Source of the DNA: Halorubrum alkaliphilum
Lineage (GTDB): Archaea; Halobacteriota; Halobacteria; Halobacteriales; Haloferacaceae
Direction of reading: 5' to 3'
DNA length: 38,835 nucleotides
Assembly (NCBI RefSeq): GCF_017873815.1
Contig: NZ_JAGGKQ010000027.1
Coordinates: 1-38,835, forward strand
This document shows positions 1-38,835 of the stretch, piece by piece. The notes beneath the pieces are model-generated. The model worked only from the letters and a program-made list of their open reading frames with translations, was not told the origin of the DNA and ran no database searches. Made by a program: the position numbers and the translations under genes. How positions within the stretch are numbered: position 1 is the first letter of the stretch; each line of letters begins with the position of its first letter.

Positions 1-87
1 CCATACGAAGAACTTCGTCGAGTCGTCAGCAATAATGAGGTTATCTCACGGGCTCACGCTGTGCCGGCTGTCGAGACCTCGGGGTAA
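1..87 (+). CDS. C-terminal end of an unidentified protein (5' truncated by window edge)
   Basis: Frame 1 is open from the first base to a TAA at 85-87 and encodes 28 residues beginning PYEELRRVV and ending AVETSG. Codon third positions are mixed rather than strongly GC-rich, but the peptide composition looks like a normal haloarchaeal C-terminus. No family can be named from so short a tail. It is listed because the window probably starts inside a gene transcribed rightward. Confidence 0.45.
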   Translation, partial: PYEELRRVVSNNEVISRAHAVPAVETSG

Positions 88-277
88 ACACGTACTAGCT
101 CCCGAATGAAGTGAGGTGGGAGTAACTGGCGTGGCCGCCATGATGACATGGTGAGGCCAGCCTGGCCCACCTCGGATCTCTTGTGTACCTGCTAACCCCA
201 ACCCACCAGTGGCGACGCATAGCCAACCGCACGCATCGACACCTCGATCACTCCCTGGTCTCGTTCCGAGGACTACA

Positions 278-517
278 ATGACTGGAGACGAGCTCCCCAA
301 CGGAGGTACGACAGCACGGGAAGCCCTCGAGATGCATCTCGTCCAGGCGCTGACGCGATGTGAGTTGGCCGCAGTCCGTGACCATCTGGAGGCAGCGATA
401 CGACACTGTCGTGATCTCCCGCCCACACCGCTGGTTGAGTGCCCGCTGTGTGGCTGCGTCGGACTCCCAAAACGAATCCGGCTCCACGACTGTTCATGGC
501 GTCCTGGCCACGACTGA
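278..517 (+). CDS. Small zinc-finger-like haloarchaeal protein
   Basis: Encodes 79 residues from the ATG at 278; the same frame is open upstream to 209, but the extra 23 residues are Pro/Ser/Thr-rich and look non-coding. The N-terminal half is a predicted helix (REALEMHLVQALTRCEL...). The C-terminal half carries CPLCGC, a basic stretch, then HDC, so two Cys pairs and a His could form a compact zinc site. Such short Cys-rich proteins are common on haloarchaeal plasmids and in proviruses, where they are usually of unknown function. It stands alone, 153 bases before the Mrr-like gene. Zinc binding is inferred from spacing only. Confidence 0.6.
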   Translation: MTGDELPNGGTTAREALEMHLVQALTRCELAAVRDHLEAAIRHCRDLPPTPLVECPLCGCVGLPKRIRLHDCSWRPGHD

Positions 518-633
518 CAGCCGGGTGGTATCTTTGATTGTGTAGTGCTATCAACTAGTACCACTGGCTGTTTCCGGAGTAGAAGATGGCAGTTATTGAG
601 CTGTCGAAACCGCAACCGCCCACCACCTACAAG

Positions 634-648
634 AAAGGTCTAAAACAC
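634..648 (+). promoter_or_regulatory. Likely TATA box of the Mrr-like gene
   Basis: The run GGTCTAAAAC lies about 30 bases upstream of the ATG at 671, the usual position for a leaderless haloarchaeal transcript. No Shine-Dalgarno sequence precedes the ATG, which fits leaderless expression. Confidence 0.4.
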
Positions 649-670
649 CCCTGTCGCATCCCAACACACA

Positions 671-1561
671 ATGAACGTCCCGCGTAGCGAACTCCTCACG
701 CAATTACGGGCGCTCGACGAGTACGAATTCGAGAAGTTGATCGCAGACATCTGGAAGTACAGAGGATGGGACACCACCGTCACAGATCAATCCAGAGACG
801 GCGGCATCGACGTGATCGCCAGAAAGGACCTCCCGTTCGACCAAAAGCAACTCATCCAAGCCAAACGGTACGCCAAGGACAACAAGATCCGCCTCAAGCA
901 TGTCCAGCAGTACAGCAGCCTCTATCTGGACAAGAGCCCGGACCGTGACGTCGACGCCGATGTCGTCGCGCTTGTGACGACCAGCAATCTCACCCAGCCC
1001 GCTCGCGAGAAGGCGGCCGAACACAATCTCCGGATTGTCGACGGAGAGAAGCTCACACAGATGATCGTCGAGTGGGACCTCTCGGAGATCATCTCCGACT
1101 ATATCGATCCCGACGCCGAGTCGGAGTCGGCGTTTCACGACGATATCGACACCTCCGTCGAAACGTACGAGGGCTCACGCAATTGGGCGATGGTCGAAGA
1201 ATTCAACGGGATGACAATCTCCTCAAGTGAGGATATGAAACTCACCGCCACCGTCGACGAGACACTGGCGTACACGGTTCACCACGGCCAGTCCTACCAG
1301 AACAACCTCGAAGAACGACGAAACATCCACTATCTCGACGGGCTCGATGACGAACAACTTGACCGGCTCAAGTATATCGCCAACGACCTCGGGATGCGAT
1401 TCTTGCTCGGGGACAGGCCAAACGAATGGAAAATCTACGACAAGGGCGAGGGGCCGATTGACCCCCATCGAACGGTCGAGATCGGAATGCGGATTTTGAA
1501 CGGCGTCTTCGGATCGGCGTTCGGTGATGCCGACATCGATGTCGCAGTCGGCAACCGATAG
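671..1561 (+). CDS. Mrr-type restriction endonuclease (type IV-like)
   Basis: A 296-residue protein. Residues about 15-120 match the Mrr_cat fold: YEFEKLIADIW, then GW, then RDGGIDVIA, then LIQAKRY. In PD-(D/E)XK terms D47 and the Q63-A-K65 triad are the catalytic signature, with Glu19/21 as the helix acid. Family members cleave modified (often methylated) or foreign DNA. Residues about 120-296 form a separate domain with no recognisable motif, perhaps for target recognition. It heads the plus-strand accessory cluster and is followed after 30 bases by a gene carrying the shared leader element. A defence role is inferred; the modification it might recognise is unknown. The transglycosylase-like gene 2.2 kb downstream raises the possibility of a link with 7-deazaguanine DNA. 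Confidence 0.85.
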   Translation: MNVPRSELLTQLRALDEYEFEKLIADIWKYRGWDTTVTDQSRDGGIDVIARKDLPFDQKQLIQAKRYAKDNKIRLKHVQQYSSLYLDKSPDRDVDADVVALVTTSNLTQPAREKAAEHNLRIVDGEKLTQMIVEWDLSEIISDYIDPDAESESAFHDDIDTSVETYEGSRNWAMVEEFNGMTISSSEDMKLTATVDETLAYTVHHGQSYQNNLEERRNIHYLDGLDDEQLDRLKYIANDLGMRFLLGDRPNEWKIYDKGEGPIDPHRTVEIGMRILNGVFGSAFGDADIDVAVGNR

Positions 1562-1591
1562 AGAGTTTCTATCTCCCGGTTTGAGTGAAAG
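1561..1591 (+). promoter_or_regulatory. Shared leader element, copy 1
   Basis: GAGAGTTTCTATCTCCCGG lies between the Mrr-like gene and the ATG at 1592. ATCT (1571-1574) can pair with AGAT just before and at the start codon. It belongs to a set of six similar leaders in the first 9.6 kb of the window. Confidence 0.45.
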
Positions 1592-2254
1592 ATGGCGTTC
1601 ATAGACACCGAAGAGAATCAGTACTCGCAGTACATCGAGAACCGGCACAGTCAACTCGCAAGCGAACACGGTCGCGATAACGTCTTGATCGCGGAGGTCG
1701 ACGGCGAGGTCGTCACGCTGGTCGGAGACGGCGTCGGCCTGATCGAGCCGCTCGATATCACCACCACACAGTTCACCGAGGGAATCGAAATCGACGGACA
1801 CCGCGTGGAGCCGGCGCTCGTCCCGCTGTTCGAAGAGCCAGTCCCGTGGTTCGAAGGCAACCACGATCTGTTCGAGCTCACCGCAGGCGGTATCGGAAAG
1901 CCGTGCGCGCTCTCTCCCACCGGCATCGTCCTTCTCGACTTCGGCAAGCGCCGGTTCTACGAAGATCGAGTCGAGCGGTATGCGACCAACGACACGCTCG
2001 ATGGCATTCCCATCGTCGCGACCGAGGCCGACGCGATCGCCAGCGGCGAGCACAGTACGTGGATCTCCACCGACGAGTCCAGCGTCTGGACGTACGAGTA
2101 CGTCCCGTTCGTCGAACCCGTCCAGACAACGGCCCAGCTCGAAACGCAACTCGAAGCGGTGTTCTCCAACACGCCGAATTGGGACGAGCTCTTCGAGGCG
2201 ACCGCGGCGGTCTACGAAGACGAGATGGCGGAGATGCGAGACACCGACGGATGA
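1592..2254 (+). CDS. Conserved-looking hypothetical protein, 220 aa
   Basis: I do not recognise the family. The protein is strongly acidic and appears soluble, with no signal peptide or membrane segment. The first 50 residues are helical and followed by alternating beta-type stretches (VLIAEVDGEVVTLVGDGVGLIEPL, with later GIVLLDFGKRRFYED). The ATG at 1592 is preceded by the shared leader element. The stop codon overlaps the next gene in an ATGA arrangement at 2251-2254, so the two are probably translated together. Codon use matches its neighbours. It may work with the Mrr-like protein 30 bases upstream, but that is only position-based inference. Confidence 0.7.
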   Translation: MAFIDTEENQYSQYIENRHSQLASEHGRDNVLIAEVDGEVVTLVGDGVGLIEPLDITTTQFTEGIEIDGHRVEPALVPLFEEPVPWFEGNHDLFELTAGGIGKPCALSPTGIVLLDFGKRRFYEDRVERYATNDTLDGIPIVATEADAIASGEHSTWISTDESSVWTYEYVPFVEPVQTTAQLETQLEAVFSNTPNWDELFEATAAVYEDEMAEMRDTDG

Positions 2255-2784
2255 ACGAATCCTACAGGGAACTGCTCCACACGAGCAGCACCTGCCCGTT
2301 CTGTGGGTGCGAGCCAGTCGATTCGAGACTTATCGGGCTCAACGCCGTCGTCTGTCAGGTCTGTGGCGAGAACATCCACCTCCACAGCGCGGCGTACGCA
2401 ACGATTTTCGCAGACGGGACCGCGATCGAACTCTGGGACTACCCACCACAAGCGAGAGCGTGGCGCGAGTCGGGGACCCACAACGCGGTGTTCATCGAGC
2501 CGAGCCTCAGTACTGACGAACTGACTGACCAACAGCAGACCGCGATCGCCGCGTTCGCGAACAGCACCCACAGGGACGCACTCAAGCGCCGACCGGTCGA
2601 AGATATCGAGGCGAAGTACCTCAAAGCAATCCGGCGCGACCGGACCTACGGAGACGGTGGCTCAAGCGAGCGGCAGGTGAAACAATCGATCGACGGCCCG
2701 GTAATCTTGACCAGCCAGTTCCTGTACGCGCCAGATCCGGATGCGATGTGCGAAGCGACGGAGACGCAAGCGACCTTGTTCTGA
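2251..2784 (+). CDS. Zinc-ribbon hypothetical protein, 177 aa
   Basis: Starts at the ATG at 2251, which overlaps the upstream stop by four bases; the open frame extends further upstream but only as a shadow of the previous gene. The N-terminus holds CPFCGC and, about 25 residues later, CQVCG, a four-Cys zinc ribbon (residues about 15-45). The rest has no recognisable motif and includes an RRDRTYGDGGSSE loop. It is likely a DNA-, RNA- or protein-binding partner of the preceding gene. Function unknown. Confidence 0.7.
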   Translation: MNESYRELLHTSSTCPFCGCEPVDSRLIGLNAVVCQVCGENIHLHSAAYATIFADGTAIELWDYPPQARAWRESGTHNAVFIEPSLSTDELTDQQQTAIAAFANSTHRDALKRRPVEDIEAKYLKAIRRDRTYGDGGSSERQVKQSIDGPVILTSQFLYAPDPDAMCEATETQATLF

Positions 2785-2870
2785 GAGAGCCAAGAAACGG
2801 GGCAGGCCCGTTGTCGCGGCCTCTGACAAACAATCGTAGCGGGTGTAGAACAAAATATCCGTCGAAACAA

Positions 2871-2903
2871 ATAGAATTTGTAATCTCCGTGAGAAGTGAA
2901 GAG
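2871..2903 (+). promoter_or_regulatory. Shared leader element, copy 2
   Basis: AGAATTTGTAATCTCCGTG followed by GAGAAGTGAAGAG directly before the ATG at 2904. ATCTC (2883-2887) can pair with GAGAT at 2901-2905, which covers the ribosome binding site and start codon. It resembles the other five leaders. Confidence 0.45.
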
Positions 2904-3245
2904 ATGTATTCAGAGATGATCCCGAACGGTGGGCTGAACAGCGCCCAGCGCCGACACATCCAACGCGACATCGCCCGGTGGAAATTGGAGTTGGAGATGG
3001 CTAATTCATACACTACCAGCGAGTTGAGCCATTACATTTCCGAACTCCAAGAGATGGAGGACACGACGTTGGTCCGGTGGTGGATGGACAACGTTGGCGA
3101 GTGGGTCGCTTCGCGACGAGACCTCGACGTGCCGCTCGATGTAGACATGGAAGACTGGATCGAAGACCAGTTCGAAGTCCTCATCGACGGCGAAGCAACT
3201 GGGTACGGATTCGTCGTAGACGTTGAGTTGCCGCAGCCGACGTGA
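2904..3245 (+). CDS. Hypothetical protein, 113 aa
   Basis: The frame is open from 2748, but the ATG at 2904 is the better start: it follows a purine-rich GAAGAG site and the shared leader, and the upstream part overlaps the previous gene. The protein is acidic, mostly helical (SAQRRHIQRDIARWKLELEM), with paired Trp residues in VRWWMDNVGEWV and an acidic C-terminus. No known family is recognised. The following gene begins 48 bases later on the same strand. Confidence 0.6.
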   Translation: MYSEMIPNGGLNSAQRRHIQRDIARWKLELEMANSYTTSELSHYISELQEMEDTTLVRWWMDNVGEWVASRRDLDVPLDVDMEDWIEDQFEVLIDGEATGYGFVVDVELPQPT

Positions 3246-3293
3246 AACTCACGCGAGAGGAGAAGAGTTCGAACAACCACACCCACCGACACC

Positions 3294-3704
3294 ATGAATT
3301 CCGATAGCGCACCAACGACCAGCAGCACCGACACCGGACTGTACTTCGACGACGCCGAGGCACTCGCCCAGCAGTATCGCGAAAAGCGAGACACGATCAA
3401 GCGGAAAGAAGCGGCACTCACGGCGCTCAGCAAACGTCTGGAAACGATCGACTGTGATATCGGCGGCGCGAACCTCGATATCGACGACGACGGTGTCATC
3501 ACCGTCTCGATATCGAGTCCGCGATTCCCCGACGAGGTCAAGTCGATGCTCCACGATTTTCAATGGCCCCGAAAGTTCGCCACCGGCTACGATACGATGT
3601 CCCGCTGTCTGACCTGGAGCCTGAAAACCGACATCGAGACGCTGATCGAAGACCACGAACGAATCCAGCAGCCACAGGGTCGCGCCGTCCCGCAGACAGC
3701 TTGA
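3294..3704 (+). CDS. Hypothetical protein, 136 aa, coiled-coil N-terminus
   Basis: The protein has a disordered Ser/Thr start, a charged helix likely to be a coiled coil (about residues 20-55, EALAQQYREKRDTIKRKEAA), then a short beta-rich domain (DIDDDGVITVSISSPRFPDEV). The family is not recognised. No ribosome binding site is obvious upstream, though GAGAGGAGAAGAG lies about 30 bases before the ATG. Its place just before the transglycosylase-like gene makes a functional link possible but unproven. Confidence 0.6.
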   Translation: MNSDSAPTTSSTDTGLYFDDAEALAQQYREKRDTIKRKEAALTALSKRLETIDCDIGGANLDIDDDGVITVSISSPRFPDEVKSMLHDFQWPRKFATGYDTMSRCLTWSLKTDIETLIEDHERIQQPQGRAVPQTA

Positions 3705-3735
3705 GGGTGTTTCTAGACTCCGAAGGTGGGTAGGA
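3703..3735 (+). promoter_or_regulatory. Shared leader element, copy 3
   Basis: GAGGGTGTTTCTAGACTCCG followed by AAGGTGGGTAGGAGT. ACTCC and GGAGT can form a five-pair stem that includes the GGAG sequence. The ATG at 3752 lies 17 bases beyond. Confidence 0.45.
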
Positions 3736-3751
3736 GTGAGAGATAAGAATA

Positions 3752-4882
3752 ATGCAAGAAGACGTTAAACAGCGAATCTTGGCGAATCGGAGCGCCGTCG
3801 TCGACATCTACCTGTCGGGGGGCAACGGCCGGATGTTCTGGCCGTGTCGGCTCCAACCGTTCGATGAGTCGATCCCCACCGTCCGGCGCAGCTCCTCAAA
3901 GTACATCATCGACTCCGGGTTTAACGAGCCGGAGACCAACACGGACACCCCGGTCAACGCCACGCTGGGCGATTTTGTGGGCGAAAGCACGTCACAGAGT
4001 GAGCCGTCGCGAGACGCCCCAATCTCGGGGCCGGACATCAAGGAGCTCGTCGACGCCGCCTACGAGCGACGGGCCGACTATATCATTCCCAACGACACGG
4101 TGAACACGCCCAATGTGGCGATGCGAACGGCGATCGAAGAGACCGCAGAGAAGGTCGATGCCTTCCTCGATTACGTCGACGAGACCACCTTCCCGGCGAC
4201 GGTTATCGTCCCCCTCCAGCCAAACCATGCGCTCCACTTTGCGTATCTGGCAGAGCACTACCCGCGACAGGCGAAGCGCGGCCACTTCGCACTCGGCGGG
4301 ATGAAGAACCTCACGCTCCACGAGCAAGTCGCGTGTATCCGAGGCTTCCGTGAGGTCGCAGGGTATGAGCCGTCCGTCCACGCTTTCGGTGTGGGCTCCT
4401 CTCGCGTGCTCATCGAAGCCCTGCGGGATGATCCGGCGTTACTCCAGTCGGTCGACTTTTCCACGCCGCAACACCACGCCACCTCCGGCCGTATCGCCGG
4501 GACCTCGCGCATTCCGATCTACGTTGGGACCGCCCAGGGGACCGACAGTGCAAGCACCTGTGCTCAGCTGATGTCGGCAGAACTGATGGACATCGCTCGG
4601 ATGCTCTCACCGACAATGACGACCGACGAGGACGTGCGAGTCCGGTGGGACCAGTTCGAGAAATACCACAAGCGTCTCGAGAAGAACATCCTCGAAGCGA
4701 ACCCGAACTTCGAGTGGGAACTGCTCAAGGAGCGATACACTTCGTTCGATCAGCTGGTGGCCTCCAGCAGCGACGACCAGATCGACACGGAGTTGCTCGA
4801 GGACTTCCGGGACAAGTTGACTGACCATCTCGATCAGGAGACGTTCGGCGGTGGAGCGAACGCGGCCCTCGGATCCACCTGA
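3752..4882 (+). CDS. tRNA-guanine transglycosylase / DpdA-like enzyme
   Basis: A 376-residue protein whose motif order follows the TGT barrel. IIDSGF (D54-S55-G56) matches the TGT DSGGF substrate pocket, IIPND (D115) a second acidic site, and FALGGMK (G182-G183) the GG[LM] loop. VHAFGVGSS (210-217) matches the TGT GVG loop, and SVDFSTP (D235) sits where TGT has its nucleophilic Asp (FDCVMPTR). TGTs exchange guanine for a 7-deazaguanine in tRNA; DpdA paralogues do this in DNA. The CxCxxC...H zinc site of tRNA enzymes is not visible and only one Cys is nearby, so a non-canonical DpdA-type role is more likely than archaeosine synthesis. A partner-like paralogue lies at 6204-7130. Assignment rests on motif reading and not on alignment. 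Confidence 0.6.
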   Translation: MQEDVKQRILANRSAVVDIYLSGGNGRMFWPCRLQPFDESIPTVRRSSSKYIIDSGFNEPETNTDTPVNATLGDFVGESTSQSEPSRDAPISGPDIKELVDAAYERRADYIIPNDTVNTPNVAMRTAIEETAEKVDAFLDYVDETTFPATVIVPLQPNHALHFAYLAEHYPRQAKRGHFALGGMKNLTLHEQVACIRGFREVAGYEPSVHAFGVGSSRVLIEALRDDPALLQSVDFSTPQHHATSGRIAGTSRIPIYVGTAQGTDSASTCAQLMSAELMDIARMLSPTMTTDEDVRVRWDQFEKYHKRLEKNILEANPNFEWELLKERYTSFDQLVASSSDDQIDTELLEDFRDKLTDHLDQETFGGGANAALGST

Positions 4883-4941
4883 GAGCAGTTGACGAACGCT
4901 GGCGCGAACAAGCACAATAGCACACAGCACACAGCACGGCA

Positions 4942-4955
4942 GTACACTTTTACAG
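4942..4955 (+). promoter_or_regulatory. Likely TATA box of the HTH-MazF module
   Basis: ACACTTTTACAG lies about 27-30 bases upstream of the ATG at 4977, in the position expected for a leaderless haloarchaeal promoter. It indicates that the toxin-antitoxin pair is transcribed separately from the gene before it. Confidence 0.4.
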
Positions 4956-4976
4956 TCGTAGTCACAACGAGGAACC

Positions 4977-5411
4977 ATGACAATGGACATAGAAGAGTTC
5001 GAGGCCGCGGGGGACGAAGACAGCGAACTCTCCACCAGCGAAGCCATCGTGAAGTTCCTTCTCGAAAATCGGGACCAAGCATGGAAGCGCAGTGAGATCG
5101 CAGACAAGATCGACCGCGACCCAAACACCGTCGGAACAAATCTGAGCCGACTGAAGGAGCGCGGTCTCGTCCGCCATCGCAAGAACCACTGGGCGATCAC
5201 GAACAACCGCGAACAGATCATTGAGGCAATCCGGTTCTCAAATGCGCTCTCAGCTCTTAACGAGTCATTTGGGCCGACCATCGAGAGTGAACAGGAAGCG
5301 AAAGAGTGGAGCGATGCACAACCGGATCAGCCACATCCAAGCACCCTTGACACTAAAGATGAATCTACTATCCACCTCGATCTCGACGAGGGGAATAGCA
5401 CAGACCGATGA
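4977..5411 (+). CDS. Winged-helix protein, probable antitoxin/regulator of the MazF-like toxin
   Basis: A 144-residue protein. Residues about 20-75 form a winged helix: SEAIVKFLLENRDQAW, RSEIADKIDRDPNTVGTNLSRLKERGLVRHRKNHWAI. This is the MarR/IclR-like layout in which the NTVGTNLSRLKERGL helix would enter the DNA groove. The tail (80-144) is acidic and low in complexity, as expected for a segment that wraps a toxin. The stop overlaps the start of the toxin gene (ATGA at 5408-5411). A second in-frame ATG at 4983 is an alternative start. The antitoxin role is inferred from the overlap; haloarchaea often pair HTH proteins with PemK/MazF toxins. Confidence 0.7.
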   Translation: MTMDIEEFEAAGDEDSELSTSEAIVKFLLENRDQAWKRSEIADKIDRDPNTVGTNLSRLKERGLVRHRKNHWAITNNREQIIEAIRFSNALSALNESFGPTIESEQEAKEWSDAQPDQPHPSTLDTKDESTIHLDLDEGNSTDR

Positions 5412-5800
5412 GGAGACAACGGGGCGTCGAATACGAAGTAGGAGACGTTGTCTGGACTGTCGATCCGTTCAAACTCGGTAGCGACGTCAGCCGAATGTTC
5501 GCCGTGATCTCCACAGACACATACCCATTCGAAGACCAGCAATTCATCGGAGTGGCGATCACCACCACTTCCCATCTCATCAGCCACCCACTCCCCGACA
5601 GATACTGGGATGTGGGGAGAACACCAGAAGAGTCGTATATTCTTCCACTCTCCATCCACAGCCCGAAGGTTTCAAACATCCAAGCACCGCCAAACTATGA
5701 CGCAATCACGGACCCATGGCAGGGTCGGCTCAAGTCAGAATTCGTCGAAAAAGTGATCGGAGAGATTACTTTCACACTTAACCTCAAATCCCGATACTAA
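5408..5800 (+). CDS. PemK/MazF-family toxin (mRNA interferase-like)
   Basis: A 130-residue protein with the MazF-like SH3 barrel order: EYEVGDVVWTVDP at the first strand (the G-D-V-V-W motif), SRMFAVISTDTYPFEDQQFIGVAITTT in the core, then SYILPLS and a terminal helix (EFVEKVIGEITFTLN). The family cleaves RNA at short sequences and arrests growth unless held by its antitoxin. The ATG overlaps the upstream HTH gene stop by four bases. The length is close to the usual 110-130 residues and nothing looks truncated. It sits between the transglycosylase-like gene and its putative paralogue. Confidence 0.7.
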   Translation: MRRQRGVEYEVGDVVWTVDPFKLGSDVSRMFAVISTDTYPFEDQQFIGVAITTTSHLISHPLPDRYWDVGRTPEESYILPLSIHSPKVSNIQAPPNYDAITDPWQGRLKSEFVEKVIGEITFTLNLKSRY

Positions 5801-5807
5801 CCCGCGA

Positions 5808-5842
5808 TCGGGAGGGGTTTGTAGCCTCCGAGAGGAGGTGAG
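5808..5842 (+). promoter_or_regulatory. Shared leader element, copy 4, with strong ribosome binding site
   Basis: GGGAGGGGTTTGTAGCCTCC is followed by GAGAGGAGGTGAG and the ATG at 5843. CCTCC (5825-5829) and GGAGG (5834-5838) form a five-pair hairpin with a GAGA loop that would sequester the Shine-Dalgarno sequence. This is the clearest hairpin of the six leaders. Confidence 0.55.
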
Positions 5843-6178
5843 ATGGAGACAAAAGAGAAAGAAGAACTCGGCGTCAGAACGCGAACCCGAACGGAGGGCC
5901 GCATCGAGGGCATCCTCGAGCCGGCGTTGTTCGAAAGTCAAATCGACTCCGAGACAGATCTGTATTGGGGACTCCCAGTAGAGTTTTTCACCGTCGAACA
6001 CGGCTCCGTATATCTCGACGCGAAGGTCGCCAACGAACTCACGTGGATGGTGACCAGCCACATCGGTTCGACACTCGAGATCACCGCACTCCCGCAGAAA
6101 TTCGTCGTCGACGACACCGAATACGCGGTGAACCCCGGCTTCTGGGCATCCACGATCGACGAATCCGAAATCCGGTGA
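5843..6178 (+). CDS. Hypothetical protein, 111 aa
   Basis: The start at 5843 lies three bases after a GGAGGTG site. The N-terminus is charged and helical, and the rest is beta-rich (GLPVEFFTVEHGSVYLDAKVANELTWMV ... LEITALPQKFVVDDTEYAVN). It appears soluble and acidic. I do not recognise the family. The next gene begins 25 bases after its stop, so it is probably cotranscribed with the transglycosylase-paralogue gene. Confidence 0.6.
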   Translation: METKEKEELGVRTRTRTEGRIEGILEPALFESQIDSETDLYWGLPVEFFTVEHGSVYLDAKVANELTWMVTSHIGSTLEITALPQKFVVDDTEYAVNPGFWASTIDESEIR

Positions 6179-6203
6179 GCCACGGCTCAGCGACACCCCC
6201 ATC

Positions 6204-7130
6204 ATGAACAGCCTTTCACAGCACATCGCAGACGACGACGACCGAACCCGCATCGCGTCGCGTTCGGATATCGACGTGTTCGTTCCGAAACTCGATGACT
6301 CTCGCTACGTGTCGGATCTGGCGGGCGACTATTGGCCATACCGGTCGGTCACTCTCGAACAGGCGTGTGAACTACCAAAGGCAGTCGAACGAACGCGCCG
6401 CCGGACACAGACACTCCGACTCGTCGACAATCGACCACCGGGAAGCAACTTCCCGTTGGACCTCTTCGAGACGGCCAACAACGCTCATGTCGACGAGGTG
6501 CTCCCGGCGAGTTACACTGGGACGGCGAGAGACGCGATCGCGGACGCGGTTCGGCTGTACTCCAACTACGATTTCCAGACAGAGCCGACGCTCATCATCC
6601 CGGTCGTCCCGCCGTTCGAAATGACCGGAGCGTGTATCAAGCATCTCCTGTACGAAACCGACAGACCCAGCGGGCTGAAGTCGATCAACAACCCGACCGA
6701 CTTCGCCATCCGTGGGCTCTCCTCGCGAACACAGAGTTACGAACAGTTCAAAGAGATCCTCATGACGATCGAGAGCGTCCTCGAGGGTGGCGTCAATGTA
6801 AACATCCACGCCCCCCATGTGAGTGTCGACCTCATCCGAATCGTTCGCAACCACAGCGGGCTCATCAACTCCGTGACGCTCCCCCACGACGCAGCAGGGC
6901 TCGCAACCACCGAATCGACATCGTATCTCTCAGCGAAAGGCGCGGAGAATCTCACAGCCGACTCGTGTCCGTTGGTCCAACTCGCTGGCGAGTTGAGTCT
7001 GCTCACGAGCGACTTGATCGACGACGACCGGGTGGCGGCCGCACTCGCCGAGTCGAGCATCCCAGACCTCGCACCGGAAACGCCGAAGCCGGACGCCACA
7101 GGAGTCGAACGTCAGTCGACATTCTCGTGA
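6204..7130 (+). CDS. Putative catalytically inactive TGT/DpdA-like paralogue
   Basis: A 308-residue protein that follows the same pattern as the enzyme at 3752-4882. LRLVDNRPPGS (D75) lines up with IIDSGF, VDEVLPASYTG with ADYIIPNDTVN, and TLIIPVVPPFEM with TVIVPLQPNHAL. DFAIRGLSS lines up with HFALGGMKN, NIHAPHVSVDLIRIV with VHAFGVGSSRVLIEA, and LINSVTLPHD with LLQSVDFSTP. The key acids are lost: Ser103 replaces D115 and Thr225 replaces the nucleophile D235, and the DSG pocket has become DNR. The pair recalls the catalytic/non-catalytic heterodimer of eukaryotic TGT (QTRT1/QTRT2). This is inference from manual alignment; structure prediction would settle it. Confidence 0.5.
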   Translation: MNSLSQHIADDDDRTRIASRSDIDVFVPKLDDSRYVSDLAGDYWPYRSVTLEQACELPKAVERTRRRTQTLRLVDNRPPGSNFPLDLFETANNAHVDEVLPASYTGTARDAIADAVRLYSNYDFQTEPTLIIPVVPPFEMTGACIKHLLYETDRPSGLKSINNPTDFAIRGLSSRTQSYEQFKEILMTIESVLEGGVNVNIHAPHVSVDLIRIVRNHSGLINSVTLPHDAAGLATTESTSYLSAKGAENLTADSCPLVQLAGELSLLTSDLIDDDRVAAALAESSIPDLAPETPKPDATGVERQSTFS

Positions 7131-7170
7131 AGACACCGCGAAGACACACGACCCAAAACACCAGAATCCT

Positions 7171-7481
7171 ATGACAGACGACACCGATGAGACCTCGTTC
7201 ACGCTCCACGTTCGCCACGAAGGATACCACGCTGACCAATTCACTCCACACACGCAGATCAACCGGTTTTACCTCGTCGGCTCGGGGACACCATCTGCGG
7301 AACGGCTCGTCGAGACACATCTCTACGCGATCGCAGACGCTGTTATCGGTGACAAACACAGTCTGTCGGACGTCCTACTCCGTGGGATCATCACCGATAT
7401 CGGGAATCCACTCGATATCCAAGTGGTGGACAAAGAGACGTACGCCGACCACGACGGAGCCACGACCTTCGGCCCCCACCT
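7171..7481 (+). pseudogene. 5' part of an unknown gene split by the TnpB element
   Basis: Codes for about 104 residues (MTDDTDETSFTLHV... to TTFGPHL) before the sequence runs into the left end of the insertion sequence. The open frame continues to 7638, but those codons belong to the element. Joining this part to 8877-9078 restores one frame (H-L-G-D-I-W at the junction) and a protein of about 170 residues. The family is not recognised. It lies 40 bases after the transglycosylase-like paralogue and was probably the last or next gene of that operon. Confidence 0.65.
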
Positions 7482-7573
7482 AATACAGCGAGGGAGTCCC
7501 GCCGTTCACGGCGGGCGGGAATCGCGCCATGAGCAACACCCAACCGCAAAACACTATGCTAACCAACTCCCCA

Positions 7574-7586
7574 ATTTATATAAATA
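7574..7586 (+). promoter_or_regulatory. TATA box of tnpB
   Basis: ATTTATATAAATA is centred about 30 bases before the ATG at 7611, a near-ideal haloarchaeal TATA box for a leaderless transcript. Confidence 0.6.
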
Positions 7587-7610
7587 CATAGCACCACATG
7601 TGATGTGTAG

Positions 7611-8834
7611 ATGGAGCTTCAACGTACCGCTGTCGTGAAACTCTCCGTTCCCAACGACCGCCGGGACGACCTGAAGGAAACAATGGATACCTTCAGGAAC
7701 GCCGCCCAGCGGTTCGCTGATCGAGGATGGGAGGGCAACAACGACGGGTACGTGATTACCTCTCGCTCCCAGCTTCAACCATACCTCTACGACGACATCC
7801 GAGACGAAACCGGATTGCACTCTGACCTCTGTGTTGCTGCGGTCAACCATGCCGCCCATGCACTTCGTGGCGTCGTTGATCGCATGAAAGAGAGTGAGAA
7901 AGTTTCCAAGCCGGTGTTCACGTCGAACACGACCGTTTACAATACCAGTGCAATCAGCTATTTTGATGGGTATTGTACGCTTGCCGCCTACGGCAGTGGT
8001 CGTGTAAAAGCCGAATACGTCTATCCAGACGATTCCATTCAGGCTGAGTACATGGAATCAGACGAATGGGACAAACAGGGGGCGAAGCTCCGATACGACC
8101 AGCAGACAGATACCTACTACCTCCACGTCTCAGTCAAGCAGGAACGTGACGACACGCAGGAAGAAGCCGAGGGCCGAACAGTCCTTGGCGTAGATCGCAA
8201 CGTGGACGGGTATCTCGCTGTGACCAGCTCCGGTGCGTTCATCGGTAACGCAGACCTGTTGAACCACAAACGCCGTGAATACGAACGCCGACGCGGCAAC
8301 CTACAACAGACCGGAACGCGATCAGCCCATCTCACAATCCAGTCGATTGGTGATCGCTTCGCCAATTGGAGCGAGAACTATCTACACAATGTGTCGAAAG
8401 AGGTAGTTACTGAGGCTGTCGCCAACGGGTGTAAGACGATTGTACTGGAAGACTTAGAGAATATCCGAGAAGCGGTATCGAATCTCTCAAAGTTCCAGCA
8501 GTGGGCGTTTCGAGAGCTATCGCGGAAGATAACCTACAAGGCGAAAGCTGAAGGAATCACTGTTGAAGTGGTGAATCCAGCCTACACAAGCCAGCAGTGT
8601 AGTCATACCGAGTGTGGGTTCACACATGAGGATAACCGCGACGGCGATGAGTTTGTGTGTCAGAAGTGCGGCAAAGAGCTACACAGCGACTACAACGCGG
8701 CGCGAAACATAGCAGCGCGGTATCTCCGGAATCGGCGTAAGTCTGGTTCCGGAGGGGCAACCAATCACCTTGCCCTGAAGTCAGGAACAGTGAATGGGAG
8801 CGGCGATTTCACGCCCACCGTATCACGCGGGTAG
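7611..8834 (+). CDS. tnpB: TnpB RNA-guided endonuclease
   Basis: A 407-residue, apparently intact TnpB. RuvC-I is LGVDRNVDGYLAV, RuvC-II is IVLEDLENIRE, and RuvC-III is HSDYNAARNIAAR, so all three catalytic acids are present. Between II and III lies a four-Cys zinc finger (QQCSHTEC ... CQKCG). The N-terminal helical segment (residues 1-150) is the usual recognition and wedge region. TnpB proteins, guided by an RNA copied from the element's right end, cut DNA at the donor site and favour retention of the element; they are the ancestors of Cas12. The C-terminus is rich in Gly and Ser. The reading frame overlaps the start of the right-end RNA region. Confidence 0.92.
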   Translation: MELQRTAVVKLSVPNDRRDDLKETMDTFRNAAQRFADRGWEGNNDGYVITSRSQLQPYLYDDIRDETGLHSDLCVAAVNHAAHALRGVVDRMKESEKVSKPVFTSNTTVYNTSAISYFDGYCTLAAYGSGRVKAEYVYPDDSIQAEYMESDEWDKQGAKLRYDQQTDTYYLHVSVKQERDDTQEEAEGRTVLGVDRNVDGYLAVTSSGAFIGNADLLNHKRREYERRRGNLQQTGTRSAHLTIQSIGDRFANWSENYLHNVSKEVVTEAVANGCKTIVLEDLENIREAVSNLSKFQQWAFRELSRKITYKAKAEGITVEVVNPAYTSQQCSHTECGFTHEDNRDGDEFVCQKCGKELHSDYNAARNIAARYLRNRRKSGSGGATNHLALKSGTVNGSGDFTPTVSRG

Positions 8835-8876
8835 ACCGGGAGTTCATTGACAAACCCCGGCGTTTACGCCGGGTGT
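8735..8876 (+). ncRNA. Predicted omega (re)RNA scaffold at the right end of the element
   Basis: In characterised TnpB elements the guide RNA scaffold overlaps the 3' end of tnpB and stops at the right edge, and the guide is the flanking DNA. Here the region includes the right-end hairpin at 8856-8873. The natural guide would begin at about 8877 (AGGTGATATCTGGAACTACC). The 5' boundary is a guess; haloarchaeal IS1341 elements are known to make sense-overlapping transcripts of this kind. Confidence 0.4.
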
Positions 8877-9078
8877 AGGTGATATCTGGAACTACCGCGA
8901 GACGACACTGGAGAGAGGGCACTCCCACGTTCCCGCTATCGAGAACCCAACAAAGAAGAAACTCATCGACGCGGCACAGACACTCGACGAGGAACACGAA
9001 CGACCCACGACCGCGAGCGACGACCAGGTGTCGCTAGATGGCTTCGACACTTCTGCCGGCGACCTAGATTTCGCGTGA
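8877..9078 (+). pseudogene. 3' part of the gene split by the TnpB element
   Basis: Starting with the codons GGT GAT ATC TGG AAC after the element, the frame reads D-I-W-N-Y-R-E-T-T-L-E-R-G-H and ends DGFDTSAGDLDFA at TGA 9076-9078 (66 codons). It has no start codon of its own and continues the frame of 7171-7481. The tail is acidic and helical. The last gene product would be about 170 residues. Confidence 0.65.
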
Positions 9079-9086
9079 CCCCACCG

Positions 9087-9120
9087 TGAGAGTTTGTACC
9101 CCCCGAAAGTAGGTTGAAGG
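9087..9120 (+). promoter_or_regulatory. Shared leader element, copy 5
   Basis: GAGAGTTTGTACCCCCCGAA followed by AGTAGGTTGAAGG and the ATG at 9121. ACC and GGT can pair weakly around the CCCGAAAG loop. Confidence 0.45.
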
Positions 9121-9480
9121 ATGGAAAGTATCCCAGTGTACCTCAAAGAGATTTTGGACGAAGCAACCAACTACTACGAGCGCGACGAAGACATCTCGCG
9201 AGTGGGCGCTGCCCACGAGATCGCCCACCAGAACGAGTCGTTGGTCCGGATGGACGAAGGCGACCGCGACACGCTCAACGTGCTGCGAGACATTCGAAGT
9301 GCCCACAAGCTGTGTGCCGACGAATTCGAAACGTACCGGCGGGCTCGTGACGCAGAATACGCTGATTCGATTCTGGAAGCGGTCGCGCTTCGATCACTCG
9401 AAGAGCTGATCAACGTCCACCTCGATAGCGAGCAGTCCTTCGACAGCGAAGAAGCGGACGCGGCGGTCGCGACGAATTAA
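9121..9480 (+). CDS. Hypothetical helical protein, 119 aa
   Basis: The start at 9121 directly follows the leader element and GAAGG. The protein is almost entirely charged helix (LKEILDEATNYYERDED ... RDTLNVLRDIRSAHKLCADEFETYRRARDAEYADSILEAV) and strongly acidic. No family is recognised. It comes between two copies of the shared leader and is probably expressed with the neighbouring small genes. Confidence 0.6.
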   Translation: MESIPVYLKEILDEATNYYERDEDISRVGAAHEIAHQNESLVRMDEGDRDTLNVLRDIRSAHKLCADEFETYRRARDAEYADSILEAVALRSLEELINVHLDSEQSFDSEEADAAVATN

Positions 9481-9492
9481 CATCCTGGCCAA

Positions 9493-9525
9493 GGAGAGGG
9501 TTTGTACCTCCCGAAAGGGGTAGCG
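9493..9525 (+). promoter_or_regulatory. Shared leader element, copy 6
   Basis: GGAGAGGGTTTGTACCTCCC followed by GAAAGGGGTAGCGGAG. ACCTC and GGGGT can form a five-pair stem with one G-U pair. The ATG at 9551 is 26 bases further on. Confidence 0.5.
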
Positions 9526-9550
9526 GAGAAGAAGACTTCAAAAAGAAACC

Positions 9551-9892
9551 ATGCAAGAAACCACCGAAGCCGAGCACCTGCAAGAAGCGTACGACGAACA
9601 CGAACTCCCCAAGCCCGGCAACGTCCGATTCAACCCACTACAGGAATCCAACGGGGAGACGGAAATAACGATTAACGTGGGTGACGTGATCGAGCGACAG
9701 AACACGGTGGGCGAAGACATCGCCGTCGAATTCCGGTACGTACTGGAGATGGACGACCACGGCATTGTCGTGTGGGTTCTCGACGACGAACGGTACACCT
9801 ACTACCCGATGGACTATCTCCGAGAGGACCTCACCGAGTACGAGGTGCGAGTCCACGACGACCCGTGGGAAGTCCGGTCGGATGACAAGTAG
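9551..9892 (+). CDS. Hypothetical protein, 113 aa
   Basis: An acidic, beta-rich protein (GETEITINVGDVIERQNTVGEDIAVEFRYVLEMDDHGIVVWVLDDERYTYYPMDYL) with an N-terminal helix. No family is recognised. The alternating strand pattern suggests a small barrel. The next gene starts four bases after its stop, so the two are certainly cotranscribed. The leader element lies 26 bases upstream. Confidence 0.6.
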   Translation: MQETTEAEHLQEAYDEHELPKPGNVRFNPLQESNGETEITINVGDVIERQNTVGEDIAVEFRYVLEMDDHGIVVWVLDDERYTYYPMDYLREDLTEYEVRVHDDPWEVRSDDK

Positions 9893-9896
9893 ATCC

Positions 9897-10217
9897 ATGT
9901 CCGCAGCCAAATCCACTCAATACGGCCGGGGCGGCCCCTACCCCGGAGATTGGGACCGATTCGACCCCCTCAACGGCGACCCGCCGGGCCGCTGGCAAGT
10001 CGAAGCACACACCATCGGTGGGTGTGGCACGCCGGACATCCCCCGGCGAGAGATTGCTATTTGGACCCACCCCACTGAGGGCACGCTCCGGGTCGTCAAG
10101 GAGGCAATCCCAAACGGCTCGTACGTCTTGATGAAGCCGAATGGCGAACAGACTCGCGGGTGTCGCGAAGACATGTTCGACAGGGCAACCTGGTTGATGC
10201 GCCGGCCGACCCACTGA
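9897..10217 (+). CDS. Hypothetical protein, 106 aa
   Basis: The start is the ATG at 9897, four bases after the previous stop; the frame is open further upstream but only antisense-like codons precede it. The N-terminus is Gly/Pro-rich with aromatic residues (YGRGGPYPGDWDRFDPLNGDPPGRW) and the C-terminal half is beta-alpha with two Cys. No family is recognised. The next gene begins five bases after its stop. Confidence 0.6.
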   Translation: MSAAKSTQYGRGGPYPGDWDRFDPLNGDPPGRWQVEAHTIGGCGTPDIPRREIAIWTHPTEGTLRVVKEAIPNGSYVLMKPNGEQTRGCREDMFDRATWLMRRPTH

Positions 10218-10222
10218 AAACG

Positions 10223-11494
10223 ATGAGCTCACCGTGGACAATCTCGATACGACCGCCGTTCCGCGATGGCTGTTGGGCCATTCTCAGAGCCCGCTTCACC
10301 GACGCACAGTACTGGGAAGCAGACTCCAAACAGGAGGCAATCGACCGGCTCAAAGCCGGGATCGAGAACCCACGAGCAGTCCCCGGAGACAACCCACCAG
10401 TATCGCGCAAAACGGTGCGAATAGACGCTCACGAGGACTTCGAGAAGAGCATCACCCCCGAGACGCTGTTCAAGGACCAAGTCGGACTGGGGAGTTTCGG
10501 GCAAACCACGACAGCGGAACCCTGGCACGAGAAACAACCCGAACGCGAACATATCGAACCGCTCTACGACTCGGAAGTCGTGCTTCACGCAACAGACGGC
10601 GAGGGGCCAGTCGATCACCCATCGAGTTGGAACTGGGACTACGCGATCTGGGCGGCCCATGATACCGAGAACGTATTCGACGTCGTACTCCACCAGCCTG
10701 CCCGGTACGAGTGGACTACGACGACCATGGAGACCTCGGAGCTACTGCGGATACTGCAAGGCCGTTGGCACACACAGGGGAGTGCTCACCTCAAGCAGTT
10801 CTACTTCGAGAAATCAACAGAGGACGCCGACGACCCGTACCTCGCTTGGGAACCGGGCGGAATCGATATCGTACCGCGCGCAGAGACGCCGTTCGATCAG
10901 GCGTGGGACTACTGTCCCGGTGTGCCGATGGAACTCAACGGCTGGAAATACGATCCCCACGCCTCACTCGCTCGTGAGGTCTGGCGAAGCGAGATCGGCC
11001 CGGAACGCAGAGTCGAACTCCACCACACCTACGACGAGTATTCGTTCCTGAAAGTGTACGACAGTCGTGTCTCGGGGGCCGACGCCGCAATGATTCCGGA
11101 TAGGTTCGATTCAAAAGTCCAATCAGAAACGCCAGCTACGGAACTACGCGAGAAAGCGGTCGGGTGGATGCGACAACACAGCCCGGCTGGGGTCACCTAC
11201 CCGGCGTACGACAGGCGACTACTTGAGACGCCACCGGGGTGGGACCTCGACAAGTCACCGGGGGTCCGATACGGAAACGAGTTCTACATCCGATACCGGA
11301 AAGAGACAGCCCCAGAGCAGGACGCCGACACACTCATCGAAATCGCGGGCGCTCCCAAGGGGACGAACTACACACTCACGCTCATAGAGCGTGAAGACGC
11401 CGTCATCACGAAGAAAGACGAAGCCCCGATCAACGTCCCCGAAAACTGCTCGGGTATGAATGGGAGAAGGCCAGCAACATCGACCTGCTTCTAG
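10223..11494 (+). CDS. Large hypothetical protein, 423 aa, with a possible C-terminal frameshift
   Basis: The start is taken at the ATG at 10223, just after the previous stop; an in-frame ATG at 10160 overlaps that gene. The protein is soluble, acidic and rich in Trp and Tyr, with no recognised domain. Residues 1-50 look like a separate small beta unit (WTISIRPPFRDGCWAILRARF). The last 15 codons read as an unlikely Cys/Arg/Ser-rich tail. Adding one C in the CCCC run at 11437-11440 gives KLLGYEWEKASNIDLLLV and a stop at 11499, which looks more like protein. It ends the left-hand plus-strand cluster; a T-rich stretch follows. Confidence 0.6.
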   Translation: MSSPWTISIRPPFRDGCWAILRARFTDAQYWEADSKQEAIDRLKAGIENPRAVPGDNPPVSRKTVRIDAHEDFEKSITPETLFKDQVGLGSFGQTTTAEPWHEKQPEREHIEPLYDSEVVLHATDGEGPVDHPSSWNWDYAIWAAHDTENVFDVVLHQPARYEWTTTTMETSELLRILQGRWHTQGSAHLKQFYFEKSTEDADDPYLAWEPGGIDIVPRAETPFDQAWDYCPGVPMELNGWKYDPHASLAREVWRSEIGPERRVELHHTYDEYSFLKVYDSRVSGADAAMIPDRFDSKVQSETPATELREKAVGWMRQHSPAGVTYPAYDRRLLETPPGWDLDKSPGVRYGNEFYIRYRKETAPEQDADTLIEIAGAPKGTNYTLTLIEREDAVITKKDEAPINVPENCSGMNGRRPATSTCF

Positions 11495-11550
11495 TTTAGT
11501 GTTGTTCTGATTCTCTCGTCATTTGTGTCTGAGATTCAATGCTCCGGGAG

Positions 11551-11573
11551 AATTATTTTTTAACCACCGGTGG
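11551..11573 (+). terminator. Probable T-tract terminator after the left cluster
   Basis: AATTATTTTTTAA lies 57 bases after the last stop and is followed by the palindrome CCACCGGTGG (11564-11573). Archaeal terminators are mostly T-runs, so this is a reasonable 3' end for the operon. Confidence 0.4.
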
Positions 11574-11661
11574 AGGTGAGGCGTAATTTAAGAGACAATT
11601 AAGAACAGAAGCTAATTCCAGCTGCAGAGCCGCTCAAAAGGCGAAATGACCAACTCACAGT

Positions 11662-11687
11662 TTGTGACACTCATATAAAAGTCACAA
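11662..11687 (+). promoter_or_regulatory. TATA box flanked by inverted repeat TTGTGAC / GTCACAA
   Basis: TTGTGAC (11662-11668) and GTCACAA (11681-11687) enclose ACTCATATAAAA, which contains a TATA box. A dimeric repressor bound here would block TBP. The site lies upstream of the small-protein/winged-helix/nuclease operon starting at 11767; the winged-helix product is a candidate autoregulator. Confidence 0.55.
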
Positions 11688-11725
11688 CCGACTCTCTTCA
11701 ACTCACGCACGATTCCTGACGGAAC

Positions 11726-11749
11726 CCTCCGGCGCTGAGACGCCGGAGG
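11726..11749. repeat. Perfect 9-base-pair hairpin in the operon leader
   Basis: CCTCCGGCG-CTGAGA-CGCCGGAGG. It resembles the hairpins at ends of haloarchaeal IS200/IS605-type elements and also could act as a leader attenuator. No transposase gene is near, so it may be a solitary end. Confidence 0.45.
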
Positions 11750-11766
11750 AGTCGTGTTGCAATCCA

Positions 11767-11934
11767 ATGACAGCAACCAACCCAAACAGGGTCAGGAGTG
11801 ATAACTCTGGTTCCCAGAGTGCCTCACTCGACACTGACCCACTGACACACCGCGTTGTACAGCCCAGTTCTCAAATCCCGCCGAACCGTCGCCAGCGAAA
11901 TGCCGGTCGAACAATCATCGTGGGGTCGGTCTAA
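11767..11934 (+). CDS. Small basic protein, 55 aa, first gene of a tight operon
   Basis: ATG at 11767 to TAA at 11932-11934, encoding MTATNPNRVRSDNSGSQSAS ... ending AGRTIIVGSV. It is Ser/Asn/Arg-rich and probably disordered. The stop is immediately followed by the GTG start of the next gene, with no spacer, and the promoter at 11662-11687 is correctly placed. No family is recognised. Evidence is positional; it could be a leader peptide rather than a stable protein. Confidence 0.4.
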   Translation: MTATNPNRVRSDNSGSQSASLDTDPLTHRVVQPSSQIPPNRRQRNAGRTIIVGSV

Positions 11935-12321
11935 GTGACCGAAGCCACCGACGATCCGACCTCGTTCGCCATCCCGATGGATCCAGACCGTGCGTTCAAC
12001 GCAATCGCAAACAGTCGTCGCCGGCGCGTCTTGCTCTCACTCTCACAGTCGCATGGAGCAACTACCGCAGGTGATCTGGCCGTCGAAATCGCCGCCATCG
12101 AGAATGCGATTGACCCCAGTAAAATCAGGAGCAACGAACGCACCTCAGTCTACATCTCGCTGACCCAATCGCGTCTCGAGACGCTCGATGAGTGCGGCGC
12201 AATCGCGTTTGATGACCGATCGAAGTCCGTCTCTCCGACAGACGCGACCGAACCCCTCGCCGAACACATCCGCCGACTCCAGACTGCGTGTTACAAGCCA
12301 GATTCGGAGGAGTCCCAATGA
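11935..12321 (+). CDS. Winged-helix protein (DUF7344-like haloarchaeal family)
   Basis: A 128-residue protein starting at GTG 11935. The order FNAIANSRRRRVLLSLSQSHGATTAGDLAVEIAAIENAID ... RTSVYISLTQSRLETLDECGAIAFDDRSKSV matches the haloarchaeal winged-helix domain found in many DUF7344-type proteins: N-RRR-VL, an LA-IAA-E helix, VY-SL-Q, LD-CG-I-D. These proteins bind DNA as regulators. It overlaps the next gene by four bases (ATGA at 12318). It may repress its own operon through the inverted repeat around the upstream TATA box (inference). Confidence 0.75.
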   Translation: MTEATDDPTSFAIPMDPDRAFNAIANSRRRRVLLSLSQSHGATTAGDLAVEIAAIENAIDPSKIRSNERTSVYISLTQSRLETLDECGAIAFDDRSKSVSPTDATEPLAEHIRRLQTACYKPDSEESQ

Positions 12322-13001
12322 CCGAGTATCAGCCAGAACTGGAGACGCTCAGAGACATCGACACGAGTTTCCACCGGCTGTTCGAGGCGGTCCACGACTC
12401 TGAGACCCCTTCCATGGCGGGGGATGACCCACTCTCCACACTACGGCGGGCACGGGCACAGATCGACGCCGCACTGTTCGCGTATCGTCGCCGAACTGAG
12501 GACGCCACGCTCGCTGATGACGGGACGTGTCTCCTCCAGTGGGACCCACCGAGTGCTCCGCCTCGCCGCCTCCGGTTCGAGCCCGACAGTAGCGGCGAGA
12601 CGTGGACCCGTCGCGAATGGGAGTGGACTGGCGCTGAGTGGCGTACCTGTGGGAGTGACCGCCTCGACAACGTCGCGATCCGCGCGCCAGCAGCCACCCG
12701 GTACCCTGATCCCGTCGACCCGACACCGCTCGGAACGATGGTTGAGTGGATCCGTGACAGCTGGACGCGTCCAGATCCGCCTGCGCTCGTGTTCGCGAAG
12801 ACGGCCACCACCGAGCAGGGTGTAGTCGTCTCCGTCGACGGCGAGCTCCGCTACCGGGAGCGGGATAGCCCACAGTGGTATCCTGCGACGACAGACGAGT
12901 TCTACCACCACCTTCGCACTCATGGACAGCCAACGCTCCTACCGCTTTCAGAAACCGCACTGACTCGCCATGACTTCACTCCCAGCCCGCTCTCTCAATG
13001 A
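12318..13001 (+). CDS. Hypothetical protein, 227 aa, coupled to a nuclease gene
   Basis: The start is the ATG at 12318, overlapping the upstream stop; the frame is open to 12288 but without justification. The first 70 residues are helical (LETLRDIDTSFHRLFEAVHD, RRARAQIDAALFAYRRR). A central Trp-rich beta region (TWTRREWEWTGAEWRTCG) and a C-terminal domain (ALVFAKTATTEQGVVVSVDGELRYRER) follow. No family is recognised. The stop overlaps the nuclease start by four bases (12998-13001). The fixed coupling with a PD-(D/E)XK protein suggests a shared complex. Confidence 0.65.
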   Translation: MTEYQPELETLRDIDTSFHRLFEAVHDSETPSMAGDDPLSTLRRARAQIDAALFAYRRRTEDATLADDGTCLLQWDPPSAPPRRLRFEPDSSGETWTRREWEWTGAEWRTCGSDRLDNVAIRAPAATRYPDPVDPTPLGTMVEWIRDSWTRPDPPALVFAKTATTEQGVVVSVDGELRYRERDSPQWYPATTDEFYHHLRTHGQPTLLPLSETALTRHDFTPSPLSQ

Positions 13002-14041
13002 CGGACGAAACACTCTCGCTTCCACCGGGATTCGATCGTGGACTCACCCAGCTTATCGACGCGATCGAGACGCTCCGGGACGCTCTCTCAGACGAGGAGA
13101 CACTTACGACCGTCCAAGCTGTCACCACACGGCGGCGGTTGTTCCTCGCGCTTTACGCGCTCAAAGCGATCCGTCGACAGCTTGCGGATACAGAGCATCG
13201 CCCGTCCCAAGGCGATCATGAGGTGGTGACGTGGGACGACCCTGCTCAGGCACTGTATCACATCAAACTACGTCTCGATCGGCTGCTTGAGGATCTCTCT
13301 ATTCAGGGGTACGACCACTCCTCACAAGAGTATTCGATCGAGCAAACACTCGAAACGATTCGAGACCACATCGTCATTCTTCAGGATGCACTTTCTGAGG
13401 GGTCGACGGATAACTCCACGCTGCTTGAGAAACTCTCCAGTCACCGATCAGTCTATGCAGACGTGGCTGGGCGTGGGGTTGGCGATGGGCGATGGCTTGA
13501 GTATCAACTCCAGCGGGCGTTGATGCGGTGGGGGTATCAAGCAGAGACGCGCCAGCACCTGTTCGGTCTCGAGGTCGACGTCGTCGCCAACCGGAAGCCA
13601 AAACAACAGCAGCCGACTGATTGGATTGTCGCTCAGTGTAAAGACTGGACGAGCGACACGATCACGCCGTCGACGATCTTCCGGCTGTGTACGATCGCGT
13701 TTGCCTGCCGGGCCATGCCGGTCCTCTGTCATACGACCGATATCACAGCTCGGGCTGAGGAGCTCGCCCGTCAGTTCGAAGTCCGAGTCCTCGATCTACG
13801 GGATCTTGAACGTGGTGCGCTTCCTGCGCCCCAAGTGTACAAGCCATCGGCTGAACTCAACGAGTGGCCTCCACAGAACAACGTTCGTGACTATCGGGGC
13901 ACTCTCCCCGTGATGTTCTACGGAGAGCCTGGCAAACGGTTCAGCTACGTTCCTGGCTTTTCTCCCGTGGGGATGGACTACGACTACGAACCGATCGATA
14001 CGGACCGAGACGACGATACTCATCCAGCTGCTGGACACTGA
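12998..14041 (+). CDS. PD-(D/E)XK (Mrr-like) nuclease with N-terminal helical domain
   Basis: A 347-residue protein. Residues 1-150 are helical with repeated leucines (LTQLIDAIETLRDAL, ALYALKAIRRQL), possibly a dimerising module. Residues about 165-275 are the nuclease: GRWLEYQLQRALMRWGYQAE, LFGLEVDVVA (D194), WIVAQCKDW (Q213-C-K215), then a Rossmann-like stretch with PVLCHTTDITARAEELA. This is the core of Mrr-type and Holliday-junction-resolvase-like enzymes. The C-terminal 70 residues are unassigned. Its start overlaps the preceding gene. A restriction or DNA-processing role is inferred. The same frame continues after the TGA for 43 codons (see 14042-14173). Confidence 0.75.
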   Translation: MTDETLSLPPGFDRGLTQLIDAIETLRDALSDEETLTTVQAVTTRRRLFLALYALKAIRRQLADTEHRPSQGDHEVVTWDDPAQALYHIKLRLDRLLEDLSIQGYDHSSQEYSIEQTLETIRDHIVILQDALSEGSTDNSTLLEKLSSHRSVYADVAGRGVGDGRWLEYQLQRALMRWGYQAETRQHLFGLEVDVVANRKPKQQQPTDWIVAQCKDWTSDTITPSTIFRLCTIAFACRAMPVLCHTTDITARAEELARQFEVRVLDLRDLERGALPAPQVYKPSAELNEWPPQNNVRDYRGTLPVMFYGEPGKRFSYVPGFSPVGMDYDYEPIDTDRDDDTHPAAGH

Positions 14042-14173
14042 CTCCCTGACTTGCCCGCGTTCCGCGGGATTGAGCGCGCCCTCTCACAGCATGGCTACGG
14101 GGACGCAGTTCAACTCGTCAAGGATTTCGACTTCGTCACGTCCGTCGAAAACCGGTACCAGTTCTCTGGATGA
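14042..14173 (+). pseudogene. Remnant coding stretch in frame with the nuclease gene
   Basis: Directly after the TGA at 14039-14041 the same frame stays open for 43 codons and reads LPDLPAFRGIERALSQHGYG followed by DAVQLVKDFDFVTSVENRYQ, a convincing protein-like helix-and-strand sequence ending at TGA 14171-14173. It lacks an ATG; a TTG at 14051 is possible. It may be a decayed C-terminal extension, a fragment of another gene truncated by the integrase side, or a very small gene. Confidence 0.35.
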
Positions 14174-14237
14174 TCGCTTTCTGACGCACTGACCGCAGAG
14201 GATACGGCCATCATTCGTCGTTGACCTCGACAGATCT

Positions 14238-15539
14238 TTACTGGTCACTGACTCGCTGGTCTGTCTGTGAAAACGCCTCTGTCGCCATGTCGGCGCGCTC
14301 AGCCGCCTCGATGTGCTGGTAGGCCTCGCGGACCTGTTCCTCACTATTGTCGAGATATCGGGCTGCAGCGGCGTAGCCGAACTGTCGAACGAGGACCTCA
14401 CCAACGCCCCGCCGGCCGCCGTGGAGTTCGAGGTAATCGCCATCGAGTGAGAGCTCCAGTTCGTCGCGACGCTTCGTGATCGCATCGTTGTTCCAGAGCC
14501 GCTCCATGATCGAACGTGCGCCGTCCGTGGTGAGCGGCTTCGGCGCGTCGAGGTGGTGGTCGGCGGCGACGATCAGGTCGGGAGTACCTGCCCGAACGCG
14601 TTCAATCTCATCATCGTCGAGACCGGCGTTGGCGAGCCCCTTGGTGACGTGTGAGGCGAGCGACGGCCGATGGAGCGTCGTAAACACCGGCCACGACTCC
14701 GGTACGTCCAGCACCTCCGCGTATCGCTTCAGCGGCGTGATGACGGGCTCTGGGAGTGAGGCTTCCTTCCACTCGCGACTCTTCCGGAACACGGTGACAC
14801 TGCTGTCCGCGAACGACACGTCACGCCAGCGGATTCCGTTGCGGCCCTCGCGGTCCTCTTTCGGCGCGGAAAGGAACTCCGAGCCACGCAGGCCGGTGTA
14901 GGCGACGACGTACACGAGCGCCTGCTCACGGCACCGTTGGTACGCCTCGAATCGTGCCTGCTGTTTGGCCTGCCACAGCTTACTCTCAGGGTCACCGCGA
15001 TCAGTGTGGGGAACTTCGATCGCACCGAGTTCGTCGAACGCTTCAGAGACCCGCCGGTCGACGAACTGCGTGATCAGATCGCGGTGGATCGGCTCCCACG
15101 CCTGCTGGTCGCCTGGGCGTCGGCCGTCGTTCTCGGGGAGTGGGTCTTCGGCGTCCGATTCTCGGGCGTAGTGCCGTGGGAGATAGCCCTGGGCGTGCGC
15201 CCACCCACACCACGACGCAACGTGCGCGTAGTAGGTGAGCACCGTGCCGGCCGCGTATCCCGCGGTCGAGAGATATCTTGCGTAGTCCGAGAAGACCGTT
15301 GTGTCGAGGTCCGCGAATTGGACGGTGTCGCCGTCGACGACGCCAGCCCACGACTCCGGCGGCGAGGCGTTCGCCTGGTCGGCCGTCTTGCCGAGACACC
15401 AGCGTCGGAATCGCTGGAGTTCGCGCTCAGCGTCCGTTCGGTACGCGCCCTCCTCGCCGGCATCACCTTTCCCCTTGTCCGTGAGGTATTTCGTGAACGT
15501 GTCCTCGATCGGCGTCTCGACGGAGCGGCGACCCGTCAT
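14238..15539 (-). CDS. Tyrosine recombinase / phage-type integrase
   Basis: A 433-residue protein. The N-terminal SAM-like domain (about residues 10-130, YLTDKGKGDAGEEGAY ... FSDYARYLSTAGYAAGTVLTYYAHVASWCGWA) precedes the catalytic domain. Visible catalytic parts are the first Arg in VAYTGLRGSEFL, the HGGRRG box (His and second Arg), and the terminal Tyr in QVREAYQHIE, so the R-H-R-Y set seems complete. Members integrate plasmids and proviruses or resolve dimers. It is convergent with the nuclease operon and divergent from the CBASS operon. No tRNA or attachment-site duplication was found in the window, so the boundaries of any integrated element are unknown. Confidence 0.9.
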   Translation of the reverse strand: MTGRRSVETPIEDTFTKYLTDKGKGDAGEEGAYRTDAERELQRFRRWCLGKTADQANASPPESWAGVVDGDTVQFADLDTTVFSDYARYLSTAGYAAGTVLTYYAHVASWCGWAHAQGYLPRHYARESDAEDPLPENDGRRPGDQQAWEPIHRDLITQFVDRRVSEAFDELGAIEVPHTDRGDPESKLWQAKQQARFEAYQRCREQALVYVVAYTGLRGSEFLSAPKEDREGRNGIRWRDVSFADSSVTVFRKSREWKEASLPEPVITPLKRYAEVLDVPESWPVFTTLHRPSLASHVTKGLANAGLDDDEIERVRAGTPDLIVAADHHLDAPKPLTTDGARSIMERLWNNDAITKRRDELELSLDGDYLELHGGRRGVGEVLVRQFGYAAAARYLDNSEEQVREAYQHIEAAERADMATEAFSQTDQRVSDQ

Positions 15540-16012
15540 TGGACCACCGAGGTGTGGGGGTTGTGATGTCGGAACGCCGCTCCAGCAGCGACGATCGGGC
15601 TGGAGCGGGCGTCGGCGGAAGCGTCGGCCATGATTCTGATTCTGCCTCGGTTGGGGCCACGGGTGGGGGCCACTAAGAACTTACTCTGTCTTACTCAGCT
15701 AAGACACGGTAAAGTATAATCCCGAATAGCTGTGGTTGTGAGCGCTAATCGCCTGATTTCAGCCGCAAGAGAGCGTTTACTCTCTATGAGGTAGGTAGTA
15801 TATCCCATGTTGCTATATGCAATTAGACCCCGCCGCGAATTAGCACAAACCCCCCTTTTTTCTAGTGGGATGTGCCTTCCGTCTGGCAATTAGCAGCGAG
15901 AAATATCAGTTTCACTCGGGTCTGGCTACGCTTATGTCTCCGGAATCCGTTGTTTCAGCCGGATGTCCATTGAACACACTACATCCCGGAGCGCAGTGGA
16001 GGCGAACGAATA
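15540..16012. other. 473-base intergenic region, integrase and CBASS promoters
   Basis: No convincing gene is seen. The part 15670-15900 is AT-richer than its surroundings. It contains the 18-base inverted repeat at 15688-15705, the AT-rich GGTAAAGTATAATCC at 15709-15723, and a CCCCCCTTTTTT run at about 15849-15860 that may end a transcript. The last 15 bases hold a GGAGG ribosome binding site (15998-16002) for the CD-NTase gene. Confidence 0.5.
15688..15705. repeat. Inverted repeat GTCTTA-CTCAGC-TAAGAC upstream of the integrase
   Basis: Six-base perfect arms around a six-base spacer, 150 bases upstream of the integrase start. Plausible as an operator or as a recombinase core site; neither can be shown from this sequence. 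Confidence 0.4.
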
Positions 16013-16942
16013 ATGGCGATTCGGAAATCCAAGGTCCCCGACACATGGGCCAAACGAGAGACAGCCGCAAACCAGAACTCGAAGGCTGCACGCAAGAGGA
16101 TCAAACGAGACCTGAATCGTGATCGGTCAGCTCTCGTTCAACACACCGATGTTAACGCGTTCACAATCTACACGCAGGGTTCGTACAAGAATTACACTAA
16201 TACGAGAGGGTCGAGCGACCTCGATATCATCGTGCAACTCAGGGAACCGTGGAAACATGACCTCAGTGACCTTTCCAAGGTAGAGACCGAACGATATCAC
16301 AGAGAAACACGAACCGCAGACTACGGCTACGAAGATGGGTTCCGTGATAGCGTCGTCCAAGCGCTCCAACAGTACTACCGCGAGAGTATCTTCAAGGACC
16401 CAATCACCAACGACGGGATCGCGATTGATATTTCGGGGAGTTACAATGCATTACCAATTAACGTGGATGTCGTCGCGGCACAGGAGTACCGCGTCTACCA
16501 ATCGTACCCCGAAGATGGTGAGCCCGAATACATCGAGGGGATGGTATTTCAGCCGCTGATGAGTAATGAGTGGTGGTTCAATTTCCCGAAAGAACATTTC
16601 AAAAACGGGAGTAACAAGCACGGCAACTACCGGGAGACGGTGCGGATATTCAAAAACGCCCGTAAACGCTACAACGAGGACCACTTCTTCGGCACATCGG
16701 CCCCGTCATACTACATCGAGTGCCTCCTCTACAACGTCCCCGACAGCGTCCTCAAGCGAACGGACATTACAGAGCGGTTCGACGACACACTCGCGTGGCT
16801 GGAGTCCGATGCACGCGATTACGACACGTTTCTCCAAGTCTCAGAGATGGAGCAACTGTTCGGTGACGAGAACACCCAATGGAACGTGTCAGACGCTAAG
16901 TCATATATTTCGGATATGCGAACCCTGCGGGACGACCTCTAA
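16013..16942 (+). CDS. CBASS CD-NTase (cyclic oligonucleotide synthase)
   Basis: A 309-residue nucleotidyltransferase. The signature TQGSYKNYTNTRGSSDLDII (G56-S57, D69, D71) followed by INVDVV (D152) gives the GS motif and three metal-binding acids of the polymerase-beta-like fold in the DncV/CdnE arrangement. The C-terminal helical half (WWFNFPKEHFKNGSNKHGNYRETVRIFKNARKRY ... PSYYIECLLYNVPD) matches the OAS-like substrate domain of CD-NTases. In CBASS, infection triggers synthesis of a cyclic di- or trinucleotide that activates a killing effector. The ATG has a GGAGG site 11 bases upstream. The stop and the next start overlap as TAATG (16940-16944). No Cap2/Cap3 genes follow, so this is a minimal two-gene (type I) layout. 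Confidence 0.82.
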   Translation: MAIRKSKVPDTWAKRETAANQNSKAARKRIKRDLNRDRSALVQHTDVNAFTIYTQGSYKNYTNTRGSSDLDIIVQLREPWKHDLSDLSKVETERYHRETRTADYGYEDGFRDSVVQALQQYYRESIFKDPITNDGIAIDISGSYNALPINVDVVAAQEYRVYQSYPEDGEPEYIEGMVFQPLMSNEWWFNFPKEHFKNGSNKHGNYRETVRIFKNARKRYNEDHFFGTSAPSYYIECLLYNVPDSVLKRTDITERFDDTLAWLESDARDYDTFLQVSEMEQLFGDENTQWNVSDAKSYISDMRTLRDDL

Positions 16943-17589
16943 TGCAGGGAACACACGCATTTTCGACGGACCTGCGTGAGCGCCGGCGCAAGGTCTACTT
17001 CGGTTTCGGAGCCGCCGGGTTACTGATTTCGATCTACCTCGGTCCCGTGCTGGCGAGGGTAACCGGAATCGGCGAGGTCGCGAGTTTCGGTATCTCGTTC
17101 ACACTCGCTGCAACAGCGGGATACATTGTCGTTTCGCGGTGGCTTTGGATGAAGGGCCCACTTGCAGGCATCCTTGGATCGCCACCCGATCTTCGCGGGC
17201 GCTGGGAGGGACACCTCTACACAAGTAGCGATGAGTATAATGAGGAAGATGTCGTCGCTTTCAACGAACTCGGGAAAGACCTCGCGAAGATGGAGTCCAC
17301 AATGCACATCGATCAGACGTGGGACTCGATCGGCGTCGGGTTTGATGGTCCGGAAAGCGACTCCGATAGTACCGGCGCGACGTTCGTCCTCAACAACGAT
17401 CCAGACGATGCCGCGACGTTGACCTACAACTACGAGAACGACGGCGACGATCTCGGCGACCTAGAGCACCATATCGGAACAACGGTCCTCGAATACGACC
17501 CAGATCGCGACACGTTAGAAGGGACGTACTACACAGGACCGAACAGAGGGAACTACGGTCGGATCGAAGTGAAGCGGGTTTCAACGTAG
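16942..17589 (+). CDS. CBASS effector resembling Cap15 (two TM helices plus beta-barrel)
   Basis: A 215-residue protein. Two membrane helices (about residues 17-40, VYFGFGAAGLLISIYLGPVL; and 47-69, ASFGISFTLAATAGYIVVSR) precede a soluble beta-rich domain. That domain follows the Cap15 pattern: LRGRWEGHLYTS, then MHIDQTWDSIGVGFDG, a Ser-rich turn, LTYNYENDG, HHIGTTVLEYD, and LEGTYYTGPNRGNYGRIEV. Cap15 senses a cyclic dinucleotide through its barrel and oligomerises in the membrane, disrupting it. Translational coupling with the CD-NTase (TAATG) supports the assignment. The match is by pattern only; structure prediction should show an eight-stranded barrel. Confidence 0.75.
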   Translation: MQGTHAFSTDLRERRRKVYFGFGAAGLLISIYLGPVLARVTGIGEVASFGISFTLAATAGYIVVSRWLWMKGPLAGILGSPPDLRGRWEGHLYTSSDEYNEEDVVAFNELGKDLAKMESTMHIDQTWDSIGVGFDGPESDSDSTGATFVLNNDPDDAATLTYNYENDGDDLGDLEHHIGTTVLEYDPDRDTLEGTYYTGPNRGNYGRIEVKRVST

Positions 17590-17597
17590 ACTCGAAC

Positions 17598-17640
17598 CAC
17601 TTTCACTTCCGCTCCGGGTCCGTGGCTCACCCCTTTTACA
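17598..17640 (+). promoter_or_regulatory. Promoter of the RecA-like operon, with repeated CACTTY element
   Basis: CACTTTCACTTCCGCT (17598-17613) is followed by CCGTGGCTCACCCCTTTTAC, a TATA-like box 22-30 bases before the ATG at 17662. Almost the same arrangement precedes the polymerase gene at 19368-19410. Confidence 0.6.
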
Positions 17641-17661
17641 CGCAACGCCGTCTTCCCGGAC

Positions 17662-18357
17662 ATGCACACTCGTTTACGGCCAACGGTAGAGATGCCCGAT
17701 CTCACCCCGGGAGTCACCCTCGTTGACGTTGACGACGACCTCGGCGTCACGCCTGTGCAAGCGCTGCTGCTCGATCAGGTACTCGGCGGCGACGGACCGG
17801 CGTTTTGGGTCGATGGCGCAAACCGAGCGAACACCACACGACTCCGAAAACTCGCGCCCGCCGACCGCGTCCTCGACCGGATCGAGGTCGCCCGCGGGTT
17901 CACGGCTCACCAGCACACGTCGCTCCTCGATCGACTCGCCGGCCGTCTCGACGCTCGGGGATCGCCCTCAACCGTCGTTGTGACCGGTTTGGACGGGATG
18001 TATCGAGGCGCCGATATCGCTGACGAGCTGGCCGAGCAAATGTTCATTCAGGCGATCGCGTCGGTCGCGCGGGTTGCCCGTGTACATGACGTGCCGGTTA
18101 TCGTCACTCGGTGTCGTGAGGACGAGTTCTCGCGGCCGCTCCGGCGCGCTGCGGTGACACATCTCGAATGTCGGGCGACGCCGTTCGGCCCGCGGTTCGA
18201 GGACGCAGCCGGCGAGATGGAGACGCTCGTGTACCACACGGGCGACGGGTGGATGCAGACGACGCTCGCGTATTGGCGAGAGGTGCTCAAACACCGTGCC
18301 CGGATGCACGAGGCGTCGACACTCGAACGCGCTGCCGGCCCCATAGGGGTTCAGTAA
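17662..18357 (+). CDS. RecA/RadA-like protein lacking Walker A, polymerase-associated
   Basis: A 231-residue protein. Its layout is that of a RadA/RadB core: LTPGVTLVDVDDDLGVTPVQALLLDQVL where a P-loop strand and helix should be, FWVDGANRANTTRL, RVLDRIEVARGFTAHQH, then the Walker-B-like STVVVTGLDGMYR and VPVIVTR. The GxxxxGK[ST] Walker A is missing (DDDLGVTPVQ), so ATP binding is doubtful. The end resembles the RadA C-terminal strands (GDGWMQTTLAYW). It overlaps the next gene by TAATG, and a B-family polymerase follows 1.1 kb downstream with a matching promoter. I infer a structural role in a repair or replication complex with that polymerase. Confidence 0.65.
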   Translation: MHTRLRPTVEMPDLTPGVTLVDVDDDLGVTPVQALLLDQVLGGDGPAFWVDGANRANTTRLRKLAPADRVLDRIEVARGFTAHQHTSLLDRLAGRLDARGSPSTVVVTGLDGMYRGADIADELAEQMFIQAIASVARVARVHDVPVIVTRCREDEFSRPLRRAAVTHLECRATPFGPRFEDAAGEMETLVYHTGDGWMQTTLAYWREVLKHRARMHEASTLERAAGPIGVQ

Positions 18358-18599
18358 TGGGTCGAACGAATCCGACCTACCGCGATCAGTTGAGCGCGAT
18401 CGAAGACGAGTGGGGTGCGTACCGCCGGGCGCTCCGCCGCGAGGATCAGGATATCTTCGATCACCTGTTCGTGTACGCTCGCGACCACGCCGACGCTGCT
18501 GGGAGTCTCAACCACGCCGACCCGCTGGCGCCGATGTGGATGGCGATCGCGATCGAGCAGGAGAAGCGGATTACCGAGTTGGAGGAGCAGGTAGAGTGA
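18357..18599 (+). CDS. Small acidic helical protein coupled to the RecA-like gene
   Basis: An 80-residue protein: YRDQLSAIEDEWGAYRRALRREDQDIFDHLFVYARDHADAAGSLNHADPLAPMWMAIAIEQEKRITELEEQVE. It is entirely helical with a C-terminal coiled coil. The ATG at 18357 overlaps the upstream stop (TAATG), so it is part of the same operon. Similar short proteins accompany the RecA-like and polymerase genes of haloarchaea, as far as I recall. It is likely a subunit of that complex; no catalytic motif is present. Confidence 0.65.
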   Translation: MGRTNPTYRDQLSAIEDEWGAYRRALRREDQDIFDHLFVYARDHADAAGSLNHADPLAPMWMAIAIEQEKRITELEEQVE

Positions 18600-18641
18600 A
18601 CCATCACCAGTAATTTGTTCATTCATTATACAGGTGGGATA

Positions 18642-19331
18642 ATGAGCAACGACAAAGAACTCCCAGCAGTCCATCTCTCGCTGGACGAATTGAGGGGTTT
18701 AGAGGAATTACTAAGAGAGAACACATCAAACTGTGAGATAGAAATCGTGCTGTCTCTTCGGGGTGGAGTAGAGAAACGGTTTAATTCAATAGATCAAATC
18801 GATACAACCGTATTTGCTAATATAAATGGTTCAGACGCCTACACACTATCCGTTGCTGGTGACGAAGGAAGGTGCACGATAGGTGGTGAAAGCACCAAAT
18901 CAGAGTCTCACATGTTATATTCTACTGGAGAGCCAGACTGGAGAAACACGATACAATATAGAGTAAAACAATATCTCTATTCAGTTCAGTCGAAAGAAAG
19001 CTGGCTTCGAGAGCCATTAGCGGGTAAAAGGGCAACAGCGGTCGCAGTACTCGGTGCCCTTTTTGTTGGGTGGGCAATAGCTGATATAGCACCGCAGTCT
19101 ATCGTCCACTACTATCCAACAATTGGAGATGTACTTACTTTTGCTCTAGGTGTATTTGTCCTGCTGCTCGTTCGGTTTCGAAATTGGGTGCATCCGTACG
19201 TCTTGATCGAATACAATCAGCCCCATCCAACCAAAGAAAGAATGGCGAACTTAGCTATGTATGTGGTTTTTATCGCAATTTCTATCCTGATGCTGAGATG
19301 GTGGATGGGGCCGGGACCACTTTTACGATAG
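18642..19331 (+). CDS. Membrane protein of unknown function, AT-rich, three TM segments
   Basis: Start at ATG 18642, preceded by AGGTGGG (an unusually good ribosome binding site for this window). The protein is 229 residues long. Residues 1-130 form a soluble domain of mixed helix and strand (LSLDELRGLEELLREN ... EIVLSLRGGVEKRF). Three hydrophobic helices follow: ATAVAVLGALFVGWAIAD, VLTFALGVFVLLLVRF and LAMYVVFIAISILMLRW. Codon usage is clearly AT-richer than the genes on both sides, a sign of recent transfer. It separates the RecA-like operon from the polymerase, which has its own promoter. It could be a defence or regulatory gene inserted here; function unknown. Confidence 0.7.
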   Translation: MSNDKELPAVHLSLDELRGLEELLRENTSNCEIEIVLSLRGGVEKRFNSIDQIDTTVFANINGSDAYTLSVAGDEGRCTIGGESTKSESHMLYSTGEPDWRNTIQYRVKQYLYSVQSKESWLREPLAGKRATAVAVLGALFVGWAIADIAPQSIVHYYPTIGDVLTFALGVFVLLLVRFRNWVHPYVLIEYNQPHPTKERMANLAMYVVFIAISILMLRWWMGPGPLLR

Positions 19332-19367
19332 AAAATCTGAGGAGGTGAACCGCGTTATAATTTGGAG

Positions 19368-19410
19368 CACTTCCACTTCCGCTGTACACGGACGGCTAAC
19401 ACCCTTTAGT
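19368..19410 (+). promoter_or_regulatory. Promoter of the B-family polymerase gene
   Basis: CACTTCCACTTCCGCT (19368-19383) then CACGGACGGCTAACACCCTTT (19388-19408), near-copy of the element before the RecA-like gene. The TATA-like CCCTTTAG lies about 30 bases before the ATG at 19436. Confidence 0.6.
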
Positions 19411-19435
19411 CCGTCGTCTGAACTCGTGACCAAGA

Positions 19436-21631
19436 ATGGTCCTCACGCTGGACAATCTCGACGACGGTCGTGTCGTCGAGTGGAGACTCACAGCCGACGG
19501 CATCGCTAGCAGCGTTCGTGAATCGTACACACCGACCCTGTACATCGGCGACGCGTCGGGTGACCTCTACGGGCGGCAGGGTGGCATGACGCCGTCATTA
19601 CCGGAGCGCGACAGACTCTCGCCCGCATTACGCGAACTCCGGGCGTTCCTCGACGGCCAGCAGGCGGTGTCGGATCTCACCGTGGAGTCGCACCGGCAGA
19701 CGTTCCGGACGGAGGCCCGCCCGCTCCTCCGAGTCGATACGGCCTCGATCGAGGCCGTCCGTACAGTCGCAAAACGAGTCCGTCAGTTCGACCAACCGGA
19801 TACTTACACCTGCTACAACGTCGATCTCACGCGGCAACTTCGATATTGTCTCGAAACGGACACACCGGCCGCGCCCGATCGGTCAGTCCGCGATCTACGG
19901 ACGCTCCATCTCTCGTTTCCAAGTCACGAATCCGGTATCGAGTCGCTGCCGCAGCTTACCGTCGACGGCGACCGCGTCGGCTCGTCGCCCCGTGAGGTCG
20001 TGACGGGTCTCCGGGAGGTGCTTGAAGAGCGTGATCCCGATGTGCTGGTTCTGTCGACTGCCAATCTGGTTCCGTTGTTGTTCGAGGCAGCCGACGCCTA
20101 CGGTGTCGAATTTGCACTCGGACGGGGGACAGGGTACACGAAACTCGCCGGCGAATCGACGTACACCTCCTACGGGAACGTCGGCCACTCGCCGGCCAGA
20201 TATGCGGTCCCCGGCCGGGTTATCATCGACGAGTCCAACTCGTTTTTCTATCACGAATCCGGGCTGGAGGGCTGTCTCGACCTCGTTGGACGCTCCGGGT
20301 TGCCGCTGCAAGAACTCGGCTGGGCGTCTATCGGCCGGGTTTTGACGGCCATGCAGATTCGGGAAGCACGGTCGCGTGACGTACTGGTACCGTGGCGGGC
20401 GTGGCGACCCGAGCTGTTCAAGACGGCGTCGACGCTCGACACCGCCGACCGCGGTGGAACGACGTTCGCGCCCGACGTCGGCGTCCACGAGAACGTTCAC
20501 GAACTGGACTTCGCGTCCCTGTACCCCAACATCATCCGGACGCGGAACATCTCGCCCGAGGCCGTCCGGTGCGGCTGTTGTGACACCGACGATGTGCCGG
20601 GGTTGGACTACTCAATCTGCGAGCGCGACGGGTATCTGCCCGAGGTACTCGGCCCGCTGATCGACGCCCGGAGTGAGATCAAAGCGAAAATCCCCGAGGC
20701 CGACGGCGACGATCGCGAGCGGCTTGAGGCCGCGTCGTCAGCGATCAAGTGGATCCTCGTGTCGTGCTTCGGGTATCAGGGCTTTTCGAACGCAAAGTTC
20801 GGCCGGATCGAGTGTCACGAGGCGATCAACGCGTTCGCCCGTGAGATCCTCCTCGACGCGAAGACCGCACTGGAGGACGCAGGGTGGCGCGTGGTTCACG
20901 GGATCGTCGACTCAATCTGGGTGACGCCCGCCGACGAGCGCGACCAGCAACCGCTGGAAGAGGTTGCTCGCGAGGTGAGCGCGGAGACCGGTATCGAGTT
21001 AGAGTATGAGTGTGCGTTCGAGTGGGTGGCGTTCTGTCCAATGCGAAACTCCGAGTCGGGCGCGTTGACCCGCTACTTCGGGAAACGTCGGGGAGAGACG
21101 TATCCCGAGGCAGGGCTCGGGGATGCGATTAAGACGCGCGGCATCGAGGGGCGACAGCGCTCGACGCCGGCGTGGATCGAAGACGTCCAAAGTGAGGCAC
21201 TCCGTGTATTCGACGAGACGCGATCGCCCGAAGCGGTCTGTGACGTGCTTCGGCGGCGGCTTCGCGAGCTGCGAGAGCACGAGGTGGGCCCCAATGGACT
21301 CATCATCGACAACCGAGTGTCGAAGGACGTGGACGAGTACTCGATGGAGACGCTCACCGTGGCCGCGCTAAAACGCGCCCGGATCGAGGGTGCTGGGTTG
21401 ACGCCGGGGCAGACCGTTCGGTACGTTGTCGTCGATGCGGACGCAGGCGGCACCGCACGCGTCCGGCTTGAGTACGAGGACCTCGACCGGTACGACACCA
21501 CGTGGTACGAGGACGCTACCGTGCGTGCCCTCGAGAGCGTGCTCGCACCGATCGGGTGGCGAGAAGGTGAGATCCGGCAGTACCTCAGCGGGACGAGCGA
21601 CGAGACGCTGGCCGGCTTCGTGACAGAATAG
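19436..21631 (+). CDS. polB: B-family DNA polymerase with degenerate exonuclease region
   Basis: A 731-residue protein. Polymerase motif A is HELDFASLYPNII (D358), motif B is AIKWILVSCFGYQGFSNAKFG (K438), and motif C is HGIVDSIWV (D492). The two metal-binding Asp of motifs A and C are kept, but motif C has IVDS in place of DTDS, and motif B has Cys where Asn or Ser is normal. The N-terminal exonuclease motifs are decayed: RTLHLSF replaces the DxE motif, and VLVLSTANLVPLL lacks the usual N..FD. It may therefore synthesise without proofreading, as in translesion polymerases. It shares a promoter element with the RecA-like gene. A cysteine-rich loop (CGCCDTDD, about 380) may bind zinc. Confidence 0.85.
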   Translation: MVLTLDNLDDGRVVEWRLTADGIASSVRESYTPTLYIGDASGDLYGRQGGMTPSLPERDRLSPALRELRAFLDGQQAVSDLTVESHRQTFRTEARPLLRVDTASIEAVRTVAKRVRQFDQPDTYTCYNVDLTRQLRYCLETDTPAAPDRSVRDLRTLHLSFPSHESGIESLPQLTVDGDRVGSSPREVVTGLREVLEERDPDVLVLSTANLVPLLFEAADAYGVEFALGRGTGYTKLAGESTYTSYGNVGHSPARYAVPGRVIIDESNSFFYHESGLEGCLDLVGRSGLPLQELGWASIGRVLTAMQIREARSRDVLVPWRAWRPELFKTASTLDTADRGGTTFAPDVGVHENVHELDFASLYPNIIRTRNISPEAVRCGCCDTDDVPGLDYSICERDGYLPEVLGPLIDARSEIKAKIPEADGDDRERLEAASSAIKWILVSCFGYQGFSNAKFGRIECHEAINAFAREILLDAKTALEDAGWRVVHGIVDSIWVTPADERDQQPLEEVAREVSAETGIELEYECAFEWVAFCPMRNSESGALTRYFGKRRGETYPEAGLGDAIKTRGIEGRQRSTPAWIEDVQSEALRVFDETRSPEAVCDVLRRRLRELREHEVGPNGLIIDNRVSKDVDEYSMETLTVAALKRARIEGAGLTPGQTVRYVVVDADAGGTARVRLEYEDLDRYDTTWYEDATVRALESVLAPIGWREGEIRQYLSGTSDETLAGFVTE

Positions 21632-21664
21632 TCGTTGTTTTTGATTCGGACCTGAGGATGTGAA

Positions 21665-22069
21665 TCAGCTCCACGGGTCGGGATAAAGCTCAGAGAGCAT
21701 CGCCTGTTTTGACCCAGCGGCACCTTTCATGTGGATCGGGACATCCCCTTCCGAAAACTCTGCGAGGATGTGGAGACAGGACCCGCAAACATTCAGGGCC
21801 GAACTTTCTTCATCCATTCCAAGCGGGAAATTCATTGCTAACTCGGTGATCAAATTCTCTTCCTCATGAGCGCTTACAGCGTTGAACACGGCTAGGCGTT
21901 CGGCATGGATACTCTGGTGACGATCGCGTGTTTCTACGACAGAGCCAGTATAGATATCTCCGTCTTCGGCCCTAACCGCTGCGCCGAGACCAGAGAAGTC
22001 CCGTGGTGATACAGAACAACTGACGGCCTCGGACGCTGCTTCAATAACCTCTTCGCTTACCTCGGGCAT
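21665..22069 (-). CDS. Cytidine-deaminase-like protein
   Basis: A 134-residue protein with the zinc deaminase signature: HAE (H55, E57) in HQSIHAERLAVFNAV and CGSC (C95, C98) in NVCGSCLHILAEF. The length is that of the homotetrameric cytidine deaminases, which convert cytidine or deoxycytidine to uridine. The Pro that normally precedes the CxxC is replaced by Val. The C-terminal part (HMKGAAGSKQAMLSELYPDPWS) agrees with the family's last strand and LLP-like ending. It is convergent with the polymerase gene. It could serve in nucleotide salvage or in plasmid or phage defence; a salvage role is the simpler reading. Confidence 0.8.
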   Translation of the reverse strand: MPEVSEEVIEAASEAVSCSVSPRDFSGLGAAVRAEDGDIYTGSVVETRDRHQSIHAERLAVFNAVSAHEEENLITELAMNFPLGMDEESSALNVCGSCLHILAEFSEGDVPIHMKGAAGSKQAMLSELYPDPWS

Positions 22070-22288
22070 ATGACTCGGATCGGGTAGCGGATGTATAAAT
22101 CCTGTCTGGCTCTGTTGAAATGGTTAAAAATCGATATATCCTGTCTAGACTGTGGTCAGTACAGGCAAACGCTATATCACGCCCACCCTGTAAATCTGAA
22201 CGATAATTCAATGCAGCCTGTCGAACGAGAGCACACAAACGCTATTTGTAACCCGAACCCTCAACTTGCTGCCGGTCGGTGTAAAGGT
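22070..22288. other. Intergenic region with a solitary IS end
   Basis: No gene is supported. GGCTCTGTTGAAA (22108-22120) matches the start of the insertion-sequence end at 35464. The region is AT-rich (AAAAATCGATATATCC) and probably contains the promoter of the lipoprotein gene. Confidence 0.4.
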
Positions 22289-23392
22289 ATGAGACGAGCG
22301 CTGGTGATCGGAGCTGTCGCCCTCCTTGTTCTCCTTGCTGGTTGTGCCAGTCTACCGGTCGATGACGGTGACATTGAGACTGATACCCCCGACACTGACA
22401 ATGTCGACGATGGGACTGAAACAGACGATGGCTCTGACGATGCCGATGATACTGATGAATCGAGCACCGACACTGATGAGCCACGCGATGTCGATGGCGA
22501 GCTTGCAGTCCACCACATCGATGTCGGCCAAGCAGATGCGACGCTTCTCATCACACCAGCCGGAGAGACGATTCTGATCGATAGCGGTGACTGGCGGCAA
22601 GGGGGCGAAGGCGTGATTGAGTATCTCGAAGCCCACGACATCGATCGAATCGATCATCTCGTGGCGACGCACGGACATGCCGATCATATTGGGGGCCACG
22701 ACGCAATCATCGAGTGGGCAGAAACAGAGGGTGACGGCATCGGGCTCGCCTACGATTCTGGGGTCGCACATACGAGTCAGACGTACGAGCGGTATCTCGA
22801 TGCTGTCGAAGAGTACGATGTTGAGTTGCTGATCGTCGAGGAAGGTGACGAACTCCCGATCGAAGACGACGTCGACGGGCTTGTCGTCAACCCCCCAGAA
22901 GGAGATTCGGGAACCGACCTTCACGATAACAGTGTCGCGCTCGTGATTGAGTTCGGTGAGTTCCGCTACGTAACGACAGGTGATGCTGAGACGGCGGCCG
23001 AAGAACGAATGGTTGACTCATGGGCAGCCGAGCTTGACGCAGACATATACCACGCCGGTCATCACGGTTCAAGCACGTCCTCAACTGCGCCGTTCCTTGA
23101 CGCAGCCTCCCCTGAGATTGCGATTATCTCTAGCGCTTACGACTCTCAGTATGGACATCCACATGATGAGGTACTCACTAGATTCGCTGATCGGGACATT
23201 GACACGTACTGGACAGGCGTCCACGGTGATATTATCGTGACTGCAACTGGGGATGGTGAAATCAACATTACGACAAGTGACACATTCTCACCAGACGCAG
23301 AGGACCTGCTAGGTGAGAAGCCGAGTGACGATCAAGAATCACTCACACCACTAACCGTTAACACACAACACTACGGTACTATTCCAGTATGA
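22289..23392 (+). CDS. ComEC/Rec2-like metallo-beta-lactamase-fold lipoprotein
   Basis: The start is put at ATG 22289, which gives a signal sequence (RRALVIGAVALLVLLAGC) with a lipobox LLAGC; the frame is open further upstream without a signal. A long Asp/Thr/Glu linker (residues about 25-65) follows, then the MBL domain: HHIDVGQADATLLITPAGETILIDSG, THGHADHIGG (HxHxDH), YVTTGDAE, and YHAGHHGS. This domain is that of the cytoplasmic or external nuclease-like part of ComEC. It is anchored outside the cell and probably hydrolyses a phosphodiester. The stop overlaps the DUF3006 gene (ATGA at 23389). Confidence 0.85.
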   Translation: MRRALVIGAVALLVLLAGCASLPVDDGDIETDTPDTDNVDDGTETDDGSDDADDTDESSTDTDEPRDVDGELAVHHIDVGQADATLLITPAGETILIDSGDWRQGGEGVIEYLEAHDIDRIDHLVATHGHADHIGGHDAIIEWAETEGDGIGLAYDSGVAHTSQTYERYLDAVEEYDVELLIVEEGDELPIEDDVDGLVVNPPEGDSGTDLHDNSVALVIEFGEFRYVTTGDAETAAEERMVDSWAAELDADIYHAGHHGSSTSSTAPFLDAASPEIAIISSAYDSQYGHPHDEVLTRFADRDIDTYWTGVHGDIIVTATGDGEINITTSDTFSPDAEDLLGEKPSDDQESLTPLTVNTQHYGTIPV

Positions 23393-23670
23393 ACGGAACG
23401 TACACAGCAACCGTTGACCGGATCGTCGATGGAAAGACCGCCGTCATACTCATTGAGGATGGCAAAGACGTGATCGAACAGTTCGATGTCCCGGCCGACC
23501 AACTTCCTGAGGAAGCCACCGGTGAGGGGAGCGTCCTGACGGTCGAGATTACAGATAACGCGATCGTAGATATGCAATACGACGCTGAGTTGACGGACCG
23601 ACGGCCACAAGCTGCTCAGGAACGAATCAACAGGCTCTCAAAACGACTGAGCGACCGAGATAAATCATAG
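23389..23670 (+). CDS. DUF3006-family protein
   Basis: A 93-residue protein reading GTYTATVDRIVDGKTAVILIEDGKDVIEQFDVPADQLPEEATGEGSVLTVEITDNAI, the small beta-barrel of DUF3006. A helix rich in Arg and Gln ends it. DUF3006 proteins are regularly found next to ComEC-like metallo-beta-lactamase genes in haloarchaea and Firmicutes, so the pair is typical. The ATG overlaps the upstream stop by four bases. The function in the pair is unknown. Confidence 0.8.
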   Translation: MNGTYTATVDRIVDGKTAVILIEDGKDVIEQFDVPADQLPEEATGEGSVLTVEITDNAIVDMQYDAELTDRRPQAAQERINRLSKRLSDRDKS

Positions 23671-23909
23671 GTCTGTCAATACGGTGCTGAAAGCGATCAT
23701 CGATTGATTGCTCAAAAAGCCGACAGTAGACACTTCAGCGGTGCCTTAGTTCTCTATCGCGGTGGATTGTGCTCGTCTCTGACTGTATTGAGGACTTCAT
23801 TATCGCTGTGAGTCCAAGATAGGGTCGTCTCGGGACTCGTGTGGTTCGCTATTAATTGTCTCGGGTGGCGACGGGATGGACGGCGAGTATATGCAGAAGG
23901 AACTCGTAC

Positions 23910-24362
23910 TCAGCCGCCGGCATTTCGATCTGTTTGGAGCATTTGCGTCTGTCGGGTCTCTAAGAGTTCGCGCTTCCCGACCGACGCGTCGAGCGGGGCC
24001 ATGACCAGCAGGCCGGTCGCGGCGTGACACGGAAGGCCGTCACCGGCGCCGAAGCCCGTCCCCGTTGTCGGTACCTGTACGCGGTACCCATTCCCTGAGT
24101 GTTGGATCCGGGTGTCGATTCCACGGTAGATCGACGCCGTCTCCGTGGCTGCGAGTGCGACTAGCTCAGCGCGGTCGGCTAACGGCACGCGGTCGGTATC
24201 CCGGTCGATCACGAGCAGTAGATCGTCGAACCCGTACGCGACGACGTCGGCACGGTGTGTCGTGTCGCCGTTGGCGCCCTCCTCGACGAGACCGGCGCTG
24301 CGAGCGGGTTTGGTCACTTGTAGCGCGAGGCCGTCGCCCGTGTTTGTCAGTTGATTCGGCAT
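23910..24362 (-). CDS. Hypothetical protein, 150 aa, last gene of a minus-strand operon
   Basis: Starts MPNQLTNTGDGLALQVTKPA and continues with short beta stretches (DDLLLVIDRDTDRVPL, GNGYRVQVPTTGTGFGAGDGLP). It looks soluble and weakly acidic; no catalytic motif or transmembrane segment is seen. The start codon is directly next to the upstream gene's stop (24360-24365). I do not recognise the family. Its N-terminal strand pattern is reminiscent of AbrB-type barrels, but that is not more than a suggestion. Confidence 0.6.
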   Translation of the reverse strand: MPNQLTNTGDGLALQVTKPARSAGLVEEGANGDTTHRADVVAYGFDDLLLVIDRDTDRVPLADRAELVALAATETASIYRGIDTRIQHSGNGYRVQVPTTGTGFGAGDGLPCHAATGLLVMAPLDASVGKRELLETRQTQMLQTDRNAGG

Positions 24363-24557
24363 CTACTCGGTCACCTCTCGTGCGCGCGCCCAGATCCACG
24401 CGTCGTCGTGGTCGTCGAGGACGGTCGGGTCGAACCCACAGAGATCGCGGAGGTAGTGTGACCAGAACTCCCTGTCAAACGACTCAGGCACGTTATGAGC
24501 GGCCTCGGCGTCGCCGAAGCGGTCTTGATGCGTCGCCGGCGGCGGAACAGCAGTCAT
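24363..24557 (-). CDS. Small hypothetical protein, 64 aa
   Basis: Begins MTAVPPPATHQDRFGDAEAA and ends HDDAWIWARAREVTE. The start ATG at 24557 overlaps the upstream stop by ATGA, which fixes it over an in-frame ATG further upstream at 24608. It is acidic and aromatic-rich (FDREFWSHYLRDLCGFDP). No family is recognised. Confidence 0.55.
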   Translation of the reverse strand: MTAVPPPATHQDRFGDAEAAHNVPESFDREFWSHYLRDLCGFDPTVLDDHDDAWIWARAREVTE

Positions 24558-24931
24558 TTGTCGGCCTCCTCCACCGTCGCGATCGTTCCGAGAACCGGGT
24601 ACTCCCATCGGATAATATCGTTGTCCTCGACGTGCTGGACCCTAGCGTGTAGCGTGGGCGTTCCCCAGCTGTCATTCGTCTCGACAATACCGATTTCGCC
24701 CAGATCCGTCGCATGTCGATCCGGTTTGAGGTGTAACTCGGGTGCCTCGAAAAACTCGATCGTACACTGAAGATACCCCTTGCCCTCTTCGTCCTCAGCA
24801 GCAGACTCGTACTCGAAATCGGTCGTCGTTACCTCGAACGTGCGCTCGTCATCGAGCGTGACACGGTACGTATGGGACTCTGAGCGGGCCTCAAAGAGTG
24901 TTTCAGCTGCGTCGCCAGTTATGTCGTTCAT
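24554..24931 (-). CDS. Hypothetical protein, 125 aa
   Basis: An acidic, beta-rich protein (ESHTYRVTLDDERTFEVTTTDFEYESA ... GYLQCTIEFFEAPELHLKPDR ... IRWEYPVLGTIATVEE). It overlaps both neighbours by four bases, at 24928-24931 and 24554-24557, so it is firmly inside a four-gene operon. No family is recognised. Confidence 0.65.
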   Translation of the reverse strand: MNDITGDAAETLFEARSESHTYRVTLDDERTFEVTTTDFEYESAAEDEEGKGYLQCTIEFFEAPELHLKPDRHATDLGEIGIVETNDSWGTPTLHARVQHVEDNDIIRWEYPVLGTIATVEEADK

Positions 24932-25242
24932 GTGTGGGCACCTGCGCGCGGCGAGTCTCGCTGTGCGTACACGTTACTATAATATAGTAACGTGAAACCA
25001 CTCCGGTGCCCGTTCATGTACCCAGTACCGAACCAGCAGTATGAGAGGTGTGCGGGATAGAACGCGTCGCGCTCACCAACGACCTCGCGGATAGTGATGT
25101 GCCGGGTGCAGTCGTGCCGACCGTGCGTCCCACTGAGTAGGCAGTACCCATTGAGCTCACCACCGGCAGTGTAGGGCTTGTAGCGCTTGTGCTCGCATGG
25201 ACGTCGTCCCGAGTCAGTAGTTGATAAGCTCGATCGTAACAA
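24928..25242 (-). CDS. Cys/His-rich hypothetical protein, first gene of the operon
   Basis: The frame reads PCEHKRYKPYTAGGELNGYC, LLSGTHGRHDCTRHITIREV and FYPAHLSYCWFGTGYMNGH, a conserved-looking Cys/His pattern that may bind zinc. Codon third positions are mostly G or C, and the stop overlaps the next gene start as ATGA (24928-24931), both supporting a real gene. The start is uncertain: the first usable codon is TTG at 25242, with no clear promoter, so the 5' end may be lost. The 25-base palindrome at 24970-24994 lies inside its last codons. Confidence 0.5.
   Translation of the reverse strand: MLRSSLSTTDSGRRPCEHKRYKPYTAGGELNGYCLLSGTHGRHDCTRHITIREVVGERDAFYPAHLSYCWFGTGYMNGHRSGFTLLYYSNVYAQRDSPRAGAHT
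24970..24994. promoter_or_regulatory. Perfect 25-base palindrome with TATA core
   Basis: Arms CACGTTACTATA and TATAGTAACGTG surround a single A. The core contains TATAATATA, usable as a TATA box on either strand, 39 bases upstream of the ATG of the 125-residue protein at 24931. A dimeric regulator binding here would cover the box. It also lies inside the 3' end of the preceding gene. Confidence 0.6.
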
Positions 25243-25415
25243 TTCGTGTCCGATCTATGTATTGAACAACTCCTCTTGGCCGAGTCGATCGGGCGTGAAC
25301 GAGAAACCACGGTCAGCGTAGTAGAGCGCGAGACTGTCACTCGGACGAGATATCGAACACAGGAGCGACAATAAGTAGATATGACAGCGACCACGTCGTA
25401 AGGACCCCACTCCCT

Positions 25416-25437
25416 CCCCCCGTCATCGATGTGTAAA
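25416..25437 (-). repeat. Origin recognition box (ORB) 1
   Basis: On the minus strand TTTACACATCGATGAC followed by six G. It is a perfect match to the consensus of this window. The G-string points to the left, away from the AT-rich region. Confidence 0.8.
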
Positions 25438-25751
25438 TGCTCTAGCGATGGGGAAGGGTGAAGACACGTTAGAGTCCGAAATAGCCAAAAACACCGTAAA
25501 ATCGCTGTAGATGTATCTGAACATTCAGAAATCAAATCACCTTTAGTTTGATAAAGATTTATATAAGTGCCATATAAACAATACCCGCAATGGATCAATT
25601 TGTAATGGTAAGAGAAGGTAACTTCGATAAACTAGTTAACGATTCTATTTCTGATTATATCAACTGTTCTTCTTGAAAACAGCGTCTATAGCGTCTAAAA
25701 CAGCAATCTATGGATTAGTGTTTAGTTTTTCCACCCTCCACTGTTTTTTGC

Positions 25752-25772
25752 TTACACATCGATGACGGGGGG
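25752..25772 (+). repeat. ORB 2
   Basis: TTACACATCGATGAC followed by six G, reading to the right. Opposite in orientation to ORB 1 across the AT-rich region. Confidence 0.8.
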
Positions 25773-25887
25773 AGGGTGTTTGACACCCCTGACAAACACG
25801 GGCGATTCTTGTAGGTATTGCTGGTCAGTGGAACGGCAATCACTCCTACATGATATCTAGCCAAACCTCTACGGGATCAGCTTCAAT

Positions 25888-25909
25888 TTTACACATCGAA
25901 GACGGGGGG
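25888..25909 (+). repeat. ORB 3
   Basis: TTTACACATCGAAGAC followed by six G, one mismatch from ORB 1, 27 bases from the end of orc1/cdc6. Confidence 0.8.
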
Positions 25910-25935
25910 TGTGCTTCCGAGAGAACCTTTTGAAA

Positions 25936-27393
25936 CTAACTGTGGAATTCCTTTAGCTGGGCGTTGACGACAGACTGAAGAAGAGCTTCTTGTTCGGCAA
26001 TTGACCCTAGACGAGTGTCGTCGACGATTCGATTCATCATCGCTTCAGGATCTCCTGTGAACGTGAATTCCATGTACATTCCGCCACCACGACCTCGACC
26101 TTTCCGAGAAGTGGAGATAAGACCATACGTGGAGAGCTCTTTGACATACTTGACGTAGGTTTCCCGTGTCATTTGGTCAGCATCGATCTCATCAGTAACC
26201 CATTGGTAAACTTTGAAACCAACCGGGCTTGGCACGGAACTCCCAGACCAATTGGAGAAATTGGCGACAGAAGCGGTTGCGTAGAGAGAGATCTTCTTTT
26301 GCGTAGTCAATCCCTCGATTAACTTTAGCGACCGATCTTTATCGATCTCCTCCTGCGATTCTCGAACGTGTTCTTCACGAACTTCCCCGTCACCACATTC
26401 ATCTGCGAGATCACCGGCACCGCGAAACAGGTCGATTGCCTTTCGTGCGTCTCCATGGCTTTGGGCTGCAAATGCTGAAACAAGCGGTAGCACATCGTCA
26501 CTTAAGCCATCGTCTCGAAAGGCATCACGTCGGTTATCGAGTATTTGACGGAGCTGATTGGCATCATAATCCGGAAAATAGATGTCTCGAGGATTGAATG
26601 AACTCTCGGCACGACCGTCGATATTCTCCATGAATTTCGGGTCATTGGTCAGAGCTGCGACCGAGACTTGTCCTTCGATTTCGTTTGTATTACTGGCTCT
26701 AGACAGTTGATAGAGTAGCTTTGAGTACGCAGGTTCTTCGCTCGCTCGCCGGCCTACCAGAAGATCGATCTCGTCGATGATGAAAATGACTGAGTCGTAG
26801 TGTTCGTTGATGAGTTCATACAAGCGCCGATACTTACGCTTGGTCGACACTCCTGTCTCCGGAACGCCGGCATCTACACCGATGTCCTTTGCGACGGTTT
26901 GGACCAGTTCGAATACAGCTTGATCGAGGGTATTGATCGGCTGGCAGTTAATGTCGACAACACCGAAACGTTCGCCTTTGGACTGACAGAGCTCAATGAT
27001 TTGCTGTGTGACTGCACCAATAATAAGCGATTTTCCTGTTCCGGCCGGGCCGTAAAGCAACATATTCGGAGGCCGATTTCCTTGAAGGGTCGGCTTCAGA
27101 AACGAAACGACGGACTCGAGTTGCTCATCGCGTCCGACGATTCGCTCTTCATCAATAATTGTGTCTGGCTCGACAAGGTCTCGATTGACAAAAACTGATG
27201 CTTTTCCCTCATCGTCGAGCATATCCCGGATTGACCGGTGTTTACTGTCCTCACTGTCTTCAGCGATTTCTTTGCCGTGTTCCCGTAATGAGTGATTTGT
27301 AATAGTCTCTCCAACGTCCTCTCCGTCAGCTCGGGAACGAGCCCCATCGTCGGGGATGGATTGGTCCGATCCATCCTGATCACGACCGGCCAT
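25936..27393 (-). CDS. orc1/cdc6: Orc1/Cdc6 replication initiator
   Basis: A 485-residue protein. Walker A is GPAGTGKS (115-122), Walker B is IFIIDEID (203-210), and the sensor region (VAALTNDPKFMENID) and sensor 2 (HGDARKAIDLFRGA) follow. The C-terminus is the winged helix that binds ORBs (SLYATASVANFSNW ... TYVKYVKELSTYGLISTSRKGRGRGG). An acidic N-terminal extension of about 70 residues is added to the AAA+ core, common in haloarchaeal plasmid initiators. It recognises the boxes on both sides of its gene and loads MCM. The start is the first ATG after a GGAGGT site, and ORBs 1-3 lie downstream, 4-7 upstream. Confidence 0.95.
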   Translation of the reverse strand: MAGRDQDGSDQSIPDDGARSRADGEDVGETITNHSLREHGKEIAEDSEDSKHRSIRDMLDDEGKASVFVNRDLVEPDTIIDEERIVGRDEQLESVVSFLKPTLQGNRPPNMLLYGPAGTGKSLIIGAVTQQIIELCQSKGERFGVVDINCQPINTLDQAVFELVQTVAKDIGVDAGVPETGVSTKRKYRRLYELINEHYDSVIFIIDEIDLLVGRRASEEPAYSKLLYQLSRASNTNEIEGQVSVAALTNDPKFMENIDGRAESSFNPRDIYFPDYDANQLRQILDNRRDAFRDDGLSDDVLPLVSAFAAQSHGDARKAIDLFRGAGDLADECGDGEVREEHVRESQEEIDKDRSLKLIEGLTTQKKISLYATASVANFSNWSGSSVPSPVGFKVYQWVTDEIDADQMTRETYVKYVKELSTYGLISTSRKGRGRGGGMYMEFTFTGDPEAMMNRIVDDTRLGSIAEQEALLQSVVNAQLKEFHS

Positions 27394-27535
27394 ACGAATA
27401 CTCTACCTCCGAGTGATTAAAAACCTTCACCCCACATCGATGTTTATCTAGCCGGTATACTCGTTCTTCCACCTATATTCGGATAGATCTTGGTTACCCA
27501 TTTAGACCACCACCGAAGTACATCTCACGAATCCC

Positions 27536-27556
27536 CCCCCCGTGATCGATGTGTAA
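27536..27556 (-). repeat. ORB 4
   Basis: On the minus strand TTACACATCGATCAC followed by six or more G. Upstream of orc1/cdc6. Confidence 0.75.
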
Positions 27557-27651
27557 CGAGATCTACTGCGCTTTCTTGTGTTTCTGACAATTCAATAATT
27601 GATCTTGCCAACTCTACTGTTCTTAATCGACGTGTCATCTGGTTATCCAAC

Positions 27652-27671
27652 GCCCCGTCATCGAAGTGTAA
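27652..27671 (-). repeat. ORB 5
   Basis: On the minus strand TTACACTTCGATGAC followed by GGGGC, a shortened G-string. Confidence 0.65.
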
Positions 27672-27686
27672 GTTGTAGGTTCTACC

Positions 27687-27705
27687 ACCCCACTATCGAT
27701 GTAAA
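27687..27705 (-). repeat. ORB 6 (weak)
   Basis: On the minus strand TTTTACATCGATAGTGGGG, with loss of two central bases and only four G. Only 15 bases from ORB 5. Confidence 0.4.
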
Positions 27706-27746
27706 AATCGGTTTAGTCTCTCGCTCTTCCGACTGTCAGCTATCAG

Positions 27747-27768
27747 TTTACACTTCGATTACGGGGGG
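27747..27768 (+). repeat. ORB 7
   Basis: TTTACACTTCGATTAC followed by six G, opposite in orientation to ORBs 4-6. Confidence 0.75.
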
Positions 27769-27797
27769 TATACCAATAGAAATCAGACACTCTGAGT

Positions 27798-28121
27798 TCA
27801 TCCATCCGAGTTGACCGGACCCTTGTACTCAGATCGGACCTGATCACCATCCCGCCACTGCCAGTAGTAGTAGCGATTATCGTTGATTTCCTTGATTGTG
27901 ATCGTCGCTTTTGCAGGGACGTCATCTGGCAGATCATCTGGTCGCTCCTGCGCTTCGTCTTGGTCTGGCTCTTCCTCGAGATGTGTCTCGCGTTCCTTGA
28001 GTTCAGATAGCTCCTCGGCGTACGTAGTAATGTCGCGGAGTTGGTCCGGACTGGATTCGTTAAGCGTGTCGACCAGCTCTGCCGGGAGGCTTGTCGGTGG
28101 GGTCGGTGGGTCGTAGGCCAT
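27798..28121 (-). CDS. DUF6788-like haloarchaeal protein, 107 aa
   Basis: The N-terminus is Pro-rich and helical (SLPAELVDTLNESSPDQLRDITTYAEELSEL). A highly acidic linker follows (EEEPDQDEAQERPDDLPDD). The end is a small beta domain (KATITIKEINDNRYYYWQWRDGDQVRSEYKGPV) typical of haloarchaeal proteins annotated DUF6788. It is plasmid-borne in many haloarchaea. The inverted repeat at 28136-28176 sits just upstream and may control it. The function is unknown, though its conserved YYYWQWR stretch suggests nucleic acid binding. Confidence 0.7.
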   Translation of the reverse strand: MAYDPPTPPTSLPAELVDTLNESSPDQLRDITTYAEELSELKERETHLEEEPDQDEAQERPDDLPDDVPAKATITIKEINDNRYYYWQWRDGDQVRSEYKGPVNSDG

Positions 28122-28135
28122 TGACTTCCTTCGTG

Positions 28136-28176
28136 TTAACCAACATAGGGTGCTAATCCATAGTTTTGTTGGTTAA
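28136..28176. promoter_or_regulatory. Inverted repeat TTAACCAAC-N23-GTTGGTTAA, copy 1
   Basis: Perfect 9-base arms (28136-28144 and 28168-28176), 23-base spacer. The minus-strand spacer holds AAAACTATGGATTAGC, a likely TATA region for the gene starting at 28121. The same arms and the same spacer length occur at 29646-29684. Confidence 0.6.
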
Positions 28177-28371
28177 GACGGGAGAGTTTCTTCCCACATC
28201 TGCTGACTGAAGCACTACTTTTGGTACATATCCCACCCGCAGGACGGGAAGTCCCGGCGCGAACACCGGGCCGACGCCGGCGTAGACAACCAGCGAGACA
28301 CCATCTATGATCGGCGGTATGACCGCGAATTTGTAGCCGGAAGTGAACGATCCTCATCCTGTTCGTGATCG

Positions 28372-28695
28372 ATGTTCAATTCGTATTTTCAGCGAACACT
28401 CGAAACGGTGGAGTGTGAGGCTGTATTGCGAGTATCCTTTTTACTTAGGGGTCGTGTCCTTGTCGCGGCTAGTCGCCGTGGCGGGTCCACCACTGTTCGA
28501 CTTCCACCGAGGCGCTCGATACGCTCTCGTGGTACGGCGGTCGAGATCCACGATCTGCGGATCGTCACTGAATCAACAACTTCGGTACGAATCTCTAGAG
28601 GAGTAACCGTCGACGGTGGCTGCCATGGGTTCGAGCTGTTTTCGAGAACAAGACCGCTAGTGGATCCAGCTGGAGCCGTCGTTCAGAGGTACTGA
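28372..28695 (+). CDS. Possible hypothetical protein, 107 aa
   Basis: The plus-strand frame from ATG 28372 reads RTLETVECEAVLRVSFLLRG and ends VEIHDLRIVTESTTSVRISR ... GVTVDGGCHGFELFSRTRPL. It is beta-rich in its second half and resembles a small barrel. Third-position GC is only moderate, and no clear promoter is seen, so it may be a fossil or a non-coding open frame. No family is recognised. Confidence 0.3.
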   Translation: MFNSYFQRTLETVECEAVLRVSFLLRGRVLVAASRRGGSTTVRLPPRRSIRSRGTAVEIHDLRIVTESTTSVRISRGVTVDGGCHGFELFSRTRPLVDPAGAVVQRY

Positions 28696-28713
28696 CACGT
28701 TGAACCAGTAATA

Positions 28714-29343
28714 CTACTCGTCGACGTCGACGACTGTCGCCTCTTCAGGCGGTGCGATCTCAAGTTCGGCAGCGCCGCGCTCGATCGTTTCGGGCGCGGT
28801 CCCCTCGGCGTCGGCGAGCAGCTCGGTGAGCTCCTCGTCCGAAACCATGTCGGCGTCGGCCGGGGCTTCGCGACTCATGTCTCCTTCTACCCGGTGCGAA
28901 GGGATAAACGTGGGTGTCGGTTCACCACCATCCGACCACGACGGTGGGCGCCCCGGCGATCGACGCTCTTCGAAGACATCGATGAAGTACTCAGCCTCGC
29001 GTTTGAGGTAATTGGCACAGCCGCGGATGACTGCTCCTCGACTTATCGGCAGCGGCGCATGCGCGAGTTGGAGGTGAACAGTCGGCTGCGAACGGCGGGC
29101 GACGTCGACGTGGAGCCCTTCGCGGTACACGTCATGCCCGAGTGACGACGTCTCATTGTGGTCCATCCGGGCGATTGCCGTCCACTCGATCGGGTCGATC
29201 GCGACGCGATAGTGAAGCTGAACGAGGAAGCGCGGGATGTGTTGCTGGTGCTGGTCGAACCCGACCGTGAGCAGGCAGTCGCGGCGGCCAGCTGGGACGT
29301 GCTTGGAGACGTCGTAGCCGATCGGGAGCGACGGGGCACTCAT
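28714..29343 (-). CDS. DUF7718-like haloarchaeal protein, 209 aa
   Basis: Residues 30-125 contain a conserved-looking domain: HIPRFLVQLHYRV, WTAIARMDHNE, LGHDVYREGLHVDVARRS, LAHAPLPISRGAVIRGCANYLKREAEYFIDVFE. This pattern is familiar from haloarchaeal plasmid and provirus proteins called DUF7718. The C-terminal 80 residues are acidic and disordered (DEELTELLADAEGTAPETI). The ATG at 29343 is overlapped by a short upstream frame ending in TGA. A link to nucleases or toxins has been suspected from the His-rich core, but I cannot support a function. Confidence 0.65.
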   Translation of the reverse strand: MSAPSLPIGYDVSKHVPAGRRDCLLTVGFDQHQQHIPRFLVQLHYRVAIDPIEWTAIARMDHNETSSLGHDVYREGLHVDVARRSQPTVHLQLAHAPLPISRGAVIRGCANYLKREAEYFIDVFEERRSPGRPPSWSDGGEPTPTFIPSHRVEGDMSREAPADADMVSDEELTELLADAEGTAPETIERGAAELEIAPPEEATVVDVDE

Positions 29344-29465
29344 TCGTTCGGCCCATCGTCACCCGGTACGGTGTCGCTTTCGCTTTCGCCCTCGACGTCG
29401 GGGCGACATCCGGGCTGCACTCGCTGGAGTTGCGATAGTTCAGTTCTCCCGCTCCCACCATTCGT

Positions 29466-29600
29466 CTATTCTTGCGCGCTGATGTCGACGGCTGCGGTGA
29501 TCCCGCACGAGCAGTGAATGCCGACGGTGCCGGGGTGGGTCGTGATCGGGCCCTTCTCCTCTCCACAGCCCGGGCAGTTGACGCGGAAGATCTCGCCCAT
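29466..29600 (-). CDS. Small zinc-ribbon protein, 44 aa
   Basis: From the ATG at 29600 the product is GEIFRVNCPGCGEEKGPITT followed by HPGTVGIHCSCGITAAVDIS, with CPGC and CSC plus two His, a compact zinc ribbon. A longer version from 29651 is open but would run into the inverted repeat at 29646-29684. Haloarchaea have many such tiny zinc proteins, some shown to affect biofilm or stress behaviour. No specific function is claimed. Confidence 0.55.
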   Translation of the reverse strand: MGEIFRVNCPGCGEEKGPITTHPGTVGIHCSCGITAAVDISAQE

Positions 29601-29645
29601 ACACACCGATCCATGTGGTCCGGGAAAGCCGCTCCGCTCAGCCTC

Positions 29646-29684
29646 AACCAACAGTCGGTAATCCGATGGCTGATCGTTGGTTAA
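29646..29684. promoter_or_regulatory. Inverted repeat AACCAAC-N23-GTTGGTTAA, copy 2
   Basis: Arms at 29646-29652 and 29676-29684 with a 23-base spacer that includes GGATTA on the minus strand, as in copy 1. It lies 46 bases upstream of the zinc-ribbon start. Confidence 0.6.
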
Positions 29685-29765
29685 GATCGAAACCGCAGGA
29701 CGGTAGGGGTGATAGGGTCAGTGTTCGAGATAGGCATTGTTATCCGAAATTGTAGCACTAAACCT

Positions 29766-29808
29766 ACCGGAAACGTTGTTTCCGGTGCTTTCATACCTCC
29801 GAGGAGGT
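29766..29808. repeat. Two adjacent perfect inverted repeats near ORB 8
   Basis: ACCGGAAAC-GTT-GTTTCCGGT (29766-29786) and ACCTCC-GA-GGAGGT (29795-29808). Either could be a terminator or a partition site; the first is followed by GCTTTC, not by a T-run. Confidence 0.4.
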
Positions 29809-29868
29809 CGATCCTTCTGTCTCGAAGCAGGGGTAAACACGCCTCGATTCGGGATCTATTCGGAGGAA

Positions 29869-29889
29869 CCCCCCGTTATCGACGTGTGA
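29869..29889 (-). repeat. ORB 8
   Basis: On the minus strand TCACACGTCGATAAC followed by six G. It is 2 kb from orc1/cdc6 and just downstream of the partition operon. Confidence 0.7.
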
Positions 29890-29923
29890 TATATTGTATC
29901 TCGCTATAGGAAGTTTGTGGCCG

Positions 29924-30364
29924 CTACTCCTCAAGGCCGAGCTCTTCCTCGATAGACGACTCTCCCAGCGCTGCCCGAACTGCCGCCGGGTAGAACTCCT
30001 CGTTCTTCGGCATGTCCTCGCCGTGTTGTCGTCGCCACTTGACGTTCAGTTCCGAGTAGCGTAGTTGTAGGTCGTCAACAAGCGTCTCTGGGAGGTACAT
30101 GTTCACGTTCTTTCGCTCTCGGACAGTCCCGCTGCTCTCTCTGTTCTTCTCGCTCTCTGCGTTCATTTTGCTCTTTGACATCTTTGTGGTTTCTGGTCTC
30201 TTTGAGGTCTTTGAGTCCTTTGATGTATTTGCTGTGTTTGATGTCTCTTCTGTCTCTGAGGTCGACAGATCGTCTTCGGGGACGGCATCGTCATGATTGT
30301 CGTCATCGTGGTCGTAGCGGTCGTCCCAAGGGTTCCGATCGCGCTTCTCATCACTGTCAGTCAT
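29924..30364 (-). CDS. Small ParB-like DNA-binding partner of ParA
   Basis: A 146-residue protein with the start at 30364, overlapping the ParA stop by eight bases. The N-terminus is acidic (DDRYDHDDDNHDD). The middle is a Ser/Thr/Lys repeat region (EETSNTANTSKDSKTSKRPE). The C-terminus, ERKNVNMYLPETLVDDLQLRYSELNVKWRRQHG, looks like a ribbon-helix-helix element (strand VNMYLP then helix). Small centromere-binding proteins after parA typically have this type of fold. The upstream open frame to 30520 is a shadow of parA. The repeat region is encoded by 9-base tandem repeats. Confidence 0.7.
   Translation of the reverse strand: MTDSDEKRDRNPWDDRYDHDDDNHDDAVPEDDLSTSETEETSNTANTSKDSKTSKRPETTKMSKSKMNAESEKNRESSGTVRERKNVNMYLPETLVDDLQLRYSELNVKWRRQHGEDMPKNEEFYPAAVRAALGESSIEEELGLEE
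30171..30262. repeat. 9-base tandem repeats in the ParA-partner gene
   Basis: The plus strand runs CTTTGAGGT, CTTTGAGTC, CTTTGATGT, ATTTGCTGT, GTTTGATGT. They encode a repeated Thr-Ser-Lys in the partner. The TCTTTGA core recurs in parA (TCAAAGA-TG-TCTTTGA, 30517-30532) and before parA (31151-31168). Confidence 0.5.
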
Positions 30365-31136
30365 CAGCATAGTCCTCCAAGTGCTCAGCGACATCGAGGT
30401 ACACCTCTTCCATGTCGCAGTCCTCCTCGTGTTCGAAGATGGAGACGCCGGCGTTCCACGCCCGTTGTAGCGCGACGCGCTTTCTGATCTCAAAGACCTC
30501 ACAGTTCTCTCTGTCCTCAAAGATGTCTTTGAACCACTCCATCATCTCCTCGGCCTCGCCGTCGACGCCGACCTCGTTCGCGACGAGTCCAACCTCGTCG
30601 ACATCGCCGAAGGCGGACTCGATCGACCGCAACTGCTTGAACAGGAGCTCGATTGCGCGGATGCTCGTCGACTTCGCCTGCGCGGGGATCAGGACGTTCC
30701 CCGTCGCGACGATTGCGTTGTCGGTGAGCACACCGAGGTTCGGGGGACAGTCAACGAGGATGTAGTCCCAGCGCTGATCGGCGTCGCTCTCGTTGAAAAG
30801 CATGTCAAGGCGCTCCTCACGCTTCATCACGTTCGCGAGCTCATCCTCGGCGTTGATCATCCGCTCGTGACTGGGAACGACGTCGACCTCTTGGTGCTCG
30901 ACGGCTAGCTGCTCGAGGTCGCCCATCCGGTCGAGATCAGGGAGGACGTCGAACAGCGAGTCACGATCTGGATCGTCGTACAGATCCTCGAAGCCGAGCC
31001 CCTCAGTGGCATGTCCCTGTGGGTCGAGGTCGATGACAAGAACATCATGGCCGCGCTGGTTTAGTGCGCCGGCGACGTTCAGTGTCGTGGTTGTCTTCCC
31101 GGCACCGCCTTTCTGGTTGGTAACTCCGAGTCTCAT
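30357..31136 (-). CDS. parA: ParA-family partition ATPase
   Basis: A 259-residue protein starting at ATG 31136. The deviant Walker A is KGGAGKTT in LGVTNQKGGAGKTTTTLNVAG. DVLVIDLDPQGHATEGLG is the switch I strand, and YILVDCPPNLGVLTDNAI carries Walker B. It follows the usual ParA/Soj plan and length. ParA forms ATP-dependent patterns on DNA and moves plasmids bound by its partner. The stop overlaps the partner start by eight bases, so both are one operon. The gene is 3 kb from orc1/cdc6, the typical placement for a haloarchaeal replicon. Confidence 0.93.
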   Translation of the reverse strand: MRLGVTNQKGGAGKTTTTLNVAGALNQRGHDVLVIDLDPQGHATEGLGFEDLYDDPDRDSLFDVLPDLDRMGDLEQLAVEHQEVDVVPSHERMINAEDELANVMKREERLDMLFNESDADQRWDYILVDCPPNLGVLTDNAIVATGNVLIPAQAKSTSIRAIELLFKQLRSIESAFGDVDEVGLVANEVGVDGEAEEMMEWFKDIFEDRENCEVFEIRKRVALQRAWNAGVSIFEHEEDCDMEEVYLDVAEHLEDYADD

Positions 31137-31245
31137 ACGTGTCTTTGTCCTCAAAGAGAGCAAAGATATCGGAGAGGCATAAGAGTGCGTCAGACACTCA
31201 TAGAATGTTGGGGGTCACAGACAAGTCAGATCTTCGAACGGGTAC

Positions 31246-31665
31246 CTACGCGGAACCGTCGCGGAACCGTTCGATCGGGATATCGGAGACGTCGTCATAA
31301 TCGTCATCACCACCAACTAAGAGCGTCGCGCCGACATGTTCAGCTGTTGCCAGCGCGAACGAGTCGCCAAGCGCAGGATTATACCTGAGCGTATACTCCG
31401 AGGCGTCCGTCCAAGTATCGGCGACATCTACCGTTTTGATACCGAGATCGGTCAGCCAGTCGAGATACTCGTCGGCTGTGTCGCGGTCGTACTTCCGGGC
31501 GATTGTGTACCGGATCTCAGCGAGATTCACGTAGCTGGCGTAGCCGACGGTGTCCTCGACTGCGACCGCGTCGAGATACTCTTCTACAACCTCGCTGCCT
31601 GGTTCATCGTCGGCGTGTGCTATCAGTGGCTCGGCGTCGAAGACAACGCGGTCAGGAACCGACAT
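31246..31665 (-). CDS. vapC: VapC-family PIN-domain toxin
   Basis: A 139-residue PIN domain: VVFDAEPLIAHADDE (D10), NLAEIRYTIARKY (Glu), GDSFALATAEHVGATLL (Asp), and VGGDDDYDDV (last acids). The four acidic residues that hold Mg or Mn are present. VapC proteins cut tRNA or rRNA and are held in check by VapB. It overlaps the upstream antitoxin as TAATG. The gene is on the same strand as ParA and 110 bases away, so it may add stability to the replicon. Confidence 0.88.
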   Translation of the reverse strand: MSVPDRVVFDAEPLIAHADDEPGSEVVEEYLDAVAVEDTVGYASYVNLAEIRYTIARKYDRDTADEYLDWLTDLGIKTVDVADTWTDASEYTLRYNPALGDSFALATAEHVGATLLVGGDDDYDDVSDIPIERFRDGSA

Positions 31666-31967
31666 TACTCTTCAGTTGAGAACTGCGAGTCGCGTTCTTT
31701 CCGGTCCTGGTCGCGTTTCTCTTTGAGGATCTCGGACGCAGGCGTGTCCGTACTCGCTTCGCTACGGGCGGCAAAGCCGCGCATCTCGCTCGGTGAGCGG
31801 ACCTGTTCAACGATCACCTCTCCATCTTCGGTTTCCCGGAACAATACCTTCCCAGGCGCTTCGATCCCGAGCTTCTCGCGGAACCGTTTTGGGATGGTCG
31901 CCTGGCCGTGCTTAGTGACGGCGACAATCTCTTTTTCAGAGTTGTTTGACTGTTCTGTCTTACTCAT
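31665..31967 (-). CDS. vapB: VapB-type (AbrB/SpoVT) antitoxin
   Basis: A 100-residue protein. Residues 14-55 form the AbrB swapped-hairpin domain (IVAVTKHGQATIPKRFREKLGIEAPGKVLFRETEDGEVIVEQV), which binds the operator. The remaining acidic tail (STDTPASEILKEKRDQDRKERD) wraps around the toxin. Its stop overlaps the toxin start (TAATG). It has the usual length for the family. Confidence 0.88.
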   Translation of the reverse strand: MSKTEQSNNSEKEIVAVTKHGQATIPKRFREKLGIEAPGKVLFRETEDGEVIVEQVRSPSEMRGFAARSEASTDTPASEILKEKRDQDRKERDSQFSTEE

Positions 31968-32123
31968 AGTTCATAATTAGATCTCGATCATAATCAACTT
32001 TTCTTCTCATTGACAAACAGTCGTTGCTCCTCTGTCGGGTGTTTAGTCGAGTTCGAAGTGTGGTTCGGCTTTTGAGGGACGTGAAGTACTAGAGTCAAAC
32101 AGTCCTCGAACGGGGCGGTTCGA

Positions 32124-32405
32124 TTACCCGTCGTGGTCAATATACTCGGCTTCCCATTCAGTCCGAGCTTCGATCTCTCTAGTGCCCCGGCGAGTAGTGC
32201 TGTACTCGTTGGTCCGTCGGTCCCGTTGACTTTTTTCGATGAGTCCCTTCTCAACGAGCGTGTCGAGGTTGGGATAGAGCCGACCATGATGGATTTCCTT
32301 TTCGTAGTAGTCCTCGAGCTCGTCTTTGATCGCGAGTCCGTGTGGGTCATCAAGTCCGGCAACTACGTACAGCAGATCGCGCTGAAAGCCAGTGAGATCG
32401 TACAT
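32124..32405 (-). CDS. PadR-family transcriptional regulator
   Basis: A 93-residue protein with the winged-helix layout of PadR: LTGFQRDLLYVVAGLDDPHGLAIKDELEDYYEKEIHHGRLYPNLDTLVEKGLIEKSQRDRRTNEYSTTRRGTREIEAR. The motif GRLYPNLDTLVEKGLIE contains the recognition helix. PadR proteins repress nearby genes in response to small molecules. No target operator is obvious, though the gene could act on itself or the zinc-ribbon gene at 32473. The length matches short haloarchaeal PadR proteins. Confidence 0.85.
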   Translation of the reverse strand: MYDLTGFQRDLLYVVAGLDDPHGLAIKDELEDYYEKEIHHGRLYPNLDTLVEKGLIEKSQRDRRTNEYSTTRRGTREIEARTEWEAEYIDHDG

Positions 32406-32472
32406 GTCGCAATTTACTCATTCGAGTTTTGAAATACTACTGATCTGGCCCTGTATGGAGCGAAGGGATTCA

Positions 32473-32880
32473 TCACTCTCCCCGTGGGTCACCAACCGGT
32501 ATTTCACCATATTCTGGACATGAGACCCATCCCTGTCCAAATGCCCCACCCATCCCTTGGTCCGGGCTCCATTCGTGTTCATCCCCACAATGTGGACAGT
32601 CTACTAGTGGCGGGTCAATCTCCAGTGCCTCTTGCTGGATGAAATGATTTCCTTGGTATGAATCACAGTTCTGACAGACGTTTCCCCAGACTTTCTTGCC
32701 GAGAGTATTGCTGTAGACCCGTTCAACAGGGGTTTCGTAATTCGCTAATATATCTCCGAGAGGCGTATCAAGATGGTCTCCTCGTGGCCAGACCACAGGC
32801 GTTTGCTCGCCACACTGCCAGCAGTCTGTTTCCCACGTCAGCAATTTCTGGCGATCAACCGGGAGATCGTCTGGGAGCAT
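32473..32880 (-). CDS. Zinc-binding hypothetical protein, 135 aa
   Basis: Contains CWQCG, CQNCD and CPHCG at about residues 20, 69 and 94, then CPEYG near the end, four spaced Cys pairs or part-pairs that suggest two zinc ribbons. A loop with VWPRGDHLDTPLGDILANYE lies between. No membrane segment. I do not recognise the family, but related proteins with CxxC sites and a region like VWGNVCQNCDSYQGNHF occur in bacteria and archaea. Function unknown. Confidence 0.65.
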   Translation of the reverse strand: MLPDDLPVDRQKLLTWETDCWQCGEQTPVVWPRGDHLDTPLGDILANYETPVERVYSNTLGKKVWGNVCQNCDSYQGNHFIQQEALEIDPPLVDCPHCGDEHEWSPDQGMGGAFGQGWVSCPEYGEIPVGDPRGE

Positions 32881-32924
32881 GATAGCAAATCCTACTCTGA
32901 TTGACTATTTGATTCTTTGTCTCT

Positions 32925-32978
32925 GGTTCCCTGTTGATATCTTTAAGAGCTGACAGGATCTGCGTGCGAGATACAGAG
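32925..32978. repeat. Decayed insertion-sequence end, relic 1
   Basis: CCCTGTTGATATCTTTAAGA followed by GCTGACAGGATCTGCGTGCG and AGATACAGAG. It aligns base for base with 35464-35515, with scattered substitutions. No transposase fragment is recognised next to it. Confidence 0.55.
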
Positions 32979-33130
32979 CGCGTATCTGGCACTGATGGTA
33001 TTTTGATCGGCAGGAGTCGTAATCGCTGATACAGCGACCTCAGAGGCCTGTATGAATTGGCGACTACAAGTACCTATCTGGACATATATTGGTAACAAAG
33101 TGCTTTCCTTCGGCTTTCCAGTATGTATAC

Positions 33131-33400
33131 ATGAGGAACACCCAAGAGTTCTACTACGAGCCCGACGAGACCGAACAGCTCAGCACAGCCGTCGTCACGG
33201 CGGTCGCTCAAGCGCACGATGAGGATGTGCTTGAACAAGAATGGCTCATCAGTGACGACATCAACACGGACGCCCTCGATGGCCTCTTTCAGGAACGGAA
33301 TCTCGATATGACCATCCAGTTCGAGGCCGACGGGACGACCGCGACGATCATCGCCGACAGAGATGGAAACCCCCGCATCAAAATCGAATCACACCGCTAA
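33131..33400 (+). CDS. HalOD1 output-domain protein
   Basis: An 89-residue protein from the ATG at 33131, which fits better than the upstream in-frame start at 33089. It follows the HalOD1 pattern closely: YYEPDETEQLSTAVVTAVAQAHDEDVLEQEW, DDINTDALDGLFQERN, MTIQFEADGTTATIIADRDGNPRIKIESH. HalOD1 is a haloarchaeal domain found alone or attached to signalling proteins, thought to be an output or adaptor module. Its own promoter probably includes ACATATATT near 33082-33090. Confidence 0.82.
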   Translation: MRNTQEFYYEPDETEQLSTAVVTAVAQAHDEDVLEQEWLISDDINTDALDGLFQERNLDMTIQFEADGTTATIIADRDGNPRIKIESHR

Positions 33401-33615
33401 GTTACACGCTCCGCGAAGAGTTGGTTCAGCGGGTTTGGTGCGAAACAACGACGGTCTTTGTGCTGTACTCATCCTTTGAGTCTTGTACTTCGGTTCTGAG
33501 AGAGAGCAGAGAGCTCGTCTGAGAGCTGCTGTATACACAGCGCTTATCTCGGACACCCTGCGCTCAGTAGGTGAGGTCGCACTTCCCAGTCATGGGTTGA
33601 GCATTGTCTAAACAC

Positions 33616-35052
33616 TCACACGAACTCTCCCTGTTCAGACATCTCGAACTCAAACCGTGCTCCACCTTCGGTTCCATCGGCTACAGACAGCTCCCAGCCG
33701 TGGGCTTCCACGATTCGTTTTACGATAGTCAACCCGAAACCAGTGCCACCCTGTGCCGACGAATGTCCCGGTTCGAATACCTCGTCACGCTTTTCGACTG
33801 GAATTCCTGGTCCATTGTCTTCGACGTAGATCCCAAGTTCGTTGTGACAGCCGACACGAACGGTCACGTCGGATCCACCGTGTTCAACAGCGTTTCGGAA
33901 CAGGTTCTCGAACACGTGGCGTAACCGGCCAGGGTCAGCTTGAAAGGTCATCTCGTCGACGATCTCGATAGTTGCGTCATCCGTGTCTACTGTCGCCCAG
34001 CATTTCCCGACGAGGTTAGTCAAACTGACCGACTCCGTTTCGCTTATCGTATCGCCTTGGCGAGCAAGCGTCAACGTATCCTCGACGATCGCCTCCATCC
34101 GGTCAAGCGCCTGTAGTAGTGGATCAAGATGCTCGCTTTCTCCCTGCTCAGCAAGGAGTGCAGCGCGACCCTGTGCGACGTTGAGCGGACTGCGCAAATC
34201 GTGGGAGATAACACTCGCAAACTCTCCGAGCCGCTCGTTCTGCTGACGCAGTTGTCGCTCACGTTCGACACGCTCAGTCACGTTCCGAGTGACCCCAACG
34301 AGACGAGTTATCTCACCATCGGAGACTACCGGCGCAAGTTTCGTCTGCCAGAAGCGTGCTCCTTCGCTGACCCGCAGTTCCTCCTGATACGAGATCGGTT
34401 CGCCGGTCTTGACACAGCGGTGATAGTTCGCCGCTAACTCAGCGCCCTGTTCTTCACCGAACACGGCTTGTGGTGTCTGGCCCTGTACTTCCTCGGTAGT
34501 AATCCCAGTCTGGCGCTCGTAGGAGGGACTGAGGCGCTCAAACTCGAATCGGACACCATTTCCATCTTCCTCAACATTCATCAGAAAGATGGCGTCCTCC
34601 ACGCTGTTCAAAAGGGCCTCGTACTCTTCGGCAAGCTCTCGCGCTTCGCGTTCGTACTCTTTTCTCTCAGTGATGTCTCGACTGCTAAGCAGAACCCCAT
34701 CGATGATGTCGTCGTCAACTCGATTCCGCATTGTGGCCTCAATCCAGCGCCACGAGCCGTCGGCGTGGCGGAATCGGACTTCGACAGTCTCGGATTCGGA
34801 AGGATTCGAGAGAACAGCCTCCAGCGCGTCGGCGTTTCGCTCCCGGTCCTCGGGATGGACGAACTCGAATCCCTCGTGGCCAACCAATTCGCCGGGGTCG
34901 TAGCCGAGAATCCGTGTGATGGCCGGACTGACGTAGGTTATCGTTCCGTCGGTATCGACGACTGTCGCGAGATCATTTACCTCCTCAACGAGTGTCCGAT
35001 ACCAGTCAGACTTGCGTTTATTATTTTCTCGGTGGGTCGCATCGTCATCCAT
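33616..35052 (-). CDS. PAS-PAS sensor histidine kinase
   Basis: A 478-residue soluble kinase. PAS 1 covers about residues 17-130 (LATVVDTDGTITYVSPAITRILGYDPGELVGH) and PAS 2 about 145-262 (DAIFLMNVEEDGNG ... TRLVGVTRNVTER). HisKA contains EFASVISHDLRSPLNVAQGRA with phospho-His 284, and the HATPase holds LFRNAVEHGGSD, EDNGPGIP and GGTGFGLTIVKRIVEAHG. No transmembrane segment is present, so it senses an internal signal. It is a typical haloarchaeal orphan kinase, without a response regulator next to it. All ATP-binding boxes seem intact. Confidence 0.93.
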   Translation of the reverse strand: MDDDATHRENNKRKSDWYRTLVEEVNDLATVVDTDGTITYVSPAITRILGYDPGELVGHEGFEFVHPEDRERNADALEAVLSNPSESETVEVRFRHADGSWRWIEATMRNRVDDDIIDGVLLSSRDITERKEYEREARELAEEYEALLNSVEDAIFLMNVEEDGNGVRFEFERLSPSYERQTGITTEEVQGQTPQAVFGEEQGAELAANYHRCVKTGEPISYQEELRVSEGARFWQTKLAPVVSDGEITRLVGVTRNVTERVERERQLRQQNERLGEFASVISHDLRSPLNVAQGRAALLAEQGESEHLDPLLQALDRMEAIVEDTLTLARQGDTISETESVSLTNLVGKCWATVDTDDATIEIVDEMTFQADPGRLRHVFENLFRNAVEHGGSDVTVRVGCHNELGIYVEDNGPGIPVEKRDEVFEPGHSSAQGGTGFGLTIVKRIVEAHGWELSVADGTEGGARFEFEMSEQGEFV

Positions 35053-35231
35053 CGATTATGATGAGTCCAGCACACGTGTAAGCATGTTGGAATTGTGTAC
35101 CATCTCCAGTGAAAGCACCACTCTTTGCAGCATATATGGGTGTGGTGGCCAAGATCTTGGTGAGTGTACCCATTGTATCCAGCACGGCTCCAAGAACATA
35201 TCACTAGTTGAGGATCTCAACAGAACCATTC

Positions 35232-35442
35232 TGCTCTGTTGAATCCGATGACGGCACCGTGATCACGATCGCTGAAGACGCGGTTATCTCGTTTTTCGTT
35301 GTCGATGATTGGATCGATCCACCCAGCGATCTCGATCCGTGCGCTCCCTGGCAAGAGTCCATCTCTACATTCTCTCGGCAGCGGTCCTGAATCGTGTACA
35401 GAATGACCCGATCCCGCTGCCCTCTGTGGATTCAACAGAGCA
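35232..35442. mobile_element. 211-base MITE-like element with 15-base terminal repeats
   Basis: TGCTCTGTTGAATCC (35232-35246) and GGATTCAACAGAGCA (35428-35442) are perfect inverted repeats. The interior holds no intact gene; an open antisense frame and a sense frame with ITIAEDAVISFFVVDDWIDP exist and may be a leftover piece of transposase or host DNA. The ends resemble those of the solitary IS ends at 22108 and 35464. No target duplication is clear. Confidence 0.6.
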
Positions 35443-35463
35443 CAGTAGTTAGCATGAACAGTT

Positions 35464-35515
35464 GGCTCTGTTGAAATCCTTAGGAACTGATGAGACCGGC
35501 GTGCGAGATACAGAG
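35464..35515. repeat. Insertion-sequence end, relic 2
   Basis: GGCTCTGTTGAAATCCTTAG then GAACTGATGAGACCGGCGTG and CGAGATACAGAG. Shares its first bases with 22108-22120 and its whole length, with changes, with 32925-32978. Confidence 0.55.
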
Positions 35516-35774
35516 GCTGTAGTCAACAGACAGACGTCCCGATCTGTCCTGAACGCAAATCGGCTTTCATACATCGAGCCGTTGATAGCCAGTCTACTGT
35601 GTTGTTCATCGGGAGAACAAGCACAGCCGGCGCGGTCGGAGTGATCACGGGAGATATTGTCGGTATCGGCACCCGAATGCTACTGTGTCTGTGTTCAGCG
35701 CAGAACGTGAACTGGCAGTTGGAACGACCCTCAAAGGTACTAAACCGGTGTCTGACAATATCTATCCTATTACG

Positions 35775-37019
35775 ATGGTGATGATACTGACTGCTGTCGG
35801 TATTGTTGTCGCCGCATTCGTCGGGTTCAACATTGGCGGATCGTCCACAGGGGTAGCATTCGGCCCTGCAGTCGGCTCGCGGCTCGTTCGAAAGACGACT
35901 GCAGGGGCGTTGTTCGTTGGCTTCGCCTTTCTCGGAGCGTGGACTGTGGGTCGGAACGTTATCGAAACGATGAGCAGCAGTATCGTGCCAGCGATCCAGT
36001 TCACGCCCGTTGCCAGTATCATCGTTCTGTTTTTCACCGGCGCGTCGCTGTTGATATCGAACCTCTACGGGGTCCCAGCGTCAACGTCGATGACTGCCGT
36101 GGGCGCCATCGTCGGATTGGGACTCGCAACCGGGACTCTCAATCAGGCGTTGATGTTCGTTATCGTCTCCGCCTGGATCGTCTCCCCACTGGTGTGTCTG
36201 ACTCTCGGAGTCGTTATCGGCCGCTACGTCTACCCGTATCTCGACCGCTACGTCGCGTTCACGACGTTCAATCTCCAGTTCATCCAATTCGACCGATCGA
36301 GCACGGTTCCACGGCCATTCATCAATCCGAACGCATCACCGCAGGACGTCGTCGGGTCACTGTTGGTCGTCCTTATCGGCTGTTATATGGCGTTCTCGGC
36401 CGGGGCGTCGAACGCTGCGAACGCCGTCGCTCCCCTCGTCGGTCCGGGTGGCTCGCTCACCGTGAATCAGGGCGTCCTCCTCGCGGTGGGGGCCTTCGCG
36501 TTGGGTAGTTTCACCATCGCTCGCCGCACGCTCGAAACGGTCGGGGACGACATCACGGAGCTCCCCATTCTCGCCTCACTGATCGTTTCCGTGATCGGTG
36601 GAACGGTCATCACCGCTCTCTCGTCGTTCGGGATTCCAGCGAGTCTCGCCGTCAGCACGACGTCAACGATCATCGGCCTCGGATGGGGGCGAGCGAGTCG
36701 CATATCGACACTGGCAGAGTTAGTGACGCCGACCCCTGACCGACCGGATGTCGCGGTCTCGACCGGCGCACTGGTCACGTCACGCGCCGAGGACGCCCCT
36801 GCCGGCCCGACTATCGGGGACGTTGCCCGAGGCGAGGAATCGGCCGAGAAACCGGATGAAACCCCGAATATTCCAGACATCGGTGCCGAGGGACCGGCAG
36901 ACATCGACCAGCGAAGCCTCTTCGACCCGGCGGCGGCCAAGCGTATCGTGACGATGTGGGTGTTGACGCCGTCGCTGGCGATCATCGGCTCATACCCGGT
37001 GTTCGCATTCCTGCTATGA
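35775..37019 (+). CDS. PiT-family inorganic phosphate transporter
   Basis: A 414-residue membrane protein from ATG 35775 (an in-frame GTG/ATG is possible further up, but the hydrophobic part begins here). It has the two PiT repeats: GFNIGGSSTGVAFGPAVGS near the start and GASNAANAVAPLVG in the second half, with about ten TM segments. Between them lies a hydrophilic loop (FNLQFIQFDRSSTVPRPF). A disordered acidic segment precedes the last TM helix. PiT proteins take up phosphate with Na or H as co-ion. The DUF47 partner often found beside it is absent. The plasmid location suggests a low-phosphate advantage. Confidence 0.88.
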   Translation: MVMILTAVGIVVAAFVGFNIGGSSTGVAFGPAVGSRLVRKTTAGALFVGFAFLGAWTVGRNVIETMSSSIVPAIQFTPVASIIVLFFTGASLLISNLYGVPASTSMTAVGAIVGLGLATGTLNQALMFVIVSAWIVSPLVCLTLGVVIGRYVYPYLDRYVAFTTFNLQFIQFDRSSTVPRPFINPNASPQDVVGSLLVVLIGCYMAFSAGASNAANAVAPLVGPGGSLTVNQGVLLAVGAFALGSFTIARRTLETVGDDITELPILASLIVSVIGGTVITALSSFGIPASLAVSTTSTIIGLGWGRASRISTLAELVTPTPDRPDVAVSTGALVTSRAEDAPAGPTIGDVARGEESAEKPDETPNIPDIGAEGPADIDQRSLFDPAAAKRIVTMWVLTPSLAIIGSYPVFAFLL

Positions 37020-37061
37020 GCCGTACGCGCCGTGTATCCAGTAGCGCCTGAGCGAATTATC

Positions 37062-37096
37062 GAGCTGTTATCAGGAACGCAGTGCGAGATACGGAG
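37062..37096. repeat. Decayed insertion-sequence end, relic 3
   Basis: GAGCTGTTATCAGGAACGCA followed by GTGCGAGATACGGAG, related to the inner parts of 32925-32978 and 35464-35515. Confidence 0.45.
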
Positions 37097-37205
37097 TGTG
37101 TGGTCGGCAGGGAAACAGCAACGTTTCACTTTTCTGGGTTTAAATTGTGTTAGCCGAGTTGTCTGACCCCCGTTGATTACAATGCTCGCATGCGATGAGT
37201 TACCT

Positions 37206-38255
37206 ATGAACATTAAGTTTGCTGTCTCGCGAGCGAAACCCGCCATGCGGATCTTCAGTGAAAAGAATGTGACGTTTCTCGCCGGCAGCATCGCCTACAG
37301 CGCGTTTGTCTCAACCGTTCCACTGCTCATGTTCTTCCTCATCGGAGTCTCCGTGCTCGGCGCGCCCGAGCTACAGCAGCAGATAATTGAGGTGGCGACC
37401 GAAAGCGTCTCTCCGTCGGTCGGTGGCGTCATCGAGGTGATGATCGAAGAGCAACGCGACGCCGGTCCCGGCTCGACAATCAGTTCGTCTCTTATCGGGG
37501 TTCTCATCCTTGTCTGGGGGGCGATCAAGGTATTTCGTGCGCTCGATACGGCGTTCTCAGAGATCTATGAAACAACCGCTGAAGTGTCATTTCTCGGTCA
37601 GATCAAGAAGAGTTTGGTGGTACTTTTCACCCTCTCGCTGGGCGCCATCGCGATGGTCGGTACGACCACCGTCGTGGCATTCTTCTCGTCAGTCCCGTTC
37701 ATTGGGGTCGCAGTCCCCCTGCTACTGGTCGTCGGTCTCTGTGGCGTGTTCTTCCCGATGTACTACCTGTTTCCGGACATCGACGTGGCGCCACGGGAAG
37801 TGCTTCCAGGAACAATCGTCGGGGCCGTCGGTTGGGCGATCCTCCAAGTGTTGTTCCAAGTGTACGTCTCCCTGAGCGGCGGCGGCGGGAGTCTCATCGC
37901 GAGTATCCTCCTGTTGGTCACTTGGCTGTACTTCACCGGTGTCATCCTGTTGCTCGGTGCTGCGGTCAACGCAGTCGGCCCCGCCAATACCGACGCGACC
38001 GTCAACGAGCGGGAGGGGTCTTCGGTATTGGATACTGGAATGACTCGCAGCGAGGCAGCAACGTACCTCCACCGGCTTCGTGAGGACCTCACCGGCCGAT
38101 TCGAGGGAATGCGGCCAACGAGTAAGGGAAGGGTCGTCGAACGCGGCCCTCCGAGGGGCACGATCTCTATCACTGAATGGGCCCGAGAAACCGAGGAGGG
38201 AATGACTCACGAGGTCCGGTTGGAGTGGGACACAGACAGTGACAACGAGGACTGA
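37206..38255 (+). CDS. YihY/BrkB (UPF0761) family membrane protein
   Basis: A 349-residue protein starting at ATG 37206, chosen over upstream in-frame ATGs since it starts just before the first conserved part. It contains FLAGSIAYSAFVSTVPLLMFFLIG, the conserved A-Y-SAF-S--PLL segment, five or six TM segments, and LYFTGVILLLGAAVNAV. A cytoplasmic C-terminus of about 90 residues ends in an acidic tail. The family's function is unsettled; it was once linked to RNase BN by mistake, and proposals include efflux or envelope roles. The length matches haloarchaeal members. Confidence 0.88.
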   Translation: MNIKFAVSRAKPAMRIFSEKNVTFLAGSIAYSAFVSTVPLLMFFLIGVSVLGAPELQQQIIEVATESVSPSVGGVIEVMIEEQRDAGPGSTISSSLIGVLILVWGAIKVFRALDTAFSEIYETTAEVSFLGQIKKSLVVLFTLSLGAIAMVGTTTVVAFFSSVPFIGVAVPLLLVVGLCGVFFPMYYLFPDIDVAPREVLPGTIVGAVGWAILQVLFQVYVSLSGGGGSLIASILLLVTWLYFTGVILLLGAAVNAVGPANTDATVNEREGSSVLDTGMTRSEAATYLHRLREDLTGRFEGMRPTSKGRVVERGPPRGTISITEWARETEEGMTHEVRLEWDTDSDNED

Positions 38256-38352
38256 GTCACAGCGGAGGTTCACCCCATCGACTTCCATATTCGACAGGCT
38301 CTCCAGATCGCTGTAGTCTACGATGAGCCGATATAATTAATCTACAAACCTG

Positions 38353-38835
38353 CTACCCACCAGTTTCCAGCGGAAACCAGATTGTAATCTCGGTGCCGCG
38401 TGGCTCACGCTCATCGACGTTGATCTTCCCTCCAGAATGGTTTACTGTCCAGTAGACCAGCCACAATCCCAGTCCACTACCGTGTGAGAGTGTCTCAATA
38501 GCCCCTCCCGATTCGAGGACATCTCTGTCAAATTCTGGGATACCCGGACCGTTGTCCCGCACGCTAAGAGTGCCCCATGATCCCTCGACAGCGAGGTTGA
38601 CACGCACATGGGGGTTTTCGCTGTCGTTGTGGATCACAGCGTTGGTCAACAGCTCTTCAATTGCGGCAGTAATCGATTCGGCGGCAGAGACGACGAGTTG
38701 TGTCGGGCCTGTAACGTCGACATTTGCGTTAGGCCAGTCCTCGGCCGTCTCTTTGGCAAGAACCCGAACCACCTGCCCGATATCTACAGAGGTTGGCCCG
38801 TGTGAGTCACTGAGAACAGTCGTAATCTCTCGCGA
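38353..38835 (-). CDS. Histidine kinase C-terminal part (5' end beyond window)
   Basis: The reading frame is open from the right edge (SREITTVLSDSHGPTSVDIG) to the stop at 38353. The HATPase domain is complete: AIEELLTNAVIHNDSE (N box), VRDNGPGIPEFDRDVLE (G1), and LSHGSGLGLWLVYWTVNHSGG (G2). The segment HIS-DHp and sensor region are outside the window. It is probably a haloarchaeal PAS or GAF kinase of the type at 33616-35052. Confidence 0.88.
   Translation of the reverse strand, partial: SREITTVLSDSHGPTSVDIGQVVRVLAKETAEDWPNANVDVTGPTQLVVSAAESITAAIEELLTNAVIHNDSENPHVRVNLAVEGSWGTLSVRDNGPGIPEFDRDVLESGGAIETLSHGSGLGLWLVYWTVNHSGGKINVDEREPRGTEITIWFPLETGG

Follow-up and report, generated by a model that had tools for sequence, protein, structure and literature searches.

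A DpdA-like transglycosylase homologue and its divergent, putatively inactive paralogue on a haloarchaeal contig

Gene content of the locus

The analysed window (38,835 nucleotides) spans the whole of contig C27, which belongs to a draft genome of a haloarchaeon. It encodes Cdc6 and ParA, which would fit a plasmid or a large element; its status as a plasmid is presumed. The two open reading frames of the original prediction, here termed P1 and P2, were recovered at their positions, and every motif quoted for them was found, in register between both proteins. Three genes lie between P1 and P2 (see Table 1 for all features).

Table 1. Position and characteristics of the features at the P1/P2 locus
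Feature	Position	Strand	Remarks
Mrr_cat restriction endonuclease	671..1561	+	PF04471, 6.8e-24; outside conserved block
Conserved upstream gene (136 aa)	3294..3704	+	syntenic with Halohasta and Halorubrum laminariae
P1, DpdA-like transglycosylase homologue	3752..4882	+	376 aa; D54, D115, H210, D235
930-bp insertion between P1 and rest of unit	4884..5813	+	directly after P1 stop codon
Winged-helix (HTH) gene inside insertion	4977-5411		HTH matches (Pfam)
130-aa gene inside insertion	5408-5800
111-aa protein	5843..6178	+	Halohasta litorea and Halorubrum laminariae have it at this place (between P1 and P2), too
P2, divergent paralogue of P1, putatively catalytically degenerate	6204..7130	+	308 aa; D75 retained, S103 for D115, T225 for D235

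According to blastn, window positions 4883 and 5814 adjoin each other in the Halohasta litorea locus (L067, positions 11132/11133); the segment that bears the winged-helix gene and the 130-aa gene is therefore absent from the sister locus. The 130-aa protein gave no match in any library searched, and its assignment as a toxin is unproven for this reason. Likewise, a counterpart of the Mrr gene was absent from both L039 and L067. In consequence, the proposal that an Mrr nuclease and a toxin module are partners of the system had to be given up: synteny rules out both the Mrr gene and the HTH/130-aa pair as members of the conserved unit. No Pfam match above cut-off was obtained for the 111-aa protein.

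Relationship of P1 to DpdA and TGT proteins

As single proteins, neither P1 nor P2 matched a TGT or DpdA model of Pfam, NCBIfam, PADLOC or PHROG: P1 had no hit to PF01702 or PF23859 at their curated cut-offs, and three of 28 relatives matched TGT weakly (best 4e-4). The missed cut-offs are regarded as a feature of the models rather than a biological one; they therefore limit the DpdA label, not the homology. A UxaC match in the library scans of P1 and P2 (8e-4, below cut-off) was partial, covered the region after the barrel motifs and was rejected.

Relatives of P1 were collected from 391 genomes of the class, of which 26 contained one according to the single-sequence search and 30 according to the profile search; the weakest of the profile-found relatives were of the DpdA/TGT type rather than close kin. 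Scans of viral contigs revealed no relative, the viral member of the family (gp33 of Halorubrum tailed virus 29, HRTV-29, a Dpdavirus) having come from an annotated phage collection; it matched the P1-family HMM at E 6.1e-67 and nested within the P1 family in the tree (support 98/93).

By hhalign, the P1 family was related to phage DpdA with a probability of 97.8% (E 9.8e-13; profile of the 9g protein, five other phage proteins and one haloarchaeal PF23859 protein) and to TGT with 93.8% (E 1.7e-7), and the shuffled and reversed controls of these comparisons were never better than E 0.019. In the genome searches, the P1-family HMM matched a DpdA protein called by Pfam (PF23859, 1.2e-18) at E 2.9e-10, which directly adjoins a P1-family gene; the P1 relative of locus L063 has a PF23859 DpdA as its neighbour. 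The predicted profile match of P1 to TGT/DpdA thus appeared with family profiles only and failed in the single-protein library searches. The best sequence match of both family profiles in the PDB was DpdA 7ui4 (E 0.31 and 0.07, not significant alone). The quality of the AlphaFold models did not suffice for a judgement of the fold (mean pLDDT 39.6 for P1 with four-sequence input, 35.5 for P2 with single-sequence input); a Foldseek search with this poor P1 model listed many TGT entries with probabilities up to 0.99, all of them at E > 0.02 and with xylose isomerase ranked first, and was not counted as evidence. Because of these unreliable models, the fold of P1 was deduced from the sequence profiles, which indicate that P1 is very likely an enzyme of the TGT/DpdA superfamily.

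The motifs of P1 are IIDSG (D54), IIPND (D115), ALGGM (residues 180-184), VHAFGVG (H210) and SVDFSTP (D235). The acids expected of such an enzyme are all retained, as had been claimed: D54, D115, H210 and D235 are invariant in the 29 P1-family sequences (28 cellular ones and HRTV-29 gp33), which accordingly all possess both putative catalytic aspartates, D54 and D235. In the alignment, H210 coincides with H196 of phage 9g DpdA (KVHGFG), a conserved histidine that is absent in DpdA2. D54, located within the DSG motif, corresponds to TGT D102, and D235 takes the position of the TGT nucleophile D280 (for the catalytic roles of both TGT residues see PMC6165067). The C-terminal Cys-rich zinc site, present in the aTGT of locus L001 and in the TGT rows of the alignment, is absent from all P1-family rows.

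P2 as a divergent paralogue of P1

Pairwise search alone did not reveal a match of P2 to its neighbour P1. The P1-family HMM (28 proteins), in contrast to this, matched P2 at E 5.4e-11 among approximately 500 proteins called from the collected loci; conversely, the P2 HMM matched P1-family members at 2e-5 to 1e-3. Comparison of both families by hhalign resulted in a probability of 98% (E 2e-13; E 9e-14 with HRTV-29 added), while E was never below 0.019, nor the probability above 2.4%, for 20 P2 alignments with shuffled columns; the reversed alignment gave E 0.41 and unrelated local families E 0.24-0.41. Since the HMM and hhalign matches were significant and the controls clean, P2 is a genuine, far-diverged paralogue of P1. 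A direct relation of P2 to DpdA or TGT was not detected by profile comparison; the connection runs via P1 only.

The P2 motifs read LVDNR (D75), VLPAS (S103 at the D115 position), AIRGL (residues 168-172), IHAPHV (H202) and SVTLPHD (T225 at the D235 position), and its N-terminal and barrel motifs are preserved across about 190 columns. None of the three P2 lineages has kept an equivalent of D115 or of D235; that of D54 is retained in two of the three and lost in Salinibaculum. The original description of P2 as a paralogue devoid of the second and third acids was therefore borne out by HMM, hhalign and alignment alike, and the residue losses make it in all likelihood a catalytically dead protein.

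P2 was found in four distinct loci and one near-identical copy, the carriers being the genome of the window, Halohasta litorea (Scaffold6), a genome of the window's own genus that we take to be Halorubrum laminariae, genome G174 and Salinibaculum sp. KK48; the Halorubrum laminariae locus is 99.96% identical to that of Halohasta litorea and holds both P1 and P2. Wherever the P2 neighbourhood was read, P1 was adjacent to it. The P1 genes accompanied by P2 form one clade (support 99/96), and P2 was found only beside that clade; the P2 proteins likewise form one clade (100/100), on long branches of uncertain position. The neighbourhood of most P1-family genes, that of HRTV-29 gp33 among them, is devoid of P2; P2 can therefore not be required for the basic reaction of the family. 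Between the same loci, P2 proteins share 29-30% identity as compared with 34-48% for P1, i.e. P2 has diverged more. Despite its lost residues, P2 is under purifying selection: dN/dS between the window and Halohasta was 0.116 for P2, 0.085 for P1 and 0.307 for the flanking gene at position 1592 (single-pair estimates, with dS of P1 near saturation at 1.0).

Gene neighbourhoods of P1 relatives

Seven cellular loci, as well as HRTV-29, have a DUF6884 gene immediately beside the P1-family gene; this domain has been reported for DpdC (PMC11888242). Five loci (L049, L052, L054, L055 and L060) exhibit the gene row P1-family, DUF6884, DUF6884, TGT, HATPase and GmrSD, the first DUF6884 gene and the TGT gene of L060 having been missed by the ORF caller and demonstrated by six-frame search. 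Upstream in L049, a large helicase gene is DpdJ-like (2.4e-52), and a homologous gene is present in L052. The gene context of these relatives, with gene functions assigned by homology, provides good circumstantial evidence for a role in DNA modification and restriction. Within the window, the DUF6884 HMM had no match, so that no DUF6884/DpdC-like gene is present on this contig, and a DpdB-like ATPase was absent among the subset of window genes scanned with Pfam. Contig C18 of this genome carries putative genes for QueC, QueD and QueE (named from their sequences, not by family search) next to two TGT genes, and preQ0 should therefore be available to the host; the host genome also possesses its own aTGT.

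Proposed function and alternative explanations

We propose that P1 is a short guanine transglycosylase of the DpdA type and P2 its catalytically dead paralogue, and that both would most likely form a heterodimer that replaces guanine in DNA by a 7-deazaguanine (preQ0 or a derivative); the target would probably be the DNA of the very mobile element on which the two genes reside. Both catalytic aspartates would come from P1, D54 acting as acid/base and D235 as the nucleophile, in analogy to D102 and D280 of TGT; P2 would form the second half of the dimer and serve to bind and place the nucleic acid, as has been proposed for QTRT2 with QTRT1, and preQ0 would be provided by the archaeosine pathway of the host. 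That P1 is the catalytic and P2 the pseudoenzyme subunit of such a DNA-acting heterodimer fed by host preQ0 is, in our estimation, an evenly balanced proposition. We infer that the two proteins dimerize, that their substrate is DNA and not RNA, which base they insert, and that the modification protects against restriction.

The main rival is suggested by the fact that most P1 relatives, HRTV-29 gp33 included, occur without P2: P1 may be a self-sufficient, homodimeric DpdA-like DNA transglycosylase, and P2 may have been repurposed for the binding of modified or unmodified DNA, for inhibition or for regulation. The stronger divergence of P2 between the same loci and the separation of both genes in the window would fit this explanation as well; however, it is countered by the strict co-occurrence of P2 with a neighbouring P1 at every locus found and by the preservation of the N-terminal and barrel motifs in P2, and we consider it rather unlikely. 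Still less probable is an action of P1 and P2 on tRNA or another RNA, as a plasmid-borne TGT variant: the superfamily does include tRNA TGTs, as the hhalign match indicates, and the QTRT1/QTRT2 precedent is tRNA-specific (PMC6165067), but the relation of P1 to phage DpdA is closer than that to TGT (E 1e-12 versus 2e-7), P1 lacks the Cys-rich zinc site of aTGT and TGT, restriction operons of the Dpd/GmrSD kind and a tailed virus harbour relatives of it, and the host is already equipped with an aTGT.

A resemblance of P2 to P1 by chance or shared composition, in which case P2 would not be a TGT-like protein, might be suspected from its missing direct match to DpdA or TGT and from its failed structure model; in view of the HMM match (E 5e-11), the hhalign probability of 98% with clean controls and the motifs in register, we regard such a coincidence as highly improbable. 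Coming back to the heterodimer of P1 and P2, the wider reading that archaeal mobile elements possess a two-subunit (catalytic plus pseudoenzyme) DNA 7-deazaguanine transglycosylase that was reached independently of the eukaryotic tRNA TGT is put forward tentatively, as it falls somewhat short of an even chance.

Comparison with known systems

To our knowledge, the arrangement of a catalytic and a pseudoenzyme transglycosylase has been known only from eukaryotic tRNA TGT, and the phage and Salmonella systems make do with a single DpdA instead of a catalytic/dead pair. In the open-access literature, no report of such a DpdA pair was found, which is weak evidence for novelty. The phage DpdA of the 9g type (PF23859) displays a significant profile relation to the P1 family with the DSG, D, GG, HGFG and D motifs in register, yet neither phage DpdA nor Salmonella DpdA (PDB 7ui4) matched P1 by single-sequence or Pfam search. 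HRTV-29 gp33 has been published as a DpdA homologue of a virus that lacks preQ0 genes and is thought to use host preQ0 (PMC8651126). It resembles P1 in family membership, in its invariant residues and in the absence of preQ0 genes beside it, but differs in being virus-borne, in its length (243 aa), in its pairing with a DUF6884 gene ('YaaA') and in that no dead paralogue was annotated or found nearby.

QTRT1/QTRT2 share with P1/P2 the combination of a catalytic member and a paralogue with degraded catalytic residues; in contrast, the eukaryotic pair is tRNA-specific and has a zinc site, and both acids are replaced in QTRT2, whereas P2 retains the first acid in two of its three lineages. No evidence for a common origin of the two pairings was detected. 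Eukaryotic TGT requires its inactive partner, whereas homodimers have been described for the enzymes of bacteria and archaea (PMC6165067). If our interpretation is correct, a prokaryotic pair acting on DNA would offer an independent system for asking what the inactive subunit does, and 7-deazaguanine DNA modification would be extended to haloarchaeal mobile elements outside viruses.

Like the bacterial Dpd islands (dpdA-K), the haloarchaeal P1 relatives adjoin DpdJ-like, DUF6884/DpdC-like and TGT genes; their operons differ in the arrangement of a second TGT with HATPase and GmrSD, and the window differs in its want of a DUF6884/DpdC-like gene. P1 itself represents a protein family that has been overlooked by the standard models.

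Genomic context of the P1 family

Five further haloarchaeal loci (L049, L052, L054, L055, L060) carry an operon in which a member of the P1 family (DpdA-like transglycosylase homologues) is followed by two DUF6884 proteins, a TGT, a HATPase and GmrSD, and which is adjoined in at least two of them by a DpdJ-like helicase; this arrangement appears to be a Dpd-type modification-restriction system of archaea that contains two transglycosylase homologues. Another case of a P1-family member paired with a second TGT-type protein is L063 (6257-8558), where a P1-family gene and a PF23859 DpdA gene overlap at the start of the latter. On contig C18 of the window's own genome, QueC-, QueE- and QueD-like genes adjoin a 660-aa TGT-DUF5591 fusion, a DUF6884-like gene, another TGT of 414 aa and a HATPase; the region is probably a Dpd-like island with two TGTs, and the large genes after the HATPase may be defence-related.

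Features near P1-family genes, on contig C18 and in the window
Locus	Position	Feature
L065 (G000:C18:20000-39000)	5027-13679	QueC-, QueE-, QueD-like genes; TGT-DUF5591 fusion; DUF6884-like gene; second TGT; HATPase; large genes
L038	12124-13521	PP-loop (PAPS reductase family)
L044	4851-6161	PP-loop (PAPS reductase family)
L041	6083-6826	conserved family, 247-286 aa
L044	7547-8407	same family
L058	5862-6671	same family
Window	7455-8881	segment absent from Halohasta locus
Window	7611-8834	TnpB-like gene within it

The conserved 247-286 aa family overlaps the P1-family gene start in all three loci, and a Pfam scan of one member gave no match. In Rhizobium phage RHph_TM3_3_3, a PAPS reductase gene likewise lies close to a DpdA-like gene.

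The 21-kb region common to Halohasta litorea (L067) and Halorubrum laminariae (L068) is 99.96% identical, which suggests very recent inter-genus transfer or, alternatively, an assembly mix-up. The window gene at 7171 encodes 155 aa versus 227 aa in Halorubrum laminariae and seems to be truncated by the segment with the TnpB-like gene. At G365:C76:84974-85545 (L064, L096), a P1-family gene interrupted by stops is probably a decayed copy.

Follow-up and report, generated by a model that had tools for sequence, protein, structure and literature searches.

The window analysed here, a stretch of 38,835 nt, is one entire contig of a Halorubrum alkaliphilum genome of 3.1 Mb in 64 contigs. Its genes include those for an Orc1/Cdc6 protein, a B-family DNA polymerase, a histidine kinase and a ParA-type ATPase, and it has the appearance of a whole or partial plasmid (Table 1). 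A block comprising a Cdc6-like gene, a GNAT acetyltransferase gene, a palindromic site and a 125-aa gene is common to the window and the vesicle plasmid pR1SE, while none of the pR1SE structural genes was found in the window. An Mrr-type restriction endonuclease and a TnpB-like protein are also encoded, no tRNA was detected, and towards the right-hand end lie 41-base inverted repeats, 78% complementary and 145 bases apart. Repeats of TTACACATCGATGACGGGGGG flank the Orc1/Cdc6 gene and resemble the origin-recognition repeats found at haloarchaeal replication origins.

Table 1. Coordinates of the features discussed; positions are those of the window except in the last line.
Feature	Position	Strand	Basis or remark
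Mrr-type restriction endonuclease	671-1561		
TnpB-like protein	7611-8834		
Tyrosine-recombinase-like protein, 433 aa	14238-15539	minus	
125-aa gene, function unassigned	24554-24931	minus	ORF, relatives, model
ORF formally spanning the palindrome	24928-25242	minus	coding score -4.8
GC-rich leader, palindrome to start codon	24932-24969	minus	similar in aligned relatives, by eye
Extended dyad, which the window fits	24968-24996		logo of 44 sites and window sequence
Perfect palindrome, 12-base arms, one-base centre	24970-24994		sequence and shuffles
Core of conserved site GTTACTAT-NNN-ATAGTAAC, 0 mismatches	24973-24991		motif matching
Acetyltransferase (GNAT) remnant, 37 residues, 54% identity to pR1SE	25003-25113	minus	within ORF 24928-25242
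Probable deletion junction	25004-25010		7-base overlap of two BLAST blocks against pR1SE2
ORF to the right of the palindrome	25014-25598	minus	noncoding by codon usage
TTACACATCGATGACGGGGGG repeats	25409-25436, 25752-25779, 25877-25910, 27531-27556, 27646-27671, 27736-27769	both orientations	
Orc1/Cdc6 replication initiator, first gene past the GNAT remnant, an order shared with pR1SE	25936-27393	minus	gene neighbourhood
41-base inverted repeats	35224-35264, 35410-35450		
RTGTAGTACTACAY copies, plasmid NZ_CP101158.1	6840, 6956, 12289, 17822, 24148, 60571		some in gaps behind genes

The palindrome, which the first-pass annotation had recognized, reads CACGTTACTATAATATAGTAACGTG, with an AT-rich core, CTATAATATAG, and its arms are the longest perfect ones within the window. 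That annotation also held that such arms are rarely found by chance. Taken by itself the palindrome is only moderately improbable, arms of at least 12 bases having appeared in one of 60 order-2 Markov shuffles of the window, and it is the recurrence of the site on Halorubrum plasmids that lends the statement its force. The 19-base core has no second match in the window at up to three mismatches (0.00 expected), and the genome to which the window belongs contains it only once.

The annotation further described the palindrome as lying within the coding end of a gene and shortly before the gene that follows, and read it as a possible internal promoter and operator of an operon. The first of these statements is correct only in form: a minus-strand ORF does span the palindrome, but its coding score is negative and it retains only a remnant of a GNAT gene. 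A second minus-strand ORF stops short of the palindrome on its right, and gene calling placed no gene across it, so that the palindrome is in practice intergenic. The downstream neighbour is real, the 125-aa gene being coding by codon usage, with a start codon 38 nt from the palindrome and a predicted protein model that is mostly beta (mean pLDDT 71). An internal promoter within an operon finds no support, since the site occupies a gap beside a decayed gene and is not flanked by live operon genes on both sides. The GC-rich leader that separates the palindrome from the start codon looks by eye much alike in seven aligned elements, including that of genome G364, where a different gene follows.

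Comparison with related plasmids suggests how this arrangement arose. In pR1SE the gene order is Cdc6-like, GNAT, winged helix, site, 125-aa gene, and in both pR1SE and pR1SE2 the equivalent gap is flanked by the 125-aa gene and, on the opposite side, by a gene for a 75-aa winged-helix protein. In a BLAST comparison with pR1SE2, one block extends from the 125-aa gene across the palindrome as far as about position 25010, and the match then jumps to the GNAT gene; the window lacks the 75-aa gene of pR1SE2 and the greater part of its GNAT gene. No relative of the 75-aa protein was found elsewhere in the window's genome at E 0.01. Because the gene is missing both between the BLAST blocks and from the rest of the genome, the window copy is probably an orphan operator, left in front of the 125-aa gene after deletion of its regulator gene. 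That the copy is still perfect suggests either that the gene was lost very recently or that the site has another reader.

The site, a dyad of the form GTTACTAT-NNN-ATAGTAAC, is a conserved, multi-copy feature of mobile elements in a single genus, Halorubrum. Ten copies of the core at up to two mismatches are present on pR1SE2 (163 kb), all between 8.2 and 88.6 kb, and six in the 50,000 of 50,329 bases covered of pR1SE, all at 3.4-33.3 kb, a region that carries core genes shared with related plasmids. At no more than one mismatch the site occurs in 13 of 52 Halorubrum genomes and its reversed control in none of the 52; G033 and G219 have eight copies each, G364 has four, and each of the remaining ten genomes has one or two. 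Allowing two mismatches gave nine copies in the 140 kb of contig G033:C2 examined, nine in four G219 contigs and four in the parts of G364 examined. In genomes with one or two copies, several of the sites fall within segments that have relatives in G033 or pR1SE2, and they may be remnants. Across the 44 sites collected, conservation is symmetric out to positions ±14 (Y at -14, W at -11 and C at -10, each mirrored) around a free central base. The 125-aa gene tracks the site, being present in five of the 13 site-bearing genomes vs none of the other 39, and in all five genomes that have the gene, among the 52, the dyad is kept upstream of it, 42-82 nt from the 19-base core in the relatives. The operator reading of the first-pass annotation, for which a lack of conservation in related sequences would have been damaging, thus survives.

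When 392 genomes of the order were searched for exact matches to a looser core, six had one, every one of them belonging to the 32 genomes of the genus itself (reversed control, one), and a scan of genome contigs returned 59 stretches, 16 from Halorubrum and 43 scattered across many taxa, below the roughly 60 expected, an estimate from the size of the collection. In viral contigs the full 25-mer was absent, a 14-base core matched at least 120 stretches, which we take as chance, and an 18-base core matched one; phages gave no DNA match to positions 24000-26500. Three related Natrialbaceae plasmids carry no site at up to two mismatches, and a de novo search for repeated palindromes recovered no GTTACTAT sites from them. 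A different repeated palindrome, RTGTAGTACTACAY, occurs in six copies on the related Natronosalvus amylolyticus plasmid NZ_CP101158.1 and is possibly that plasmid's own counterpart of the site. Clusters of short GGTACC-centred repeats, possibly the iterons of a replication origin, lie near one site copy in G033:C2 (around 42486-42582) and in G219:C51 (around 18285-18393). We found no description of the palindromic site in literature on the motif and the plasmid, including the portions consulted of PMC10818511, PMC11790492, PMC5120986 and PMC2194725; the repeats sought in PMC10818511, according to the same portions, were those over 25 bp.

Conservation of the dyad is base by base, with no compensatory change, and we therefore read it as the DNA target of a symmetric, dimeric protein rather than as an RNA hairpin. 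Eight core pairs in the 44 sites showed none, as against 18 cells with broken pairing and five with G-U pairs; sites had been collected by sequence at up to two mismatches, a threshold that would admit one compensatory change per site. An RNA hairpin element was accordingly rejected, and positions 24000-26000 matched no known RNA family at E ≤1.

Which protein reads the site is suggested by the gene that is missing from the window. In all five loci found, when pR1SE and pR1SE2 are counted as one, the winged-helix gene is preceded by a copy of the site at a distance of 69-71 nt; the product has 75 aa in four of these, and the fifth, in G343, looks frameshifted. The gene is present in four of the 392 genomes of the order, and equally four of the 52 in the genus (a weak match in G110, inside a 375-residue frame, was not counted). 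It occurs in four of 13 site-bearing genomes vs none of 39 site-free ones (p 0.003), and in all three genomes with at least four sites vs one of the 49 others (p 2e-4), both p-values treating related genomes as independent. The nine site-bearing genomes that lack it, the window's own among them, all have one or two sites. When pR1SE proteins were compared, the 75-aa protein alone matched all four multi-site elements and none of the three Natrialbaceae plasmids. A tyrosine-recombinase-like gene associates with the sites across genomes more strongly than the winged-helix gene does, a point to which we return below.

The predicted model of a relative from H. saccharovorum, built from two sequences, has three helices and a two-stranded beta wing (mean pLDDT 79). 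Its best PDB matches in Foldseek are winged-helix domains, none below E 0.001, and the structure of AspA with DNA (5k5q) follows as a weak match at rank 30, E 0.08. In Pfam the protein has only sub-threshold matches, no family reaching its cut-off; no match to ParB or to phage proteins was found, and no relatives in viral contigs. From co-occurrence and position we consider the 75-aa winged-helix protein the likely cognate of the site.

Position statistics were compiled for 32 sites on multi-site elements, with pR1SE omitted as a duplicate of pR1SE2, the window and the elements with one or two sites left aside, and orthologous sites in different elements counted apart; outside pR1SE2, genes were called with a purpose-written caller that found 96 of the 107 annotated 3' ends of pR1SE2, a figure obtained on its own training set and hence no independent control. 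The sites are mostly intergenic (27 of 32 vs 8.1 expected), and 21 lie no more than 50 nt after a stop codon, where 3.3-3.6 were expected and 5,000 random draws gave at most 10. In the three largest elements this gene-end share is 9/10, 5/9 and 3/6. On pR1SE2 and in G033 the parA operon ends with a site, 16-17 nt past the last gene.

These positions bear directly on the rival explanations. A chance palindrome, for which the single shuffle with equally long arms leaves some room, is refuted by the conservation described above: the site is kept upstream of the 125-aa gene wherever that gene occurs in the genus and is multi-copy on plasmids, with a reversed control of zero, and we give coincidence practically no weight. 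Plain promoter operators or elements, the kind of site that the first-pass annotation proposed, would each regulate the next downstream gene over a distance of 90-260 nt, by way of unmapped promoters and long leaders. The AT-rich core agrees with this, as do the 14 of 32 sites that have a start codon at such a distance, where 6.6 were expected (p 0.002). An upstream-operator role is thus possible for some of the 32. However, start codons show no excess at distances below 90 nt (6 vs 6.4 expected), distances to stop and to start are confounded in tandem gaps, and nine gene-end sites lack any start codon in the nearest 400 nt (1.4 expected). Because most of the other copies are at gene ends, a plain promoter-operator role fits poorly, and as a general account we think it rather unlikely. 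The nine sites just mentioned, the concentration behind stop codons and the several sites between convergent genes would rather suit a terminator, either an RNA hairpin or a protein roadblock to RNA polymerase at operon ends, from which the window copy would have been displaced. Against it stand the copies in divergent gaps, which are not at gene ends, and, for the hairpin version, the lack of compensatory changes. T-tracts are not enriched either: runs of at least five T followed none of 14 tandem and none of six convergent site-bearing ends, compared with 0.14 of 102 tandem and 0.07 of 55 convergent ends without a site. An intrinsic, U-tract archaeal terminator was rejected on this result, from a small sample of 20 ends, and termination, of which the roadblock version is the form that survives these comparisons, appears to us an unlikely main role.

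The strong association with the recombinase-like gene raises the further idea of a recombination site. The 433-aa protein encoded in the window has a weak PHROG integrase match, its pR1SE2 relative is annotated as a site-specific recombinase, and close relatives, found in 22 of the 52 genomes, overlap strongly with the site (12 of 13 site-bearing genomes vs 10 of 39 others); at two loci the stop codon of the recombinase is followed, after 15-16 nt, by a site. Yet no site at up to three mismatches was found within 2 kb downstream of 22 further recombinase copies or of the window's, and pR1SE has its six sites although its annotated gene list holds no counterpart of the 433-aa protein (6330-7631 on pR1SE2). 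The 3-base centre of the dyad is, moreover, below the crossover spacer usual for tyrosine recombinases, 6-8 bases. By the 2-kb search the site is not tied to the recombinase gene, and we rejected a tyrosine-recombinase site as very improbable.

The explanation that we favour, and judge to be probably correct, is that a plasmid-encoded dimeric DNA-binding protein, most likely the 75-aa winged helix, binds the palindrome plasmid-wide, and that the window copy is an orphan. A symmetric dimer would grip the dyad. In the ancestral layout the site would have lain between the divergent regulator gene and the 125-aa gene, and the bound protein would control the regulator gene by autoregulation, the 125-aa gene, or both; an operator function is well supported by the conserved placement of the dyad before both genes. 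The same protein may occupy the further copies on the plasmid, between transcription units and mostly just past the last stop codon, forming a plasmid-wide nucleoprotein system for coordinated silencing, plasmid maintenance or both. The deletion in the window would then have removed the regulator gene and left the site before the 125-aa gene. Repression or insulation, partition and vesicle loading are roles that sequence does not distinguish.

A wider and distinctly more tentative proposal, which we rate as doubtful, is that the sites and the 75-aa protein constitute an undescribed plasmid-organising system of vesicle-borne plasmids, in which bound operon-end sites would insulate transcription units from one another or act as roadblocks between them, and would also mark the DNA for partition or vesicle loading. 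If so, the protein would control its own gene from the same site. Plasmid pR1SE spreads among haloarchaeal cells in vesicles containing its own proteins (PMC10818511), and in the portions of that paper drawn on here we found no explanation of how its genes are coordinated or its DNA selected. A conserved multi-copy site with a candidate protein would offer a direct handle on both questions, and for a regulator of the winged-helix type, placement chiefly at gene ends would be unusual.

Among known systems, the repetition of a short operator over one plasmid, with ten copies on pR1SE2 and six on pR1SE, recalls KorB and its OB operators on plasmid RK2, some of which lie 45 to over 1,000 bp from promoters and mediate long-range silencing, as described in PMC11790492. 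KorB is, however, a ParB-type CTP clamp, unlike the putative 75-aa winged-helix cognate with no ParB match, and most copies of the present site hug gene ends. The bacterial parS sites, as generally described, are likewise conserved palindromes repeated on one replicon, but need a ParB-type protein, and no such cognate was identified here. AspA of the archaeal plasmid pNOB8 is a small winged-helix protein with a 23-bp palindrome upstream of its own gene (PMC5120986). The site lies likewise upstream of the 75-aa gene, whose product is modelled as a winged helix and gives the weak structural match to AspA noted above. On pNOB8, according to the same source, aspA overlaps parB, which overlaps parA, whereas the winged-helix gene of pR1SE2 (88.3-88.6 kb) is not organised with parA or parB, one parA lying some 68 kb off (19.6-20.7 kb) and a second at 142.7-143.5 kb. 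The account of pNOB8 in the part of PMC5120986 used here describes one site, in contrast to the ten on pR1SE2. SegB of Sulfolobus chromosomes, compared by description only, shares dimer-bound palindromes upstream of a segregation gene, but that part of PMC5120986 describes no more than two sites, close to the operon. We do not file the system under KorB/OB or AspA, because the candidate is not of ParB type and is encoded apart from parA and parB; by analogy, it appears to work like a plasmid-wide operator system whose layout resembles that of KorB/OB or AspA and yet is distinct from both.
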